Position numbers and translations under genes: made by a program. Shown here piece by piece: positions 1 through 64,000 of a stretch of DNA of 64,000 bases (positions are counted from its first letter, which is position 1; each line of letters starts with the position of its first letter). Origin of the DNA: Azospirillum brasilense. GTDB taxonomy: Bacteria; Pseudomonadota; Alphaproteobacteria; Azospirillales; Azospirillaceae. The notes beneath the pieces were generated by a model, which saw only the letters and a program-made list of their open reading frames with translations, was not told the origin of the DNA and did not search any database. Location: the NCBI RefSeq assembly GCF_001315015.1, contig NZ_CP012915.1, forward strand, positions 930,001 to 994,000, read 5' to 3'.

Positions 1-554
1 TTCATCGGTTCGCCCAGCGTCAGGACGGTGATGTCGCGGGAATAGGTGCGCAGGAACAGCGCCTCCCCCAAAGCCCCGGTGCCGTGGCCGATAACGCCGA
101 TGCGGTGGCCGGTCACCTCGAACCCGTCGCAGATCGGGCAATGGCGGACCAGTCCCCGCTGCACCGCCTGATACAGGTTGGGCAGCTCCGGTTCGCGGTC
201 GATCACGCCGGTCGCGGCCAGCACGGTGCGGGCGCGGAACAGCCGCCCGTCCTCCGTCCGCACGCGGTAGCCATCGTCGCCCCGCTCCACCGCCGTCACC
301 GTTCCCGGCACGATCCGGGCGCCGTAGCGCTCCGCCTGTGCGCGCATGCGGGCCAGCAACTCGTCGCCGGTCACCCCGTCCGGAAAGCCCGCATGGTTGT
401 GGGACAGCGGAATCCAGGAGGCCCGGCTGGCCCCGGAATCCACCACCAGGAAGCGGCGGCGGTAGCGCGCAAGATAGATTGCCGCGGTCAGCCCGGCGGG
501 TCCGCCGCCGACGATCAGGGTGTCCAGACGCTGTTCCTCGGGTGCGGCGGCCAT
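1..554 (-). CDS. NAD(P)/FAD-dependent oxidoreductase, thioredoxin-reductase-like (partial)
   Basis: The gene reads leftwards and runs off the window, so only about 184 N-terminal residues are visible. Near residue 12 there is an FAD-binding dinucleotide fold, [17 protein letters not shown]. Further on HCPICDGFE sits where thioredoxin reductases carry their redox CxxC, followed by a second nucleotide fold ([12 protein letters not shown]). By family this should be a flavoprotein passing electrons from NAD(P)H to a disulfide or small acceptor. The ATG at 554 is the first Met in frame, but the frame stays open upstream with protein-like sequence ([10 protein letters not shown]) and no clear ribosome site precedes 554, so a non-ATG upstream start is possible. 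Confidence 0.8.
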
Positions 555-731
555 TGCTCGGGCGTTCCAGCGGTCGTTGGTGACGTTGGGGAACAGGCTG
601 CGCCTTCCCAGGTTCCGCAGCGGGACGCTGCACCGCCGAAGCGTCCATTCGCCGCGCCGTCCCCGGCTTGACCGGGTTGAATTGCCACACGCACTGTACG
701 GCCATACCGTGTCCTGCCGGGAGCCGCAGCC

Positions 732-1121
732 GTGCCCCAGCCCCCGTCTGTCCCATCCGAACCGCCGACGTTCAACATCACCCCATGCGACCGGGACATC
801 CTCGACGTCGAGCCGATGTTGCGCAACTTTGGTGGCCCTGGTCCCACCGTCACCATGCTCTACACCCTGTTCCTGGAGAACGCGGATGAGTTGTCGCGCG
901 TTCTGAAAGAGCGATTGGCGCTCGGCGACCTGCATGGCGTCCGGCTGGCCGCCCACTCGGCGGCGGGGGCCGCCCGCACCGCCGGGGCGGGGCGGGTCGC
1001 CGACCTGTTCGGCTCGGTGGAGGATGCGGCCCTGCGCGGCGACGCGGCGGTGGTGCGGCGGGACGCAGCGGCCATCGACCGCGCCCTGGCCGACGTGAAA
1101 ATTTTAATCGCACGCATTTGA
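732..1121 (+). CDS. Stand-alone Hpt (histidine phosphotransfer) protein
   Basis: 129 residues from a GTG start. The motif [14 protein letters not shown] (phospho-accepting His near residue 75) is the classical Hpt helix H-x-x-[KA]-G-x-x, followed by helices typical of the four-helix bundle. Proteins of this kind relay phosphate between a hybrid histidine kinase and a response regulator in the cytoplasm. It has no kinase or receiver domain of its own. A lone receiver gene follows 67 bp downstream in the same direction, so the two are plausible partners. The N-terminal 25 residues are proline-rich and the true start could be a later codon. Confidence 0.8.
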
Positions 1122-1188
1122 GTTTCTTTCGCGCTGATATATCATGCAGGCGTAACCCTTAGGGGTACCCACAGGACGAAGCGCGAGG

Positions 1189-1566
1189 GTGGCCGTGTCG
1201 TTCAATTCCTGCGCGGTGCTGGTCGTCGAGGACGAGGTGGTGACCCGCAGCGTCTCGGTGCGGCTGCTGAAGCAGTTGGGCGTCGGCACGGTGATCGAAG
1301 CCGCCGACGGGGCGGAGGCGTTGGCCCGCTGCAACCGCGTCGATTTCGACGCGATCTTCTGCGACGTGGACATGGCGCCGATGGGCGGTCTGGCCTTTCT
1401 GGAGGCTTTGGACGGGCGGGCGCCGGTCATCATGCTGACCAAGCACGACGGGTCGGACGTCGTCCTGTCGGCCCTGCGCTCCGGTGCCACCGGCTATCTG
1501 GTGAAGCCGCTGACCCCGGTCGGCCTGCGCGAGAAGCTGGAAAAAGCGCTGACCGCGAAAGGGTAG
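1189..1566 (+). CDS. Single-domain response regulator (CheY-like receiver)
   Basis: 125 residues forming one receiver domain and nothing else. Visible are the acidic pair VEDE (14-15), phospho-acceptor Asp59 in FCDVDM, the switch Thr84 in IMLTK and the conserved Lys106 in GYLVKPL. With no output domain it must act by protein contact or pass phosphate on. It follows the Hpt gene and is probably co-transcribed with it. The start is a GTG; a second in-frame GTG two codons later is equally possible. Confidence 0.85.
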   Translation: MAVSFNSCAVLVVEDEVVTRSVSVRLLKQLGVGTVIEAADGAEALARCNRVDFDAIFCDVDMAPMGGLAFLEALDGRAPVIMLTKHDGSDVVLSALRSGATGYLVKPLTPVGLREKLEKALTAKG

Positions 1567-1664
1567 AACCTTGACCGCGACATTATACTTTTCGTAACCA
1601 CGGCGGAATTATTCTGTACACGGTGCATTGCTGCACCCTTGTGCGGATTGCCGGGAGATTCCGC

Positions 1665-2045
1665 ATGCCCATGAACGTTCTGGAAGTGGCGATCTACGCC
1701 ATGGTGCTCACCGCGTCGCAGCCGCGCCCCTATGAGTGCGTCGCGGTGCAGCCGGAGGGGGTGAACTGCACGAACGGCCTCGCCGTGGCGTCTGAGACGC
1801 CGAACGGAGTCATGGCCTTCAACACCGGTGTTCAGGTCATCAAGGACAACCAGGGCCGCGTGCGGCTGAGCAACGGGATCACCACCCATTTTGATTCCTC
1901 GGCCTGGGTGGCCTTCAAGAACCCCGGCGGACAGACCCTGGTCAGCGTGCGCAAGACAGGGCCGTTCCGCTTCAAGTTCTCCAACAGCTTCCAGTGCGAG
2001 ATGATCGGCCAGAAGCAGGACATGGCGCGCTGCTACAAACCCTGA
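1665..2045 (+). CDS. Conserved hypothetical protein, about 126 aa
   Basis: I do not recognise a family. The ATG at 1665 (MPMNVLEVAIYAMVL) is preceded by GGGAG at the right distance, which favours it over an upstream ATG at 1623. The N-terminus is mildly hydrophobic and could be a weak signal or anchor. The rest is a compact beta-rich sequence with paired cysteines (CVAVQPEGVNC; CEM...RC near the end), suggesting a small disulfide-stabilised exported domain. It lies alone between the receiver gene and the convergent glutathionyl-hydroquinone reductase gene. Confidence 0.6.
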   Translation: MPMNVLEVAIYAMVLTASQPRPYECVAVQPEGVNCTNGLAVASETPNGVMAFNTGVQVIKDNQGRVRLSNGITTHFDSSAWVAFKNPGGQTLVSVRKTGPFRFKFSNSFQCEMIGQKQDMARCYKP

Positions 2046-2052
2046 GGCCCGA

Positions 2053-3000
2053 TCACCCCACCGAGCCCCGTTCATGCGGCGCGTCGAGGTCCAGCGCCGG
2101 CCCCTTCGGCACGACGCCGGTCGGGTTGATCATGGTGTGGCTGGCGTAATAGTGCCGCTTGATGTGGTGGAAATCGACGGTCTCCGCCACGCCCGGCACC
2201 TGATAGAGGTCGCGCAGATAGCCGGACAGGTGCGGATAGTCGGCGATGCGGCGCAGGTTGCACTTGAAGTGGCCGACATAGACGGCGTCGAAGCGCACCA
2301 GCGTGGTGAACAGGCGCCAGTCGGCCTCGGTCTGCCGGTTCCCCAGCAGATAGCGCTGCTTGGCCAGCCGTTCGTCCAACTCGTCGAGCGCCGCGAAGAG
2401 GGCGTCGAACGCCTGCTCGTACTTCTCCTGGCTGGTCGCAAAGCCGGCCTTGTAGACGCCGTTGTTGACGCGGTCGTAGACGAAGGCGTTGAGCCGGTCG
2501 ATCTCCTCCGCCAGTTCCGCCGGGTAGAAATCCAGCGAGGCGTCGCCGAAGGCATCGAATTCCCGGTTCAGCATGCGGACGATCTCGGCGGACTCGTTGC
2601 TGACGATCGTCCCGGTTTTCCTGTCCCACAGCACCGGGACGGTGACGCGCCCCGAGTAGGTGGGATCGGCCTTGGTGTAGACCTCGTGCAGGCGGGTGGA
2701 GCCGGTGATCGGATCGGGTTCGGGGAAGGTCCAGCCCTCCTCGCGCATCAGGGGATCGACCACGGTGACGCCAATGACGTCCTCCAGCCCCTTCAGCTTG
2801 CGCAGGATCAGCGTGCGGTGCGCCCAGGGGCAGGCCAGCGACACGAACAGGTGGTAGCGCCCGGCCTCCGGCTGGAACGGGGTCGAGCCGTCGGCCCGCA
2901 CCCAATTGCGGAACTGGGTCTCCGGACGGACGAAGGCGCCGCCGCTGTTCTTGGTGTCGTACCACTGGTCGTGCCAGCGGCCGTCGATCAACAGGCCCAT
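2053..3000 (-). CDS. yqjG: Glutathionyl-hydroquinone reductase (GST Xi class, YqjG/ECM4-like)
   Basis: 315 residues, the usual length of the family. The catalytic motif SLACPWAHR (Cys near residue 58), the preceding FRNWV and G-R-Y-H-L, and the helical C-terminal half ending FHHIKRHYYASH...NPTG are diagnostic. These enzymes reduce glutathionyl-hydroquinones to hydroquinones through a Cys-GSH mixed disulfide in the cytosol. The gene follows wrbA by 67 bp on the same strand, the gap filled by a 13-bp perfect hairpin, so they probably form one quinone-detoxification operon under the divergent LysR. Start ATG 3000 was chosen because upstream sequence is low-complexity. Confidence 0.92.
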   Translation of the reverse strand: MGLLIDGRWHDQWYDTKNSGGAFVRPETQFRNWVRADGSTPFQPEAGRYHLFVSLACPWAHRTLILRKLKGLEDVIGVTVVDPLMREEGWTFPEPDPITGSTRLHEVYTKADPTYSGRVTVPVLWDRKTGTIVSNESAEIVRMLNREFDAFGDASLDFYPAELAEEIDRLNAFVYDRVNNGVYKAGFATSQEKYEQAFDALFAALDELDERLAKQRYLLGNRQTEADWRLFTTLVRFDAVYVGHFKCNLRRIADYPHLSGYLRDLYQVPGVAETVDFHHIKRHYYASHTMINPTGVVPKGPALDLDAPHERGSVG

Positions 3001-3026
3001 GCCCTGAACTCCCCTCTGTCCGGTGC

Positions 3027-3057
3027 CGCCTCTCCCGCCCGGACGGCGGGAGAGGCG
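3027..3057. other. Perfect 13-bp hairpin between wrbA and yqjG
   Basis: The arms 3027-3039 and 3045-3057 (CGCCTCTCCCGCC and its complement) are perfectly complementary around a CGGAC loop. No T-run follows on either strand, so it is not a standard intrinsic terminator. In a polycistronic wrbA-yqjG message it could protect the upstream cistron's 3' end or tune expression between the two. Confidence 0.7.
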
Positions 3058-3067
3058 CACTCCACCC

Positions 3068-3670
3068 TCAACCGTGCAGCTTCTTGGCGATCTCCGCGAC
3101 GTGCCGCCCCTGGTAGCGGGCTCCGTCCAGCTCGACCGCGCTCGGCTGGCGGGAGCCGTCGCCGCCCGCGATGGTGCTGGCGCCATAGGGGCTGTTGCCC
3201 ATCACCTCGTCCACGCCCATCTGGCCCTGGAAGCTGTAGGGCAGACCGACGATCACCATGCCGAGGTGCAGAAGCACGGTGTGGGTGGTGAGGATCGTGC
3301 TCTCCTGCCCGCCGTGCTGGGTGGCGGAGGAGGAGAAGGCGGCGCCCACCTTGCCGACCAGCGCGCCCTTCGCCCACAGGCCGCCCGTCTGGTCGAGGAA
3401 GTTCTTCATCTGGCCCGGCATGTTGCCGTAGCGCGTCGGCACGCCCAGGATGATGGCGTCGTAGTTGGCCAGCTCGTTCGGGTCGGCGATGGGAATGTTC
3501 GGCTCTTCCTTGAAGTGCGCCTTCTGCCGCACCTCTTCGGGGACCAGCTCCGGCACGCGCTTCACGGTCACCTCGGTGCCGGCAACGGAGCGTGCGCCCT
3601 CGGCCATCGCCTGCGCCATGGTGGAGATGTGGCCGTAGCTGCTGTAGTAGAGCACCAGAACCTTCGCCAT
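3068..3670 (-). CDS. wrbA: NAD(P)H:quinone oxidoreductase WrbA
   Basis: 200 residues, the standard WrbA length. The flavodoxin-like FMN phosphate loop is at YYSSYGHI (near residue 9), then [22 protein letters not shown] and the late GQESTIL and PYGASTI segments typical of WrbA. The enzyme performs two-electron reduction of quinones with NAD(P)H, avoiding semiquinone radicals. The start ATG 3670 has a strong GAGGGGAGA site; in-frame sequence upstream is unconserved. It is first gene of an operon with the hydroquinone reductase and is divergent from a LysR gene, which suggests induction by quinones. Confidence 0.95.
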
Positions 3671-3770
3671 GTCTCGTCTCCCCTCTGTCGTTGCGGCCGC
3701 GCTGGAGGCTGCGGCGTTCCAAAAAGATAGCGCGTTGCCGCGTCCTAGCAAATCCAGGGCGCTGGAACTT

Positions 3771-3795
3771 CATTGTTCCCAGGTGTAGAACAATG
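3771..3795. promoter_or_regulatory. LysR-type operator: perfect 8-bp inverted repeat, T-N11-A
   Basis: CATTGTTC (3771-3778) and GAACAATG (3788-3795) are perfect complements with a 9-bp spacer; the inner part fits the LysR box T-N11-A. It lies in the 127 bp between the divergent wrbA and lysR genes and abuts the lysR start at 3798. This suggests autorepression of lysR together with control of wrbA. Confidence 0.75.
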
Positions 3796-3797
3796 AC

Positions 3798-4736
3798 ATG
3801 GATCGCCTCGACGACATGATGGCCTTTATCAAGGTCGTGGACACCAAGAGCTTCACCACCGCGGCGGAGCGCCTGAACCTGTCCAAGTCCGTGGTTTCCC
3901 GCCGCATCGCGGAGTTGGAGAACCGGTTGGGGGCGCGGCTGCTGAACCGCACCACGCGCAAGCTCAGCCTGACCGAGGTCGGACAAGCCTATTACGAGCG
4001 CTGCACCCGCATCATCGCCGACCTGGAGGAGGCGGAGCAGGCCGTCGCCGACCTGCACGCCGCCCCGCGCGGGCGGTTGAAAGTCAACGCGCCGGTGTCC
4101 TTCGGGCTGCTGCATCTGGCCAAGGCGGTCGCCGAGTTCCTCGAACGCTACCCGTCCATCGAAATTGAGATGGACCTGAACGACCGCTACGTCGACCTGA
4201 TCGACGAGGGCTACGATCTGGCGGTGCGCATCGGGCGGCTGCGCGACAGCTCGCTGATCGCCAAGCGTCTGGCTCCCAACCGGCAGGTGGTCTGCGCCAG
4301 CCCGGCCTATCTTGAGAAGCACGGGATACCTCAGACGCCGGATGAGCTGTCCAACCACAACTGCCTGATTTACACCAACATTCCGACCGCCGAGCAGTGG
4401 CAGTTCCGCGTCGGCGACGCCATGCGCTCGGTCCGCGTGTCGGGATCGCTGCGCACCAACAACGGCGACCTGCTGCGCGAGTCCGCCATCGCCGGCGTCG
4501 GCATCATCGTTCTGCCCACCTTCCTGTGCGGGGAGGCTCTGTCCAAGGGGCAGCTCCAGTGTCTGCTGCTGGACTATTACATGGCGGAATCGAACGTCTT
4601 CGCGGTCTACCCGCAGAACCGGCACCTGTCGCCGAAGGTCCGTGTCTTCGTCGATTTCCTGGCCGAACGCTTCGGCCCGCGCCCCTATTGGGACTGCGCC
4701 CTGCTGAGCCTGCAGCCCTTCCGGGCGGAGGCGTGA
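3798..4736 (+). CDS. LysR-family transcriptional regulator of the wrbA operon
   Basis: 312 residues. The N-terminal winged helix-turn-helix (MDRLDDMMAFIKVVDTKSFT, then AAERLNLSKSVVSRRIAELE) and the substrate-binding domain (VNAPVSFGLLHLAK ... DLAVRIG) are typical of LysR regulators that control a divergent enzyme gene. The start at 3798 has no Shine-Dalgarno because an operator-like palindrome fills the space just upstream; the mRNA may be leaderless or nearly so. By position it should sense a quinone or an electrophile and regulate wrbA-yqjG, but the ligand cannot be read from the sequence. Confidence 0.92.
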   Translation: MDRLDDMMAFIKVVDTKSFTTAAERLNLSKSVVSRRIAELENRLGARLLNRTTRKLSLTEVGQAYYERCTRIIADLEEAEQAVADLHAAPRGRLKVNAPVSFGLLHLAKAVAEFLERYPSIEIEMDLNDRYVDLIDEGYDLAVRIGRLRDSSLIAKRLAPNRQVVCASPAYLEKHGIPQTPDELSNHNCLIYTNIPTAEQWQFRVGDAMRSVRVSGSLRTNNGDLLRESAIAGVGIIVLPTFLCGEALSKGQLQCLLLDYYMAESNVFAVYPQNRHLSPKVRVFVDFLAERFGPRPYWDCALLSLQPFRAEA

Positions 4737-4766
4737 CCGACGCCCCCGCTCCGAACGGTCTTTTCA

Positions 4767-6293
4767 TCAGGCCGCCGGCTTCTCCAATATAAAGAGAAGA
4801 CCCGGCACGCCCACGCCCTTCTCCCGCCGGGGGGAGCAGGGCTCCATCAGACGCACCGTCAGGCCCGCCGCCGCCGCCATCTCGCGCAGATAGGCTTCGC
4901 TGTGGGCGTAGCGCCGCGACGGGCCGAGCGCGTAGCCGGAGGCCGCCGCCTCGCCGTCCAGACGCTCCACCGTCGCGGCGAAGCGGCCCTCCGGACGCAG
5001 GGCCTTGGCGGCGCCCTCGAACAGCGCGGTCAGGTTGCCGAGATAGACCAGCACGTCGGCGGCGACCAGCAAGTCCCAGGCGCCGGGCACCGCCTCCACC
5101 GCCGCGACCACGTCGCCGACCGACAACTCATCATAGAGAGCGCGGGCGCGGGCCTTCTCGACCATGCGCGGGGCCAGATCGACCCCGGCAAGATGCGCCG
5201 CCAACGGGCGGAACGCCACGCCCGCCAAGCCGGTGCCGCAGCCGAGGTCCAGAACCCGCAACCCGGAAGCCCCAGGGTCCGATGCCGGCCCCAGCCGGTC
5301 CACCGCCTCGCGCAGCAGGGCCGGCGCGGAGTAGCCCAGCTTGCCCACCAGATCCTGGTCGAAGCGGTCGGCGTAGCGGTCGAACAGGGCGCGCACATAG
5401 GCCGCCGACAGATCCGCCCCGGCGCCCCCATCCAGCGCGGCGATCAGCGCCGCGCAGCCGAGTCGCCCGTCCGAGTCGAGCCCTTCGGCGCGGCGCAGCG
5501 CGGTCAGCGCCTTCGCCGGCTCCTGCAGCATGATCCAGGCCCGACCGATGGCGGCGTGCAGGTCGGCGTCCTCCGGGTCCCGGCGGGACAAGGGCTGAAG
5601 CAGCTCGACCGCGCCCAGCGCGTCGCCAGCCTCGACCAGCAAGGCCGCCAGTTCCAGCGCCGCCTCGCGGTCGCCGGAGCGCAGGGCCACGGCCTCGCGG
5701 TACTCCTCCAGTGCGGCCTCCCGCCGGCCCGCCGCCGCCAGGGCGCGGGCGAGGCCGAGCCGGGCCGTGGCGGAATCCGGACGCTCCGCCGTCAGCACCT
5801 GCCCGGTGATCACCGCCTCATCGAACCGGCCCGCGGCGCGCAACGCCTCGGCCAGGGCGATCCGCCAGGGCCACACGCCGGGGTCGAGCGCCACCGCCCG
5901 CCCGCAGGCGGCCAGCGCCCCGGCGGCCTCGCCCGCGTCCCGCGTGCTGTCGGCCAGGGCGCCCCAGGCCTCGCCCGATCCCGGATCGGCCGCGCAGGCG
6001 AGCCGGAAGGCACGCGCCGCCCCCGCCGCGTCGGCGGCGTAGAGTCGGTCATAGCCAGTCTGGAACAAAATGCCCGGAACGTCTCCGGGCTGGACGAGGG
6101 GGCCTGCCCCCTCCCGGTCGGCTTGAGCCGTCGAATCGCGATCCACGATCACTTCGCTATGGGAGATGCGCTGTCGCCGTCCCCGCTCCGGGAGACTCCG
6201 GAAAGCGGAAGAAGACACGAACTCCTGCACCAGCTTGCGAGCGCGCGCAAGAGGCATCCGAAGGAGGTCGTTCGGCAGCGAATCGAGCTTCAA
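4767..6293 (-). CDS. TPR-repeat class I SAM-dependent methyltransferase
   Basis: 508 residues. Residues roughly 75-290 are tetratricopeptide repeats (for example DPGSGEAWGALADSTRDAGE). The C-terminal third is a Rossmann methyltransferase with motif I VLDLGCGTGLAG, then GVDLAPRMVEKAR and LLVAADVLVYLG. A paralogue with the same order of domains sits at 61212-62501; they share YVR..FD..A..FD..L...LGY.AP.LL and RYAHSE/RYAHTE. The substrate is unknown; related proteins are annotated as putative methyltransferases of the contact-dependent/TPR group. The start is uncertain: the first 60 residues are not TPR-like and a later ATG is possible. Confidence 0.8.
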   Translation of the reverse strand: MKLDSLPNDLLRMPLARARKLVQEFVSSSAFRSLPERGRRQRISHSEVIVDRDSTAQADREGAGPLVQPGDVPGILFQTGYDRLYAADAAGAARAFRLACAADPGSGEAWGALADSTRDAGEAAGALAACGRAVALDPGVWPWRIALAEALRAAGRFDEAVITGQVLTAERPDSATARLGLARALAAAGRREAALEEYREAVALRSGDREAALELAALLVEAGDALGAVELLQPLSRRDPEDADLHAAIGRAWIMLQEPAKALTALRRAEGLDSDGRLGCAALIAALDGGAGADLSAAYVRALFDRYADRFDQDLVGKLGYSAPALLREAVDRLGPASDPGASGLRVLDLGCGTGLAGVAFRPLAAHLAGVDLAPRMVEKARARALYDELSVGDVVAAVEAVPGAWDLLVAADVLVYLGNLTALFEGAAKALRPEGRFAATVERLDGEAAASGYALGPSRRYAHSEAYLREMAAAAGLTVRLMEPCSPRREKGVGVPGLLFILEKPAA

Positions 6294-6648
6294 ACCGTCG
6301 CATTAGGCCGATTGGATGGATTTGTACGCCTTTCGCACAATCCACCTCTTTCGGTTTTTCAAAGCGCTTCGGAATCAGTGCCTTGATGGCTAAGACCAAG
6401 GCCCGGAGTGGGTTTTTCCCGCCGCCTTGTGACATCGTTCGATCGAAAGGCGTGGTATTACCGGGCAGCAAATAGATTGACGCTGTATAAAATTTTTGGA
6501 AGTGTGGCTTCGGCGCCCGATGGTGGGCGCTGAACTTTCGGGTAGGAGGCGGTCACCGTAAGCGACTCGGTGACCGGTAATGGCGGCCCCGCGCGGGGGG
6601 CCAAAACGAAGCCGGATGAACCCGGCAACGAATGAGGGGACCGAGGAT
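6294..6648 (+). promoter_or_regulatory. Structured 5' leader with four successive hairpins upstream of the transglycosylase gene
   Basis: This gene-free stretch starts A+T-rich (TATAAAATTTTTGG near 6485-6498, a possible promoter). It then holds four short inverted repeats in a row: GCGCCC/GGGCGC (6513-6530), CGGTCACCG/CGGTGACCG (6550-6576, perfect 9 bp), an imperfect GGCCCC/GGGGCC (about 6584-6602) and GCCGG/CCGGC (6611-6626). The last ends 8 nt before the GAGGGGA ribosome site. I cannot match it to a riboswitch class I know. Confidence 0.5.
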
Positions 6649-7314
6649 ATGCAGGATCGAACTCAGCGCGTGCGACGCACGTATGGCGGCTGGATCGCTC
6701 TTGCACTGGGCTTAGCCACCGCTCCGGTTCTCCTCGCCAAGCCCGCCGCCGCCCAGGACAGCAGTTGCGTCTCCCACGCCGTGGAGGCCGAACGCAAGTT
6801 CAACATCCCCTCCGGCCTGCTCGTCGCCATCGCCCTGGTGGAAAGCGGCCAGGACGGCGCCCCGACCCCCTTCGCGATGAGCGTGGAAGGCCGTCCCGTT
6901 TACGCCCGCAACGCCAACGACGCCGCCCGGCATCTCCGCGACAAGCGCGGCCAGCTTCGCCAGAACGTCTATGTCGGCTGCATGCAGATCTCGCTGGGCA
7001 CCCACCGCGGCGAGTTCCAGCCGGTGGAGCGGATCGTCGACCCCCGCGAGAACGTCTATTACGCCGGCCGCCTTCTCCTTCGCCTTCATGGCGAGCAGGG
7101 AAGCTGGAAGACCGCCGTCGCCCGCTACAACGGCGGTTCCACCCGTCAGGCACAGAACTACATCTGCAAGATCTGGCAGCACCTGAACGAGTTGGACCCG
7201 AAGAGCGCCAAGCTGCTCGAATCCGCCCGCTGCGGCGACTCCGAGCCTGCCAGCATCGCGCCGGGCACCCGCCGCACCTTCCGCAACGCCCAGCAGGTCG
7301 CTTCCCTCGACTGA
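6649..7314 (+). CDS. Periplasmic lytic transglycosylase (SLT/GH23 domain)
   Basis: 221 residues from ATG 6649, which has GAGGGGA/GAGG just upstream. A signal peptide (hydrophobic core WIALALGLATAPVLLA, cleavage after KPAAA) leads into a short GH23 domain: catalytic Glu in ALVESGQDG, then GCMQISLGTHR and ARYNGGST, the usual active-site order E-S-G, G-x-M-Q, Y-N. It should cleave peptidoglycan non-hydrolytically. The C-terminal 35 residues look disordered. It stands alone behind a heavily structured leader. Confidence 0.88.
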   Translation: MQDRTQRVRRTYGGWIALALGLATAPVLLAKPAAAQDSSCVSHAVEAERKFNIPSGLLVAIALVESGQDGAPTPFAMSVEGRPVYARNANDAARHLRDKRGQLRQNVYVGCMQISLGTHRGEFQPVERIVDPRENVYYAGRLLLRLHGEQGSWKTAVARYNGGSTRQAQNYICKIWQHLNELDPKSAKLLESARCGDSEPASIAPGTRRTFRNAQQVASLD

Positions 7315-7371
7315 TTACCGGGCTTCGCAGGGGATGGCGCAGAACGGCCCGATGGGCTAAATCCCTGCCCC

Positions 7372-8211
7372 ATGAACTACCGTCATATTTTCCACGCCGG
7401 CAACCCCGCCGACGTGATGAAGCATGCCGTTCTGGCGCTGATCATCGATCATCTGCGCGCCAAGCCGGCGCCCTTCTGCGTGCTCGATGCTCACGCCGGC
7501 ATCGGACGCTACGACCTGGACTCCGAACCGGCGCGCAAGACGCTGGAGTTCCAGGACGGAATCGGACGACTGTTCGGCCAGCCGGCGCCGCACCCGGCGC
7601 TGGAGCCCTATCTCGACGCGGTGAACGCGCTGAACCCGGATGGACGGCTGCGCTGGTACCCCGGATCGCCGCGGCTGGCCCGGGCGCTGCTGCGTGAGCA
7701 GGACCGTCTGCTCCTCAACGAGCTTCACCCCGACGACTGGCAGACCCTGAAGGCGGAGTTCGCTGGGGACCGTCAGGTCTCGACCTTCAAGACGGACGCC
7801 TATCAGGCGTTGAAATCCCACCTGCCGCCGCGGGAGAAGCGCGGCCTCGTCCTGATCGACCCACCCTTCGAGCAGCCGGACGAGTTCGCCCGCATGGCCG
7901 AGGGGCTGAAGGCGGCGCACCGGCGCTGGTCCACCGGCGTCTACGCCCTGTGGTACCCGATCAAGGAACGTGCCGCCGTCTGGCGCTTCCAGGAGGCGGT
8001 GGAGAACACCGGCATCCGCAAGATCCTGACCGTCGAGCTGACGTGGCACCCGGAGGACACACATCTGCGGTTGAACGGCTCCGGGCTGCTGATCGTCAAC
8101 CCGCCCTGGACGCTGGACGACACGCTGCGCGCCATGCTGCCGGCGCTGCACGCCGCCCTGCCTTCCACCGGTGGAGGCTGCACGGTCGACTGGCTGGTTC
8201 CCGAGGGGTAA
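7372..8211 (+). CDS. rlmJ: 23S rRNA (adenine(2030)-N6)-methyltransferase RlmJ
   Basis: 279 residues, full length. MNYRHIFHAGNPADVMKH is the RlmJ signature N-terminus; the SAM-binding segment is LDAHAGIGRYDL, and VLIDPPFEQPDEF holds the N6-adenine methyltransferase D-P-P-[FY] motif. It methylates A2030 of 23S rRNA during ribosome assembly. The gene lies 57 bp after the transglycosylase gene with no terminator between, but the two functions are unrelated. Confidence 0.95.
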   Translation: MNYRHIFHAGNPADVMKHAVLALIIDHLRAKPAPFCVLDAHAGIGRYDLDSEPARKTLEFQDGIGRLFGQPAPHPALEPYLDAVNALNPDGRLRWYPGSPRLARALLREQDRLLLNELHPDDWQTLKAEFAGDRQVSTFKTDAYQALKSHLPPREKRGLVLIDPPFEQPDEFARMAEGLKAAHRRWSTGVYALWYPIKERAAVWRFQEAVENTGIRKILTVELTWHPEDTHLRLNGSGLLIVNPPWTLDDTLRAMLPALHAALPSTGGGCTVDWLVPEG

Positions 8212-8289
8212 AACCGCACATTTCAACGGAGAAGCGGCAACCGGTCACAGAGGTTGCCGTTGCAACGGCCCCACCACTCGCCCTAGGCT

Positions 8290-8308
8290 GAACGGGATTA
8301 CTCCGTTC
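8290..8308. promoter_or_regulatory. Inverted repeat just upstream of the tandem paralogues
   Basis: GAACGG (8290-8295) and CCGTTC (8303-8308) flank a 7-bp spacer, ending 14 bp before the start at 8322. It may be an operator or a hairpin over the ribosome site. There is no such repeat before the second paralogue at 9349, consistent with one transcript for both. Confidence 0.35.
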
Positions 8309-8321
8309 CGGCAAGGCCACG

Positions 8322-9317
8322 ATGTCCCGTTCCAACGATTTCGCCAGCAGCTTCATCAAGGCTCACGCCGATGCCGGGTTGGAGCGTGTCTCGATCGCCC
8401 ACATCCTCCAGACCATCCAGAAGGACCCCGCCTTCCTGTTCAGCGAGGATCTGCGGCGCGGTGGCGGTCAATGCCCCATGCACGCCGCCCCCAACGCCGA
8501 CGACGCGGACAAGGTGACGGTCAACACGCTGCTCGCCTATCTGTTCGACCGGCTGCGCGACCATGTGGCGTCCAAGCTGCCGCTGGACGAGCGCGGGCAG
8601 GTGATGCTGCCGATCCCGCCGCGCTCCCCCCACGGCATCAACCCGGCCGACCGCGCGGCGATGGCGGCGGCCCCGCTCGACGTGATGGCCTCGGTCCTGC
8701 GCGACGCCACCTGCCATCTGCTGGACGGCCTCATCACCGGCTGGGCGGCCGACCTGCTGACGGAGGAGGAGCATTACCGCGCCCAGGGCACGGGCGAAAT
8801 CTCCGCCGCCGCCGCCGCGACCTTCATCCTGCGCACGACGCTGGAGGACTCGCCGCTCTACCAGCGCGCCGGCTACGACATGCTGTCGATCACCAAGACC
8901 GGCAGCCACACCGCCATCCACATCTGCTGGGCCATGGTGGAGGCCGCCCCCCTGCTGCTTCCGGACAGGGATGCTGCGGCCTACGACGACCTCGTCCGGC
9001 GCAGCCTGAAGCAGGTGGTGCCGCTGTCGATGGCCAGCCTGGGCATGCTGGTCCATTACATGGAGGCGTCGGGGATCGAACCCCACGACGGCCTCGCCAT
9101 CCACCTGCTGCCCAAGGACCAGACCGCCTTCGTCCTCGACGAGGCCGGGCTGATCTGCCTGAACCCGGAGCCGATCACCCGCTTCGCCAAGCCTGAGGAG
9201 CGGCACTACACCGGCTGCCCGGCCTTCTACACGCCCGGCTTCATCAAACTGTATCTCGACATCGTGGCCAGCATCGCCATGGACTACGGCGTCTACGACC
9301 GGCTTCGCGACCGCTGA
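8322..9317 (+). CDS. Protein of unknown function, first of two tandem paralogues
   Basis: 331 residues, no family recognised, no signal peptide or membrane span; predicted mostly helical. It aligns end to end with the next gene: both start M-[AS]-R-S-N-D-F-A and share CHLLD, YDMLSITKTGSHTA, RRSLKQV, SLGML and ERHYTGCPAFY. This copy alone carries QCPMH near residue 49; the paralogue has QSPAH there. The invariant TGCPAFY Cys-Pro and the TGSHTA-[IL]-H histidines could bind metal or haem, but that is only a suggestion. The 31-bp gap to the next gene suggests co-transcription. Confidence 0.75.
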   Translation: MSRSNDFASSFIKAHADAGLERVSIAHILQTIQKDPAFLFSEDLRRGGGQCPMHAAPNADDADKVTVNTLLAYLFDRLRDHVASKLPLDERGQVMLPIPPRSPHGINPADRAAMAAAPLDVMASVLRDATCHLLDGLITGWAADLLTEEEHYRAQGTGEISAAAAATFILRTTLEDSPLYQRAGYDMLSITKTGSHTAIHICWAMVEAAPLLLPDRDAAAYDDLVRRSLKQVVPLSMASLGMLVHYMEASGIEPHDGLAIHLLPKDQTAFVLDEAGLICLNPEPITRFAKPEERHYTGCPAFYTPGFIKLYLDIVASIAMDYGVYDRLRDR

Positions 9318-9348
9318 CCGTCCTCATTCACGAGATTGACGCCCCATC

Positions 9349-10350
9349 ATGGCCCGCTCCAACGATTTCGCCCTGACCTATTTCGCCGCGCATGAGGAGG
9401 CCGGGATGACCCGGATCAGCCTCGTGCCGATCCTGCACCGCATCGCCGAGGACCCGAACTACCTCTTCGCCGAGGAGCTTCAGCGCCTCGCCGGCCAGAG
9501 CCCCGCCCACGCGGACACCCGCAAGGAGGATTACGAAAAGGTCGCGATCAACACGCTGCTGGCCTTCCTCTACAACGACCTGCGCGACCACATCACCAAC
9601 CGGATGCCGCTGGACGCCAACGGCCATCTGCTGCTGTGCAACCCGCCGGACTCGCCGCACGGGCTGGACGTCGCCGACACCGCAGGGCTGGAGGCCGCCC
9701 CGGCGGAGACGCTGATCGGCTTCCTGCGCGACAGCGTGTGCCACCTGCTGGACGCCATCATCAAGGACTGGGCGATCAAGGTGACGCTGGAGGAGGAGCG
9801 CTGCCGGGCGGAGGGCGCCATCACCCCGCTCGCCGCGGCCGGCTTCGTCCTCGCCAACACGCTGGAGGCGTCGGTGCTGCACGCGCCGTCCGGCTACGAC
9901 ATGCTGTCGATCACCAAGACCGGCAGCCACACGGCGCTCCACGTCTGCTGGAACCTGTGCGAGTCGGCGCCGATGCTGAAGCCCGGCCTGACCCCGGCCG
10001 AATACGACGACCTGTCGCGCCGCAGCCTGAAGCAGGTGCTGCCGCTCGCCATGGGCAGCCTGGGCATGCTGTGCCAGTTCATGGGGGCCGGTCACATCGA
10101 GGCCGACGACCATCAGGCCATCCACCCCCTGCCCCGCCACCAGACCGCCTTCGTCTATGACGCGGAGGCGCCGGGCGGCATGATCGTCCTGAACGCCGAC
10201 CTGATCGAGCCCACCGCGCAACTTGGCGAGCGCCATTACACCGGCTGCCCGGCCTTCTACGCCAACGGCCTGATCAACCTTTACATGGAAATCGTGCTGT
10301 CGCTGGCCGCACGCTACGATATCTACGGGCGCGTCCTGCGGGCCGGATGA
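9349..10350 (+). CDS. Protein of unknown function, second of two tandem paralogues
   Basis: 333 residues, same family as the preceding gene and about as long, so the pair came from a tandem duplication. Conserved landmarks are NTLLA-[YF]-L near residue 66, PHG near 102, YDMLSITKTGSHTALH near 183, RRSLKQVLPL, DHQAIHPLP and HYTGCPAFY. It lacks the CPMH of copy one. Divergence is spread evenly with motifs retained, so both are probably functional rather than one being a decaying copy. Confidence 0.75.
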   Translation: MARSNDFALTYFAAHEEAGMTRISLVPILHRIAEDPNYLFAEELQRLAGQSPAHADTRKEDYEKVAINTLLAFLYNDLRDHITNRMPLDANGHLLLCNPPDSPHGLDVADTAGLEAAPAETLIGFLRDSVCHLLDAIIKDWAIKVTLEEERCRAEGAITPLAAAGFVLANTLEASVLHAPSGYDMLSITKTGSHTALHVCWNLCESAPMLKPGLTPAEYDDLSRRSLKQVLPLAMGSLGMLCQFMGAGHIEADDHQAIHPLPRHQTAFVYDAEAPGGMIVLNADLIEPTAQLGERHYTGCPAFYANGLINLYMEIVLSLAARYDIYGRVLRAG

Positions 10351-10355
10351 TCAAA

Positions 10356-10377
10356 GCGCCGCACTGCCCAGCGGCGC
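10356..10377. terminator. GC-rich hairpin after the paralogue pair
   Basis: GCGCCGC (10356-10362) pairs with GCGGCGC (10371-10377) across an 8-nt loop, just after the stop at 10350. No T-run follows, so it would be at best a weak or Rho-assisted terminator. Confidence 0.35.
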
Positions 10378-10442
10378 GGCGGCCTTGACGCCACGCGAAG
10401 TGTGCCTATCTTGGCGGCCTTGTCGATTTGGAGACTGCTTGC

Positions 10443-11168
10443 GTGGCCACCACCAGGAAGATGTTGCGCCGTTACACGACCACCGCGCTGGCCGACGGGA
10501 TCAAGCGCGCGCGCGCGCGCATGATCTCCCCGCTGCAACGGGCGCTCGGACATTTCGAAAGCGTGTTCATCGACCACGCCTGCTTCCGGTTGATCTATTC
10601 CAACACCTATCGCGTCTCCCCCAACATGTACCGGGCAAGCCAGCCCTCCCCCTCGCACATCCGGGAGGCGGCGCGGCGCGGCGTGAAGACCATCCTGAAC
10701 CTGCGCGGCAGCCGCGATTGCGCCTCCTACATTCTGGAGGCCGAAGCCTGCCGGGCGGCGGGGCTGACGCTGGTGGACTTTCCCGTCAACTCCCGCGACA
10801 TGCCGAAGAAGGAGACACTGCTGAAGGCCCGCGACCTGTTCGCGACCATGCAGTATCCGGCGCTTCTGCACTGCAAGTCGGGGGCGGACCGCGCCGGTTT
10901 CATGTCGGCGCTCTACCTCTTCATCCACGAGGGCGTGCCGCTGGAGCGGGCGACCAAGCAACTTCACTGGAAGTACGGCCACTTCAAGCAGGCGAAGACC
11001 GGCATCCTCGACTATTTCTTCGAGCTTTACGCCGCCTACAACGAGAAGCGCCCAATCGCCTTCTGGGACTGGGTGGAGCGCGTCTACGACCCGGTGGAGG
11101 CCAAGGCCAGCTTCCGCTCCCGCGAGTGGGCCGACACGGTGGTCGACCGGGTTCTGGGGCGGGAGTGA
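10443..11168 (+). CDS. Tyrosine/dual-specificity protein phosphatase
   Basis: 241 residues from GTG 10443, chosen because GGAG lies 9 bp upstream; an ATG seven codons later and a TTG five codons earlier are alternatives. The signature loop HCKSGADRAG gives H-C-x5-R with Cys144 and Arg150, and the segment YRASQPSPSHI followed by KTILNLRG is the usual N-terminal part of this phosphatase group. The likely general acid is in FPVNSRDMPK. Such proteins dephosphorylate proteins or, in some members, lipids such as phosphatidylglycerol phosphate. A (GC)n run near 10506-10519 lies inside the gene. Confidence 0.85.
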   Translation: MATTRKMLRRYTTTALADGIKRARARMISPLQRALGHFESVFIDHACFRLIYSNTYRVSPNMYRASQPSPSHIREAARRGVKTILNLRGSRDCASYILEAEACRAAGLTLVDFPVNSRDMPKKETLLKARDLFATMQYPALLHCKSGADRAGFMSALYLFIHEGVPLERATKQLHWKYGHFKQAKTGILDYFFELYAAYNEKRPIAFWDWVERVYDPVEAKASFRSREWADTVVDRVLGRE

Positions 11169-11181
11169 TGCGGACGGCGCG

Positions 11182-12960
11182 TCACTTCGCCCCGACGAAG
11201 TGGCAGTAGGGGAAGGTCAGGAAGTCGAAGCGGCGCATGCGGATCGGCTCGTGCCGGTTCAGCCAGTCGAGCACCGCGTAATGGGCCATCTGGTCCAGCA
11301 TCCAATAGACCTCCGCCCCCGCCAGGAAATGCCCGATGTAGGAGCCGAGCAGCGACAGGAAGCGGTCGCCGCCCGTCGTGTTCTCATAAACGGCGAACCC
11401 AACCGGAATTTCCCGTGATGGACCACGGCGGCGACCGTCGAGCATGAGGCCCACGTCGTATCCGGCCATGTCCTCCCGGAGAGCCTGCAAATCTCCGGTG
11501 ATCCAGGCGTCGGTGTCAACCACCGTCAACGGACGATCCAACCGGCGCAGCCACTGCAAGGCGCGGAGAAAACGGGCGGAGGCGTAGTAGGTGACGCGCT
11601 TGATGTCGGTCCACCCCGCCATGTCCGGCCGGTCCAGCGAGAAGCCCACCGTCAGCCGTCCATCCACCCGCCAGCGGTCCATGACCTGTTCCGTTTCCAG
11701 CGACGGCGCCACCACATGGACGGCGACGGTGGCGCCCGGCATCCGCTCCGCCAGCGACTCCAGCAGCGCTGGGGCGAAACGGCGGAAATAGACGTCGTCG
11801 CAGCAGCAGAAGACCACCTGTTCCCCGGACAGCCCCGGCGCCGGCTCGATGCGCCACTCCAGGGGCGCCATGCGCTCCAGCACTGCTTCGACCGGTGGCA
11901 GGGCGCGGAAAAAGGCGTCGTCGGCGCGCAGCATGGTCCATAGGCCCAGTTCATGCTCCCGCGCGACCTCCGCCGCGGTGAAGCGCCGCCGGAAGCGTCG
12001 GCTCAGCCAGGAAGCGAGGACGAGCCGGTCCCGACGGTAGATATGGAAGCCGATGACGGAGGCCGCGACCGTGTCCTTGGAGCGGCGCCGCAGGCGGACC
12101 CAGGCGGCCCTCGCCCCATCGCGCAACACCGTGTCGGACGCCATGCCCACCTGCACCAGGGTCGCCACCGCTGCGACATGCAGCCAGTCCGCCTCGTCGT
12201 CGTCCGGACGGGCGGCGACGGCCCGGCGCAACGCGCCGATGGCCTCCTCGACCAACGCCCGGTCGACCGCGAAGGGCTTTCCATCCTGCACGCCCATCGC
12301 CCCGCTGCGCTCCAGCAGCAGGCGCCCCAGCAGGCGGTTGGCGCGGTGATGATGCTCATCCTGCTCCAGGGCGGCGCGCGCCATCGCTTCCGCCGCCACC
12401 GCGTCGCCGACGGCCACCAGGGCCTCGGCCGCCGCCGTTCGGGTGTCGGCGTTCGCCTCCGGGCGGCGCGCCGCGACGCTCCGCCGCTCCGCCTCGTCCA
12501 GCCGCGGTCCCCACTGGTCATGCAATGCTTTCAGGTTGCCCGCCGCCCCGGCGTGACCGGGCTCCAGCACCAGGGTCCGCCGGTAACTCCACCCTGCGCC
12601 AGCCGCCTTCTCCTGCTGCTTCAACCCATTGCCGAGATTGAACCAGGAGGCCGCGTGCGCCGGATCGAGGGCCAGAGCCCGATGCAGGCAGGCGATCGCC
12701 TCCGTCCCCTGACCGGCCAAGCGCAGGGCGGCGGCCAGGTTGCTGTATCCGGCGACACCGCCGGACTCCAGCCGCAGGATGGTCCGGAAGTGGCCGACGG
12801 CGTCCGCCGGACGCCCGGTCTGCACCAGGAGCATCGCCAACATCTGCAGCGCGCCGCGATTTGCCGGATCGCGCTCCAGCACCGCTCGGTAAAGCGGTTC
12901 CGCCCCCGCATGGTTGCCGGATTTGTGCAGGCGGATCGCGTCGTCGAGGGCTGGTTCCAT
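11182..12960 (-). CDS. TPR-repeat protein with C-terminal glycosyltransferase-like domain
   Basis: 592 residues from ATG 12960 (MEPALDDAIRLHKSGNH). Residues about 1-250 are TPRs (DPANRGALQMLAMLLVQTG, DPAHAASWFNLGNGLKQQ). The C-terminal half (from about 380) resembles a GT-A glycosyltransferase of the GT8/nucleotide-diphospho-sugar type, with VVDTDAWITGDL providing a D-x-D metal/UDP-sugar motif and CCCDDVYFRRF at its start. The acceptor is unknown; TPR-glycosyltransferase fusions often modify proteins or surface polymers. It is convergent with the phosphatase gene. Confidence 0.75.
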   Translation of the reverse strand: MEPALDDAIRLHKSGNHAGAEPLYRAVLERDPANRGALQMLAMLLVQTGRPADAVGHFRTILRLESGGVAGYSNLAAALRLAGQGTEAIACLHRALALDPAHAASWFNLGNGLKQQEKAAGAGWSYRRTLVLEPGHAGAAGNLKALHDQWGPRLDEAERRSVAARRPEANADTRTAAAEALVAVGDAVAAEAMARAALEQDEHHHRANRLLGRLLLERSGAMGVQDGKPFAVDRALVEEAIGALRRAVAARPDDDEADWLHVAAVATLVQVGMASDTVLRDGARAAWVRLRRRSKDTVAASVIGFHIYRRDRLVLASWLSRRFRRRFTAAEVAREHELGLWTMLRADDAFFRALPPVEAVLERMAPLEWRIEPAPGLSGEQVVFCCCDDVYFRRFAPALLESLAERMPGATVAVHVVAPSLETEQVMDRWRVDGRLTVGFSLDRPDMAGWTDIKRVTYYASARFLRALQWLRRLDRPLTVVDTDAWITGDLQALREDMAGYDVGLMLDGRRRGPSREIPVGFAVYENTTGGDRFLSLLGSYIGHFLAGAEVYWMLDQMAHYAVLDWLNRHEPIRMRRFDFLTFPYCHFVGAK

Positions 12961-13370
12961 GAGGCGGGACCATAGACCGGATCGGCCCCGGCGCCAATTG
13001 CCACCGACGGTCGCGCGCCGGAGCGGTCCGGGGAACGCTGCGTATGACCACCGCGGCGCTCCTGACCGCGCCTTCATGAGCGGGAAGATGGATTGTCAGC
13101 CAGTTATCACGCGGTATGATACAGTCTGGTTTGGAGATACCCGCAACCGGTTAGCTGAGGAATGGTCTGCGAAATGCCCCGGTACGTTCGGACCGGATAT
13201 ATCCCCCCGATCGACCGCCTCGCCAAAGCTATGCTCCGCCCGCCGTTCCAAAGAGTGCAGGCGCGCGCTCCTGGGCGTGCCTGGGCCACCGACAAGAGTG
13301 ACACCAAGCGAATCGGCCGCAGTCCTCAAGCGATCCGGTGCAGGATCGTGTTCGAACTCCGGTCGATTCG
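12961..13370. other. Gene-free region between divergent genes
   Basis: Some 410 bp between the TPR-glycosyltransferase gene and the hybrid kinase gene. I see a 10-bp palindrome GGATATATCC at 13195-13204 and slightly lower G+C between 13090 and 13200, as expected of promoters. The short open frames on both strands lack ribosome sites. Nothing else is supported. Confidence 0.5.
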
Positions 13371-15983
13371 ATGACCCTCAGCCCAGAGGAGCGGCGGCGT
13401 CCGATTCGGCGTCTGACTTGGCGGGTGCGGCCAAAACGGGTGCGAAGCTGGCTCGTCCTTCTTGTCATGGCGGTTGCCGTGCCGCTGGTCCTGTTCTCGG
13501 TGTTCCTCCTCATCCGCAACGTCGATGCGCAGGCCCAGCAGACGGAGCAGCTCGTGCTCGACCGGACGCGTCTGCTGGCTGAGGACGTGGAACGCGAGGT
13601 GAGCCGCCAGATCGCCGCCGCCGAGGTGTTGTCGACGTCGGAAAGCCTGACGACGGACGATCTGGCCGCCTTCTACCGGCAAGCCATCGGCGTGCGTGAC
13701 CGGCTGGGCTCCAACGTGGTCCTCCGCGATCCGCAAGGCCGGCAGCGGGTCAACAGCCGGGTGCCCTGGGGTACGGAACTGCCGGGCAGCACCGTGCTCG
13801 AAGCCGACCAGCGGGTGTTTGACACGGGGCGGCCACAGGTTACCGGCCTGTTCATCGGTGATGTAAGCCAATCGCCAATCCTGGCCGTGATCGCCCCGGT
13901 GATCCGCGACGGCCAGATCCGCTACCTGTTGAGCCTGAACATCTCTCAGGAGCGGCTTCAAGCCATCGTGTCGCCGGAACGCATTCCCGCGGGATGGCGG
14001 GCAGGGGTGATCGACCAGGATGGAGTTGTCATCGCCCGCTCGCATTTGAGCGAACAATTCGTCGGCAAACGGCTTCCTGCCGCCCTGTGGGCCGGTATGC
14101 AGGAACAACCGGACGGAATCCACCGCGCCACCAATCTGGAAAAGGTGGAGGCGATCCAGGCCTACAGTCGGTCCCGCAGCTTCGGCTGGGTGGTCGCGAT
14201 GAGCGTCCCCACCACCTTGGTCGCGTCCCCGGCGCGCCATGCCCTCCTGCTGTTCACCGGCGGCGGCCTTGTTCTTCTGCTGATCGGGATTGGGGCGGCG
14301 GTTCTGCTCGGACGGCGCCTCACGCGCTCCGTCTCCCAATTGGCCGGAGCGGCGGAAGCGCTGGGAGCGGGATACCCGGTGCCGCCGCCCAACGGCGGCG
14401 TTGCCGAGATTGAGGCGGTGGGGCGCGCCATCCGAAGGGCCGCGGATCTGATCCGGCGGCGCGAGGCGGCGCTGGCGGAAAGCGAGGCCCGCCACCGGGC
14501 CATCGTTCAGACCGCGGTGGATGCCATGCTGGTCATCGACGCGACCGGCACGATCGAGAGTTTCAACCCGGCGGCGGAGCGCATCTTCGGCTATGAGGCC
14601 GGTGAAGCGATCGGCCGGAACATCCGCATCCTGATGCCGGAGCCGTACCACTCCGCCCATGACGGCTATCTCCAGGCCTATGAGCGAACGGGCGAGAAAA
14701 AGATCATCGGCATCGGACGCGAGGTCGAGGGACGGCACAAGGACGGTTCGATCTTCCCGATCGAGCTGGCGGTCACCGAATGGACCGCCGGGGAGCGCCG
14801 GTACTTTACCGGGATCGTGCGCAACATCACCGAACGCCGCCGCACCGAGGACGCCCTGCGCGCCTCCAAGGCCGAGGCTGACCGCGCCAACGTCGCAAAA
14901 TCCAAGTTCCTTGCCGCCGCAAGCCACGACCTGCGGCAGCCGGTCCAGGCAATGATGCTGTTCCAATCCGCACTGGCCGCGCGCCTGGATGGGCACCCCG
15001 CGGGCCCGCTTCTCGACTCCATGGGGCAGGCCATGGACGGGCTGCGCATGCTGCTCGACAGCCTGCTCGACGTGTCCAAGCTGGATGCCGGGTTGATCGT
15101 ACCCCAATTGCAGGATTTGCCGATCGGCCCGATCATCGAGCAGTTGGGCACCGAGTATCATCCCCAGGCGGAGGCCAAGGGGCTGAGATTGCGCGTGGTT
15201 CCCTGTGCTCTGACGGTCCGCAGCGATCCGGCGTTGCTGATGCGCATCCTGCGCAACCTTGTGGAAAACGCGCTGCGCTACACCGAACAGGGCGGCCTGC
15301 TGATCGGCTGCCGACGCCGGGGAGACCGCCTGCGCATCGAAGTGATGGATTCCGGCATCGGGATCCCGTCCGACAAGCACGGGGAAATTTTCGAGGAGTT
15401 CTTCCAGGTCAGCAATCAAGAGCGGGACCGCAGCAAGGGGCTGGGGCTCGGCCTGGCGGTGGTGCGGCGCCTTGCCCGCTTGCTCGGGCACAAGGTTCAC
15501 CTGCGCTCAAGGCTGGGAGCCGGCTCCGCCTTCTGCGTCGACGTGCCGTTGATCGCCCGCCATGCCACCCGCTCCGAACCGGTCGAGGCCCGGCTGGCGA
15601 CGAGCGATGGGCGGGGAATGATCCTGGTGATCGATGACGAACCGCTGATCCGCCTCGGCCTGCAGGCGATGCTGGAGGGTTGGGGCTATCGGGTCCTGAC
15701 GGCGGGCTCCATCGAGGACGCGGTTCAGCACGTCGAAAGCGGGGAATGGCCGAGCGCGATCCTGGCCGATTACCGCCTGCGCGATGGGAAGACCGGGCTG
15801 GACGCCATCCGGGCGGTGTGCGAGCGGCTCAGAACACCGGTTCCGGCGACGATCATCACCGGCGACACCGCCCCGGAGCGGCTGGCCGAAGCCCGTGCGG
15901 GTGGCCACACCCTGCTGCACAAACCCATCGCTGCCCACGAACTGCGCAACGCCGTGGTGGAGATGGTGCCCGCGGCGGATTGA
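13371..15983 (+). CDS. Hybrid histidine kinase with FixL-type (possible haem) PAS domain
   Basis: 870 residues from ATG 13371; a GTG at 13338 would add 11. Order: transmembrane segment (about 27-48), periplasmic sensor of the Cache type, second transmembrane segment (about 295-320), HAMP-like linker, PAS (about 380-485), HisKA with AAASHDLRQP (His519), HATPase (ENALRYT, GIGIPSDK, GLGLGLAVVRR) and a C-terminal receiver with Asp800 in LADYRL. The PAS holds His430 in SAHDGYL and Arg450 in IIGIGR, exactly 20 residues apart as in the haem-binding His200 and oxygen-contacting Arg220 of Bradyrhizobium FixL. It may sense O2 as well as a periplasmic signal. No cognate regulator is adjacent. Confidence 0.9.
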   Translation: MTLSPEERRRPIRRLTWRVRPKRVRSWLVLLVMAVAVPLVLFSVFLLIRNVDAQAQQTEQLVLDRTRLLAEDVEREVSRQIAAAEVLSTSESLTTDDLAAFYRQAIGVRDRLGSNVVLRDPQGRQRVNSRVPWGTELPGSTVLEADQRVFDTGRPQVTGLFIGDVSQSPILAVIAPVIRDGQIRYLLSLNISQERLQAIVSPERIPAGWRAGVIDQDGVVIARSHLSEQFVGKRLPAALWAGMQEQPDGIHRATNLEKVEAIQAYSRSRSFGWVVAMSVPTTLVASPARHALLLFTGGGLVLLLIGIGAAVLLGRRLTRSVSQLAGAAEALGAGYPVPPPNGGVAEIEAVGRAIRRAADLIRRREAALAESEARHRAIVQTAVDAMLVIDATGTIESFNPAAERIFGYEAGEAIGRNIRILMPEPYHSAHDGYLQAYERTGEKKIIGIGREVEGRHKDGSIFPIELAVTEWTAGERRYFTGIVRNITERRRTEDALRASKAEADRANVAKSKFLAAASHDLRQPVQAMMLFQSALAARLDGHPAGPLLDSMGQAMDGLRMLLDSLLDVSKLDAGLIVPQLQDLPIGPIIEQLGTEYHPQAEAKGLRLRVVPCALTVRSDPALLMRILRNLVENALRYTEQGGLLIGCRRRGDRLRIEVMDSGIGIPSDKHGEIFEEFFQVSNQERDRSKGLGLGLAVVRRLARLLGHKVHLRSRLGAGSAFCVDVPLIARHATRSEPVEARLATSDGRGMILVIDDEPLIRLGLQAMLEGWGYRVLTAGSIEDAVQHVESGEWPSAILADYRLRDGKTGLDAIRAVCERLRTPVPATIITGDTAPERLAEARAGGHTLLHKPIAAHELRNAVVEMVPAAD

Positions 15984-16004
15984 GCCCGGTTCCGGTTTGC
16001 CGGA

Positions 16005-17804
16005 TCAGGGCGCCAGCAGGGCGGCCTCGCCGTCCTCGCCGAACTGGAGTTTGCACAGGCGGGCGTAGGTGCCGTTCTGGGCGATCAGGGCGTCGTGGGT
16101 GCCCTGCTCCAGAATGCGCCCGCCCTCCATCACGACGATCCGGTCGGCGTTGCGCACGGTGGCCAGCCGGTGGGCGATGACCAGCGTCGTGCGCCCCTGG
16201 GTCAGCCGCTCCAGCGCCCCCTGCACCAGCCGCTCGGACTCGCTGTCCAGCGCGCTCGTCGCCTCGTCCAGCAGCAGGATCGGCGCGTCCTTCAGGAAGG
16301 CGCGGGCGAGCGCGAGGCGCTGCCGCTCGCCGCCCGACAGCTTCACGCCGCGGTCACCGATCACCGTGTCGTAGCCCTCCGGCAGCCGGGCGACGAAGTC
16401 GTGCGCGGCGGCGGCCTTCGCGGCGGCCACGATGTCGTCGAAGGGGGCGTCCAGCCGGCCGAAGGCAATGTTGGCCCGCACCGTGTCGTTGAACAGGACC
16501 GTGTCTTGGCTGACCAACGAGATCACGCCACGCAGGCTCTTCAGCGTCACCGCCCGCACGTCCTGCCCATCGATCAGCACCTGCCCGCCGGTCGCGTCGT
16601 AAAGGCGCGGGATCAGGTTGAAGACGGTGGACTTGCCGGCGCCGCTGCGCCCGACCAGGGCCACCGTCGCCCCTGCCGGAACCTCCAGGTCGATGCCCTT
16701 CAGCGTCTCCGTTCCCTCCTCGTAGGCGAAGCGGACATCGCGCAGGGACACGGCGGCGCGTTCCACCGCCAGGGGCTTGGCGCCGGGCTGCTCGGTGATG
16801 GTCGGCTTCTCGTCCACCAGTTCGAAGATGCGCTGGGCGGCGGCCAGACCTTCCTGGAGCACGGCGTTCAGCGTACCGATGGCCCGCACCGGCTGCGCCG
16901 CCATCAGGAGCGCGCCGACGAAGCCGGAGAAGGCGCCGACCGAGCCCTCGCCCATCGCCATGCGGTAGCCGGCGAAGGCGATCACCCCGGCCACCGCGGC
17001 GCCGCCCAGAACCTCCATCATCGGGTCGATGCGGGAGCGGGCGCGCGTCGCCTTCATGGTCAGGGCGAAATTGTCCTCGAAGGCGCGGGCGGCGCGGGCG
17101 CGCTCGTACTCCTCCAGCGAGTAGGTCTTGACCATGCGGGCGCCGGCCAGGCTTTCCGTCAGCAGGGCGGTCATGTCGCCCATCTGCGCCTGGGTGTCGC
17201 GCGACACGCGGCGCAGCCGCTTGCCGATGTTCACGATGGGAATGGCGGCGATCGGGTAGATCAGGAAGACGATCAGCGACAGCACCCAGTCGAGATAGAA
17301 CATCGACCCGACCAGCGCGATCACCGTCAGGATGTCGCGCACCAGCCCGGTCAGGGTCCGCGACAGGGCGTTGCGGATCAGGTCGACGTCGCTGATGAAG
17401 CGGGAGGTCAGCGTCCCGGTGGGGGCCGCGTGAAGCTGCGCGGTGTCGGACCGCAGCAGATGGTCGAACATCGACAGGCGCACGTCGGTGATGATCCGCT
17501 GCACGATGTCGGTGGTCACCACCGTCTGGGAATACATGGACAGCGCCTTGACCGCCGTGACCACGATGATCAGCAGCGGGATGACCAGCAGCATGCCGCG
17601 GTCCTGCTCGGAGAACATCGAATAGGCCTGATCGATCAGCAGCGGATAGGCGCCGGTCGCCGCCGCCACCACGGCCATCAGCAGGAAGGACACCATCAGT
17701 TTGCCGGTGTAGGGGCGCACCCATTCCCGCAGCATGCGGCCAACCAGCCGCTCCGTCGCCGCGTCGAGGCGCAGCCGTTCTCCGCTCTTCTTGCTCACGT
17801 GCAC
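16005..17804 (-). CDS. ABC transporter, fused permease-ATPase (MsbA/lipid A exporter type)
   Basis: 599 residues. Six membrane segments in the first 320 residues (for example LMVSFLLMAVVAAATGAYPLL), then an ATPase domain with Walker A GRSGAGKSTVF, signature LSGGERQRLALAR, Walker B ILLLDEATSALD and the switch His in VIAHRLATV. The layout is that of MsbA-like homodimeric exporters of lipid A, other lipids or drugs. GTG 17804 was chosen because AGGAAG precedes it. The gene is convergent with the hybrid kinase gene, 21 bp apart. The substrate cannot be decided here. Confidence 0.9.
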   Translation of the reverse strand: MHVSKKSGERLRLDAATERLVGRMLREWVRPYTGKLMVSFLLMAVVAAATGAYPLLIDQAYSMFSEQDRGMLLVIPLLIIVVTAVKALSMYSQTVVTTDIVQRIITDVRLSMFDHLLRSDTAQLHAAPTGTLTSRFISDVDLIRNALSRTLTGLVRDILTVIALVGSMFYLDWVLSLIVFLIYPIAAIPIVNIGKRLRRVSRDTQAQMGDMTALLTESLAGARMVKTYSLEEYERARAARAFEDNFALTMKATRARSRIDPMMEVLGGAAVAGVIAFAGYRMAMGEGSVGAFSGFVGALLMAAQPVRAIGTLNAVLQEGLAAAQRIFELVDEKPTITEQPGAKPLAVERAAVSLRDVRFAYEEGTETLKGIDLEVPAGATVALVGRSGAGKSTVFNLIPRLYDATGGQVLIDGQDVRAVTLKSLRGVISLVSQDTVLFNDTVRANIAFGRLDAPFDDIVAAAKAAAAHDFVARLPEGYDTVIGDRGVKLSGGERQRLALARAFLKDAPILLLDEATSALDSESERLVQGALERLTQGRTTLVIAHRLATVRNADRIVVMEGGRILEQGTHDALIAQNGTYARLCKLQFGEDGEAALLAP

Positions 17805-17860
17805 GTCTTCCTGTAGCGCAATCGCGATGGCTTAGCCGATGGCCCCGGTGCTTGTCCACC

Positions 17861-17890
17861 GGGCCTTACTTCACGGGGCCTTACTTCACG
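17861..17890. repeat. Tandem 15-bp direct repeat
   Basis: GGGCCTTACTTCACG occurs twice in immediate succession (17861-17875, 17876-17890), flanked on both sides by a related CTTGTCCACCGGG motif (17851 and about 17909). It lies between the exporter and patatin genes and looks like recent slippage duplication. Confidence 0.8.
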
Positions 17891-18003
17891 GAACCTTGTC
17901 CGGCGGGCCTTGTCCACCGGGGCGGAACCGATCAAGCTTCCTTAACCGGGCGGATGGCACGATACCGACCGGAACGCGCTCCACCCTGTGCAAAGGAGGC
18001 GCC

Positions 18004-19020
18004 ATGGCGGCGGACGGCGGAAACGGACAGAGTCCCGGCAATCGCTACGGCCAGCACCACCACCGGCCGCGCATCGGTCTGGCGCTGGGCGCCGGGGTGG
18101 CCCGCGGCTGGGCGCACATCGGCGTCCTGCGGGCGCTGGCGCGCTACGGGATCGAGGCGGACATCGTCTGCGGCAGTTCGGTGGGCGCGCTGGTCGGCGG
18201 TCTCCATCTCGCCGGCAAGCTCGACGCGCTGGAAGAGTGGACGCGCAGCCTCACCCGGATGAAGATCGTCGGCTATCTGGACCTGCGGCTGCGCCAGGGC
18301 GGCGGGCTGATCGGCGGTGACCGGCTGGTCGCCGAGATGCGCCACCATCTGGGCGACATCCAGATCGAAGAGCTTCCCAACCCCTTCGCCGCCATCGCCA
18401 CCGATCTGGTCACCGGGCACGAGGTGTGGATGCGCAACGGCCCGCTGGTGGACGCCCTGCGCGCCTCCTTCTCCCTGCCCGGGGTCTTTCCGCCGGTGCG
18501 CTTCGAGGGGCGCTGGATGGTCGACGGCGCCCTGGTCAACCCGGTACCGGTGTCGGCCTGCCGGGCTCTGGGCGCCCAGATGGTGATCGCCGTCAATCTG
18601 GCCGCCGACATCATCGGCAAATCGCGGCGCCCCGGCGCCGCCGTACCGACCGCGGCGGGATTCGACCTCCTGAAGCTGATCGACGAGGAGCAGGGGCCGG
18701 ATGGTGAATCCAAATCCCGTGCCAGCTTCCGCGTGCCCATCGGCGCGTTGAGCCGCCGCATCTTCCGACGCGATTACGAGGGGCCGAGCCTGTTCGGCGT
18801 CATGGTCTCCTCGCTGGGCATCGTCACCGACCGCATCGCGCGGTCCCGTCTGGCGGGCGAGCCGCCGGACGTGCACATCACGCCGCGACTGGGGCACATC
18901 GGCCTGTCGGAGTTCGACCGGGCGGAGGACTGCATCCGCGAGGGGGAGGCGGCGGTCGAGCGCGTCCTCCCTGACCTTCAGGACGCGTTGAGGGTGTTCG
19001 GTTACGCGCCCCCGGTCTGA
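18004..19020 (+). CDS. Patatin-like phospholipase (RssA type)
   Basis: 338 residues from ATG 18004, which has a perfect AAAGGAGG site. The patatin elements are all present: oxyanion loop GAGVARGWAHIG, nucleophile elbow CGSSVGAL, and the second dyad member in MVDGALVNPVP. There is no signal peptide, so it should act on the inner face of the membrane as a lipid acyl hydrolase. The C-terminal 90 residues (ARSRLAGEPPDVHITPRLGHIGL) match the RssA branch. It is divergent from the exporter gene. Confidence 0.92.
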   Translation: MAADGGNGQSPGNRYGQHHHRPRIGLALGAGVARGWAHIGVLRALARYGIEADIVCGSSVGALVGGLHLAGKLDALEEWTRSLTRMKIVGYLDLRLRQGGGLIGGDRLVAEMRHHLGDIQIEELPNPFAAIATDLVTGHEVWMRNGPLVDALRASFSLPGVFPPVRFEGRWMVDGALVNPVPVSACRALGAQMVIAVNLAADIIGKSRRPGAAVPTAAGFDLLKLIDEEQGPDGESKSRASFRVPIGALSRRIFRRDYEGPSLFGVMVSSLGIVTDRIARSRLAGEPPDVHITPRLGHIGLSEFDRAEDCIREGEAAVERVLPDLQDALRVFGYAPPV

Positions 19021-19034
19021 GCGGCGCCAAGCGG

Positions 19035-19349
19035 TCAGGCGGTCAGGTCGACCGCCGCGCCGCGCCGGTCCTTCTCGCCGGACAATTGGCGCTTCAGCTC
19101 CTCGGCGATCTGCTTCTCGACGGCGGCGCGCTTCTCCGCCGGCATGGACGCGAGGGACTCCTCGTCCAGCTTCATGCGGGCGAGAATCTGGTCCCGGATG
19201 CGTTGGGCCGGTGACTTCCGCGCCTCCTTGAGGAAGGCGTCGGCGGCGCTGACTCCGCTTGCCTCCTTCTCCGGTTCGGTCTTCTCGTTCTGTGCCGTGA
19301 ACTTGGCGACGACGCGGGAGACGTTGCTGATATAGTTGGAGATTTGCAT
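19035..19349 (-). CDS. Small conserved hypothetical protein, 104 aa
   Basis: Start ATG 19349 (MQISNYISNVSRVVAKF). The protein is highly charged and helical with no membrane span. The second half (SPAQRIRDQILARMKLDEES, then MPAEKRAAVEKQIAEELKRQL) is amphipathic, the kind of sequence that forms a helical hairpin or coiled coil. I do not recognise a domain. It lies alone, convergent with the patatin gene. Confidence 0.6.
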   Translation of the reverse strand: MQISNYISNVSRVVAKFTAQNEKTEPEKEASGVSAADAFLKEARKSPAQRIRDQILARMKLDEESLASMPAEKRAAVEKQIAEELKRQLSGEKDRRGAAVDLTA

Positions 19350-19529
19350 GACGGTTTCTCGTGACCGATGGGCTGGAGATCCGACAAGCAAGTTTTGTGC
19401 AACCTTAAATATGCTTGGCAATCAACGTCATAAGTGGGAATTCTGATGGCGTGGATGTGCCGGGCGGCAAAAATGACCGGCACATGATCTGCCGGCTTCC
19501 GGTTCCGGCCCCTTCCGCTGAGACGACGC

Positions 19530-20060
19530 ATGGACCCCATCACCACCGACCGCCTGATCCTGAGGCCCTTCCGGGAGGGGGACGCGCCCGACCTGCTCGC
19601 CTATCTGCGTCACCCCAGGGCGAGTTGCTTTCTCTCGCTCAAGCTGGACGATCTCGACGCGGCCGCCGCGGAGGTGGAAACGCGCAGCCGAAGCGACGAG
19701 CACATCGCCGTGTGCCTGCGCAGCACCGGCCGGGTGATCGGCGACGTGTTCCAGGTGCCCGAGCCGCCGGACACCCACACTGTCGGCTGGAACTTCAACG
19801 CGGATTTTGCCGGGGCCGGATACGCCGCGGAGGCCGCGCGCGCCCTCTTCGACCATCTGTTCACGGTGAAGCAGGCCCGCCGCCTCTACGCCTATGTCGA
19901 GGATACCAACGTCGCGTCGCAGCGCCTGTGCGAAAGGCTCGGCATGAGGAAGGAAGGTCTGTTCGTGGAATTCATATCCTTCGAGACGGATGGCGACGGA
20001 CATCCCATCTTCGAGAACACGATGCAGTACGCCATCCTGCGCAAGGAATGGCGCGCCTGA
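19530..20060 (+). CDS. GNAT-family N-acetyltransferase (RimJ/RimL-like)
   Basis: 176 residues. TDRLILRPFREGDAPDL opens the domain as in RimJ/RimL enzymes; WNFNADFAGAGYAAEAARAL is the acetyl-CoA pyrophosphate loop (motif A) and AYVEDTNVASQRLCERLGMRKEG the downstream motif. It should transfer acetyl to an amine of a protein N-terminus or small molecule. No partner gene is nearby, so the substrate stays open. Confidence 0.9.
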   Translation: MDPITTDRLILRPFREGDAPDLLAYLRHPRASCFLSLKLDDLDAAAAEVETRSRSDEHIAVCLRSTGRVIGDVFQVPEPPDTHTVGWNFNADFAGAGYAAEAARALFDHLFTVKQARRLYAYVEDTNVASQRLCERLGMRKEGLFVEFISFETDGDGHPIFENTMQYAILRKEWRA

Positions 20061-20100
20061 AAAAACGAAAGCGCGCCGCGCCTGATCGGCGCGACGCGCT
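20061..20100 (-). terminator. Intrinsic terminator of the small lipoprotein gene
   Basis: Read on the minus strand, a 13-bp stem (AGCGCGTCGCGCC, one G-U pair) with loop GATCA is followed by TTCGTTTTTT, the form of a Rho-independent terminator. It ends transcription from 20317. The A-rich side gives no T-run in the plus direction, so it should work one way only. Confidence 0.85.
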
Positions 20101-20137
20101 TGTCGCAATCGGCAACGGATGTACCCGTTGCGTCCGG

Positions 20138-20317
20138 TCAGCGATCCAGAGCCGTGCCCAGCGCGGCGCCGCCCAGGCCACCGATGATGGCGCCACGCTT
20201 GCCGTCCACCGCGTAGCCGCCCGCGGCGCCAGCCGTGCCGCCAACCACGCCGCCGGTCGAACAGGCCGCGAGCGTCAACAGCGCAATGGCGGTCCCGATC
20301 AGGCGCAAACGAGACAT
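20138..20317 (-). CDS. Small glycine-zipper lipoprotein, 59 aa
   Basis: The signal MSRLRLIGTAIALLTLAAC ends in a lipobox (L-A-A-C), so the mature protein is a lipid-anchored peptide of about 40 residues. It is a glycine zipper (GGVVGGTAGAAGG ... GAIIGGLGGAALG) like those of osmotically induced lipoproteins. A GAGGG ribosome site precedes ATG 20317 and an intrinsic terminator follows, so it is its own transcription unit. Confidence 0.85.
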   Translation of the reverse strand: MSRLRLIGTAIALLTLAACSTGGVVGGTAGAAGGYAVDGKRGAIIGGLGGAALGTALDR

Positions 20318-20456
20318 GTCCAAACCCTCCTTGTGGTGCTTCTCGCCCCTATAAACAGGCGAGAAGGCGATTTGCTTCCACGACACCGCGATTCCGTCGG
20401 GAATCCACCGTTGGATAAGGACGAAAGAGGGATATCAGGCCCGTTCGGGCACCGTT

Positions 20457-21308
20457 TCAGAACAGAACACGGGTTCCGACGCGCAGCATCGTGCTGTCGG
20501 ACGGGTCTCCGCTGTAGGTCATCGTGCCCAGATCGGCGGTGACGCTGACCTTCGGCGACATGCGGAACCGCAGGCCCGTGGACCAAGCCTCCTGCGGGGC
20601 CTCGGCGCCGACCTGGCTGTGGGCCAGCCGCCCCATGACCGTCCAGCCTCGCAATGGCGTGCCCTGCTCCAGATAGAGGCCGGCGTTGAGCGTCCGGCGC
20701 GCCGCGCCGTCGTCGGGCAACTGCTCGCGATAGCCGGCGCCAACCGTGACGCCGGGCAGCGTCACCTGCCCGCCAACCACCCAGGACCGGCGGGGCGTGC
20801 CACGGTCCTTGGCGACGGCGGCCTTGCCCGCGCCGGCGGTGATGCGCAGCCGGGCCTTGCCCAGCCGGCCGTCGTGCCGCACGACGCCCTCCACCACATG
20901 GCGGGCGAGCGGATCGGCCGCACCCAGCTCCGTCCGCACGGGTGTGTAGCCGAGACCGATGTTGAACCCGTGCAGGCGCGGCGAATAATAAGTCGCCCGG
21001 GCGTCCGGCCCGCCGAACGCGCCGTCGTTCATGAAAACCGGGTCGGAGAACCATTGGTCGCGCACCGGCGTGGTCACCACCATCCGGCGCGACGCGCTTT
21101 CCGTCTGGCCGACCTCCAGGGCGCCCCAGCCGCCGAGATCGATGGCCTTCTTGTCGAACCGGATCGGTGTGGCACCGCCGCCGGCCGCCGTGCGGTCCAG
21201 GTCGGGCAAGGCTCCCGCCGTCGCCGCGGCGGAGGACAGGACAAGCATCAGGGTTGCGAGGGGCAGGGATACGAAGGGAGGTGTCGGAATACGCCGTGTA
21301 CGAAACAT
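20457..21308 (-). CDS. Outer-membrane beta-barrel protein (porin-like)
   Basis: 283 residues from ATG 21308 with GAGGGG upstream. A signal peptide (core LATLMLVLSSAAATAG) leads into alternating polar/hydrophobic strands such as GFNIGLGYTP, LNAGLYLEQG and WSTGLRFRM. The chain ends in a strand finishing with Phe (MLRVGTRVLF), the usual BAM recognition signal. It resembles Gram-negative porins in outline. The small lipoprotein gene lies downstream but has its own transcription signals. Confidence 0.75.
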   Translation of the reverse strand: MFRTRRIPTPPFVSLPLATLMLVLSSAAATAGALPDLDRTAAGGGATPIRFDKKAIDLGGWGALEVGQTESASRRMVVTTPVRDQWFSDPVFMNDGAFGGPDARATYYSPRLHGFNIGLGYTPVRTELGAADPLARHVVEGVVRHDGRLGKARLRITAGAGKAAVAKDRGTPRRSWVVGGQVTLPGVTVGAGYREQLPDDGAARRTLNAGLYLEQGTPLRGWTVMGRLAHSQVGAEAPQEAWSTGLRFRMSPKVSVTADLGTMTYSGDPSDSTMLRVGTRVLF

Positions 21309-21356
21309 GAAATGCCCCTCGCCCGTTGCATTAACCCGGAAGGATTGTAGCCCGCT

Positions 21357-21371
21357 GCAATGCTGCATTGC
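21357..21371. repeat. Intergenic palindrome GCAATGC-T-GCATTGC
   Basis: Perfect 7-bp arms around one central base, within the 190 bp separating the divergent porin and antiporter genes. Nearly the same motif (CAATGCTGCAT followed by C/T and GC) occurs on the minus strand around 57657-57670, so it may be a regulator site used more than once. Confidence 0.5.
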
Positions 21372-21498
21372 GGGAGACATTTCTGTATTATTTTAGGAAC
21401 ATTGGGAAATTTTGGTCGCTGCGTTGCACTCGTGCCCAAGAATTGCCAAAATCGGATGACCGCAAAGGCGGCATCACTCCCTTCCCGGCGCGAGGACT

Positions 21499-23388
21499 AT
21501 GGAGACGGCGAGCACCATCATCCTGATCGGATCGTCGCTGCTGATCGTCAGCATCCTGACCAGCTATCTGGCGCTGCGGATCGGCACACCGCTGCTGCTG
21601 ATCTTCCTGGGCGTCGGGCTGTTCGCCGGGATCGACGGCATCGGGGGCATCAGCTTCAACGACGCAAACAGCGCCTTTTTGATCGGCTCCATCGCGCTCG
21701 CCGTGATCCTCTTCGAAAGCGGCCTGGACACCAAGCTGTCGAGCTACCGTGCCGCCGCCTGGCCGGCGCTCAGCCTCGCCACCTTCGGGGTCGCCATCAC
21801 CTCCGGGGTCGTCGGAGTCGCCGCGCATTTTCTGCTGGGCCTGCCCTGGATCGAATCCTTCCTGGTCGGCGCGGCGGTCAGCTCCACCGACGCGGCGGCG
21901 GTGTTCTTCCTGCTGCGGGTCGGCGGGATCACCATCCGCGACCGCGTGCGCTCGACGTTGGAGATCGAGTCCGGCAGCAACGACCCGACGGCCATCCTGC
22001 TGACCGCCATGCTGGTGGAGGCGGCGCTGCACGGCTGGGGAACGCCGCTGGAACTGGCCGGCTTCCTGGTCAAGCAGATCGCCGGCGGGGCGGTTCTGGG
22101 CGTCCTGGGCGGGGCCGGGCTGGCCGCCTTCATCAACAAGGCCCGCCTCGACCCCGGCCTGAACCCGGTGGTCACCCTGGCCTTCGCCCTGTTCCTGTTC
22201 GCCGGAACGAACGAGCTGGGGGGCAGCGGCTTCCTGGCCGTCTACGCCGCCGGCCTTGTCGCCGGAAACGTGAAGCTGCGCGGGGCGCTGGGCCTGCGCC
22301 AGTTCCATTCGGGCCTGACTTGGCTCAGCCAGATCGTCATGTTCGTCATGCTGGGCCTGTTCGCCACCCCGCATGATTTCAGGGCGATCGCCCTGCCCGC
22401 CCTGGCGCTTGCCGCCCTGCTGATTCTGCTGGCGCGCCCGCTGGCGGTGTGGCTGTGCCTGCTGCCATTCCGCTTTTCGGCCAACGAGAAGACTTTCATG
22501 GCCTGGGTTGGGCTGCGCGGCGCGGTGTCGATGCTGCTGGCACTGGTGCCGATCCTCGGCGAGTTGCCGGGCGGACAGGTGATCTTCAACACGGCCTTCC
22601 TGGTGGTGATCGTGTCGCTGGCGGTGCAGGGCTGGACCATCGGCCCGATGGCGCGCTGGCTGAAGCTGATCGTTCCGCCTCGGCGCGGCCCGGTCGAGCG
22701 GTTCGAGCTGGAACTGCCCGGCGGGGCCGACCAGGAGATGGTCGCCTACACCGTCCACCCCAAGAGCCCCGCCGCCCGTGGCCAGCGCACGCCGCGCTTC
22801 GCCCGCCCGTCCCTGGTCATCCGCGACGGGCGCGTGGTGCCGCTGCACAAGGCGCGGACGCTCCAGGCCGGGGACATGGTCTATCTGTTCACCCCGCCCA
22901 GCCAACTGCCGCTGATCGACAAGCTGTTCGCCGAGAGCCGCCCTCTGGATCAGGACGACCGTGCCTTTTACGGCGATCTGGCGCTGAACCCCGACGCGAC
23001 GGTGGAGCAGATCGCCGAGATGTACGGCCTGCCCCTGTCGCTGGCGAACGCCCAGCGCTCCCTGCGCGACCTGCTGCGCAACGAGTTCGGCGGCGCCTGC
23101 GAGCTGGGCGACCGGATGCGCATGGGCAGCGTTGAACTGATCGTCCGCGACATGCAGGACGGTCAGATCACCTCGGTCGGGCTCGCGCTGGAGCCGTCGG
23201 CGATGGACAAGCCCCGCGTTCCGCTGTTCCAGGGCCCGGAACGGCTTTGGCAGACGATCCTGTCATGGTGGTCGAAACGCTCCTTCCGCCGCTGGCAGCG
23301 CCGGGAAACCCGCCGCGAGCGCCTGCCCGCCCGCGCCATCGAGACACCCGCCTTGGCCGGGAAGGAGCCGGAACGGCTGGAGGGATGA
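21499..23388 (+). CDS. cvrA: Potassium/proton antiporter (NhaP2/CvrA, CPA1 family)
   Basis: 629 residues. Twelve or so membrane segments occupy residues 1-390, with the CPA1 core ESFLVGAAVSSTDAAAVF and ESGSNDPTAILL (the paired Asn-Asp of the transport site). A cytoplasmic part follows: a TrkA-C domain (PSLVIRDGRVVPL ... AGDMVYLF) and a CorC/HlyC-type C-terminal domain (LALNPDATVEQIAEMYGLPL). This is the layout of NhaP2, which exchanges K+ for H+ at the inner membrane, with the soluble part sensing ions or nucleotides. Confidence 0.92.
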   Translation: METASTIILIGSSLLIVSILTSYLALRIGTPLLLIFLGVGLFAGIDGIGGISFNDANSAFLIGSIALAVILFESGLDTKLSSYRAAAWPALSLATFGVAITSGVVGVAAHFLLGLPWIESFLVGAAVSSTDAAAVFFLLRVGGITIRDRVRSTLEIESGSNDPTAILLTAMLVEAALHGWGTPLELAGFLVKQIAGGAVLGVLGGAGLAAFINKARLDPGLNPVVTLAFALFLFAGTNELGGSGFLAVYAAGLVAGNVKLRGALGLRQFHSGLTWLSQIVMFVMLGLFATPHDFRAIALPALALAALLILLARPLAVWLCLLPFRFSANEKTFMAWVGLRGAVSMLLALVPILGELPGGQVIFNTAFLVVIVSLAVQGWTIGPMARWLKLIVPPRRGPVERFELELPGGADQEMVAYTVHPKSPAARGQRTPRFARPSLVIRDGRVVPLHKARTLQAGDMVYLFTPPSQLPLIDKLFAESRPLDQDDRAFYGDLALNPDATVEQIAEMYGLPLSLANAQRSLRDLLRNEFGGACELGDRMRMGSVELIVRDMQDGQITSVGLALEPSAMDKPRVPLFQGPERLWQTILSWWSKRSFRRWQRRETRRERLPARAIETPALAGKEPERLEG

Positions 23389-23413
23389 CCCTCCCCGTCC
23401 CTCCCGCCGGGCC

Positions 23414-25549
23414 TCAGGCCATTGCGGGCTGTTGGGCGCGGATCATCGCCGCGAAGGCGTCGGGGGCGGCGGGGCGACCGAACAGATAGCCTTGGAGCAG
23501 GTCGCAGCCGACGGACACCAGGAAGTCGCGCTGCTCCTCCGTCTCGACCCCCTCGGCCACCGTGACGAGGCCAAGACCGTGCGCCATGCCGACCGCGGCG
23601 CGGACCAGCGCCCCGTTCTTCAGGTTGTCCGGAATGTCCGCCATGAAGGCGCGGTCGATCTTCAGCTTCGACACAGGAAGCTGCTGCACGTAGCTGAGCG
23701 ACGAGTAGCCCGAGCCAAAGTCGTCGATGGCCACCTGGACGTCGATGGCCTCCAATTCCGTCAGGGTCTGCACGGCGGCCTTCAGATCGCGCACCGCGGC
23801 CTGCTCGGTGATCTCCAACCCCAGACGCCCCCGCAGTTCAGGATGACGCCCCAGCAGCTCCTCAAGGCGGGCGCTGAGGTTGCCGCGCAGGAACTGCGGA
23901 CCCGAAATGTTGATGAATATCTGATTGGGCAGGGTACCCGCCGGCTCCCACACCGCCATCTGCTCGACGACGGCGTTCAGCACCCAGTCGGTGATGGGAA
24001 CGATCAGGCCGCTTTCCTCGGCAACCGGGATAAATTCGCCGGGAGAGACCGCACCCAGCGTGTGCTGGTTCCAGCGCAGCAGCGCCTCAGCCCCTACGAT
24101 CCGGCCGGAACGGGCCTCCACGATGGGTTGGTAGGCCATGTGCAGCTCGTTCCGCTCGATGGCATGGGCGAGATGCATGGTCAGGAACATGCGCCGGGTC
24201 GCCGCCGCGGCCATCTCCGGGGTGTAGAAGCAGACGGCGTTGCCGCCGTTGTGCTGCGCGGCCTGAAGCGCCAGCTTGGCCTTGGCGTTCAGCTCCTCCA
24301 GCGTGCGGATGTCGGCGTCCTGCACCGCGGCGCCGATGGACAGGCGCAGCCGCACCCAATGCCGGTCGGCGTAGATGGAGGCGGTCAGCCGATCATGCAA
24401 CAGGTCGGCCAGGGTCTCCGCCTGCTCCGCGCTTTCCACGCGGGACAGGGCGGCGAATTCGTCGGCGGCGATGCGGCAGACGTAGGTCTGCTGCGGCAGC
24501 ACCTCCGTCACGCGGCTGACCATCGCCTTCAGCGCGGCGTCGCCGACATGGAAACCGAACGCCTCGTTGATGTCGCTGAACTGGTCGACGTCGAGCGCGT
24601 AGAGCGCGAACAGGCCGCCCTCCTGGCCGGGAAAGGGCGCAGCCAGCACGGCCTCGCACTCCTCCAGGAAGGCGGTGCGGGTCAGAACGCCGGTCAACGG
24701 ATCGTGCCGGGCGAGATAGGTCGCTTTCTGCTCCGCCGCCAGCCGCTCCGAGATGTCGCGAATGATGCCGACAAACACGACATCGCGCGCCAAGCGGGCC
24801 TGGCCGACGCTGAGATGGATCGGGAACACCGCGCCGTCCTTGCGCCGTCCCAGCGCGTCGCGCCCGATGCCGATGATCTTGGCGCGATCCGTCTCCAGGT
24901 AGCTGCCGATGTACTTGTCATGGTCGCGGGAGAAGGGCGGCGGCATCAGAACGGAAACGTTCCGGCCGATCAGTTCCTCCTCATCATAGCCGAACAGGTC
25001 GCGGCAGGACCGGTTGACCGTGCGGATGATGCCGTTGCGGTCCGCCACCACCACGCCATCCACCGCCGCGTCGAGCAGCGTCGTCACGAAGGGGTCGCGG
25101 CGCAGGACGAAATCGGCGACACGGGCCGGGTCGGTCACGTCCTGGAACAGCCCGAGAAAGCCTTGCCCGCCGTCGCCGGTGCGGTGGGGAAGGACGCAGC
25201 CGGTCAGGACACCACGCCCGCCGTCCGCGCGCTCGACCTCGCAATCCACCGGAGCGGCTTCCCCGGTCTGTCCGGAGCGGTCCAACGCCTGCACGATGGA
25301 GCGCGCCAGAGGATGGTCGAATTCGGCAAGGCACCGCCCCGCCAGATCTTCGGGCGAGGTCCGCAACACGGCGGCGAAGGCCGGATTGGCGAACAGGCAG
25401 CGCCGCCCGGCGTCGGCGTAGACCAACGCGAAGGACGCTTGATGCATCAGGCTTTCGGCCAGCGACGCCAGAAACGCCGATGTCGTCGGCATTGCCGGTG
25501 CGGACGAGCCGTCAGGCCCCTGATGCTCTGCCGGAGACACGTTGACCAA
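23414..25549 (-). CDS. PAS-PAS-GGDEF-EAL c-di-GMP phosphodiesterase with FixL-type PAS (DosP-like layout)
   Basis: Up to 711 residues. The first PAS is at about 30-145 and the second at about 150-270, holding His210 (RDHDKY) and Arg230 (IIGIGR) in the exact FixL haem spacing. The GGDEF motif is degenerate (AADEF, 361-365), so cyclase activity is unlikely. The EAL domain is complete (AEALLRW, LEITEQ, DDFGSGYSSL, EGVETEEQ, QGYLFGRP). This is the order of E. coli DosP, an O2-regulated c-di-GMP hydrolase, except that here the second PAS carries the ligands. The outer start is TTG; GTG 25540 and ATG 25492 are alternatives, none with a good ribosome site. Confidence 0.9.
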   Translation of the reverse strand: MVNVSPAEHQGPDGSSAPAMPTTSAFLASLAESLMHQASFALVYADAGRRCLFANPAFAAVLRTSPEDLAGRCLAEFDHPLARSIVQALDRSGQTGEAAPVDCEVERADGGRGVLTGCVLPHRTGDGGQGFLGLFQDVTDPARVADFVLRRDPFVTTLLDAAVDGVVVADRNGIIRTVNRSCRDLFGYDEEELIGRNVSVLMPPPFSRDHDKYIGSYLETDRAKIIGIGRDALGRRKDGAVFPIHLSVGQARLARDVVFVGIIRDISERLAAEQKATYLARHDPLTGVLTRTAFLEECEAVLAAPFPGQEGGLFALYALDVDQFSDINEAFGFHVGDAALKAMVSRVTEVLPQQTYVCRIAADEFAALSRVESAEQAETLADLLHDRLTASIYADRHWVRLRLSIGAAVQDADIRTLEELNAKAKLALQAAQHNGGNAVCFYTPEMAAAATRRMFLTMHLAHAIERNELHMAYQPIVEARSGRIVGAEALLRWNQHTLGAVSPGEFIPVAEESGLIVPITDWVLNAVVEQMAVWEPAGTLPNQIFINISGPQFLRGNLSARLEELLGRHPELRGRLGLEITEQAAVRDLKAAVQTLTELEAIDVQVAIDDFGSGYSSLSYVQQLPVSKLKIDRAFMADIPDNLKNGALVRAAVGMAHGLGLVTVAEGVETEEQRDFLVSVGCDLLQGYLFGRPAAPDAFAAMIRAQQPAMA

Positions 25550-25807
25550 AACCGTACCCGCTCACCAAGGCGACCCCGAGGCTCGACACGAGGCCCGATA
25601 CCCAGGGGTGCACAAAAACCGAGTTGTCATTATGACGGCTTGCGAAGCATTTTCCAACAAATTGCGGCGAAATCACAACATCTGTTGCATCCCCCACTCC
25701 CCCCACCACAACCCTGGGCAGGAGAACACAGCCCCGTCTCACCCGAAGGAACGGCCTCGGCAACGGAATCCAACCCTCTAGGACCTACGCCTTTCGATAT
25801 ACACCAC

Positions 25808-25837
25808 AAAGGGGAGGGAGGCAACAAGCCCCCCTTT
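25808..25837 (-). terminator. Probable rpoH terminator hairpin
   Basis: AAAGGGG...CCCCTTT arms lie around a central GGCAACAAGCC segment and overlap the rpoH stop codon. The stem is long but only a short T-rich tract follows on the minus strand. Confidence 0.5.
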
Positions 25838-26711
25838 ACGCCGCTGCGGCGAGTTCCCGCACCCGCTGGGACAGCTTCTGAAAAGCGCGCTCCTCGATCT
25901 GGCGGATGCGCTCACGGCTGACACCGTAGACGGCGGCCAGATCCTCCAGCGTCTTCGGCGACGGGCTGAGGCGGCGGGCGGTCAGGATGTCGCGCTCGCG
26001 GTCCTTCAGCACCGCCATCGCGTCGCGCAGCAGGGCGCTGCGGTGCATCGCCTCATCGCGCTCCAGCAGGCTGTCCTCGGCATTCGGGCGCTCGTCGGGC
26101 AGGAAGTCCTGCATCTCCGCGGTCCCCTCCCCGGCGGAGAGCGGCGCGTTCAGCGAGGCGACCGGCTGGACGAAGCGGCGGTTCACCGCCACCACGTCGC
26201 TTTCCGGAACGTCGAGTTCCCGGGCGATGCGGGACACGCTTTCCGGCTTCAAATCGCCGTTGCCGAACTCGCCCAGTTTGCGCTTCAGGCGGGACAAGCC
26301 GAAGAAGAGCTTTTTCTGGGCGCCGGTGGTGCCCAGCTTCACGAGGCTCCAGGAGCGCAGGATGTATTCCTGGATGGAGGCCTTGATCCACCACATCGCG
26401 TAAGTGGAGAGGCGGAAGCCGCGGTCCGGCTCGAACTTGCGGACGGCGGTCATCAGGCCGATGTTGCCCTCGCCGACCAGATCGGTCATGGGCAGACCAT
26501 AGCCGCGGAAGCCGGTGGCGATCTTGACGACCAGGCGCAGATGGCTGGTCACCAGCTTGCGGGCCGCCTCCATGTCGCCATGCTGGCGCCACGCGGTGGC
26601 CAGCACATACTCCTCCTCCGCACCCAGAACGGGGAAGCGGTGGATCTGCTCGATGTAACGGGACAGCGACTCGCCGGGAAAGGGCGTGGTCAGTGCCAAT
26701 GCGGTGCTCAT
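25836..26711 (-). CDS. rpoH: Heat-shock sigma factor RpoH (sigma-32)
   Basis: 291 residues, standard length. Region 2 (DLVGEGNIGLMTAVRKFEP, then RLSTYAMWWIKASIQEYIL) and region 4 (TLEDLAAVYGVSRERIRQIE) are complete, and the RpoH box AQKKLFFGLSRLK starts near residue 131, distinguishing it from RpoD/RpoS. It directs RNA polymerase to chaperone and protease genes. The ATG at 26711 has AAGAGGA upstream. It stands alone with about 250 bp of 5' non-coding DNA. Alphaproteobacteria often keep two rpoH genes, so this may be one of several. Confidence 0.95.
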   Translation of the reverse strand: MSTALALTTPFPGESLSRYIEQIHRFPVLGAEEEYVLATAWRQHGDMEAARKLVTSHLRLVVKIATGFRGYGLPMTDLVGEGNIGLMTAVRKFEPDRGFRLSTYAMWWIKASIQEYILRSWSLVKLGTTGAQKKLFFGLSRLKRKLGEFGNGDLKPESVSRIARELDVPESDVVAVNRRFVQPVASLNAPLSAGEGTAEMQDFLPDERPNAEDSLLERDEAMHRSALLRDAMAVLKDRERDILTARRLSPSPKTLEDLAAVYGVSRERIRQIEERAFQKLSQRVRELAAAA

Positions 26712-26958
26712 GTCACATCCTCTTGAAAGCGATATGACCCAATTCGCCGGTCCCCGTGATGAGCGGCCGGCGCCCTCCTTGTGAAGGCAGCATCAGTTTA
26801 CGCGGACGGAACGCCAAGTCAACGCCGTGTGTCTGCGCATGGCGGGTGCCTTGACCTATATGCATGGCGGCCCCAGCCCATAAACGGAGCGTAAACCAGC
26901 CGTGCCTTATTCAAGTCGGCAAAACCCCAAGCACCGACTCATGAGAGGGCAGACTCTG

Positions 26959-27333
26959 ATGGCCGACATCCTCGTCGTCGATGACGATCCGGTATCTCTC
27001 AGCATCATCAGCAAGATTCTGGAGAAGGAAGGCAACAACGTGACCGGTTGCGGTGACGCGCGGGCGGCCATCGAGTCATTGACGTTCCATGAGTTCGACC
27101 TGCTGGTCACCGACCTCATCATGCCGGAGCATGACGGGTTCGAGGTCATCCAGGTGGCCAAGAATCTTCGTCCGGACCTGCGGATCATCGTCCTGTCCGG
27201 GATCGACGAGCGGGTGCCGCCGGAACTGACCATGCAGGCCCTGACCAAGCTGGGCGTCGCCCGGATGGTCCGCAAGCCGATCAAGCCTGCGGTCCTGGCT
27301 TCCGAAGTGCTTGCGGTGCTGATCGCCGGCTGA
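26959..27333 (+). CDS. Single-domain response regulator (CheY-like receiver)
   Basis: 124 residues starting MADILVVDDD at ATG 26959, with GAGAGGG 9 bp upstream; an upstream GTG at 26902 is in frame but poorly placed. Phospho-acceptor Asp52 is in LVTDLIMP, the Ser/Thr switch is IIVLSG and the Lys is in VRKPIKP. There is no output domain. It has no kinase neighbour. Confidence 0.9.
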   Translation: MADILVVDDDPVSLSIISKILEKEGNNVTGCGDARAAIESLTFHEFDLLVTDLIMPEHDGFEVIQVAKNLRPDLRIIVLSGIDERVPPELTMQALTKLGVARMVRKPIKPAVLASEVLAVLIAG

Positions 27334-27445
27334 TGGGGGCGACAGGCGGTCGCCGGCCGGCGTATGGCTTCCTTGCGGTTGCGTCGGGGCAAGGCTTGCC
27401 TCACCCTGCCCTCGCAGACCCGCCTCTCTTCTTTGGGAAGTCCGC

Positions 27446-28456
27446 ATGATCCGCGCCGCTATCGCCACCCTCCTGTCCGCAAGCCTCTTCGCGGGCGCGC
27501 TGAGCTTTGCCGCCCCAGCGGCGGCGGAAGCGCCGGCCTTCGGGTTGCCGCTCGCGTGCCGGATCGGGGAAACCTGCTTCATCCAGAACTACGTCGATGA
27601 GGATTCCGGCCCCGGCTGGCGCGACCATGCCTGCGGACGGCTGAGCTACGACGGCCATGACGGCACGGACTTCCGTCTCCCCGACTACACGGCGATGGAC
27701 AAGGGCGTCGCCGTGCTGGCCGCCGCCTCGGGAACCGTCCTGCGGGTGCGCGACGGCATGGAGGACGTGAACGTCAACGTCATCGGGCGCGACACGGTGA
27801 TGAAGGTCGGGGGCGGCAACGCCGTCATCATCGATCATGGCGACGGCTGGCAGACCGCCTACCTCCACATGAAGCGCGGCAGCGTCGCGGTCACCCCCGG
27901 CCAGCGGGTGGAGGCTGGACAACGGCTCGGCGACGTCGGGCTGTCAGGCCTGACCGAGTTTCCCCATCTGCATTTCGGCGTCCGCCACAACGGTGCCGTC
28001 GTCGATCCCTTCGTCGGCCAGCAGCCCTTCACCGCCTGCAACCAGCCCATGGCGCCGCTGTGGAACGCCGCCACGGCCAAGGCGCTGGCCTACCGCCCGA
28101 CGGCCGGCCTCAGCGCCGGCTTCGCCACCCGCCGCGTTCCGGAGGCCGAGCCGGCCCGCCACGGCGAATTCGCCGGGGAGGTGCTGACTCCGGACGCGCC
28201 CCTGCTGGTGCTGTGGTCGGACATCATGGGCGTCCGCGACGGCGACACCCAGCGGATCCGCATCCTCGACGGCGATGGCCGGACGCTGTTCGACAACAGC
28301 AAGGGCATCACCGGGGACAAGGCCGTCTGGTTCGCCTATCAGGGGCTGAAGCGCCCGGCGTCGGGATGGCCCAACGGACCCTACAAGGGCATCGTGACGC
28401 TGTCCCGCGATGGCAAGACGGTGGTCACACTGGAACGCCGGCTGGACGTTCGCTGA
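27446..28456 (+). CDS. Exported M23-family metallopeptidase (LytM type)
   Basis: 336 residues with a cleavable signal (LLSASLFAGALSFAAPAAAE). The zinc ligands of M23 peptidases are seen as DGHDGTDF (His and Asp) and HLHFG (near residue 175), with the intermediate His in AYLHMKRG. It should cut peptidoglycan cross-bridges or, if a partner-dependent LytM factor, activate amidases. The C-terminal 130 residues form a separate beta-rich domain (LVLWSDIMGVRDGDTQRIRI) of unknown role. Confidence 0.9.
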   Translation: MIRAAIATLLSASLFAGALSFAAPAAAEAPAFGLPLACRIGETCFIQNYVDEDSGPGWRDHACGRLSYDGHDGTDFRLPDYTAMDKGVAVLAAASGTVLRVRDGMEDVNVNVIGRDTVMKVGGGNAVIIDHGDGWQTAYLHMKRGSVAVTPGQRVEAGQRLGDVGLSGLTEFPHLHFGVRHNGAVVDPFVGQQPFTACNQPMAPLWNAATAKALAYRPTAGLSAGFATRRVPEAEPARHGEFAGEVLTPDAPLLVLWSDIMGVRDGDTQRIRILDGDGRTLFDNSKGITGDKAVWFAYQGLKRPASGWPNGPYKGIVTLSRDGKTVVTLERRLDVR

Positions 28457-28483
28457 CGCCCCGCCGTCCCATCACTGCACCGA

Positions 28484-28936
28484 TCACTGGGCCGACCCCG
28501 ACGTCATGCGGTCGGGGACGCCCTGGGTCAGCAGCGTGGTCAGCCAGCGGAAGTTCGGCGCGCTTTCGGCCTGGAGCGCGCTCTGCACCACCTGCATGGC
28601 CTCCTCGGCGTTGGGCGCCCGCATGTCGGGCGTGTGGCTTTCGGCCTGACCGGCGGACGCCGTGTCGCCATCGCTCTGCGCGAAGACGCTGACGGCGCCC
28701 ACTCCCAGCCGATGGGCGATCGCGGAACTTCCCGTGACCGGACCCGCCGGGGAGGACGCCATCAGGCCCGACGCGCCATCCTCGCCGCCGACGCCATTCA
28801 ACTGCTCCAGCATCGCGGCGAACTGGCCGGCGAGTTCCCCGGCCTGCCGGGGCGCACCCGTGCCTTTGCGCTCCAGAAGCTCTTCAGCCCGGATGCGCAT
28901 CAACTGGGAAGCGTCGGCGTTGGCCGGTATCGACAT
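28484..28936 (-). CDS. Hypothetical protein, 150 aa
   Basis: No family recognised. The N-terminal 50 residues are helical (MRIRAEELLERKGTG, QFAAMLEQLN), the middle is Gly/Ser/Ala-rich and probably disordered, and the C-terminus is again helical (NAEEAMQVVQSALQAES). There is no signal peptide or membrane span. It is convergent with the M23 gene, and its ribosome site is weak, so it is less certain than its neighbours. Confidence 0.5.
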   Translation of the reverse strand: MSIPANADASQLMRIRAEELLERKGTGAPRQAGELAGQFAAMLEQLNGVGGEDGASGLMASSPAGPVTGSSAIAHRLGVGAVSVFAQSDGDTASAGQAESHTPDMRAPNAEEAMQVVQSALQAESAPNFRWLTTLLTQGVPDRMTSGSAQ

Positions 28937-29127
28937 GGCGCGTGGACCCTGCGGCGTTCGGCTACCGGATCAGGGCAAGCAAGGGACGGGCCATCGTCGC
29001 AACGGGCGGAGAAGCTGGCAGTGCGGCCTCCCCGCCGCCCACGCGCCCGGCAAAAATTTCCGCCTCACCCGGCAAGAATGACCGGCCGTCCGGCAAAACC
29101 GACCCTGCGGCGCGCCCTTGCCGGCCC

Positions 29128-29616
29128 TCAGTCCCGGAAGTTCAGATACTGCAGAGGCTGCTCGATCTTCAGCCCGCGCACCAAGGCGATGGCGTCCTGG
29201 AGGTCGTCGCGCTTCTTGCCGGTAACGCGCAGCTCGTCGCCCTGGATGGAGACCTGGACCTTCATCTTGGCGTCCTTGATTGCCTTGACGATGGTCTTGC
29301 CGAGGTCCTGAGCGATGCCCTGTTTGACGGTGACGACCTGCCGCAGCGCGTCGCCCGCCGCCCGCTCCGGCGGCTTGGAATAGTCGAGGGCGCCGGCGTC
29401 CAGCTTCCGCCGGGTCACATAGACCCGCAGCAGCTCCTGCATCTGCTCCAGTTTGGGAGCGTCGTCGGCCAACAGGGTGATGTCGTTCTCTGTGCGCTCC
29501 ACGGTGCAGCGCGAGCCCTTGAAGTCGAACCGGGTCTCGATCTCGCGGCGCATGCCGTTCAGCGCGTTGTCGATTTCGTGGATGTCGGTCTTGGACACGA
29601 TGTCGAAGGACGGCAT
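29128..29616 (-). CDS. yajQ: YajQ-family cyclic-di-GMP-binding protein
   Basis: 162 residues, the family length. MPSFDIVSKTDIHEIDNAL is the family N-terminus, and RFDFKGS, VKAIKDAKMKVQ and VRVTGKKRDDLQ-like LRVTGKKRDDLQ follow in order. YajQ proteins have two ferredoxin-like lobes and in Xanthomonas bind c-di-GMP to alter a transcription partner. Start ATG 29616 follows AGAGAG. It lies downstream of cassette A, same strand, but with a 127-bp gap. Confidence 0.93.
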   Translation of the reverse strand: MPSFDIVSKTDIHEIDNALNGMRREIETRFDFKGSRCTVERTENDITLLADDAPKLEQMQELLRVYVTRRKLDAGALDYSKPPERAAGDALRQVVTVKQGIAQDLGKTIVKAIKDAKMKVQVSIQGDELRVTGKKRDDLQDAIALVRGLKIEQPLQYLNFRD

Positions 29617-29743
29617 AGGACTCTCTTTGCTCGAACGGACTGAATCGCGGAACCGTAGACGAGGCCGCACCCCGCCTTCAAGAGGCCTTCATGGACGCTG
29701 TGACGGAAAGCGGTCCGCAGGCGCCACCAGCCCGCCGAACGTC

Positions 29744-30280
29744 TCAGGTCGGTTGGCCGGGGTGCTGGAACTCGATTCCCGGATTGCCGCCCGGTCCGCC
29801 GTTGCCGGGGGCGTTCTCATAAGGTTTGTCCGGCATTTTCGGCTGCGGCTGCGCGTAGAAGCGCGGCTCCCGGTCGTCCCAGGACCGCTCGAAGGGCAGC
29901 CGCATCATCGGATTGGTGCCGTTGCGCTGGGCCTCGCGCTGGGCCTCCTGCAACTGCTCCGCCATGCGGCGGTCCCAGGGCAGGCGGTAGAGGTTGGGCG
30001 CCTGCTCCCAGAGAAGGGTGAGATAGATCGCCTCGTTCTCCACCAGCGTGGCGCTCAGAACCTTCGCCTCGCGGACGTTGGACCCCATCCATTCCAGCGT
30101 GACCGGCTTCGCCCGGCCCAGCAGCGCCGCCGGTGCGGCGTAGGCCGCCGGCAGCAGCAGGGCGAACAGCAGCAGGATCACCACGCGCGCCATCCGATTG
30201 CGCGTCCAGCGCAGGGCCGACAGGACGAGCAGCAGGGTGACGACGGCAACGAAGCCGAAAATGACGGTCAGGCTTTCCAT
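29744..30280 (-). CDS. Membrane protein, third gene of motor-like cassette A
   Basis: 178 residues: two N-terminal membrane segments (LTVIFGFVAVVTLLLVLSAL and VVILLLFALLLPAAYAAPAAL) and a soluble C-terminal part. It is a clear paralogue of 55491-56012. Shared landmarks are K-P-V-x-[LM]-E-W, [LA]-W-[DE]-Q/R-x-[LM]-AEQLQ, LPFE-[RK] and FYA-x-PQP-x-x-P. I know no name for the family. It comes last in a tight three-gene operon, after the ExbB-like and DUF2135-like genes, so it is probably a structural or accessory part of the same membrane complex. Confidence 0.75.
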   Translation of the reverse strand: MESLTVIFGFVAVVTLLLVLSALRWTRNRMARVVILLLFALLLPAAYAAPAALLGRAKPVTLEWMGSNVREAKVLSATLVENEAIYLTLLWEQAPNLYRLPWDRRMAEQLQEAQREAQRNGTNPMMRLPFERSWDDREPRFYAQPQPKMPDKPYENAPGNGGPGGNPGIEFQHPGQPT

Positions 30281-30302
30281 GGCGCACTCCCGGTCCGGCG
30301 GG

Positions 30303-30938
30303 TCAATTCTTGGCCGAGCGCAGCGGCTTGAACACGGCGTTCAGGGACCCCGGCACCAGTTCGCCCCGTTCGGTCAGGTTAAAGCGGAAGGCGGTGATCT
30401 CCTGCCCTTCGTGGTCCAGCCGGACGCGCGTGGCGGCGATGGTGGCGGCTCCCGATTCATGCTCCGCCTTGACGCGGGCAACCACCCGGACCCAGATGGG
30501 AAACACATTCTCCAGATTGCGGAACATGTGCACGTTGACGGTGTATTCCCCCGGAGGAATGCCACGGGAGTAGGAGGTCTCGAAATTGATTTCCGTGGGA
30601 TCGGCGTAGGCGCCCAGATCGTCGCGCAGCAGGTTGAAGATCAGCCCCGACTTGTTCGAGTAGCCGACCGGCACGTCCCCTGGCGCCTGCACCCACAGAT
30701 CGACGTCGCTGCGCAGCTTGTCGTCCCAGCGCGCCTCGATGATGACGTTTCCCGGCGGTTCCATGCCTGCGGCAGCGGATGACGAGGATTCGTTCTGTTG
30801 GTTGGCTTCGGTCTTCTTGGCCTCGTTGATGAAGGGGACCGCCAGAACCGCGCAGGCCACGAAGCCGCACAGCAGCAGCGTCAGCAGGTCGCGCGCGACG
30901 AGCACACCGGTTTGGTCCTCGCCCAGGAAATCGTTCAT
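30303..30938 (-). CDS. Single-span membrane protein with DUF2135/YfaP-like periplasmic domain (cassette A)
   Basis: 211 residues. A short cytoplasmic N-terminus is followed by one membrane segment (RDLLTLLLCGFVACAVLAV) with Asp17 and Thr20 at its start, spaced like the proton-carrying Asp-x-x-Thr of MotB. A linker leads to a beta domain (DVDLWVQAPGDVP, GYSNKSG, RGIPPGEYTVNVH) that I read as DUF2135/YfaP-like, not ExbD/TolR or OmpA. Its start overlaps the stop of the upstream ExbB-like gene (ATGA). The paralogue is 56009-56620, with the beta domain nearly identical. Confidence 0.75.
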   Translation of the reverse strand: MNDFLGEDQTGVLVARDLLTLLLCGFVACAVLAVPFINEAKKTEANQQNESSSSAAAGMEPPGNVIIEARWDDKLRSDVDLWVQAPGDVPVGYSNKSGLIFNLLRDDLGAYADPTEINFETSYSRGIPPGEYTVNVHMFRNLENVFPIWVRVVARVKAEHESGAATIAATRVRLDHEGQEITAFRFNLTERGELVPGSLNAVFKPLRSAKN

Positions 30939-31588
30939 GATGTGGCCTCGCCGCCGAGCACGCCGTAGGGAGCCGCCTGAGGCGCGGCGAACTCCGAAGC
31001 CCCTGTCCGCGGAGCAAGCCGCGAGCGGGCGTGGGCCTCGTCCATGATCAGCGCGCACAGCGAGGCCGTGGCCCCGCGCAGGAGTTGCAGGTTGCAGGTG
31101 GTCCACAGGCACAGGGCGCCACCGAGCATCGTGGCGTAGATCGCCACGCCCAGACCGCTCGCAAGCGTGGTCACCATGGCGCCGGCCGAGGCGGCGTTGC
31201 CCACCATGTCCGGCGTGATGTTCGCGGCGAACAGGCTGAAGCCCCAGGCCGTACCGATCAGGCCGAGCATGCCGAGCGCGTTGGCGATGTGCTGAAGGTG
31301 CGAAATCCGGGAGAACAGGCGGATTTCCAGGGCACGCTCGCTCTCGACCTTCATCAGCCGTCCGCCGCCGAGCTTGGCCCGGTCCAGTTCACCGCCGATC
31401 TTCCACACCCGATAGGCCGACATCACCAGACCGACGACGAAGACGATCCCGATGATCGCGGTCGCCACGGCGATGTGTCCGGTCAGGACCCGGTCCAGCC
31501 ACCCCTGCGCATAGAGAACGAAGACGAACGCCGAGATCGTCAAATTGAAGGCAACGAATTTCGCCTTGAGGAGCCACTGTTCTTCCAT
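30935..31588 (-). CDS. MotA/TolQ/ExbB-type proton-channel protein (cassette A)
   Basis: 217 residues with membrane segments at about 10-32, 40-60, 105-125 and 145-170. The pair GMLGLIGTAWGFSLF and LASGLGVAIYATMLGGA is the MotA/TolQ/ExbB signature, the segments that line the proton path. In known systems a pentamer of this protein surrounds a dimer of an ExbD/MotB-like partner and rotates with proton flow. Here the overlapping downstream gene supplies a single-span partner with a transmembrane-start Asp. Paralogue: 56607-57350. Confidence 0.8.
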   Translation of the reverse strand: MEEQWLLKAKFVAFNLTISAFVFVLYAQGWLDRVLTGHIAVATAIIGIVFVVGLVMSAYRVWKIGGELDRAKLGGGRLMKVESERALEIRLFSRISHLQHIANALGMLGLIGTAWGFSLFAANITPDMVGNAASAGAMVTTLASGLGVAIYATMLGGALCLWTTCNLQLLRGATASLCALIMDEAHARSRLAPRTGASEFAAPQAAPYGVLGGEATS

Positions 31589-32010
31589 GGTTTTGACCCT
31601 GTGACGGTTGCGTGTGTCTCCGGATCGTCATGTTCAGGCGGCAAAGACGCGTAAAGGCTGCGCCACGGAAAGCCGGGCGGCGATGGCGGGATCAGGAGAG
31701 CGGAGGACGAATGCGGGACGGCGTGCGCTGACAGCCCCGGCGCAGTCGGTCCGGGCGCTGGTGGCGGGACGGCTCCATGTCGGCCATCGGTTCATCGGCG
31801 CACCTTCGCCGGAATTGCGCGATGACGGAGCCTTTCAGGAGTCATCCGTCACGTCATGAACCCCGGCCCAGGCCAAGAGTTCCCGACACCCGGCGACGGA
31901 CCTGCCGGGTGGACGCGCGACGCGGCGGGGGAAAACCCCCGTGGTGGGAGAGAGGAAGGGAGCGAATCGGGGCGTTTCGTCCCGGCAATCGTCCTTACGG
32001 AAATGGCCCT
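31589..32010. other. Gene-free region upstream of cassette A
   Basis: About 420 bp. A perfect CGGGGG-AAAA-CCCCCG hairpin at 31926-31941 lies downstream of the hemerythrin stop but lacks a T-run. A weak sigma-54-like match on the minus strand, TGGCGC-N5-TTAC (31665-31651), misses the critical GC at -12. A short plus-strand open frame (31608-31859) has no ribosome site and I reject it. Confidence 0.4.
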
Positions 32011-32421
32011 TTACGCCACGCCCTTTTCCTTCAGGAAGGGGCCATACTTCTTGTCGGTACCCTGGATGTGCTTGATAAGCCAGTTCTTCAGGAAGTTCAT
32101 CACCTCCATGCTCAGCGTGGCGGTGGCGCCGGCGTGATACTTGCGCTGCACCTCCAGCACTTGGCTGGCCAGCGCATCGTGTTCCGCCTTGTGGGCGTCG
32201 CGGTCCGGATAGCCGAGGCGGGCGAAATGCTCCTCCTCATGGGTGAAGTGCGACTTGGTGTAGGCGACGAGGCTGTCGAGGATGCCGCCCAGCGCCTCCT
32301 TGCTGCGCCCCGCCTGGACGGCGTCGAACAGTTGGTTGACCAGAGCGACCAGTTGCTTGTGCTCCTCGTCGAACTGCGCGATCCCGACGCTCAGCTTCTC
32401 GTTCCACACCATCAGCGGCAT
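32011..32421 (-). CDS. Bacteriohemerythrin (O2-binding di-iron protein)
   Basis: 136 residues, single domain. The iron ligands are in order: His in EEHKQLV, His/Glu in SHFTHEEEHF, His in AEHDAL, and His/Asp in IKHIQGTDKKY. Start ATG 32421 gives MPLMVWNEKLSVGI, the normal hemerythrin N-terminus. The protein reversibly binds O2 at a non-haem di-iron site and may store or deliver it for microaerobic life. It lies upstream of the proton-channel cassette, same strand, with 420 bp between. Confidence 0.95.
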   Translation of the reverse strand: MPLMVWNEKLSVGIAQFDEEHKQLVALVNQLFDAVQAGRSKEALGGILDSLVAYTKSHFTHEEEHFARLGYPDRDAHKAEHDALASQVLEVQRKYHAGATATLSMEVMNFLKNWLIKHIQGTDKKYGPFLKEKGVA

Positions 32422-32533
32422 TTCGTTCCGTCCCCTCGCGCTGGGCCTCGCATGATCGGCCAGGAATAGACCACAGCCCGCGAAAGGGTACCGTCTTCGG
32501 GTGGAGGCTTCAACGGTCGGCAACGCGACGACC

Positions 32534-32558
32534 GGAACCAATCCGACGGGCGGCTGTT
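32534..32558 (+). promoter_or_regulatory. EcfG-type general-stress promoter candidate
   Basis: GGAAC (32534-32538), 16 bp, then TGTT (32555-32558) fits the alphaproteobacterial EcfG pattern GGAAC-N16/17-CGTT apart from the first base of -10. It ends 32 bp before the DUF3072 gene start. Confidence 0.45.
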
Positions 32559-32590
32559 CGTCAGACGTTTCCAGAAAAGAGGAACATTTC

Positions 32591-32878
32591 ATGAACGCGA
32601 AGCACGACGACAAAGGCGACAGCCAAGCCCATCGCGCAGAGGCGCCGAATTCGGAAACCAACCCGAAAACCGCGCACGTCGGAGGTGCCGACCACTCGAA
32701 CCGCGAGAAGGATCCGGACGATTGGACGACGGGGGACGAACCGATGACCGGGGCGCAGGCCTCCTACCTGAAGACACTCAGCGAGGAGGCCGGCGAAGGC
32801 TTCGACGGGGACCTGACGAAGGCCGAAGCCTCCAAACGCATCGACGCCCTTCAGGACAAGACCGGCCGCGGCGCCTGA
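32591..32878 (+). CDS. DUF3072-domain small hydrophilic protein
   Basis: 95 residues. The N-terminal half is charged and disordered (NAKHDDKGDSQAHRAEA); the C-terminal half DEPMTGAQASYLKTLSEEAG followed by LTKAEASKRIDALQDKTGRG is the DUF3072 signature. ATG 32591 has AAAAGAGGAA upstream. Its function is not known. Its hydrophilic make-up and an EcfG-like promoter suggest a general-stress protein. Confidence 0.85.
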   Translation: MNAKHDDKGDSQAHRAEAPNSETNPKTAHVGGADHSNREKDPDDWTTGDEPMTGAQASYLKTLSEEAGEGFDGDLTKAEASKRIDALQDKTGRGA

Positions 32879-32903
32879 CGGTCGCCGCCGCGGCCTTTTG
32901 CCC

Positions 32904-33907
<1,004 letters not shown>

Positions 33908-33911
<4 letters not shown>

Positions 33912-34897
33912 AGAACCTCCCCGGCGCCGACCGGTGCGTCGGCCAGCGGATAGAAGCAGCGCGCCTTGCCGGCGTCCACGTCGAACAGGGCCGGCCGCTC
34001 GATGCGGCAGCGGTCGGTGGCGAAGCGGCAGCGCGGGTTGAACAGACAGCCCTGCGGCCGGTCGCCGATGCCCGGCACCACGCCGGGAATCGTCGGCAGC
34101 CGACGCTTGCCCAAAGCCCGCTCCGGCAGCGCGTCGAGCAGCGCGCCGGTGTAGGGGTGGCGCGGCGCCTTGAACAGGGCGTCCACCGGGCGCGTCTCGG
34201 CGACCTGCCCGGCGTACATGACGACCACCCGCTGCGCCGTCTCCGCCACCACGCCCATGTCGTGGGTGATGAGGATCAGCGCCATGCCCCGCTCCTTCTG
34301 GAGGCGGACCAGCAGGTCGAGGATCTGCTTCTGGATGGTCACGTCCAGCGCCGTCGTCGGCTCGTCCGCGACCAGCAGGCGCGGGTTGCAGGCGATGGCG
34401 ATGGCGATCATCACGCGCTGGTTCATGCCGCCGGAGAGCTGGTGCGGGAAGGCCGACAGGCGGCTTTCCGGAGCCGGGATGCCGACCTGCTCCAGCAGCT
34501 CGATGGCGCGGTTGCGCAGCGCCTTGCCGGACAGCCCCTCATGCACCTTCAGCGTCTCCATGATCTGGAAACCGACGGTGAAGCAGGGGTTGAGGCTGGT
34601 CATCGGCTCCTGGAAGACCATGGCCACGTCCTTGCCGGTGATCTTCCGGCGCTGCGACGGGCTCATCGCCAGCAGGTCCTTGCCGCCGAACCGCATATGG
34701 TCGGCAACCACCGTGCCGTTGGAGCCGAGCAGGCCCATCACGGCGAGCGAGGTCACGGACTTGCCGGACCCGGACTCGCCGACGATGCCCACCACCTCGC
34801 CCTCGTCCACGGTGAGGTCGATCCCGTCCACGGCGCGGAAGGTGCCGGCGCGCGTGGTGAACTCGACGGACAGGTTCTTGATGTCGAGAAGAGGCAT
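33908..34897 (-). CDS. dppD: Dipeptide/oligopeptide ABC transporter ATPase DppD
   Basis: 329 residues from ATG 34897. Walker [14 protein letters not shown], signature [15 protein letters not shown], Walker [13 protein letters not shown] and the C-terminal cysteine cluster ([15 protein letters not shown]) mark a DppD/OppD ATPase. It lies 8 bp after dppC. In-frame sequence upstream of 34897 belongs to an out-of-frame reading of dppC and is not part of the protein. Confidence 0.95.
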
Positions 34898-34905
34898 GGT
34901 GGGTA

Positions 34906-35832
34906 TCAGCGTTTCAGCTTGGGGTCGAGCGCGTCGCGCAGCCCGTCGCCCAGCAGGTTGAAGGCCAGCACCGTCACCAGGATGGCCACGCCGGGCCAGG
35001 TGACGACCCAAGGGGCGCGCTGGAGGAACTGGAGGGAGGAGGCCAGCATGGTGCCCCACTCCGGCGTCGGCGGCTGCGCGCCGAGGCCGAGGAAGCCCAG
35101 CGCCGCGGCGTCCAGGATCGCCGTGGAGAAACCCAGCGTCGCCTGGACGATCAGCGGTGCCACGCAGTTCGGCAGGATCACCACCAGCATCAGCCGCAGC
35201 GGCCCGGCCCCCGCCACGCGGGAGGCGACGACGTAGTCCTTGTTCGTCTCCGCCATCACGGCGGCGCGGGTCAGGCGGGCGTAGTGCGGGATGACCACGA
35301 TGGACACGGCCAGCATGGCATTGACCAGCCCCGGCCCGAGGATCGCCGCCACCACCACGGCCAGCAGCAGGCTGGGCAGCGACAGCAGGATGTCCATGAG
35401 GCGCATGACCAGCGCGTCGGTGACGCCGCCGAAGAATCCGGCGATCATGCCCAGCGCCAGCCCGACAGCCAGCGACAGCGTGACGACGATCAGGCCGATC
35501 ATCATCGACAGCCGCGCCCCGAAGATCAGGCGGGACAGCATGTCGCGCCCGATGTCGTCGGTGCCGAGGAGGAAGGCCCAGCGCCCGCCCTCCTGCCAGA
35601 CCGGCGGCACCAGGATGGCGTCGCGGTACTGGATGTTGGGGTCGTGCGGCGCCACCAGCTCGGCGAACAGCGCGACCACGGCGATCAGAAGGATCACGGC
35701 GAGGCCGGCCATGGCCCCCTTGTTCTGCCGGAAATGGTACCAAAACTCGACCAGCGGGTGCGGCGGCTGGGAAACCGGCGGAGAAGCGGCCGGAAGAGTC
35801 TCCGGAACGCCCGTCGTCGTGGGAGTCGTCAT
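34906..35832 (-). CDS. dppC: Dipeptide/oligopeptide ABC transporter permease DppC
   Basis: 308 residues with about six membrane segments, the N-terminal OppC-type extension ([20 protein letters not shown]) and the EAA loop that contacts the ATPases ([20 protein letters not shown]). It forms the channel with DppB, 8 bp upstream. The N-terminal 30 residues are Pro/Thr-rich and poorly conserved. Confidence 0.95.
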
Positions 35833-35840
35833 GGCTCACC

Positions 35841-36851
35841 TCACCGCGAATGGCGGATTCGGGGGTTCAGGACGCCGTACAGAACGTCCACCAGCAGGTT
35901 CACGGTCATCACCGTCGTCGCGATCAGCAGCACCCCGCCCTGGAGCGCCGGATAGTCGCGGCGGTTGATGCTCTCGATCAGCCACTTGCCCACGCCGGGC
36001 CAGGAGAAAATGGTTTCGGTCAGGATCGCGCCGCCCAGCAGCGTGCCCACCTGGAGGCCGATCACGGTGACCACGGGGATCAGCGCGTTGCGCAGGGCGT
36101 GCATGCCGATCACCCGCTTGCCCGCCAGCCCCTTGGCCTTCGCGGTGCGGATGTAGTCCTCGCCCAGCACCTCCAGCATGGCGGAGCGCGTCATGCGCGC
36201 CACGACGGCCAGCGGAACGGTGCCGAGAACGATCATCGGCAGGATGAGATGGTGCAGCGCCGACCAGAAGGCGCCGTATTCACCCGCCATCAGCGTGTCG
36301 ATCAGCATGAAGCCGGTCACCGGCTCCACGTAGTAGAGCAGGTCGAGCCGCCCGGACACCGGCGTCCAGCCCAGCCCCACCGAGAAGAACAGGATCAGCA
36401 GCAGGCCCCACCAGAAAATCGGCATGGAATAGCCGGTCAGGCTGATGCCCATCACGCCGTGGTCGAAGATCGAGCCGCGCCGGACCGCCGCGATGATTCC
36501 CGCGGGCAGGCCGACCACCGTGGCGAACAGCATGGCCAGCGCCGCCAGTTCCAGCGTCGCCGGGAACAGCGTCACGAATTCGCTGAACACCGAATTGCGC
36601 GTCACCAGCGACACGCCGAGGTCGCCCTGGAGGACACCGCCGATGTAGTCGAGGAACTGGTGCCACAGGGGCCGGTCCAGTCCCAGTTCGTGCCGCAGTT
36701 CGAGAAGCCGTTCGGGCGGAATTCCGCGCTCGCCGACGCGCACCTCGATGGGGTCGCCGGGGACAAGGCGGATCAGAAGGAAGGTCAGGAAGGTGACGCC
36801 GAGAAAGGTCGGAATCACCAAGCTCACCCGCGTCAGGATGAAGCGTAGCAT
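35841..36851 (-). CDS. dppB: Dipeptide/oligopeptide ABC transporter permease DppB
   Basis: 336 residues from ATG 36851 ([18 protein letters not shown]), the typical DppB N-terminus. It has six membrane segments, the periplasmic [20 protein letters not shown] loop and the EAA loop [26 protein letters not shown] segment. An in-frame ATG 11 codons upstream is unlikely because a hairpin falls close by. It follows dppA after a 131-bp gap. Confidence 0.95.
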
Positions 36852-36884
36852 CGGATCGTCACCGGGGGCTCGAAACGAAAGCAA

Positions 36885-36905
36885 GGGGGCCGCAGCCCCC
36901 TTTTT
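36885..36905. terminator. Hairpin with T-run between dppA and dppB
   Basis: GGGGGC-CGCA-GCCCCC (36885-36900) is followed by TTTTT on the plus strand; on the minus strand it reads AAAAAGGGGGC...GCCCCCTT. In the dpp transcript (minus) it probably acts as a partial terminator or processing block that keeps the binding protein message more abundant than the permease message. Confidence 0.7.
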
Positions 36906-36982
36906 ACCTCTGCATCCGCAAAGGGAAGCCGGGGGTTTAATGCCCCGGCGACCGCTTTGTAAAGCCGCTTGCTACGCTGAGT

Positions 36983-38584
36983 TTATTGTTTCAAATCGAC
37001 GCCGTAGAAGCGATGGATGCCGAACGGGTCCATCTTGTAATCGACCACATTCTTGCTCAGCGCCATGTGCACGACCGAGTGCGCGACGGTCAGCCACGGA
37101 GCCTCTTCCTTGAAGATGACCTGCGCCTGCTCGTACAGCTTGGTGCGGGCGGCGATGTCGGTGGTGCGCTTGGCCTGCACCACGAGGTCGTCGAACTCCT
37201 TGTAGCACCACTTGGCGATGTTCGACCCGCCCGGACGCGCGGCCTCGCAGCCGAGGAGGACGTGCAGGAAGTTGTCCGGATCGCCGTTGTCGCCGGTCCA
37301 GCCCAGCATGCCCATCTGGTGCTCGCCGGCCTGGAGGCGCTTGCGGTACTCACCCCACTCGTACTGCACGACCTTGGCCTTGATGCCGACCTTGGCGAGG
37401 TCCGCCTGCATCATCTCGGCCATGCGCTTGGCGTTGGGATTGTACGGGCGCTGCACCGGCATGGCCCACAGATCGGTCTCGAAGCCGTCCGGGAAGCCGG
37501 CCTCGGCCAGCAGCTTCTTCGCGCGCTCCGGATCGTACGGGTAGTCCTCGATCTCCTTGTTGTACGACCACATGGTCGGCGGGATCGGGTTCTTCGCCGG
37601 AACGCCGGCGCCCTGATACACCGCGTCGACCACGGCCTTCTTGTCGATGGCCATGTTCAGCGCGCGGCGGACGCGCACGTCGTCGAAGGGCTTCTTGGTG
37701 ACGTTGAAGGCGAGATAGCCGACGTTCAGGCCTTCCTGCTCCATCAGGGTGATGGCGCTGTCCTTCTTCATCGCCTCCAGATCGGCCGGGTTCGGGTACG
37801 GCACGATGTGGCACTCGCCGGCCTTCAACTTGGCGTAGCGGACGGCGGCGTCGGGCGTGATGGCGAAGACGAGGTTGTCGAGCTGCGCCTTGCCGCCCCA
37901 GTATGGCTCGAACGCCTTGTAGCGGATGACCGCGTCCTTCTGGTAGGCGACGAACTGGAACGGGCCGGTGCCGATCGGCGCCTGATCGATCTTGTCGATC
38001 TGGTTCTTCTTCTGCAGGGCCTCGGCGTATTCGGCGGACTGGATGGGCGCGAAGGGCATCGCCAGATTGGCGATGAAGGGCGCCTCGACCTTGTTCAGCG
38101 TGAACTTGACCGTGTAGTCGTCGACCTTCTCGATCGACTTCAGCAGGTCGGGCATCGCCATGTCGTTGAAGTAGTCATAGGCGCCGCCGGACACCTTGTG
38201 GAAGGGGTGATCCTTCTTCCACTGGCGGTTGAACGACCACAGGACATCGTCCGCGTTGGCGTCGCGGGTCGGCTTGAAGTCGTTGTTGCTGTGCCACTTC
38301 ACACCCTTGCGCAGGTGGAACGTGTAGGTCAGCCCGTCCTCCGACACCTCCCACTTCTCGGCGAGGCCGGGGACCACCTTGGTGCCGCCGTACTCGAACT
38401 GCACGAGGTTGTTGTACACGGGCAGCGAGACGTCGAAGCTCGTTCCGGTCGTGTTGACCATCGGGTTGAAGTTTTCGGGGCTGCCCTCGGAGCAATAGAC
38501 GAGGGTCTTGGCGGCCTGGGCCGGCGCAGCAAGCGCCAAGGTGGCGGCAACGCCGAGCCCGGCACCCAGCAGGATGCGCTTCAT
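36983..38584 (-). CDS. dppA: Periplasmic peptide-binding protein DppA
   Basis: 533 residues from ATG 38584 with GGGAGG upstream. The signal peptide (LLGAGLGVAATLALAAPAQA, cleaved before AKTLVY) is followed by an SBP_bac_5 domain: YCSEGSPENFNPMVNTTGTS, GLAEKWEVSEDGLTYTFHLR, the KKPFDDVRVRRALNMAIDK helix and VDYKMDPFGIHRFYGVDL at the end, all very close to enteric DppA. It delivers dipeptides (and possibly haem or aminolevulinate, as some DppA do) to the DppBCDF importer encoded next. Confidence 0.95.
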   Translation of the reverse strand: MKRILLGAGLGVAATLALAAPAQAAKTLVYCSEGSPENFNPMVNTTGTSFDVSLPVYNNLVQFEYGGTKVVPGLAEKWEVSEDGLTYTFHLRKGVKWHSNNDFKPTRDANADDVLWSFNRQWKKDHPFHKVSGGAYDYFNDMAMPDLLKSIEKVDDYTVKFTLNKVEAPFIANLAMPFAPIQSAEYAEALQKKNQIDKIDQAPIGTGPFQFVAYQKDAVIRYKAFEPYWGGKAQLDNLVFAITPDAAVRYAKLKAGECHIVPYPNPADLEAMKKDSAITLMEQEGLNVGYLAFNVTKKPFDDVRVRRALNMAIDKKAVVDAVYQGAGVPAKNPIPPTMWSYNKEIEDYPYDPERAKKLLAEAGFPDGFETDLWAMPVQRPYNPNAKRMAEMMQADLAKVGIKAKVVQYEWGEYRKRLQAGEHQMGMLGWTGDNGDPDNFLHVLLGCEAARPGGSNIAKWCYKEFDDLVVQAKRTTDIAARTKLYEQAQVIFKEEAPWLTVAHSVVHMALSKNVVDYKMDPFGIHRFYGVDLKQ

Positions 38585-38720
38585 TCCTAACAACCTCCCG
38601 TGTTCGGTCGAATGGCCGCCCGTTCTTTTCGGCGGCCGGTGATGCGGGTTCATTTGGCGCGTGGCCGAATCGTCTGTCAACACGCAACCAAGCGGCATCA
38701 CGCAAGCTCCACGGCAGGCG

Positions 38721-39197
38721 TCAGGCCAAGCGGAATTTCAATCGCGGCCCGATCTCCGTGAAGCCCTCGCGCTGGTAGAATCGCAGAGAATCCGGCCATT
38801 CCGCGGCGGACGGCGCCCCCACCTCCACCCGCGACCAGCGATGGCGGCGGCCATGGTCCAGAACGGCCCGGATCAGCACCCGCCCCACCCCGGCGGAGCG
38901 CGACTCCGGTGTCACGTACAATTCCCTGATCGTCCCGAACCGGCCCAACGTGGAGATGCAGGCTCCCTCCGACAGGGTTGCGACGCCGAGCGGGCGCCCC
39001 GCTCCGTCCTCGGCCAGGAACACCGTGCAGGACGGGCCGTCGCCGTTCAGCAGGGATTCGGCGACGGCCAGCATGACGGCCCGCGGCGTGTCGTTCTGCC
39101 CGGCGGAGAGTTCGGAGAGCAGCGCCGCCACGAGGCCGGTGACCGTGCCCGCGTCGGCCAGACCAGCCCTGCGCACATGAACGTCGCTCGATATCAT
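38721..39197 (-). CDS. GNAT-family N-acetyltransferase
   Basis: 158 residues. The acetyl-CoA site appears as LYVTPESRSAGVGRVLIRAVLDHG (R-x-x-G-x-G/A type) and the C-terminal motif as SLRFYQREGFTEIG. The substrate is unknown. It lies immediately next to the A+T-rich reverse-transcriptase island, facing away from it, so it marks the island's left border. It shares a strand with dpp but is separated from dppA by 136 bp and read towards it. Confidence 0.88.
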   Translation of the reverse strand: MISSDVHVRRAGLADAGTVTGLVAALLSELSAGQNDTPRAVMLAVAESLLNGDGPSCTVFLAEDGAGRPLGVATLSEGACISTLGRFGTIRELYVTPESRSAGVGRVLIRAVLDHGRRHRWSRVEVGAPSAAEWPDSLRFYQREGFTEIGPRLKFRLA

Positions 39198-39225
39198 TTT
39201 TCCTCGCTCGCGTTGCCATGGAAGG

Positions 39226-39246
39226 CTTCTGAAGGACTTTCAGAAG
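39226..39246. repeat. Perfect 8-bp hairpin at left edge of the reverse-transcriptase island
   Basis: CTTCTGAA (39226-39233) and TTCAGAAG (39239-39246) pair across a GGACT loop, 29 bp from the GNAT start. It may belong to the GNAT 5' region or to the RT-associated RNA. Confidence 0.6.
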
Positions 39247-39343
39247 TTGCATACCTTTCGAATCGCCCAGATCGAAGCGGACCTACCCTACATGCTGAAA
39301 AAAACGATGAAGGGCTATTGACGGCGTGTCAAAGCACCACTAC

Positions 39344-39653
39344 GTTCAACCCTGGCGCAGCACCACCAATTTGGGATGATGCGTCATCCCGTTACGTCGG
39401 TTCGCCAGGGGAACGGGAGGAACGGTTGAAGCTGTCAAGGCCGAATGCGATCCCCACCAGGAGAAACGCGAGGTTCATGTTGACCTCCGACATCTTGTTG
39501 CGGTTGCACGAAGTCGCCCACGCGAACATCGCTTGGATAGCAGTATAGACCAGCTCGTCGAAGATTCTGCAGACTTAGAGTTAGTTTCGACTAGCTCGCC
39601 GCCAACAGTGTGGAGCGGAAGCGATAATCGCATGCAGGCGTAGCTTCCGCTCC
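39344..39653 (+). ncRNA. Candidate structured non-coding RNA upstream of the reverse transcriptase
   Basis: This gene-free segment is packed with long inverted repeats. Stem 1: GTTC-AA-CCCTGGCG (39344-39357) with CGCCAGGG-GAAC (39403-39414), 12 bp with a 2-nt bulge, enclosing a perfect 7-bp hairpin GGGATGA/TCATCCC (39373-39390). Stem 2: GAGGT/ACCTC (39470-39487). Stem 3: AGCTCGTCGAA (39552-39562) with TTCGACTAGCT (39586-39596), one mismatch. Stem 4: GGAGCGGAAGC (39612-39622) with GCTTCCGCTCC (39643-39653), perfect 11 bp, 20-nt loop. Stem 4 ends 24 bp before the RT start. Retrons and several DRT systems carry such an RNA as RT template; that this is one is inference. The exact ends are unknown. 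Confidence 0.6.
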
Positions 39654-39676
39654 CTCTCGCCTTTGGGAGGGACGCT

Positions 39677-41143
39677 ATGGGGAATTGGCGTCTTAAAGAA
39701 AGAGATCTTAAGAAATATCCACATTTTGATCCAATTATCAGCATAGAAGAAGCTGAAGCACTTGCAACCGATCCAGAACGGGTTGTTAAGCATGCTTTCT
39801 TCCCGTTGATGCGGTATGTTGAAGGATGGAATCGCTTCGCCAAACTTGGCCAGAAAGGTGAAGCTAAAGAGCGGCCAATCCGTTACGCAGCGCGTCGCGA
39901 CGCCTACATTTATCAGAGATATCGGGAAATACTCTCCTCAGCATATGAGAGAGAGCTAACCGCGCTTGGATTGTCCGATAATATTATTGCATATCGGCGC
40001 ATTCCGAGTGGCAGTGGGAGTGGAGGAAAATGCAATATCCATTTTGCGTTTGATGCTTTCCAACGCATCCGCCAGCTTGATAACTGCAATGTAATTGCTC
40101 TTGATATAAGCAAGTATTATGAGTCACTTGACCACAGTCGTATTAAAGAAATATGGTGCCGACTTATAAAATCGGCGCGGCTGCCACGCGATCATTTTCA
40201 AGTTTTTAAATCAATAACTAACTATTCTTATGTTGAAAAGCAAGAAGCCTATGCGCGACTCGGGTATTTTGGAGAGAAAAGAAAAACAAATTCCGGGAAA
40301 ACTATACATGGATACCTGACGCCATACAATGAAACACCAAAGCACCTATGCAAAGGTTATGTTTTTCGAGAAAAGCTAGCAGGTTCCGGACGAGACCGAT
40401 CCATAATTCATAAAAATTACCTTACATATGGCATCCCACAGGGGGCGCCCATATCAGATGTAATAGCCAATTTTTATCTTATTGAATTTGATTTCGAAGT
40501 TTCTGAATTGGCAAAAAAAATGGGAGGATATTATTACAGATACTCTGACGACATCATTCTTATAGTTCCACGCATGCATGACGACGCTCTTGCATTGACT
40601 GATGATATTCGCCTCCTAATTAAGCAGCATGGCGCAAAGTTAGAGATTAAAGAGAAAAAATCATCAGTATTTCACTACTACAAATCTGGAAAAAGGCAGT
40701 TCTTTAGCTTAGTAAAGGGAGAAAAGGGGAAAAATGGAATTGAATATCTTGGGTTTCGTTATGATGGCAATTATATTTACCTAAGAGACAGCACTCTATC
40801 AAATTTGTATAGAAAAATTGTTCGAGCTGTGCGCCATAGTGCAGAAATAAACGCAAGGAGGTTTCCAAACAAAGGCGAAAAAGAAATATTAGAAAGCATC
40901 AATATTGAGGAGATTACAAAATTATTTGGAAAAGTAGAGCGCTTCGATGAAAAATCAGAAAACTATAGAAGCTGGACTTTCTGGACCTACGCATGCAGAG
41001 CAAGGGAAATAATGGGCGACCTCGGAAAACCCATACTTCACCAAGTTAAAAGTTACAATGATTTTATTGAAAGAAGGGCCAAACTGGAGGCGGCGCACGC
41101 GGTGAAGCGGCGAGAAGGCCGCAAGCCGTCTGTATTACCATAG
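39677..41143 (+). CDS. Reverse transcriptase, defence-associated (DRT/unknown-group class, possibly DRT2-like)
   Basis: 488 residues. RT motifs in order: ALDISKYYESLDH (141-153, catalytic Asp), YGIPQGAPISD (251-261), RYSDD (288-292, catalytic pair), LEIKEKKS and EYLGFRYDG. The N-terminus (KKYPHFD, KHAFFPLMRY, IRYAARRDAYIYQRY, GKCNIHFA) resembles the UG/DRT reverse transcriptases rather than retron RTs (no VTG) or group II intron proteins (no maturase or endonuclease). ATG 39677 has GGGAGGGA upstream. Codon use is strikingly A+T-rich against every neighbour, so the gene was acquired; the last 20 residues return to host-like G+C. It ends 1 bp from the stop of the convergent methyltransferase gene. 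The DRT2 assignment is tentative. Confidence 0.85.
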   Translation: MGNWRLKERDLKKYPHFDPIISIEEAEALATDPERVVKHAFFPLMRYVEGWNRFAKLGQKGEAKERPIRYAARRDAYIYQRYREILSSAYERELTALGLSDNIIAYRRIPSGSGSGGKCNIHFAFDAFQRIRQLDNCNVIALDISKYYESLDHSRIKEIWCRLIKSARLPRDHFQVFKSITNYSYVEKQEAYARLGYFGEKRKTNSGKTIHGYLTPYNETPKHLCKGYVFREKLAGSGRDRSIIHKNYLTYGIPQGAPISDVIANFYLIEFDFEVSELAKKMGGYYYRYSDDIILIVPRMHDDALALTDDIRLLIKQHGAKLEIKEKKSSVFHYYKSGKRQFFSLVKGEKGKNGIEYLGFRYDGNYIYLRDSTLSNLYRKIVRAVRHSAEINARRFPNKGEKEILESINIEEITKLFGKVERFDEKSENYRSWTFWTYACRAREIMGDLGKPILHQVKSYNDFIERRAKLEAAHAVKRREGRKPSVLP

Positions 41144-41144
41144 A

Positions 41145-41909
41145 TCAGCAAGCCTCCGCTTCGATGGTCAGGCTGTCCAGGAGAAAGCTGCCGTCCTCCA
41201 GGATGTCGAAGTGGCGGCGCACCTCGTCGGAGGCGAGGTCCTGCAGGGCCCGGATGGCCTGGGCGCGCAGGTCCGGGGTGGAGGTGCGGGCGGTCCAGAC
41301 GGCGAACTCCATGCGCAGGCGGCGCGGCGTCAGGCCGGTCACCGCGAAACCGGCGCGCGACAGGGCGGCCATCCATTCGGCGGCGCTGTAGTTGCGGACG
41401 TGCGAGGTGTCGCGCAGCAGTTCCACGGCCTGGAGGTGGGTGTCCAGCAGCGGGTGGCCCGGCGACACGATGTCGACGAAGACCGCCCGCCCGCCGGGGG
41501 CCAGCACCCGCCGCGCCTCGCGCAGGCCGGCCTCGGCGTTCAGCCAGTGATGGGCGCTGAAGCGGCTCAGCACCACGTCGAAATGGCCGTCCGCGAAGGG
41601 CAGACGCTCGGCGGGGGCTTGGGTGGTGGTGATGTTGGTCAGCCCGCGCTCCGCCGCGGTGCGGGCCACCGCCTCCAGCATCGGGGCAGTGACGTCCACG
41701 GCGACCACCTCGGCGGCGTGCGGCGCGGCGCGGTAGGCGACATGGCCGCCGCCGCAGCCGAGATCCAGCACGCGGCCGGCGTTCCTCCCGCGCAGCGTGT
41801 CCTCGATCTGGTCCAGGTCGGCGCCCGAGGCGTGGACGGCGCTGGTCACATAGGCGTCGGCGCGCTGGCCGTACTGCGCGGCGACGACGCCGTGGTGGCT
41901 GTTGGTCAT
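41145..41909 (-). CDS. Class I SAM-dependent methyltransferase
   Basis: 254 residues from ATG 41909 (MTNSHHGVVAAQYGQRADAY). Motif I is VLDLGCGGGHVAYR, then VAVDVTAPML, FDVVLSRFSAHHW and GLREARRVLAPGGRAVFVD, as in Methyltransf_11 enzymes of the UbiE/arsenite type. The substrate is unknown. It is divergent from an MmyB-type regulator with a perfect operator-like palindrome between, so the two are probably one regulatory unit. Confidence 0.9.
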   Translation of the reverse strand: MTNSHHGVVAAQYGQRADAYVTSAVHASGADLDQIEDTLRGRNAGRVLDLGCGGGHVAYRAAPHAAEVVAVDVTAPMLEAVARTAAERGLTNITTTQAPAERLPFADGHFDVVLSRFSAHHWLNAEAGLREARRVLAPGGRAVFVDIVSPGHPLLDTHLQAVELLRDTSHVRNYSAAEWMAALSRAGFAVTGLTPRRLRMEFAVWTARTSTPDLRAQAIRALQDLASDEVRRHFDILEDGSFLLDSLTIEAEAC

Positions 41910-41991
41910 GGTGGCGATTCCGTTGGTGTTTGTTGGGGCGTGTCCGTTGTGATGACCCAGCATCGGGCTTCCGGCAAACTGGTACAAGGCA

Positions 41992-42015
41992 AGCGCTTAT
42001 CCTGGTATAAGCGCT
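41992..42015. promoter_or_regulatory. Perfect 9-bp inverted repeat, operator of the MmyB-type regulator
   Basis: AGCGCTTAT (41992-42000) and ATAAGCGCT (42007-42015) are exact complements with a 6-bp spacer. It sits 7 bp before the regulator start and 83 bp from the methyltransferase start, so a bound dimer would block the regulator's own translation region and control the divergent promoter. Confidence 0.75.
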
Positions 42016-42021
42016 GCCACC

Positions 42022-42819
42022 ATGAGCTCCGACGACGACACGCGGCACCGGCTGGGCGCCTTCCTGCGCGCCCACCGGGAGCGGCTGACCCCGGCGGAGG
42101 CCGGCATTCCGCAGACCGGCTCCGCCCGCCGCCGCACGCCCGGCCTGCGGCGGGAGGAGGCCGCCCAGCTCTGCGGCCTCAGCCCGACCTGGTACACCTG
42201 GCTGGAACAGGGGCGTGAGGTTTCCGTCTCCCCCCATGCGCTGGCGCGCATCGCCGGGGCGCTGCGGCTGACCGCGGCGGAGCGCGCCTATCTGTTCGAG
42301 CTGTCGCGCAAGCGCGACCCCGATGCCGACGCGAAGGATGGTTCCGGCCAGCCGCCGGCTCCGCTGCTCGCGGCGCTGGAGTCGATGACGGCGCCGGCCT
42401 ACCTGCTCGACCGCGTCTGGAACGCCTGCGGCTGGAACGCCGCGGCGGCGCATCTCTTCTCCGGCTGGCTGGGCGGGGCGGAGCGGAACCTGCTGCGCTA
42501 CGTCTTCCTCGATCCCACCGCACGGGGCTTCATCGCCGGCTGGGAGGACCGCGCCCGCCGGCTGCTCGCCGAGTTCCGCGCCGACACCGCCCGCCGCGCC
42601 GGCGATGCGGAGGTGACCGCCCTGGTCGACGGCCTGCGCGCGGCCTCGCCCCGCTTCGCCCGGCTGTGGGAGGACCATGGCGTGCTGGAGCGGGAGGGCG
42701 GCACCCGCGGCTTCACCCATCCCCAGGACGGGACGCTGGTCTACGAACAAGTGACGTTGTGTCCCGCCGGACGATCCGACTACAAGCTGGTGATGCTGCT
42801 GGGGCCGCAGGCTCCGTAA
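42022..42819 (+). CDS. XRE-family regulator with MmyB-like ligand domain
   Basis: 265 residues. N-terminal helix-turn-helix (LRREEAAQLCGLSPTWYTWLEQGR), then the MmyB ligand-binding domain (ALESMTAPAYLLDRVWNACGWN, HPQDGTLVYEQVTL). Members of this actinobacterial and proteobacterial group usually repress a divergent gene and bind fatty-acid-like ligands. The divergent gene here is a methyltransferase, and an EamA exporter follows 29 bp downstream, possibly in the same unit. Confidence 0.92.
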   Translation: MSSDDDTRHRLGAFLRAHRERLTPAEAGIPQTGSARRRTPGLRREEAAQLCGLSPTWYTWLEQGREVSVSPHALARIAGALRLTAAERAYLFELSRKRDPDADAKDGSGQPPAPLLAALESMTAPAYLLDRVWNACGWNAAAAHLFSGWLGGAERNLLRYVFLDPTARGFIAGWEDRARRLLAEFRADTARRAGDAEVTALVDGLRAASPRFARLWEDHGVLEREGGTRGFTHPQDGTLVYEQVTLCPAGRSDYKLVMLLGPQAP

Positions 42820-42848
42820 GACGCCCACCGACACGCTCCGGACGCCCC

Positions 42849-43782
42849 ATGGACCACCAGCCGCGCAACGCCGTCTTCACCGCCTACAGCCTGTATCTGC
42901 TCTCCTCGGCCTTCTTCGCCTCCAACGTGGTGATCGGGCGGGCCGCGGCGGCCATCGTGCCGCCGGTCGGGCTGGCCTTCTGGCGCTGGGTGCTGGCCTT
43001 CCTGATGATCCTGCCGCTGGCCCTGCCCGGCCTGATCCAGCACCGCCACGCCCTGCGCGCCTCGTGGAAGCGCTTTCTTCTGCTGGGTGCGCTGGCCCAG
43101 GGCGTGTGCGGCGCCGTCGTCTACATGGGACTGGAGCGCACCAGCGCGACCAACGCCGCGCTGATCTACGCCACCAGCCCGGTCATCATCCTGATGATCG
43201 CCGCCCTGTGGCTGCGCGAAAAGGTGACGCCGCGGCAGGCCGCGGGAATCGCCGTCGCCATGGCGGGCGTGCTGGTGATCCTGACCCGCGGCGACGCGCA
43301 GGCGCTGCTCCATCTGTCCTTCAACGCCGGCGACCTGCTGATCCTGGTGGGCTCGGCGACGTGGGCGGTCTACACGGTGCTGCTGCGCCAGACCCGCAGT
43401 TCGCTGCCGGTGGTGACGGTGTTCGCGGCGAACGCGCTGGCCGGTGTCGTCGTGCTCGCGCCCTTCTACGCGTGGGAGACGCTGGCCCTGCGCCCCGTCC
43501 CGCTGAGCCTGGACGCCGCCATCCGCATCGCCGGGGTGGCGCTGTTCGCCTCGGTCCTGGCCTTCCTGACCTACCAGAAGACAATCAACCTGATGGGTCC
43601 GGCGCGGGCCGGCACCTCGCTCTACGTCATGCCGCTGTGGGCGGCGGTGGCGGCCTGGGCGCTGCTGGGGGAGCAGTTCCAGATGTTCCACCTGCTCGGC
43701 GTCCTGCTGGTGCTGCCGGGGGTGGCGCTGGCGACCCTGCCGCCGCGCACCGCCCCCGCCAAGCCCGCCCCCGCCAAACCCG

Positions 43783-43805
<23 letters not shown>
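42849..43805 (+). CDS. DMT-superfamily exporter (two EamA domains)
   Basis: 318 residues with ten predicted membrane segments and two EamA halves ([21 protein letters not shown] near residue 30; [12 protein letters not shown] near 178). [21 protein letters not shown] is the usual end of repeat one. It is likely an inner-membrane exporter of metabolites or amino acids. The C-terminal tail is a Pro/Ala/Lys repeat (PAKPAPAKP). Its 3' end overlaps the convergent hutU by 23 bp. Confidence 0.9.
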
Positions 43806-45471
<1,666 letters not shown>

Positions 45472-45514
45472 GTGACTCGTCCCTCTCGGATTCTGCTTGA
45501 TGCGCTTGTTGTTT

Positions 45515-45943
45515 TCAGACGGCAACAGTGCCGCCGCCCAGGAGGACGGTCAATGCCTCCCAAGGGGTGGAGCGGGTGCGGGCGTGCAGGCGCTTGTCCA
45601 ACGTGACGAGCGGTGCGCCGCGCGATTCGGCGAGCGCCAGGTAAGCACAGTCATACACGGGGTGATCGAGTTGACGGGCAATGCCGAGCGCGCGCGACCA
45701 CAAAACATTTGGCGGCACCAGTTCGGTCAACGCGCGTGGAATGCGCTCCACGACGCCTTCGGCCTGCACCGCCTGGATGCCGCCGCGCCGCGCGATCTTC
45801 CAGACGGCGTTGGCAACCTCGATGAGAATGAAGTCCGGAGCGATCAAGGGCCGTGATGACAGAAGAAGGGATTCCGCCGTTTCCGCCATAGGGTCTTCGA
45901 CACCCCACAGCACCGCGACGCTGGCATCGACCACCAAGGTCAT
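45515..45943 (-). CDS. vapC: VapC/FitB-type PIN-domain toxin
   Basis: 142 residues. The PIN acidic residues are visible: Asp in [11 protein letters not shown], Glu in [10 protein letters not shown], Asp in [10 protein letters not shown] and the late Asp in VTLDKRL. Such proteins are Mg-dependent endoribonucleases held inactive by the antitoxin. The start overlaps the antitoxin stop (ATGA). The pair sits between hutI and hutU, all on one strand. Confidence 0.92.
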
Positions 45944-46176
45944 CGCTCACGTCCTTCACGGATCACGGCTGCAATGTCGATGGGCGCGCCGGGTGGCGTC
46001 AGCGCGCGGATGCGCCGAAACTCCTCGACCAGCGCCCTGCGGTCGGAAGAGGGCGCCGCCGTCGCCTCCTCGACAATCCGACCGATCTCTTCTTCGACGG
46101 ACCGGCCGGCGATGCTGGCCCGCATCTTCAAGCGGTCGAGCACGTCTTCCTCGATCCTGAGCGTGATCTCCCCCAT
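45940..46176 (-). CDS. FitA-like ribbon-helix-helix antitoxin
   Basis: 78 residues from ATG 46176 with a strong GGAGGTG site. ITLRIEEDVLDRLKMRASIAGRS is a ribbon-helix-helix DNA-binding strand and helix; the charged C-terminus (EEFRRIRALTPPGAPID) should wrap the toxin. It probably autoregulates the pair. In-frame sequence upstream of 46176 lies over the hutI end and is not part of the protein. Confidence 0.88.
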   Translation of the reverse strand: MGEITLRIEEDVLDRLKMRASIAGRSVEEEIGRIVEEATAAPSSDRRALVEEFRRIRALTPPGAPIDIAAVIREGRER

Positions 46177-46214
46177 CGCCCGGTCACCTCCGTCCGCGTT
46201 GCCCCGATGATACT

Positions 46215-47432
46215 CTACCCATGGAGAGATTTCACCAGCCGCCCACCCCGCACCACCGCAGCGCAGGGGTTGGCGCCCAGCCAGTAGCACAGCTCCGCCG
46301 GGTCGCCGACGTCCCACACCGCCAGATCGGCGGCCTTGCCGGGTTCCAGCGTGCCGTGGGTGGCGGCCATGCCCAGCGCCTGGGCGGCATTGCGGGTGAC
46401 TCCGGCCAGCGCCTCCTGGGGGGTGAGACGGAACAGGGTGCAGGCCATGTTCAGCATCAGCAGGAGCGACACGGCGGGCGAAGTGCCGGGGTTGCAGTCG
46501 GTGGACACCGCCATCGGCACGCCGTGGCGCCGGAACAGGTCGATGGGCGGCAGCTTGGTCTCGCGCAGCATATAGAAGGCGCCGGGCAGCAGCACCGCCA
46601 CCGTCCCCGCCGCGGCCATCGCCCGCGCGCCCTCCTCGCCGGTATGCTCCGCATGGTCGGCGGACAGCGCGTTGTAGCGGGCGGCCAGCGCGGCCCCGCC
46701 GCCGTCCGAGAGCTGGTCGGCGTGCAGCTTCACCGGCAGGCCAAGCCGCCGCGCGGTGTCGAACACGCGGGCCGTCTGCTCCGGCGAGAAGGCGATCCGC
46801 TCGCAGAAGGCGTCGACCGCGTCCAGCAGCCCCTCCGCGGCCAGGGTGGGCAGAATAGCGTCGCAGACCAGCGCGATATAGTCGTCGGCCCGTCCGGCGA
46901 ATTCCGGCGGCAGGGCGTGGGCGGCCAGCCCGGTCGTCCGCACCGTGACGGGAAAGCGCTCGCCCAGCGCCCGCGCCGCGCGCAGCATCCGCCGCTCCGT
47001 GGCGAGGTCGAGGCCGTAGCCGGACTTCACCTCCACCACCGTCACGCCCTCGGCCAGCAGCCTTTGCAGGCGCACGGCGGCGCTGGCGATCAGGCTGTCC
47101 TCGTCGGCGGCGCGGGTCGCGGCGACGGTCGAGGCGATGCCGCCCCCGGCCCGCGCGATCTCCTCGTAGGTCGCACCCTCCAGCCGCATCTCGAACTCGC
47201 GGGCGCGGTTGCCGCCGAAGACCAGATGGGTGTGGCAGTCGATCAGCCCCGGCGTGACCCAGCGCCCACCCAGGTCATGCTCCGCGGCGGCGCGGCCGGC
47301 GGGGCGATCCTTGGCGGCGCCGATCCAGGCGATCCGCCCGTCTTTCACGGCGATCACCGCGTCCCGTACGACTCCTTCCGGAGCCATGGTCGCCGCATGA
47401 CCGTTGAACCACAGGCTGTCCCACTCCATCAT
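46215..47432 (-). CDS. hutI: Imidazolonepropionase
   Basis: 405 residues (second ATG at 47429 equally possible; GGAGGGG lies just upstream). Amidohydrolase metal motif [15 protein letters not shown], the loop [25 protein letters not shown] and [10 protein letters not shown] are all HutI signatures. It opens the imidazolone ring to formiminoglutamate. Other hut genes (hutH, hutG, hutC) are not in the window, so the pathway is split or continues elsewhere. Confidence 0.97.
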
Positions 47433-47477
47433 CCCCTCCCCGGCTTCGCGCCGCTTTCCGTCCCACCTTACATCGCC

Positions 47478-48353
47478 ATGCCCGACACCGACACCACCCC
47501 AGCCCCGCGTTCCGCGCATCCGGTCCTGCTCTGCGCCGATGACTACGGCCTTGCGCCCGGCGTCAACGAGGCCATCCGCGACCTCATCGCCGCCGGGCGC
47601 CTGACCGCCACCTCCGCCATGACGCTCTGCCCCTATTGGGCGGAGGGCGCTGCGCCGTTGAAGGAACTGGCCGACAAGGCCGACGTCGGGCTGCATTTCA
47701 CCCTGACCGACCAGCCGCCGCTGGGGTCCCTGCCCAAACTGGCGCCGGACGGCAAGCTGCCGCCGCTGGGGCGGCTGATGACACTGGCCTACAGCGGCGG
47801 CCTCGACCCCCAGGAGATCCGGGCGGAGCTGGCCCGCCAGCTCGATGCCTTCGCCGCGGCCTGGGGCGGGCCGCCGGCCTACATCGACGGCCACCAGCAC
47901 GTGCACCAGCTTCCCACCGTGCGCGACGCGGTCGCCGACGCTCTGACCGCCCTGCCCGGCGCCTACGTCCGCCTGTGTGGGGAGCCGGTGACCGCGATTC
48001 TGCGCCGCGGCGTGGCCGTTCCGAAGACGCTGCTGATCGGCGGACTTGGCGGCGGGCTGTCGCGGCTGGCGCGGGCGCGCAGCATTCCCGCCAACGACCG
48101 CTTCGCCGGGGTCTACGACTTCTCCGGACGGCAGCCCTTCCCGGAGCTGATGGCACGCTTTCTCGACCGTCCCGCCGGGCGCCTGCTGGTGATGGTCCAT
48201 CCCGGCATCCCGGACGAAGCCCTGCGCCGCGCCGACCCGCTGGTGGAACAGCGCAAGGTGGAGCACGACTATCTGAGAAGCCCAGCCTTCGCCACCTTGC
48301 TTGGCGAGCGAAACATCCGGCTCGTCCGCTTCGCCGAGTTCCCGGCGCCCTGA
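47478..48353 (+). CDS. ChbG/HpnK (YdjC) family carbohydrate deacetylase
   Basis: 291 residues from ATG 47478. Metal and catalytic motifs [27 protein letters not shown] and [12 protein letters not shown] match YdjC-type deacetylases, which remove N-acetyl groups from sugars (chitobiose, or hopanoid-linked glucosamine for HpnK). A methyltransferase gene follows, then a GtrA-like gene, a combination often seen in lipid-linked sugar modification. Divergent from hutI with only 45 bp between. Confidence 0.9.
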
Positions 48354-48517
48354 TCCCGCCCCGTCCTCCCCTGGCGGCATAGTCCCCGCCGGTCATTCTT
48401 GACCGCTGCGATTGTTCGCACCTACCATCATTACGACACGGTCGGATCGAGGGGGCTCTTCCGGTCGAAGAGACGAACAACACACTCCCCTCGGCAAGAA
48501 ACGGCCCACCAAAGGGG

Positions 48518-49294
48518 ATGCGGGACATGCACGACAACGGAACGTCGTCCGGGCCACCGGGCGGCCGGACTTCGAGCGGCTGGGTCGATTTCTGGAACCG
48601 GCCCAACGCCATCTACGCGAACCAGCGCAATCTGGAGGCGCATTTCGCCTGCCTGCAGAACGACCTCGACGCCCATCTTCCGGAAGGAGGAACCGTACTG
48701 GACTTCGGCTGCGGCGACGCGCTGGCGGCGGAAGCGATGGCCAAGCGCTGCCGAAACGTCTGGCTCTACGACGCCGCCCCCGCGGTGCGGCAACGCCTGC
48801 GCGAGCGGCTGTCCGGCCATCCGGGAATCCGGATTCTCGACGACGACGACCTCGCGGCCCTGCCAGTGGGAAGCGTCGATCTGGTGCTGGCCGTCTCCGT
48901 GCTGCAATACATCCCGCGCGAGGAGCTGGAAGGGGTCCTTCACCGCTGGCGCCACCTGATCGGCGCGCGGGGGCGCATCCTGATCGCCGACGTGGTGGAG
49001 CCCGACACGCCGATGCTGCGCGACATCGCCAGCCAGCTCAGCATGGCGCGCCGGCACGGCTTCCTGATGGCGGCGCTGATGGGGCTGGGGCGCATGGCCC
49101 TGTCCGACTACCGCCGCATCCGGCGCGAGGCCGGCTTTTCCACCTACACGCCTGCGGAGTTGCAGACCCGGCTGTCCGCCGCCGGGTTGCGGGGCGACCG
49201 TCTGGCGAAGAACATCGGCCCGACGCCGCACCGCCATTCCTTCGTCGCCCATCCCCTTCAGGCGGCGGGCGATCCAGCCTTGAAGGTCCAATAG
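48518..49294 (+). CDS. Class I SAM-dependent methyltransferase
   Basis: 258 residues (ATG 48518 after AAAGGGG; a second ATG three codons later). Motif I TVLDFGCGDALAAE, then LYDAAPAVRQRL, VDLVLAVSVLQYIP and GRILIADVVEP. The N-terminus WVDFWNRPNAIYANQRNLEAHF is typical of methyltransferases found beside GtrA and ChbG genes. Its 3' end overlaps the convergent GtrA gene by 37 bp. The acceptor is probably a lipid or glycan intermediate, inferred from context only. Confidence 0.88.
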   Translation: MRDMHDNGTSSGPPGGRTSSGWVDFWNRPNAIYANQRNLEAHFACLQNDLDAHLPEGGTVLDFGCGDALAAEAMAKRCRNVWLYDAAPAVRQRLRERLSGHPGIRILDDDDLAALPVGSVDLVLAVSVLQYIPREELEGVLHRWRHLIGARGRILIADVVEPDTPMLRDIASQLSMARRHGFLMAALMGLGRMALSDYRRIRREAGFSTYTPAELQTRLSAAGLRGDRLAKNIGPTPHRHSFVAHPLQAAGDPALKVQ

Positions 49295-49704
49295 CGGTTC
49301 GCGCCGAAGCTCCACAGCATCACCAGCGCCGTGGCGGTGAGCTGGGCCAGCAGGTAATGCAGGCCCAGCCGCTGCGCCAGGGCCCACATGATGGCGCTGT
49401 TCAGGCACAGCCCCACCGCCGCGACGGCCACAAACTTCGTGGCGGTGGGCAGATGCTCCTGCTCGCTGCGGAAGACATGGCCGTAGTTCAGCAGGTAGCT
49501 GATGACGCCGCCGACGAGGAAGCCCGCCGCCGAGGCCAGGACCGGCGGGGCCGCCGCCAGCTCCGACAGGACGATCAGCACGCCGTAATGGCCGACCGCC
49601 GCGGCGCAGCCGACCACCGCGAAGAGCAGGAACTGCACCAGCGGTGCGTGCGCCGCCCGGTCCCCAGTGACTCTTCCCTTGGTCAATCCTCGTTCTCGAC
49701 CCAT
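49258..49704 (-). CDS. GtrA-family membrane protein
   Basis: 148 residues with four membrane segments: FLLFAVVGCAAAVGHYGVLIVL, VLASAAGFLVGGVISYLLN, KFVAVAAVGLCLNSAIM and LTATALVMLWSFGANRYWTF. The N-R-x-[FW]-T-F end is the GtrA signature. GtrA-like proteins are thought to flip polyprenyl-linked sugars or anchor a glycosyltransferase. The start is unclear: ATG 49704 overlaps the ligase gene by 22 bp, while TTG 49686 has GAGGA nearby. Confidence 0.85.
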   Translation of the reverse strand: MGRERGLTKGRVTGDRAAHAPLVQFLLFAVVGCAAAVGHYGVLIVLSELAAAPPVLASAAGFLVGGVISYLLNYGHVFRSEQEHLPTATKFVAVAAVGLCLNSAIMWALAQRLGLHYLLAQLTATALVMLWSFGANRYWTFKAGSPAA

Positions 49705-51320
49705 TCCTTCTGTCGCAGCTTGTAGCGCTGGATCTTGCCCGTTTCCGTCCGCGGCAGCTGCTCCAGGAACTCCACCGCGCGAGGGTATTTGTATGGGGCG
49801 ATCCGGTCCTTGACGTAGCATTGCAGCCGTTCCGCCAGATCGTCGCTGGGCCGCACACCGTCGCGGGTGACGATGAAGGCCTTGGGGATGGAGCCGCGCA
49901 GCGGATCGGGTGCGGCGATCACCGCGCATTCCTCCACCGCCTCGTGGCCAAGCAGGACGTCCTCCACCTCCAGGCCGGAAATCTTGTAGCCGGCGGAGAC
50001 AATCAGGTCGTCGGTCCGCGCGTGATACCAGAAATAGCCGTCCTCATCCATGCGGAAGGCGTCGCCGGTCAGGTTCCAGCCGCCCTGCACGTAATTTTCC
50101 TGGCGCGGATCGTCCAGATAGATGCAGCCGGTCGGGCCGCGCACGGCCAGCCGCCCGATCTGGCCGGGGGGCAGCGGGGTCAGGCTGTCGTCGACCACGC
50201 GGGCCTCGTATCCCGGAACCACCGTCCCGGTGGCGCCGGGCCGGACGGCGCCGGGTGGTGAATGCAGGACGGCGTTCAGCATCTCGGTGGTGCCGAAGCT
50301 GTCGAGGATCTCCATCCCCGTCACCGCTTGCCAACCCTCCAGCGTGGTCGCGGGCAGCGGTTCCCCCGCCGAGACGCAGGCGCGCAGCGTGCGCAGCCCC
50401 TCGGCCAGGGCCGGGTCCTCCTCGATCCGCGCGGTCATGGCACGGTAGACGGTCGGCACGGTGAACATCACCGTCGCCTTGTGCTTCGCGGTCACTTCCA
50501 GCAGCCGTTCCGGCGTGGCCCGGTCCAGCAGCACGACCGACGCCCCCACCCGCAGCGGGAACAGCAGCATCCCGCCCTGGCCGTAGGCGAAGGCGAGCGA
50601 CGGCGTGCCGCAGAACACGTCGTCGCCGCCGGTCTTCAGCAGCGATTGCGGCGACAGGTCGGCCACCGCCAGAAGATCGCGGTGGAAATGCGCGGTCGCC
50701 TTGGGCTTGCCCGTGGTGCCGGAGGTGAAGGCGATCAGCGCCACGTCGTCGGCAGCGGTGTCCACCGCGGCGAAGCCGGTTTCGGTCTCCTCCAGCCGCC
50801 CTTCCAGATCGCCGCCGTTGAAGGTCACGACGGGCATCCCCTCGCCCATCGACTCCGCCGCCGCGTTGAGATCCTTGGCGAAACGCGCGTCGCACAGCGC
50901 CAGCGAGACGGCGGCACGCTCGATGATGCTTTCCAGCTCCGTCGCGCGCAGCAGCGGCATGGTCGGCACCACCACCGCCCCGGCCTTCAGCACCGCCAGC
51001 CAGCAGGCAGCAAGCATCGGCGTGTTGGTCCCACGCACCAGCACCCGGTTGCCCGGAACGATGCCGAACCGCTCGGTCAGGAGGCGCGCGATGCGATCCA
51101 CAGTATCGCGGAAGCGGCCATAGCTCCAGACGTCGCCGTTTCCGATGACGCAGGGGCGGTCGTCCCAGCCGCGCTCCCGCCAGACATCCAGCAGGGCCGC
51201 GGCGGCGTTCAGACGCTCGGGATAGGTGAGTTCGGGCCGGTCATAGGAAAAATCGGGCAACTGCTCCGGCCGCGGCAGCCGGTCGCGGGTGAAACTGTCG
51301 ATATGACCGGACCGGATCAT
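49683..51320 (-). CDS. Aryl-CoA ligase, benzoate/2-aminobenzoate type (AMP-binding)
   Basis: 545 residues. Adenylation core [19 protein letters not shown], later [31 protein letters not shown] and the catalytic Lys in [14 protein letters not shown]. Overall it reads like benzoate- and 2-aminobenzoate-CoA ligases, which activate aromatic acids for degradation. The MarR-family gene upstream overlaps it by four bases (ATGA), as in several aromatic-acid operons where MarR responds to the CoA thioester. The exact acid is not determinable. Confidence 0.88.
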
Positions 51321-51850
51321 CCCCTCACGCCTCCGCCACGCACCGTGTTCTTGAGCTTTCCCAACAGCCCCATCAACTGGACCACGTCGCCGTGGGGCAT
51401 TCCCGCCGTCAGCTCGGCCAGCCAGCGGCGTTGCGCCGCCGCGATGGCCTGCGCCAGGGCGCTGCCTTCGGGAGTGATCCGGACGAACTGCATGCGCCGG
51501 TCGTTCGACGCCGCGGCGCGCGTGACCAGCCCGTCGGCGCACAGCCGTTCTACAATGCCGGTGACGTTGCCGTTGGTGACCATCATGCGCTTCGACAGCT
51601 CGCCCATGGTCAGCCCTTCCGGCTGGCGGTCGAGCAGGCACAGCAGGTCGAAACGCGGCTGTGTGGTGCTGAATTCATCGCGCAGACGGCTGCGCAACCG
51701 GGCGCCGATCAGAACGGCGCACGCCGAAAGACGCAACCAGAGGCGCATCTCCGGGGAGGCGGCAAGGTCAGCCGCAGCCTCCACATCGACCGACACGTCC
51801 CCCTGCGCCCCAGCCGATGCCTCGGCCGCTGCGGTGGCGGGTCCCTTCAC
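51317..51850 (-). CDS. MarR-family regulator of the aryl-CoA ligase operon
   Basis: 177 residues; winged helix with LTMGELSKRMMVTNGNVTGIVERLCADGLV and wing RAAASNDRRMQFVRITPEG. An Ala/Glu-rich N-terminal stretch of about 30 residues precedes the domain. It is translationally coupled to the ligase gene and is probably its repressor. A short CTTCG-TT-CGAAG palindrome 50 bp upstream may be its operator. Confidence 0.92.
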   Translation of the reverse strand: MKGPATAAAEASAGAQGDVSVDVEAAADLAASPEMRLWLRLSACAVLIGARLRSRLRDEFSTTQPRFDLLCLLDRQPEGLTMGELSKRMMVTNGNVTGIVERLCADGLVTRAAASNDRRMQFVRITPEGSALAQAIAAAQRRWLAELTAGMPHGDVVQLMGLLGKLKNTVRGGGVRG

Positions 51851-51899
51851 GGTCTGTCTCCACTCCCGGTGGGAGGCATCCGCCGCAGCGCCGCCTCTT

Positions 51900-51911
51900 C
51901 TTCGTTCGAAG
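51900..51911. promoter_or_regulatory. Possible MarR operator
   Basis: CTTCG and CGAAG flank two bases, 50 bp upstream of the marR-type gene. MarR proteins usually bind short palindromes overlapping their own promoter; the site is short, so support is modest. Confidence 0.3.
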
Positions 51912-52025
51912 GCTTACTGTAGTTGGACGCTCGGCCTTTGAGCCATGCAAGGAAGGAATGCTTGGTGCACAAGCAATAATCATCTGCGCAGGGATCAGGC
52001 GCTTTCATCCCGAGCGCGACGCGGC

Positions 52026-52724
52026 CTACTCCGCACTCAGATACAGGTCGATCTCGGCCTGCTCCATGACGTGGGCGGTGCCGTGGATGATGCCGTTGGC
52101 GACCTGGATGATTCGGTGGATCATCGCGACGGAGGTCTGGCAGTCCATCCGCAGCTTGTCGCTCGCCCCGTCCTGTAGGTCGATGGACACACGCTCCAGC
52201 GTGTGGCGGACCACCTGATGCGCCTGGGCGATGGTGTCCTCGAACGGTCGTTTGAACTTGGCGGGGACGTGGCCGTAAGCTTCGATGGCCAGATCCTTGT
52301 CCGAAAAACCGCTGTCGCGGAAATGCTCCTGGTAGCTCTTGGGCTGCCAGATCAGGCATTCCTCCAGCATGTCCGGCATATCCGGAATCATCTCGATCAG
52401 CATCACGATCTCGTTGAAGTGATTGAGATAATCGGTCGCCAACAGGGTCTTGTCGGAAATGTTGGTGCCGATCACACGCTGCCGCCAGGCATGAAAATCC
52501 GCCAAGTCGCCCGGTGGCATGCCATCGGTCACCGACGGATCGGAATCGGGCGGATCAGAGTCTGCCGGGTCGAAATCTGGTTCGGTCATACGCGACTCTG
52601 GCATTCGCGGCCCTGGCATACGCGGTTCGACAGGCACGGGTCTGGCGAGGCGGCGCCGGGCGGCTTCCAGGCCGTTCCGCCACCGGTGCACGACGCCGGG
52701 GACAGTCAGTAATATCGCACTCAT
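52026..52724 (-). CDS. Conserved hypothetical protein, about 232 aa
   Basis: Start ATG 52724 (MSAILLTVPGVVHRW) is preferred because a promoter-like site lies upstream at 52859-52884; ATG 52588 is an alternative. The first 70 residues are low-complexity (PRMPGPRMPESRM; DSDPPDSDPS). The last 160 form a conserved helical domain: WRQRVIGTNISDKTLLATDY, NHFNEIVMLIEMIPDMPDML and EAYGHVPAKFKRPFED. I do not recognise it. It is divergent from phyR, 445 bp apart, and has an EcfG-type promoter match, hinting at a general-stress role. Confidence 0.6.
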   Translation of the reverse strand: MSAILLTVPGVVHRWRNGLEAARRRLARPVPVEPRMPGPRMPESRMTEPDFDPADSDPPDSDPSVTDGMPPGDLADFHAWRQRVIGTNISDKTLLATDYLNHFNEIVMLIEMIPDMPDMLEECLIWQPKSYQEHFRDSGFSDKDLAIEAYGHVPAKFKRPFEDTIAQAHQVVRHTLERVSIDLQDGASDKLRMDCQTSVAMIHRIIQVANGIIHGTAHVMEQAEIDLYLSAE

Positions 52725-52858
52725 CCCGGCGCAAGCCCACCAGCGCGCTTTTTTTTCGATGGCGCGCAAAAAAACGCCGCCGGCGCGTCCCCGTTGGGAC
52801 AGGCGCTGCGGCGGCAGTGACTGGCGGTTCAGGGAGGAATCACACCATTGGCAGTCCC

Positions 52859-52884
52859 AACAACCATCCCTTGCCAGTTGTTCC
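52859..52884 (-). promoter_or_regulatory. EcfG-type promoter candidate facing the hypothetical gene
   Basis: On the minus strand GGAAC (52884-52880), 17 bp, TGTT (52862-52859). Fits GGAAC-N16/17-CGTT except one base. It lies next to phyR, the master regulator of EcfG activity. Confidence 0.45.
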
Positions 52885-53168
52885 ACTCCCCTCGCACATG
52901 CAGCGAACCGAACAGTGGCGCAACGACCAAAGAGAGGCCGCGCCCAAGCGAACGAAGTATGAAATCACCCGATCGGTTAAGGGACTTAATCCGATCAAGC
53001 TATCCCGAATAACCCTTTCGTCGTCACTCCCGATACGGCGCGAACTGCGCCATATGAAATTAACTTTGTAAGCGATCGGACGGGAACATTCGGCAAAGTC
53101 CGGGAAACGCGGCAGGCAAGCCAGCGCCCTTCGGCGGTCCGCACTGGCTGGAGGTACGGGGAAAAATC

Positions 53169-53963
53169 ATGGATCAAAACACCCGCCACCTGATGGAACA
53201 TCTGCCTTATCTGCGACGCTATGCGCGGGCCTTGACCGGCACATCGACGCAGGGGGATGCTCTGGTGACGCGCACGCTTGAATGGTACCTCGACGGGCCG
53301 AGCGGGTCGGCGGCGGTGGACCTGTCGCGCGGCTCGCTTTACCGCCACCTGAACCAATTGCAGGACAGTTCCGGTGCCCGGGTCGGCGCGCCCGGCGTGC
53401 ATCCGGTCGAGGCGGCCCTGCACAGCCTGGACGAGATGGACCGCCGGCTCTACCTGCTGGTCAATCTGGAGGACTTGCCGGTCGCCGATGCGGCGACGGT
53501 GCTGGGGATTGCTCCGGAAGATGCGGTGGAACGGCTGAACTTCGCCCGAGAGCGGGTACGGTCAAAGCTGACGGCAACGATTTTGATCGTCGAGGACGAC
53601 GCCATCATCGCCTTCGATCTGGCGGAGACGGTGCGCGGCATGGGTCATACCGTCTGCGGCAACGCTGCCACCATGGACGAGGCGCTGACCCTGGCCTCCC
53701 GCCATGCGCCGACGCTGGCGCTGATGGACATCCGCCTGGCCGAGGGCGACAACGGGATCGAGGTGGCGCGGGAGCTTCGCCGCCAGCGCTTCCTGCCGGT
53801 GATCTTCGTCACCGCCTTCCCCAACGAGCTGGCCAAGCAGGGGTTGGAGCATCTGGGCCCGGTGATCCCCAAACCCTTCACCCGCGAGCAGATCGAGCAG
53901 GCGATCACCCGCGCCGTTTTCACCCCCCACCCCGAGGAAGCCTCGCTCGCCATGAAGCACTGA
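53169..53963 (+). CDS. phyR: PhyR-type response regulator (sigma-like domain plus receiver)
   Basis: 264 residues. The N-terminal 135 residues mimic an ECF sigma factor (HLPYLRRYARALTG as region 2; LLVNLEDLPVADAATVLGIAPEDAVERLNFARERVR as region 4) and the C-terminal half is a receiver with Asp187 in ALMDIRLAEG, the reverse order of ordinary regulators. In alphaproteobacteria phosphorylated PhyR sequesters the anti-sigma factor NepR and frees EcfG. No nepR, ecfG or cognate kinase is adjacent, so this is an orphan copy. ATG 53169 has GGGGAAA upstream. Confidence 0.92.
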   Translation: MDQNTRHLMEHLPYLRRYARALTGTSTQGDALVTRTLEWYLDGPSGSAAVDLSRGSLYRHLNQLQDSSGARVGAPGVHPVEAALHSLDEMDRRLYLLVNLEDLPVADAATVLGIAPEDAVERLNFARERVRSKLTATILIVEDDAIIAFDLAETVRGMGHTVCGNAATMDEALTLASRHAPTLALMDIRLAEGDNGIEVARELRRQRFLPVIFVTAFPNELAKQGLEHLGPVIPKPFTREQIEQAITRAVFTPHPEEASLAMKH

Positions 53964-53993
53964 GGTTCCCGGAGCGGAAGAAGCCAGCCGGCG

Positions 53994-54038
53994 CTACTTG
54001 AAGACCGCCCTACTTGAAGACCGCCCTACTTGAAGACC
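53994..54038. repeat. 16-bp tandem repeat covering the purU stop codon
   Basis: CTACTTGAAGACCGCC occurs twice (53994-54009, 54010-54025) and a third partial copy (54026-54038) encodes the last residues and stop of purU. The two extra copies repeat the codons for VVFK-stop in the 3' region, evidence of replication slippage. Confidence 0.85.
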
Positions 54039-54892
54039 ACGGTGCGTCCACCATTCAACAGGACGCGGTGTTCGACGTGATAGCGGACCGCCCGAGCCAG
54101 CACGATGTTCTCGATATCACGCCCGATGGCCACGAGGTCGTCGGGCGTCATCGTGTGGTCGACGCGCTCCGCCTCCTGTTCGATGATCGGCCCCTCGTCC
54201 AGATTCGAGGTAACGTAATGGGCCGTGGCGCCGATCAGCTTCACGCCGCGGGCGTGCGCCTGATGGTACGGCTTGGCGCCCTTGAAGCTGGGCAGGAAGG
54301 AATGGTGGATGTTGATGACTCGCCCGGCCATCCGCTCGCACAGGGCCGGGGACAGCACCTGCATGTAGCGGGCAAGCACAACCAGATCGATTTTTTCCTG
54401 CTCCGCGATCTCAAGCAGACGGGCCTCCTGCTGGGCCTTGGTGTCGCTGGTCAGCGGCAGGTAATGGAAGGGAATGTTGTGCCACGCCGCAAGTTGGTAG
54501 AAGTCGCGGTGGTTGGACACGATGGCCGGGATCTCGATCGGCAGATAACCGGTGCGGTAGCGGTAGAGCAGGTCGTTCAGGCAATGCCCGAACTTCGAGA
54601 CCATGATCAGCACCCGCTGACGCCGCCCGGCGTCGTGCAGCTTCCAGGTCATGCCGAAGCGCTCGGCCACCTGCTCGGCGAAGGCCGCCTGAAGCTCCGC
54701 CTGCGACGGCCCTGCAGCGGCGGCAGAGAAATGGATGCGCAGGAAGAACAGATTGGTCCCGCGGTCGCCGAACTGCGCGCTGTCGATGATGTTGCACGAC
54801 CGCTCGGCCAGGAAGCCCGACACGGCGTAGACGATGCCCACGGCATCGGGGCACGAGACGGTGAGGATGTATTCGGAACCGGTGCCGGACAT
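54026..54892 (-). CDS. purU: Formyltetrahydrofolate deformylase
   Basis: 288 residues, full length. An N-terminal ACT domain (YILTVSCPDAVGIVYAVSGF) is followed by the formyl-transferase-fold catalytic domain with NIHHSFLPSFKGAKPYHQAH (catalytic His/Asn region) and DEGPIIEQEAERVDHTMTPDDL. It hydrolyses 10-formyl-THF to formate and THF, supplying formate for purine synthesis and balancing one-carbon pools. Convergent with phyR. Confidence 0.96.
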   Translation of the reverse strand: MSGTGSEYILTVSCPDAVGIVYAVSGFLAERSCNIIDSAQFGDRGTNLFFLRIHFSAAAAGPSQAELQAAFAEQVAERFGMTWKLHDAGRRQRVLIMVSKFGHCLNDLLYRYRTGYLPIEIPAIVSNHRDFYQLAAWHNIPFHYLPLTSDTKAQQEARLLEIAEQEKIDLVVLARYMQVLSPALCERMAGRVINIHHSFLPSFKGAKPYHQAHARGVKLIGATAHYVTSNLDEGPIIEQEAERVDHTMTPDDLVAIGRDIENIVLARAVRYHVEHRVLLNGGRTVVFK

Positions 54893-55061
54893 GCGCGCCT
54901 ACCATTGCGACCTGGAATCGAGGGCGGATTCCCTAGCACGATCGTCGGCGGGATGCATCGTGCAATGTGGGAATACCGGAACGCCCTTCCGGCAGCATTT
55001 GGTAAGGATTCCCATGCGATGATGCACCGTTTCGGCATCGGGCCGACCGCGGAGGCGAGCC

Positions 55062-55448
55062 ATGGGCATGGGCGGGAAGATCATCGGCGAGTACGCCAAG
55101 GGCAAGGTTGACAAACTGCTGACACCGGAAGCGGCGGAAAATACGTCGCGGCATCGGATCATGCACTTCCTGGAAAACATGGAAGCGGCGGTGCTGGAAG
55201 CGAATTGCGAGGTGATGGGGCGCGAGCTTCCCAACCTCAATCAGACCTCATTCCTGCGCATGGCGGTCCGGGTGGCGGAGTTGCGGGCCGACTATTTGCG
55301 CGCCGGGCTGAAGGTGGCGGATCACCGGCACCCCAATGCCGCCGCCATTGAGGAGCTGGCCCGCGTCCGCCGCGCCTACGAGGAAATGCAGGCGGTCTTC
55401 GAGGCGGCGGAACGGGTGATCGAGCGGGGGTACGTGAAGCTGGGGTAA
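55062..55448 (+). CDS. Hypothetical protein, 128 aa
   Basis: Starts MGMGGKIIGEYAKGKVDKLL at ATG 55062 after GGAGGCGAG. The sequence is helical and charged throughout (RHRIMHFLENMEAAVLEANC; EELARVRRAYEEMQAVFEAAERVIERG) with no membrane span or signal peptide. I do not recognise the family. It lies between purU (divergent) and cassette B (convergent). Confidence 0.65.
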   Translation: MGMGGKIIGEYAKGKVDKLLTPEAAENTSRHRIMHFLENMEAAVLEANCEVMGRELPNLNQTSFLRMAVRVAELRADYLRAGLKVADHRHPNAAAIEELARVRRAYEEMQAVFEAAERVIERGYVKLG

Positions 55449-55490
55449 GCGCGCCTCACCCAGCGTCACGGTCTGGTCGAATCGGCGGCG

Positions 55491-56012
55491 TCAGGCGTCC
55501 ATGCCGGGGTGACGGTACACCATCGGCCCCGGCCCGCCCTCTTCGCCGTTCTTCTCTGGAAGCTGCGGCTGCGGCAGGGCGTAGAATTTCGGCTTGTCGG
55601 GGTCCAGCGTCTTCTCGAAGGGCAATGTCATCGCCATGCCGGACCGGTTCTTCTCTGCCTCGCGCATCGCCTGCTGGAGCTGTTCGGCGAGCTTCTGGTC
55701 CCAGGCCAGCTTGTAATAGCGCGGCTCTACCCCGCCCTCCAGCTGGAGCCACAGGTAGATCCCCTGCCCCTCCTTGATCTGGGCGCCCAGAATGGTGGCC
55801 TGGGCGGTGGCGCTCTGCGCCCATTCCATGCGAACCGGCTTCGGCTTGCTCAGCAAGTCGGCCATTCCGGCGTAGGCGACGGGCATGAAGCCGATTGAGA
55901 CGGCGACCGCCGACACCTTCACCCACAGCCGGCGCGGCGCCCAGATGGCGATGGTGGCGAGCGTGGCGGCCAGGGCGACCGCGGCGACCTGGAAGTCGAG
56001 CAGTTGGGTCAT
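55491..56012 (-). CDS. Membrane protein, third gene of motor-like cassette B
   Basis: 173 residues, paralogue of 29744-30280. Two membrane segments (VAAVALAATLATIAIWA; VKVSAVAVSIGFMPVAYAGMA) precede a soluble part with KPVRMEW, LAWDQKLAEQLQQAM, LPFEKTLDPDKPKFYALPQPQLP. The segments conserved between the two copies are mostly in the soluble part, implying a shared binding role. Its start overlaps the stop of the preceding gene by four bases. The family is unnamed as far as I know. Confidence 0.75.
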   Translation of the reverse strand: MTQLLDFQVAAVALAATLATIAIWAPRRLWVKVSAVAVSIGFMPVAYAGMADLLSKPKPVRMEWAQSATAQATILGAQIKEGQGIYLWLQLEGGVEPRYYKLAWDQKLAEQLQQAMREAEKNRSGMAMTLPFEKTLDPDKPKFYALPQPQLPEKNGEEGGPGPMVYRHPGMDA

Positions 56013-56620
56013 GATTTCCTCCCGCTGCGCAGGGGCTTGTAAAGGCTGTGCACGCTGTCGCCGACCAGTTCTCCGGCCTCCGTCAGCTTGAAACGGAAAA
56101 CGGTCAGCTCCTGCCCCTCCCGGTCCAGCTGGACGGTGGTGGCAAGGAGCTGGCGGGCGTTGTCGCCGTCCGGCCGCTTGGCGCTGACCACCACGGTGAC
56201 CGGCACCGGGAAGACCGCCGCCTTGTTGCGGTAGAGATGCAGGTTCACCGCGTACTCGCCGGGCGGGATGCCGCGGCTGTAGCTGGCCTCATAGTTCAGC
56301 TTCGTCGGGTCGGCGTTGCGGCCGAGATCGTCGCGCAGCAGGTTGAAGATCACGCCGGACTTGTTGGAATAGCCGACCGGTACGTCGCCCGGAGCCTCCA
56401 CCCACAGATCGACGTCGGCGTCCAACTCGTCGGGCCAGCGGGCCTCGACCATGACGTTGCCCGGTGCTGCGACGCCCGCCGTGTCGGCCTGCTTGGCCTC
56501 CGGCCGGATGTGGGGAAGCAGCAGGATGACCACCGCCACGAAGCCGCAGAGCGCCAGCGTGATGACGTCGCGGAAGACGGTGCCGGCGTCGTCCTCCTCG
56601 AACTGGTCAAGGGCCTGCAT
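56009..56620 (-). CDS. Single-span membrane protein with DUF2135/YfaP-like periplasmic domain (cassette B)
   Basis: 203 residues, paralogue of 30303-30938. The acidic N-terminus (DQFEEDDAGTVF) is followed by a membrane segment RDVITLALCGFVAVVILLL with Asp18/Thr21 at the MotB-like positions, then a beta domain (DVDLWVEAPGDVPVGYSNKS, RGIPPGEYAVNLHLYRN) and a C-terminal strand pair ending LYKPLRSGRK. About 30 consecutive residues of the beta domain differ from copy A at only a few positions, whereas the N-terminus and linker differ freely. Confidence 0.75.
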   Translation of the reverse strand: MQALDQFEEDDAGTVFRDVITLALCGFVAVVILLLPHIRPEAKQADTAGVAAPGNVMVEARWPDELDADVDLWVEAPGDVPVGYSNKSGVIFNLLRDDLGRNADPTKLNYEASYSRGIPPGEYAVNLHLYRNKAAVFPVPVTVVVSAKRPDGDNARQLLATTVQLDREGQELTVFRFKLTEAGELVGDSVHSLYKPLRSGRKS

Positions 56621-57350
56621 GGCGTTCCCCCACGGCGACGATCTCTGTGATCAGGTTCACCGTGGCGCCGGACAGCAGGCCGATGTTGATGTTCAGCCAG
56701 ATGTTCAGGACGCCGCCGACCAGCGTGGTGTAGAGCGCGACGGCCATGCCCTCGATCAGCTTCGACACCATCGGGCCGATGGCGGCGACGTCGCCGGCCT
56801 TCTGGGGGTCCACCCCCGACAGGGCCATGATGAAGCCGATGACCGTTCCGATCAGGCCGAGGATCACCAGGGTCGAGGAGATCTGCCGCACCGTGCCGAT
56901 GCGCGCCGACATCTTGAATTTCAGGCACGACGCGGCGATCGACCGCGCCCCGGAATCCCGCCCGCGAACCTCCGCCAGATAGCGCGCGGCCCGCGACGGG
57001 ACGGACGGGTCGAATTCCTTGGCGCGGTTCAGTTCGCGGCTGGTGCGCAGGATGCGCTGCGCCGACAGCCCCAGCCCGGTCAGGAAGACCAGGAAGATCA
57101 GCAGGCACAGATGCGTGCTGTCGGTGGCGACGATGGGGTCGATCAGCCCCTCCGCCCAGGCGGCGGCGAGAAGGGCAAAGCCCGCGGCATTGACCACCGC
57201 GAAGCGCAGGAGCAGCAGGTAACGTTGTGACACCAGCGACAGGCCGGCGGTCAGTTGGCCGCCACGGCGGCGGCGCACGGTGGGCACGAGGGAATGAACG
57301 GGGACGTTCTGGGCGTCTTCGGCCATGGCGTCCGAAACAGCGTCCGACAT
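56607..57350 (-). CDS. MotA/TolQ/ExbB-type proton-channel protein (cassette B)
   Basis: 247 residues from ATG 57350 with a perfect AAGGAGGG site. A soluble N-terminal stretch of about 50 residues precedes four membrane segments; STLVILGLIGTVIGFIMAL and LIEGMAVALYTTLVGGVLNIWL are the MotA/TolQ/ExbB signature. It is longer at the N-terminus than copy A. The start of the next gene overlaps it. A sigma-54 promoter match lies 49-63 bp upstream of the start codon. Confidence 0.8.
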   Translation of the reverse strand: MSDAVSDAMAEDAQNVPVHSLVPTVRRRRGGQLTAGLSLVSQRYLLLLRFAVVNAAGFALLAAAWAEGLIDPIVATDSTHLCLLIFLVFLTGLGLSAQRILRTSRELNRAKEFDPSVPSRAARYLAEVRGRDSGARSIAASCLKFKMSARIGTVRQISSTLVILGLIGTVIGFIMALSGVDPQKAGDVAAIGPMVSKLIEGMAVALYTTLVGGVLNIWLNINIGLLSGATVNLITEIVAVGERHAGP

Positions 57351-57398
57351 CGGGCAGCCCTCCTTACAGGGAGCAGGGAGCGTTCGGACTGGCACTCC

Positions 57399-57413
57399 GC
57401 AACCGGCGTGCCA
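57399..57413 (-). promoter_or_regulatory. Sigma-54 (RpoN) promoter of cassette B
   Basis: On the minus strand TGGCAC-GCCGG-TTGC (57413 to 57399) matches the -24/-12 consensus TGGCAC-N5-TTGC exactly, including the invariant GG and GC. Transcription would start near 57387, giving a leader of about 37 nt before the ATG at 57350. Confidence 0.75.
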
Positions 57414-57651
57414 GCGGTTCGTCGGCGGTCCCACCCAATCCCGCAGCCCGCCGCCCCGGTCCGTTCATGTGCTTGGCCGGATGGGATAAATCGCCCCTGT
57501 GACAAACAGGCTACCTCGAAAGTCTGCCCACTGTTCCCACAGCGTCCATTGCTTTGGATCAACGGATCTCACGATTTCGGCGGCGGCGTGATTAAATTCT
57601 GTTCAGAACCTGAAAATCACTCTTTGCACTGCTCATGGAATAAGCAAAACT

Positions 57652-57668
57652 ATGCTGCGATGCAGCAT
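57652..57668. repeat. Intergenic palindrome ATGCTGC-GAT-GCAGCAT
   Basis: Perfect 7-bp arms. With its flank it reads CAATGCTGCATCGC on the minus strand, one base from CAATGCTGCATTGC at 21358-21371 upstream of the porin and antiporter genes. Confidence 0.5.
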
Positions 57669-57713
57669 TGAAATGTTACGCCGCCATAAGCCCAGGGAAA
57701 CACGTGCGAATAC

Positions 57714-57750
57714 AAAAAACCCCTTTCCTGCCACTGCAGGGAAGGGGTTT
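57714..57750 (-). terminator. Intrinsic terminator of the microprotein gene
   Basis: On the minus strand a 15-bp stem with one G-U pair (AAACCCCTTCCCTGC and its partner, loop AGTG) runs into TTTTTT. It is the best intrinsic terminator in the window, 29 bp after the stop at 57779. Confidence 0.9.
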
Positions 57751-57778
57751 GCGGACAGAATTGTTCGTATTCGTGTGA

Positions 57779-57946
57779 TCAGGCGTCGCGGTAGTGTTCC
57801 AGTTCGCGTCGCAAATCGGTGACCTCGCGCTGCAGCGCAACCACCCGGCCGACGTCGGGAGCCGTGCGGCGCTCTTCCTTTTCGAGTTCGTCTTCGACCT
57901 CGCGCTGCTCCTGCCGGATGATGTTGAACAAGGCTTTCCTCAACAT
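57779..57946 (-). CDS. Coiled-coil microprotein, 55 aa
   Basis: The frame runs from ATG 57946 with GGGAGGTGG just upstream to a TGA at 57779 and is followed by a strong terminator, so it is a real small gene. It begins MLRKALFNIIRQEQREVEDE, is extremely rich in Glu and Arg, and shows heptad-like spacing in VVALQREVTDLRRELEHY, suggesting a coiled-coil dimer. No membrane span. I recognise no named family; small coiled-coil proteins of this size occur in many alphaproteobacteria. Confidence 0.75.
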   Translation of the reverse strand: MLRKALFNIIRQEQREVEDELEKEERRTAPDVGRVVALQREVTDLRRELEHYRDA

Positions 57947-58238
57947 CGCCACCTCCCGAGCTTATTTCTAAAATTTTAGCGCTTTCGGCCATCATCATCA
58001 AGGAATTCTTGGAAAGAGTCGAATCTTCATAGGGTGGCGCCTCCCTCCATGACGGCTTGGCCGCGACAATTGGCGGAGCTAACCCGGCCGGCCTTGACAA
58101 CCCTTTTGCGCGTCCCCATTGGTTAACGCTCACACCTTGGGCTCAACCTCAGGCCTGTTCGGGCCGGACGCCGCCTTTCCGATCGCGCTCAGGACTTTTG
58201 GTTTCGGCGGCCCCAACTCCTTGCGGAATCAGGGGCGA

Positions 58239-59036
58239 ATGGAACGCAGACGTCTTCTCCAGCTGGCGCTGACCGTCCCCCTCGCCGGGGCGGGCGCCTT
58301 GCTGTTCCCGCGCACCGCGGATGCCCAGACCAAGCCCCGCCCGGCTTCGCGTCCGCGCATGGTGGTGCTCGATCCCGGCCATGGCGGCATTGATCCGGGG
58401 GCCATCGGGGCGCGCGGCACGCTGGAAAAAGAGATCACCCTGCACATCGCGCAGGAGGTGGGACGCCTGTTGTCCCGGCAGCACCGGCTGGGGGTGACAT
58501 TGACCCGCGACGGTGACCGCTTCCTGGCGCTGGGCGAACGGGTGGACGCCGCGCGCGCGGCGCGGGCCGACCTGTTCGTGTCCATCCACGCCGACAGCGC
58601 GCCCAACCGTGAGGCACGCGGTCTGTCCGCCTACACCCTGTCTGAAAAAAGCTCCGACTCCTTCGCCGCAGCACTGGCGCACAAGGAGAACGCCGTGGAC
58701 CGGCTGGGCGGCGTCGACGTGAAGGACGCCAAAAAGGCCGTGAAGGAGATCCTGCTCGACCTTACGGCACGCCACACCAAGCACGCGGCGCTGGTGGCCC
58801 GGCACGCGATCGTGAAGGGAGCGGGGAAGGACATGCCGTTGCTGGACAACCCGATGCGCTCGGCCAACTTCGCGGTGCTCAAGGCGCCGGACGTTCCGTC
58901 CGTTCTGCTGGAGACCGGCTTCCTGTCGAATCCGAAGGACGAGGCGATCCTGCGCGACCCCAAGGCGCGGCAGAAGATCGCCCGCGTTCTCGCGCGCGAA
59001 ATCGCCGGGCTGGTGACGCGCGCGCCCTTTGCCTAG
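58239..59036 (+). CDS. N-acetylmuramoyl-L-alanine amidase (Amidase_3), Tat-type signal
   Basis: 265 residues from ATG 58239 with AGGGGCG upstream; an upstream GTG at 58119 is in frame but would bury the signal. The N-terminus MERRRLLQLALTVPLAGAG has an Arg pair before the hydrophobic core, Tat-like. Zinc ligands and catalytic Glu appear as LDPGHGGIDPG, LEKEITLHIA, VSIHADSAPN and LLETGFLSNPKDE. It cuts the amide between muramic acid and the stem peptide, as in AmiC-type daughter-cell separation. It lacks an AMIN targeting domain. Confidence 0.93.
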   Translation: MERRRLLQLALTVPLAGAGALLFPRTADAQTKPRPASRPRMVVLDPGHGGIDPGAIGARGTLEKEITLHIAQEVGRLLSRQHRLGVTLTRDGDRFLALGERVDAARAARADLFVSIHADSAPNREARGLSAYTLSEKSSDSFAAALAHKENAVDRLGGVDVKDAKKAVKEILLDLTARHTKHAALVARHAIVKGAGKDMPLLDNPMRSANFAVLKAPDVPSVLLETGFLSNPKDEAILRDPKARQKIARVLAREIAGLVTRAPFA

Positions 59037-59201
59037 CCCGGATTCCTTCGCGCTCGCAGCGAGTGAAACATTCGTGCATCACCCTGGGACAAAACCACGA
59101 TGAAGCCTGACACTCCCAAGATTCCCCATTGCCAACGCACCTGCGGCATGACTTTTTCCGCCCGCCCGTTCTTTCGGCGGGCCGGGGATCGGAGGCAGAG
59201 C

Positions 59202-59786
59202 GTGTCGGGGTTTGGCCGCCTTTGGGCGCTGGTCGGGATGGCCGCTGTCGCGGGTCTTGCGTCTGGCTGCGCGCCCGTCGTGCTGGGCGCCGCCGGGGGC
59301 ACCGCCGTCGTCGCGGCCAGCGAGCACCGGGGCCTGTCCGGCTTCGCCTCGGACACCGAGATCAAGGCCCGCATCAACCACCTGTGGTTCCAGCACTCGC
59401 TGGAGATGCACAGCCGCATCGGCCTGACGGTCGATCAGGGCCGCGTGCTGCTGACGGGTCGCGCCACCGACGCCCAGATGCGCCTCGACGCCGTCCGCCT
59501 GTGCTGGCAGGTGGAGGGCGTCAAGGAAGTCATCAACGAGATCCAGGTGGACACGGACTCGGGCATCATGGACAGCGCCCGCGACACCTGGATCACCACG
59601 CAGCTGCGCACGAAACTCACCTTCGATTCGCAGATTCATAGCCAGAATTTCAGCATCGATACCGTCAACGGCGTCGTCTATCTCATGGGTCTGGCCACCC
59701 ACCAGGGCGAGCTCGACCGCGTGATCGAGCACGCCCGCACGCTGCCGAACGTCCAGCGTGTCGTCAATTACGCCCGCGTCCTCTAG
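59202..59786 (+). CDS. BON-domain outer-membrane lipoprotein (DolP/OsmY-like)
   Basis: 194 residues from GTG 59202, chosen because GGAGG lies 7 bp upstream; an ATG at 59100 would place a charged tail before the signal. Lipobox GLASGC gives a lipid-anchored protein, followed by two BON domains (IKARINHLWFQHSLEMHSRIG ... GRVLLTGRATDAQ and LRTKLTFDSQIHSQNFSIDT ... GVVYLMGLATHQGELD). This is the DolP (YraP) layout, a protein that binds anionic phospholipid and supports envelope integrity. It lies 23 bp before the next gene. Confidence 0.9.
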   Translation: MSGFGRLWALVGMAAVAGLASGCAPVVLGAAGGTAVVAASEHRGLSGFASDTEIKARINHLWFQHSLEMHSRIGLTVDQGRVLLTGRATDAQMRLDAVRLCWQVEGVKEVINEIQVDTDSGIMDSARDTWITTQLRTKLTFDSQIHSQNFSIDTVNGVVYLMGLATHQGELDRVIEHARTLPNVQRVVNYARVL

Positions 59787-59809
59787 CGCACCAGGGTTTC
59801 CGCACCGCC

Positions 59810-61192
59810 ATGGCCATCCTGCCCGCCCTCGCCCGCCGTCTTGCCGCCTCCGCCGCCATGAGCCTGTTCCTGGCGCTGGGGACGTTCACCGTGGCGGTGG
59901 GAGGGGCCGGCACTCCGGCAATGGCGCAGCAGCCGCTGCCCGACCAGGCGCCGGCCAACCGGCTCTTCGTGCAAGCGATGCAGATGATCCGGCAGGCGGA
60001 CAACACTTACGACATCGCCGAGGAAAGCCGCTTCCTGAAGGAGGCGGATCGGCTGCTGAACGAGATCGTCGTCAAGTATCCGGACAGTGCCCTGGCCGTC
60101 CAGCTCGTCACCAACCAGTTCGTCGGCGACTTCGACTTCTTTGAGTTCCGCTCGCGCATCCGCTCGCTGGTCTGCAACGAGCCGATGACCTCGCTGTGCT
60201 TCCTGCACCGGGTGGCGGAGATGCTGCCTCCGGTGGAGACGCCGATCACCGCCGCCCGCTGGGACTGGCTATCGCTGGCCGTCGCCTACAACACAATCGG
60301 CGACACCGCGCGGTCGAAGGAGATCATCGCGCCCTTCGTCAGCGCGGTGCGGCGTGGCGCGGCGTCCGACGGGGCCGGACAGGATCTGTTCGTCGCCCGC
60401 GCGCTCGCCCTGATGGGGCAGAGCCAGTTGGCGCTCGACATCACCCGGCAGATCCCGGAATGCTCGACCCGCATCTACAACCTCGCCGACATCGCCAAGG
60501 CGGCGGCGTGGCGCGGCGACATGGCGCTGGCCGGCCAGCTCGCCGAGGAGGCCAAGGCCTACGCCACCGCCCGCAACTGCAGCTGGGAACTGGGTCTGGT
60601 TGCCCAGACTCTGCTGCGCGCCGGCAAGGAGGGGGCGGCCCGCACCCTGTTCCTGAACACGGTAGAAACGCAGTTCTCCAAGTTCCGCGAGACCAAGACC
60701 GATTGCTGCCCGCCGGAGTTGGCCGTCGCCGCGGCGGAACTGGGCGATACCAATCTGGCGCTGGGCCTGCTGCGCACCGTGCAGGACGAGAATCCCTGGA
60801 CGATCCCGGCGGTGCTGGGCCGCATCGCCCGCCGCTCCGACGCCTCGGTCGCGCTGTCCTACGCCGAGCAGGTGCAGGACCTCGACATCCGCGGCGAGGC
60901 CCTGGCCGAGCTGATCGAGGCGGCGCTGAAGCGCGGCGACCCGACCAGCGCCAACGAGCTGATGAAGCGGTTGACCCGCTTGGTGGACGACTCCGCCGGA
61001 CGCCGCCCCGGCCTGCTCGCCCAGAAGGCCAAGGCGGAGAAGGTGATGTACGGCGACGACCGCTGGCGCAAGAGCTTCCAGGGCTCGCTCAACGCCGCGG
61101 ACCGGGCGAGCAACTTCGTCCGCCGCGACATCGGCGCCCCGCTGCTCGCCGCCCTGGTGCGGATCGAGACCGGCCTGCCGATGCTCGACTGA
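59810..61192 (+). CDS. Exported helical-repeat (TPR-like) protein
   Basis: 460 residues with a cleavable signal (MSLFLALGTFTVAVGGAGTPAMA). The mature part is a chain of antiparallel helices, irregular TPR/SEL1-like (ARSKEIIAPFVSAVRRG, LALDITRQIPECSTRIYNLADI, LGLLRTVQDENPWTIPAVLGRI). Pairs of Cys (CNEPMTSLC, DCCPPE) suggest disulfides in the periplasm. No catalytic motif. It follows the BON lipoprotein closely and may be co-transcribed in an envelope-maintenance unit. Confidence 0.7.
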   Translation: MAILPALARRLAASAAMSLFLALGTFTVAVGGAGTPAMAQQPLPDQAPANRLFVQAMQMIRQADNTYDIAEESRFLKEADRLLNEIVVKYPDSALAVQLVTNQFVGDFDFFEFRSRIRSLVCNEPMTSLCFLHRVAEMLPPVETPITAARWDWLSLAVAYNTIGDTARSKEIIAPFVSAVRRGAASDGAGQDLFVARALALMGQSQLALDITRQIPECSTRIYNLADIAKAAAWRGDMALAGQLAEEAKAYATARNCSWELGLVAQTLLRAGKEGAARTLFLNTVETQFSKFRETKTDCCPPELAVAAAELGDTNLALGLLRTVQDENPWTIPAVLGRIARRSDASVALSYAEQVQDLDIRGEALAELIEAALKRGDPTSANELMKRLTRLVDDSAGRRPGLLAQKAKAEKVMYGDDRWRKSFQGSLNAADRASNFVRRDIGAPLLAALVRIETGLPMLD

Positions 61193-61211
61193 GGCCGGCT
61201 GGCGGCCCCCG

Positions 61212-62501
61212 TCAGGGCCGCGCGGCCAGCACCACCAGCCCGGCCACCGGCGCACCGCTCTCATGGCGCAGGGTGTCCGGAGCGAGGCGCAGGACGGTCA
61301 TCCCCGCGGCGCTCAGACCGTTCCGCACATGGCCCTCGGTGTGGGCGTAGCGGCCATGCGGATTGACCCGCCAGGGCGCACCGCCCTCCTCCAGCCGCTC
61401 CACCGTGAAGGCCAGCCGGCCGCCGGGACGCAACGCCGCGGCAGCCTGCGCCAGCACCCCGTCCAGCGCGCCGAAGTAGCACAGCACGTCGGCCGCCACG
61501 ATCAGGTCGAAAGCTGCCGGACGTTCCTCCAGGAAGGCACCGAGTTCCGCCTCCTCCAGTGCGTCGTACAGGCCACGGGTGGCGGCGCGCTCCAACATGC
61601 CCGGCGACAGGTCCACTCCGACCAGCCGCCGCGCCGGGCTGCGCAGGAAGGGCGCGCACAGGCCGGTGCCGCAGCCTGCGTCCAGCACGTCCAGGCTCGA
61701 GTCCTGCACGATTCCCACTTCGCTCAACGCCTCCGCGAGCAGCGTCGGCGCGCGGTAGCCCAACTCGCCCAGCAGCTTGTCGTCGAACTCCCCGGCGAAC
61801 AGGTCAAACACCTGCCGGACATAGGCGTCGGACGCCCGGTCCCCGGCGTCCAGCCCGGCGATGGCGGCGCCGATGTGGCGGGCCACCGGATGGTCGGGAT
61901 GGTCGCGCAACCACAGCCGGGCAAACCGCGCCGCCTCCTCGTGCCGCCCCTCCTCGTGAAGCAGGTAAAGGGCGCCGGACAGGTTGTCGTGCGCCTCGTC
62001 CCAGTCGGGCCGCAGAGCCAGCGCCCGGCGGTAGGCGGTGGCTGACTTGGTCAGCCGGTCGCCGTCGCGCAGCAGGTTGGCGAGGTTGTTGAAGGCTTCC
62101 GCATAGGCCGGTTCCTCGACCAACGCGCGGCGGAAATGCCGCTCCGCGGGCGCTGTATCACCCGCCGCCTTCAGAGCCGAAGCCAGATTGTAATGGACCA
62201 GCGGGTGGTCGAGGCCGCAGGCCAGCGCCTCGCGGTAGGCCGCCACCGCCTCCTCGGCACGGCCCAGGGCGCGCAGCACGTTGCCGAGGTTGTTGTGCGC
62301 CTCCGCGAAGCGCGGATTCAGCCCCAGCGTGCGGCGGTAGGCGGCCTCCGCCTCCGCGGCCAGCCCGTCCGAGGCCAAGGCGTTTGCCTCCGCATAGAGA
62401 CGCATCGCCTGAGCGGCCAACCCGCCGAGCCTCCCCACGCCACGGGCGAGCAGGCCCGGACGCGGCGACGGGGAACGGGGCGGATCGCTCGGTTCGGACA
62501 C
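61212..62501 (-). CDS. TPR-repeat class I SAM-dependent methyltransferase
   Basis: 429 residues from GTG 62501, supported by AGGAG 8 bp upstream; ATG 62537 is an alternative. Five or so canonical TPRs (NPRFAEAHNNLGNVLRALGR; RPDWDEAHDNLSGALYLL) lead into a methyltransferase domain with VLDAGCGTGLCAPF, GVDLSPGMLERA, LIVAADVLCYFGAL. It is a paralogue of 4767-6293. Divergent from another TPR gene at 62640. Confidence 0.85.
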   Translation of the reverse strand: MSEPSDPPRSPSPRPGLLARGVGRLGGLAAQAMRLYAEANALASDGLAAEAEAAYRRTLGLNPRFAEAHNNLGNVLRALGRAEEAVAAYREALACGLDHPLVHYNLASALKAAGDTAPAERHFRRALVEEPAYAEAFNNLANLLRDGDRLTKSATAYRRALALRPDWDEAHDNLSGALYLLHEEGRHEEAARFARLWLRDHPDHPVARHIGAAIAGLDAGDRASDAYVRQVFDLFAGEFDDKLLGELGYRAPTLLAEALSEVGIVQDSSLDVLDAGCGTGLCAPFLRSPARRLVGVDLSPGMLERAATRGLYDALEEAELGAFLEERPAAFDLIVAADVLCYFGALDGVLAQAAAALRPGGRLAFTVERLEEGGAPWRVNPHGRYAHTEGHVRNGLSAAGMTVLRLAPDTLRHESGAPVAGLVVLAARP

Positions 62502-62639
62502 GGAACGGCTCCTGAATGGGGCATGGGCTAACAGCATCTTTACCGGGAACCGGTGAACATGGCACTCCCTTCCGGCAACAGACCGGTGGAAGGCCCTGAG
62601 ACACGGGTCCGGATCGGGCAGATGGAAAAGGCGCCCCCC

Positions 62640-64000
62640 ATGAACCAGCCCCCCGACCAGGCGTCGCCAACGACTCCCGATGAGGTCGCCGCCCGGCTCG
62701 GCCGCGCCGTCGCCCATCATCGGGCGGGCCGGCTGGCCGATGCGGAACGCGATTACCGCGCCGTCCTGGCGGCCGACCCGCGCCACCCCGACGCGCTGCA
62801 TCTGCTGGGCGTTCTGGCGCTCCAGGCCGGGCATCCCGGCCCCGCCGTCGAGCTGATCGAAGAGGCCATCCGGCAGGCCGGCGGCGTCGCCGACTACCAC
62901 GACAATCTGGGAAGCGCGCTCGCCGCGCTGGACCGCCACGCCGAGGCGGCGGACGCGCACCGCATGGCCGTCGCGCTGACTCCCCTGTCGGCCCAGCCGC
63001 GCCACAATCTGGGCAACGCCTTCCAGGCGCAGGCGCTGCCGGGATTGGCGGCGCTGGCCTTCACCGCGGCGGTGGAGCTTGAGCCCGGCTACGCCAAGGC
63101 TTGGTACAATCTCGGCAACGCGCTGCGCGCCCAGAACCGTCTTGCCGGCGCCTTGCGGGCCTTCGCCCGCGCCGCGACGCTCACGCCCGCGATGGTCGAG
63201 GCCCACACCAACCTCAGCGACGCCTTGAGCGCCGCCGGGCGGCTGGACGAGGCGCTGGCCCAGGCCCGCGCCGCGCTGCGGCTGCGGCCCGACGACCCGA
63301 AGGCCCACCACAATCTCGGCACCGCCCTGCAACGCAAGGGCGCTTATGAGGGTGCGGAGATCGCCTACCGCGAGGCGCTGAAGCGCGCACCCGACAACCC
63401 GGTGACGCTGAACGATCTGGGCAGCGTTCTTCTGAAGCTGGGACGCCCCGCCCAGGCCGAGCGGTGCTTCCGCAAGGTGCTCAGCCGGAACCCCCACGCC
63501 GTCGAGGCCATCCACAACCTCGGCAACGCGCTTCGGGCGCAGGGGCAGTTCACGAAGGCGGAAGCCTGTTACGAGGAGGCCCTGGCCCACGACCCGAACC
63601 TCGCCAGCGCCAGCGACAACCTCGCCGTCATCGCCCTTCTGCACGGACGGCTAGAGCGCGGCTGGGAGGGCTACGAACGGCGCTTTGCCGCCGGCCGGGT
63701 TCTGCCCGACCGGCGGATCGACGCGCCGCGGTGGCGGGGCGAGGGGCTGCGCCGGCGCCGACTGCTGATCTGGCGGGAACAGGGGATCGGGGACGAGATC
63801 CTGTTCGCCTCCTGCTATGGCGATGTTATCGCCTGGGGCGGCGGGCCGGTGACCATAGAAACCGACCCGCGGCTGGTCGGCCTGTTCGCCCGGTCCTTCC
63901 CGCGCGCGACGGTGCGGGCGGAGACGCTGGACGCCGAAGGCCGGGAAACCATGGTCCCCCCCGATGTCGACCTTCAGATTCCGGCGGCCAGCCTGCCCGG
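62640..64000 (+). CDS. TPR-repeat protein with glycosyltransferase-like C-terminus (partial)
   Basis: At least 453 residues; the gene runs off the right edge. Roughly nine TPRs occupy residues 20-330 (DPRHPDALHLLGVLALQAGH; EPGYAKAWYNLGNALRAQNR; DNPVTLNDLGSVLLKLGRP). Then RLERGWEGYERRFAAG, WRGEGLRRRRLLIWREQGIGDEILF begins the domain common to TPR proteins of the O-GlcNAc-transferase-like/GT41-related class in bacteria. Such proteins are often found in flagellin or surface glycosylation loci, but no such locus is visible. Confidence 0.8.
   Translation, partial: MNQPPDQASPTTPDEVAARLGRAVAHHRAGRLADAERDYRAVLAADPRHPDALHLLGVLALQAGHPGPAVELIEEAIRQAGGVADYHDNLGSALAALDRHAEAADAHRMAVALTPLSAQPRHNLGNAFQAQALPGLAALAFTAAVELEPGYAKAWYNLGNALRAQNRLAGALRAFARAATLTPAMVEAHTNLSDALSAAGRLDEALAQARAALRLRPDDPKAHHNLGTALQRKGAYEGAEIAYREALKRAPDNPVTLNDLGSVLLKLGRPAQAERCFRKVLSRNPHAVEAIHNLGNALRAQGQFTKAEACYEEALAHDPNLASASDNLAVIALLHGRLERGWEGYERRFAAGRVLPDRRIDAPRWRGEGLRRRRLLIWREQGIGDEILFASCYGDVIAWGGGPVTIETDPRLVGLFARSFPRATVRAETLDAEGRETMVPPDVDLQIPAASLP

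What the first reader, a model, noticed from the sequence alone, without database searches (positions are those of the whole stretch)
39198..41143. Acquired reverse transcriptase island, probably a DRT-type antiphage system
A single A+T-rich RT gene (catalytic Asp in ALDISKYY, RYSDD) sits between G+C-rich host genes with a long gene-free upstream region full of inverted repeats. There is no maturase, endonuclease or integrase. The RT lacks the retron VTG motif, and its N-terminal motifs (HFD, KHAFFPL, AYIYQRY, GKCNIHFA) fit the unknown-group/DRT class, possibly DRT2. RT plus non-coding RNA and nothing else would be a minimal defence system, and I know of none described from this genus.
Basis: partly seen in the sequence, partly recalled or inferred. 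Interest (0 to 1): 0.85.

Follow-up and report, generated by a model that had tools for sequence, protein, structure and literature searches.

The report
Divergent DRT2 with hidden neo gene
A soil bacterium carries an acquired, probably antiviral reverse transcriptase beside an RNA which, if copied around and around, would spell a gene that does not exist in the genome as such; many relatives keep the same arrangement with a joining signal unlike the one known from Klebsiella.

Summary
The RT is real (39677-41143, 488 aa) and is UG2/DRT2: PADLOC Drt2 437 bits; best fold match is the solved KpnDRT2 RT. It scores below NCBI's Drt2 cut-off (352.6 vs 390 bits). It sits in a 1.95-kb low-GC island of Azospirillum brasilense; in eight congeners the flanking genes are nearly adjacent.

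Its non-coding RNA can be read. A 132-nt template (39425-39556) lies between a 5' hairpin and a structured 3' scaffold. Joining copies of its reverse complement end to end creates a TTGACA-17-TATACT promoter, a stop-free frame (44 codons per repeat) and a GGAGGT-ATG start. A site model trained without the window finds only this place in 64 kb. Of 76 testable relatives (window included) 64 have such a unit (50 after removing similar ones; 12 lengths, the same frame open). Among 25 held-out hits, 22 lengths were divisible by three.

The jump signal is GU (CU in seven Rhizobium-like members), not the ACA of KpnDRT2. This branch therefore probably also makes Neo, a question the DRT2 discoverers left open for divergent clades. 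Rolling-circle synthesis, Neo expression and defence are inferred, not shown.

The parts
39186..41144 (.). acquired segment between a GNAT gene and a methyltransferase gene; breakpoints about 39184-39189 and 41140-41145
   Evidence: BLAST against 12 relatives' loci lacking the RT: flanks align up to these positions; matched ends of the two genes lie 33-36 bp apart in 8 congeners
39388..39417 (+). ncRNA 5' handle hairpin (CCCGTT/AACGGG)
   Evidence: 6 pairs, 5 with double changes over 25 sequences, 92.5% of cells paired; 0 of 500 shuffles reach the covariation score
39425..39556 (+). predicted reverse-transcription template, 132 nt
   Evidence: site model trained without the window gives this one pair in 64 kb, both strands; same arrangement in 63 relatives
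39425..39426 (+). jump site 1 (GT, 5' end of template)
   Evidence: base identity with jump site 2 at position 0 in 59 of 64 and position 1 in 64 of 64
39557..39558 (+). jump site 2 (GT, just 3' of template)
   Evidence: as for jump site 1
39425..39556 (-). neo repeat unit, 44 codons, no stop across the junction: ELVYTAIQAMFAWATSCNRNKMSEVNMNLAFLLVGIAFGLDSFN
   Evidence: AF2 predicts two helices, 2-17 and 22-43, mean pLDDT 72, pTM 0.33
39433..39438 (-). TTGACA, -35 of the promoter formed across the repeat junction
   Evidence: 8 + 9 = 17-bp spacer to the -10 of the next repeat
39542..39547 (-). TATACT, -10 of the junction promoter
   Evidence: no promoter-like site in 39190-39680 as it stands in the genome
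39476..39488 (-). Shine-Dalgarno GGAGGT and in-frame ATG (codon 27 of the unit)
   Evidence: such a start in 45 of 64 units, 1.9 expected
39557..39659 (+). ncRNA 3' scaffold domain
   Evidence: covariance model R1 finds it in 36 of 51 clade loci outside its training set at E up to 0.01, 42 at E up to 1
39612..39653 (+). tower-like hairpin of the scaffold
   Evidence: 13 pairs, 11 with double changes over 26 sequences, 0 of 500 shuffles reach the covariation score
39677..41143 (+). Drt2/UG2 reverse transcriptase, 488 aa
   Evidence: dN/dS 0.126 against the BR 11026 copy

Best explanation
This is a DRT2-type abortive-infection system on a divergent, mainly alphaproteobacterial branch. The RT binds the ncRNA made just upstream (about 39384-39660). 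It copies the 132-nt template from its 3' end. At the 5'-terminal GU the new DNA end (...AAC-3') re-pairs with the GU just 3' of the template, and the RT goes round again, making tandem repeats of the reverse complement. Once these are double-stranded, which in KpnDRT2 happens on phage infection, the junction forms a TTGACA-17-TATACT promoter. Transcription then gives a stop-free mRNA translated from GGAGGT...ATG into a hydrophobic, helical repeat protein (Neo, 44 aa per repeat) that stops growth. Shown here by sequence: RT family and fold, ncRNA helices, template limits, frame, promoter geometry and start signal, conserved over dozens of relatives. Inferred from KpnDRT2: RNA binding, rolling-circle synthesis, phage trigger, second strand, Neo production and growth arrest.
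For: RT: PADLOC Drt2 437 bits; Foldseek first hit 9c0i, E 6.4e-34. Motif-only anchors: a pair in 50 of 84 upstream regions, 46 of 50 lengths divisible by three, all 46 with frame 0 free of stops. Held-out site models: 22 of 25 divisible by three, all 22 open in frame 0; only 2 of the 22 templates are 80% or more identical to a training one. In the 64 intact units 3 of 128 other same-strand frames are open. Neo hydropathy +0.64 against -0.59 in those frames. SD plus ATG 45 of 64 against 1.9 expected. Jump-site identity at position 0: 59 of 64 against 47.3 expected, 45 of 50 against 39.8 after removing similar units. Registers shifted upstream of the GT lose the open frame (56 of 64 at -2, 36 of 63 at -6), those 0 to +8 downstream do not. 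Helices covary. ncRNA has 0 changes in 293 nt between two A. brasilense copies whose RT differs at 31 of 1464. Viral contig L153, not in training: 141 nt, open.
Against: 12 of 76 testable regions gave no intact unit by the site model: 3 broken frames (L081, L084, L094) and 9 without a site. With the covariance model's ends, after the fact, 4 of those 9 gave an open unit (L043 only weakly anchored), 3 did not, L075 is off by one base, L091 could not be placed. The NCBIfam cut-off is not met; ACA motifs are absent. The jump match is short and not strict: 5 of 64 differ at position 0, and the C/C cases lie in one clade of the tree, so the covariation may rest on few events. The window ncRNA alone folds only slightly better than shuffles (z -1.29). 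No SL2-like basal stem was established. The Neo model is of moderate confidence. One forward-strand frame is also hydrophobic (+0.31). The 64 units were chosen by hexamers and open frame, so their promoter score and openness at register 0 are partly by construction. For the window alone an open frame 0 has a 62% chance under resampling.
Confidence: 0.83

Rival explanations
1. DRT2-like RT whose cDNA acts without being translated (as nucleic acid, in the manner of DRT9).
For: Product not observed; in divergent DRT2 clades the discoverers found Neo hard to annotate and raised alternative mechanisms. The RT also resembles DRT9 at a distance.
Against: Frame, triplet length, hydrophobicity and SD-ATG are kept over 12 different template lengths.
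Confidence: 0.08
2. An ordinary small gene on the minus strand of the RNA region, translated from the genome without any cDNA.
For: The minus strand has SD and ATG and a short reading frame in linear DNA too.
Against: The -35 and -10 stand in the wrong order in the genome and no promoter-like site is found there; an ordinary gene would not need template lengths in triplets or matching jump sites.
Confidence: 0.04
3. A decayed or inactive relic.
For: Some relatives have interrupted or short RT frames (L016, L022, L033, L049, L063, L090, L093) and three have broken neo frames.
Against: In the window RT and neo are intact; dN/dS 0.126 and an unchanged ncRNA against the BR 11026 copy.
Confidence: 0.04

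Closest known systems
KpnDRT2 (Klebsiella pneumoniae DRT2; PMC11100668, PMC12039810; PDB 9c0i)
   Same: Single UG2 RT, upstream ncRNA with 5' handle and 3' scaffold, template of triplet length, junction promoter with 17-bp spacer, stop-free neo frame on the antisense strand, hydrophobic/helical product.
   Different: RT 30% identical in the structural alignment and longer (488 vs 425 aa), YSDD not YCDD; jump homology GU not ACA; junction 8+9 within the 17-bp spacer, against 6+11 in six KpnDRT2-group relatives (KpnDRT2's own sequence was not at hand); 132-nt unit against 120; no Rfam match.
DRT9 and DRT10 (UG17)
   Same: Class 2 RTs with an ncRNA template and repetitive cDNA (PMC12632851, passages).
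   Different: DRT9 makes homopolymer; DRT10 makes protein-primed tandem-repeat cDNA and has further proteins; Drt9 model 45 bits and UG17 model 66 bits against 437 for Drt2.
Retrons and group II intron RTs
   Same: RT palm motifs.
   Different: Scores far below cut-offs (TIGR04416 57 vs 300; retron St85 48 vs 235).

Membership tests
DRT2 (UG2) | RT belongs to the UG2/Drt2 protein family | tested here: met
   PADLOC PDLC03757 437 bits, PDLC02173 311 bits, next family 66; fold 9c0i first
DRT2 (UG2) | NCBIfam NF041746 equivalog cut-off (390 bits) | tested here: not met
   352.6 bits. All 27 clade RTs scanned hit this model; the best E-value, 3.9e-112, corresponds to about 376 bits by my reckoning from the window's own score; the other members' bit scores were not shown
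DRT2 (UG2) | No other protein; RT domain only | tested here: met
DRT2 (UG2) | Structured ncRNA upstream (5' handle, 3' scaffold) | tested here: met
   covarying helices; transcription not tested; the known pseudoknot and buttress not tested
DRT2 (UG2) | Triplet-length template giving a stop-free frame across repeats | tested here: met
   132 nt, frame 0 open; 64 of 76 testable regions
DRT2 (UG2) | Sigma-70 promoter formed only across the junction, 17-bp spacer | tested here: met
   11 of 12 positions at the junction against 8 at best in linear DNA; anchors were chosen on these hexamers
DRT2, KpnDRT2 core group | ACA-1/ACA-2 jump motifs | tested here: not met
   GT/GT in the window; GT or CT at both sites in 59 of 64
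DRT2 (UG2) | Concatemeric cDNA, phage-triggered second strand, Neo toxicity, phage defence | not testable with these tools
   needs experiment
Retron | RT in retron families | tested here: not met
Group II intron | Maturase-type RT with intron RNA | tested here: not met
   TIGR04416 57 bits vs 300; no Rfam hit in 38500-42000

The most novel reading that the evidence does not exclude
A distinct class of rolling-circle gene synthesis: a mainly alphaproteobacterial DRT2 branch in which the RT jumps with only a two-base GU (or CU) match, so that the RNA-protein scaffold rather than sequence homology sets the register, while promoter spacing and reading frame across the junction are kept exactly.
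Probability: 0.45. Interest if true: 0.75.

Novelty: new variant of a known kind. Interest (0 to 1): 0.62.

Why it matters
The discoverers of Neo reported that in divergent DRT2 clades Neo was hard to annotate and suggested other mechanisms. Here the hidden gene is predicted to the base in such a branch, with a different jump signal. That makes the generality of gene synthesis from RNA directly testable, suggests why annotation by NCBI's Drt2 cut-off would miss these systems, and gives a natural comparison (ACA, GU, CU) for how the RT finds its place again.

Tried and rejected
Rfam on 38500-42000: nothing. Single-sequence fold of the ncRNA: z -1.29, not convincing alone. Viral contigs with the window protein and with L097: no relatives; with alignment A1: one. 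My first reading of the jump match by eye (GAAG, 39428-39431 with 39560-39563, note) was dropped when 64 units showed that only the GT at 39425/39557 is shared throughout. A note counts 14 template lengths; the right number of lengths divisible by three is 12. Other DRT2-like RTs: my search, which demanded at least 3 matching jump bases, gave nothing for L004, L005, L014, L104, L105, L106, weak candidates for L006 and L108, a possible 129-nt unit for L107, and for L102 a 144-nt candidate (16-bp spacer) that a second look did not support. Kpn-group check: of 12 regions meant to be examined one (L157) was dropped because my script did not place its start; of the 11 left, 6 gave a clear unit of 111-123 nt with 17-bp spacing in the ACA register, 5 of them open only there, L103 open in both; L159 was unclear, and L154, L155, L102, L104 gave none. 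In the six the jump triplets were ACA/ACA in 3, ACA/ATA in 2, ATA/ATA in 1, so the ACA rule is loose outside close relatives. In the site-model training I left out L080 (168-nt unit, doubtful) and three near-duplicates by choice. The covariance alignments used 26 and 25 sequences that I chose as more like the window.

Full report
WHAT IS THERE. The window lies in Azospirillum brasilense: the RT is 100% identical in plasmid p1 of strain MTCC4038, and the window's contig has 1.75 Mb. The RT ORF is 39677-41143, 488 aa. Flanking genes are a GNAT acetyltransferase (38721-39197, -) and a SAM methyltransferase (41145-41987, -). RT GC is 0.411, island GC 0.444, flanks 0.667 and 0.707.

FAMILY. Pfam gives RVT_1. 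PADLOC gives Drt2 at 437 bits, next family 66. NCBIfam Drt2 is the best model but at 352.6 bits, below its cut-off of 390; 27 of 27 clade RTs scanned hit the same model, the best E-value being 3.9e-112, which I reckon at about 376 bits. PDB sequences: KpnDRT2 entries at 2e-56 to 1e-58, others 8e-5 or worse. The AF2 model (26 sequences, pLDDT 89) has KpnDRT2 9c0i as first Foldseek hit (6.4e-34, TM 0.74/0.84), then DRT9 at 4.5e-11. In a quick 77-row tree, without bootstrap and rooted on L108 by choice, the window is in a 63-row group, mostly alphaproteobacterial by record title (SH-aLRT 85), apart from a group (99) that holds the KpnDRT2 relatives (L097 of that group matches 9c0i at 1e-147).

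ACQUISITION. A close copy is in 2 of 45 genus genomes, own and G002; in all, 9 of 82 family genomes matched some RT, the other seven at 32-44% identity over part or most of the protein. G002's copy is 98% identical and syntenic. In 8 congeners (G004, G005, G006, G015, G019, G036, G038, G043) the matched ends of the two flanking genes are 33-36 bp apart, against 1950 bp here. Alignment of relatives without the RT ends at about 39184-39189 and 41140-41145. In G008, G009 and G039 a different insert of about 0.7 kb lies at the same place; in G007, where similar sequence abuts the methyltransferase gene, the two genes lie on different contigs. In the other genus genomes the pair was not found at my thresholds, so nothing is said of them.

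THE HIDDEN GENE. In KpnDRT2 the RT copies a template into tandem repeats; the junction forms a promoter and a stop-free frame (PMC11100668 and PMC12039810). I asked whether the region upstream of this RT could do the same. A genome scan with a four-sequence alignment gave 80 loci, the best 80 of 260. With the window, L012, L016 and L017 that makes 84 upstream regions: 4 gammaproteobacterial KpnDRT2-like ones (L095-L098), one at a contig end (L034), three near-duplicates (L019, L031, L032), leaving 76 testable. First, motifs alone (a -35-like and a -10-like hexamer with a fixed 17-bp spacer across the junction, no use of frame): found in 50 of 84; 46 of 50 lengths divisible by three (12 different lengths from 96 to 168); all 46 open in the same frame. 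Second, site models trained on 42 and applied to the rest: of 25 non-duplicate held-out regions with a hit, 22 are divisible by three and all 22 open in frame 0; chance would give a third divisible (about 2e-8 by a hand binomial, ignoring kinship). Only 2 of the 22 are 80% or more identical to a training template. Altogether 64 of 76 are intact; dropping units 80% or more identical leaves 50, of 12 lengths from 96 to 150. Three are broken (L081, L084, L094) and 9 without a site (L043, L060, L061, L071, L072, L075, L076, L080, L091). With ends placed by the covariance model, L043 (weak anchor), L060, L076 and L080 also give open units, L061, L071 and L072 do not, L075 is one base off in the model's placement, L091 had no model hit (after the fact). 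Of the 128 other same-strand frames of the 64 units, 3 are open. Resampling template interiors gives frame 0 open in 37% per locus on average, 62% for the window, so the window by itself is weak evidence and the set is strong.

FURTHER SIGNS OF CODING. Predicted repeats have mean hydropathy +0.64, the other two frames of that strand -0.59; forward-strand frames -0.57, +0.31 and -0.63. An in-frame ATG behind a Shine-Dalgarno is in 45 of 64, 1.9 expected; the window has GGAGGTCAACATG. The window repeat is modelled as two helices (2-17, 22-43; pLDDT 72, pTM 0.33), as proposed for Neo in print. Site models trained on 62 units without the window find one pair in its 64 kb, both strands: 39425-39556. 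A clade member on an IMG/VR contig, not used in training, has a 141-nt open unit.

JUMP SIGNAL. Between the template's 5' end and the bases just 3' of it, identity exceeds permutation at position 0 only (59 of 64, 47.3 expected, none of 2000 permutations as high; 45 of 50, 39.8 expected, 3 of 5000, among the dissimilar units). Position 1 is T in 64 of 64 at both sites. No other position from -6 to +11 reached p 0.05. The pair at position 0 is G/G, or C/C in seven loci titled Rhizobium, Agrobacterium, Allorhizobium, Brucella and Devosia; those placed in the tree form one clade, so few events may lie behind it, and 5 of 64 do not match. Frames stay open when the junction is moved 0 to 8 nt into the template side but are lost when moved upstream (63 of 64 at -1, 56 at -2, 36 of 63 at -6); openness at 0 is by selection, the asymmetry is not. 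So the template most likely begins at this GU. KpnDRT2 uses ACA. In the 6 of 11 Kpn-group regions that gave a clear unit the junction lies 6+11 within the spacer, here 8+9, both 17.

THE RNA. A 6-bp 5' handle (39388-39417 here; 25 sequences) and a 13-pair tower-like hairpin (26 sequences) covary; in neither did any of 500 shuffles reach the covariation score, and slid partners fall well below, though the structures were derived from the same alignments and kinship is not removed. A covariance model of the 3' domain, built from those 26, was run on 66 sources: the window (in its training), 51 other clade loci outside training and 14 loci of other DRT2 groups (L095-L098, L102-L108, L004-L006). 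It finds the domain upstream of the RT in 36 of 51 at E up to 0.01 and 42 of 51 at E up to 1, many starting at the second jump site, and in 0 of 14; five further hits up to E 1 are on the minus strand and taken as noise. Between the two A. brasilense copies the ncRNA (293 nt) has no change, the RT 31 of 1464 with dN/dS 0.126. A promoter for the ncRNA itself was not recognised.

LITERATURE. Tang et al. preprint PMC11100668: parts 1-4 of 8 and passages read. Wilkinson et al. PMC12039810: section 4 whole and section 23. PMC12596737 and PMC12632851: passages. Others: listings only. In five searches no listed title or abstract start concerns DRT2 or Neo in Azospirillum or this clade; supplements could not be read, so prior listing there is not excluded.

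VERDICT. A DRT2 in the wide (UG2) sense, outside the KpnDRT2 core by cut-off and jump motif, and very probably a neo-gene system; new variant of a known kind.

Noticed in passing
L116:785-1494, L118, L114 (G008, G009, G039): A different insert of about 0.7 kb, encoding a 130-139 aa protein with a signal-peptide-like start and no Pfam match (one copy scanned), sits at the same GNAT-methyltransferase junction: a possible insertion hotspot.
   Followed up: partly
L106:1665-1793, L107:1653-1787, L108:1659-1811 (minus strand): Small 'hypothetical proteins' annotated on the opposite strand just upstream of DRT2-type RT genes; they may be neo units annotated as ordinary genes.
   Followed up: no
L016 (G438): A close relative (54% over the first half) has an RT interrupted by a frame change and a TGA, yet an intact 123-nt neo unit; several other loci (L022, L033, L049, L063, L090, L093) also have short RT frames. 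Assembly error or decay not distinguished.
   Followed up: no
L004, L005 (G042, G022, same genus): Other Azospirillum genomes carry distant DRT2-like RTs (36%) from another branch; no neo unit was recognised by my search.
   Followed up: partly
L059, L071, L037: Members of the clade whose record titles name Acidobacteriaceae, Acidicapsa and Solirubrobacterales; L059 has a 96-nt unit, the shortest of the 64. Suggests wide transfer or misbinned contigs.
   Followed up: no
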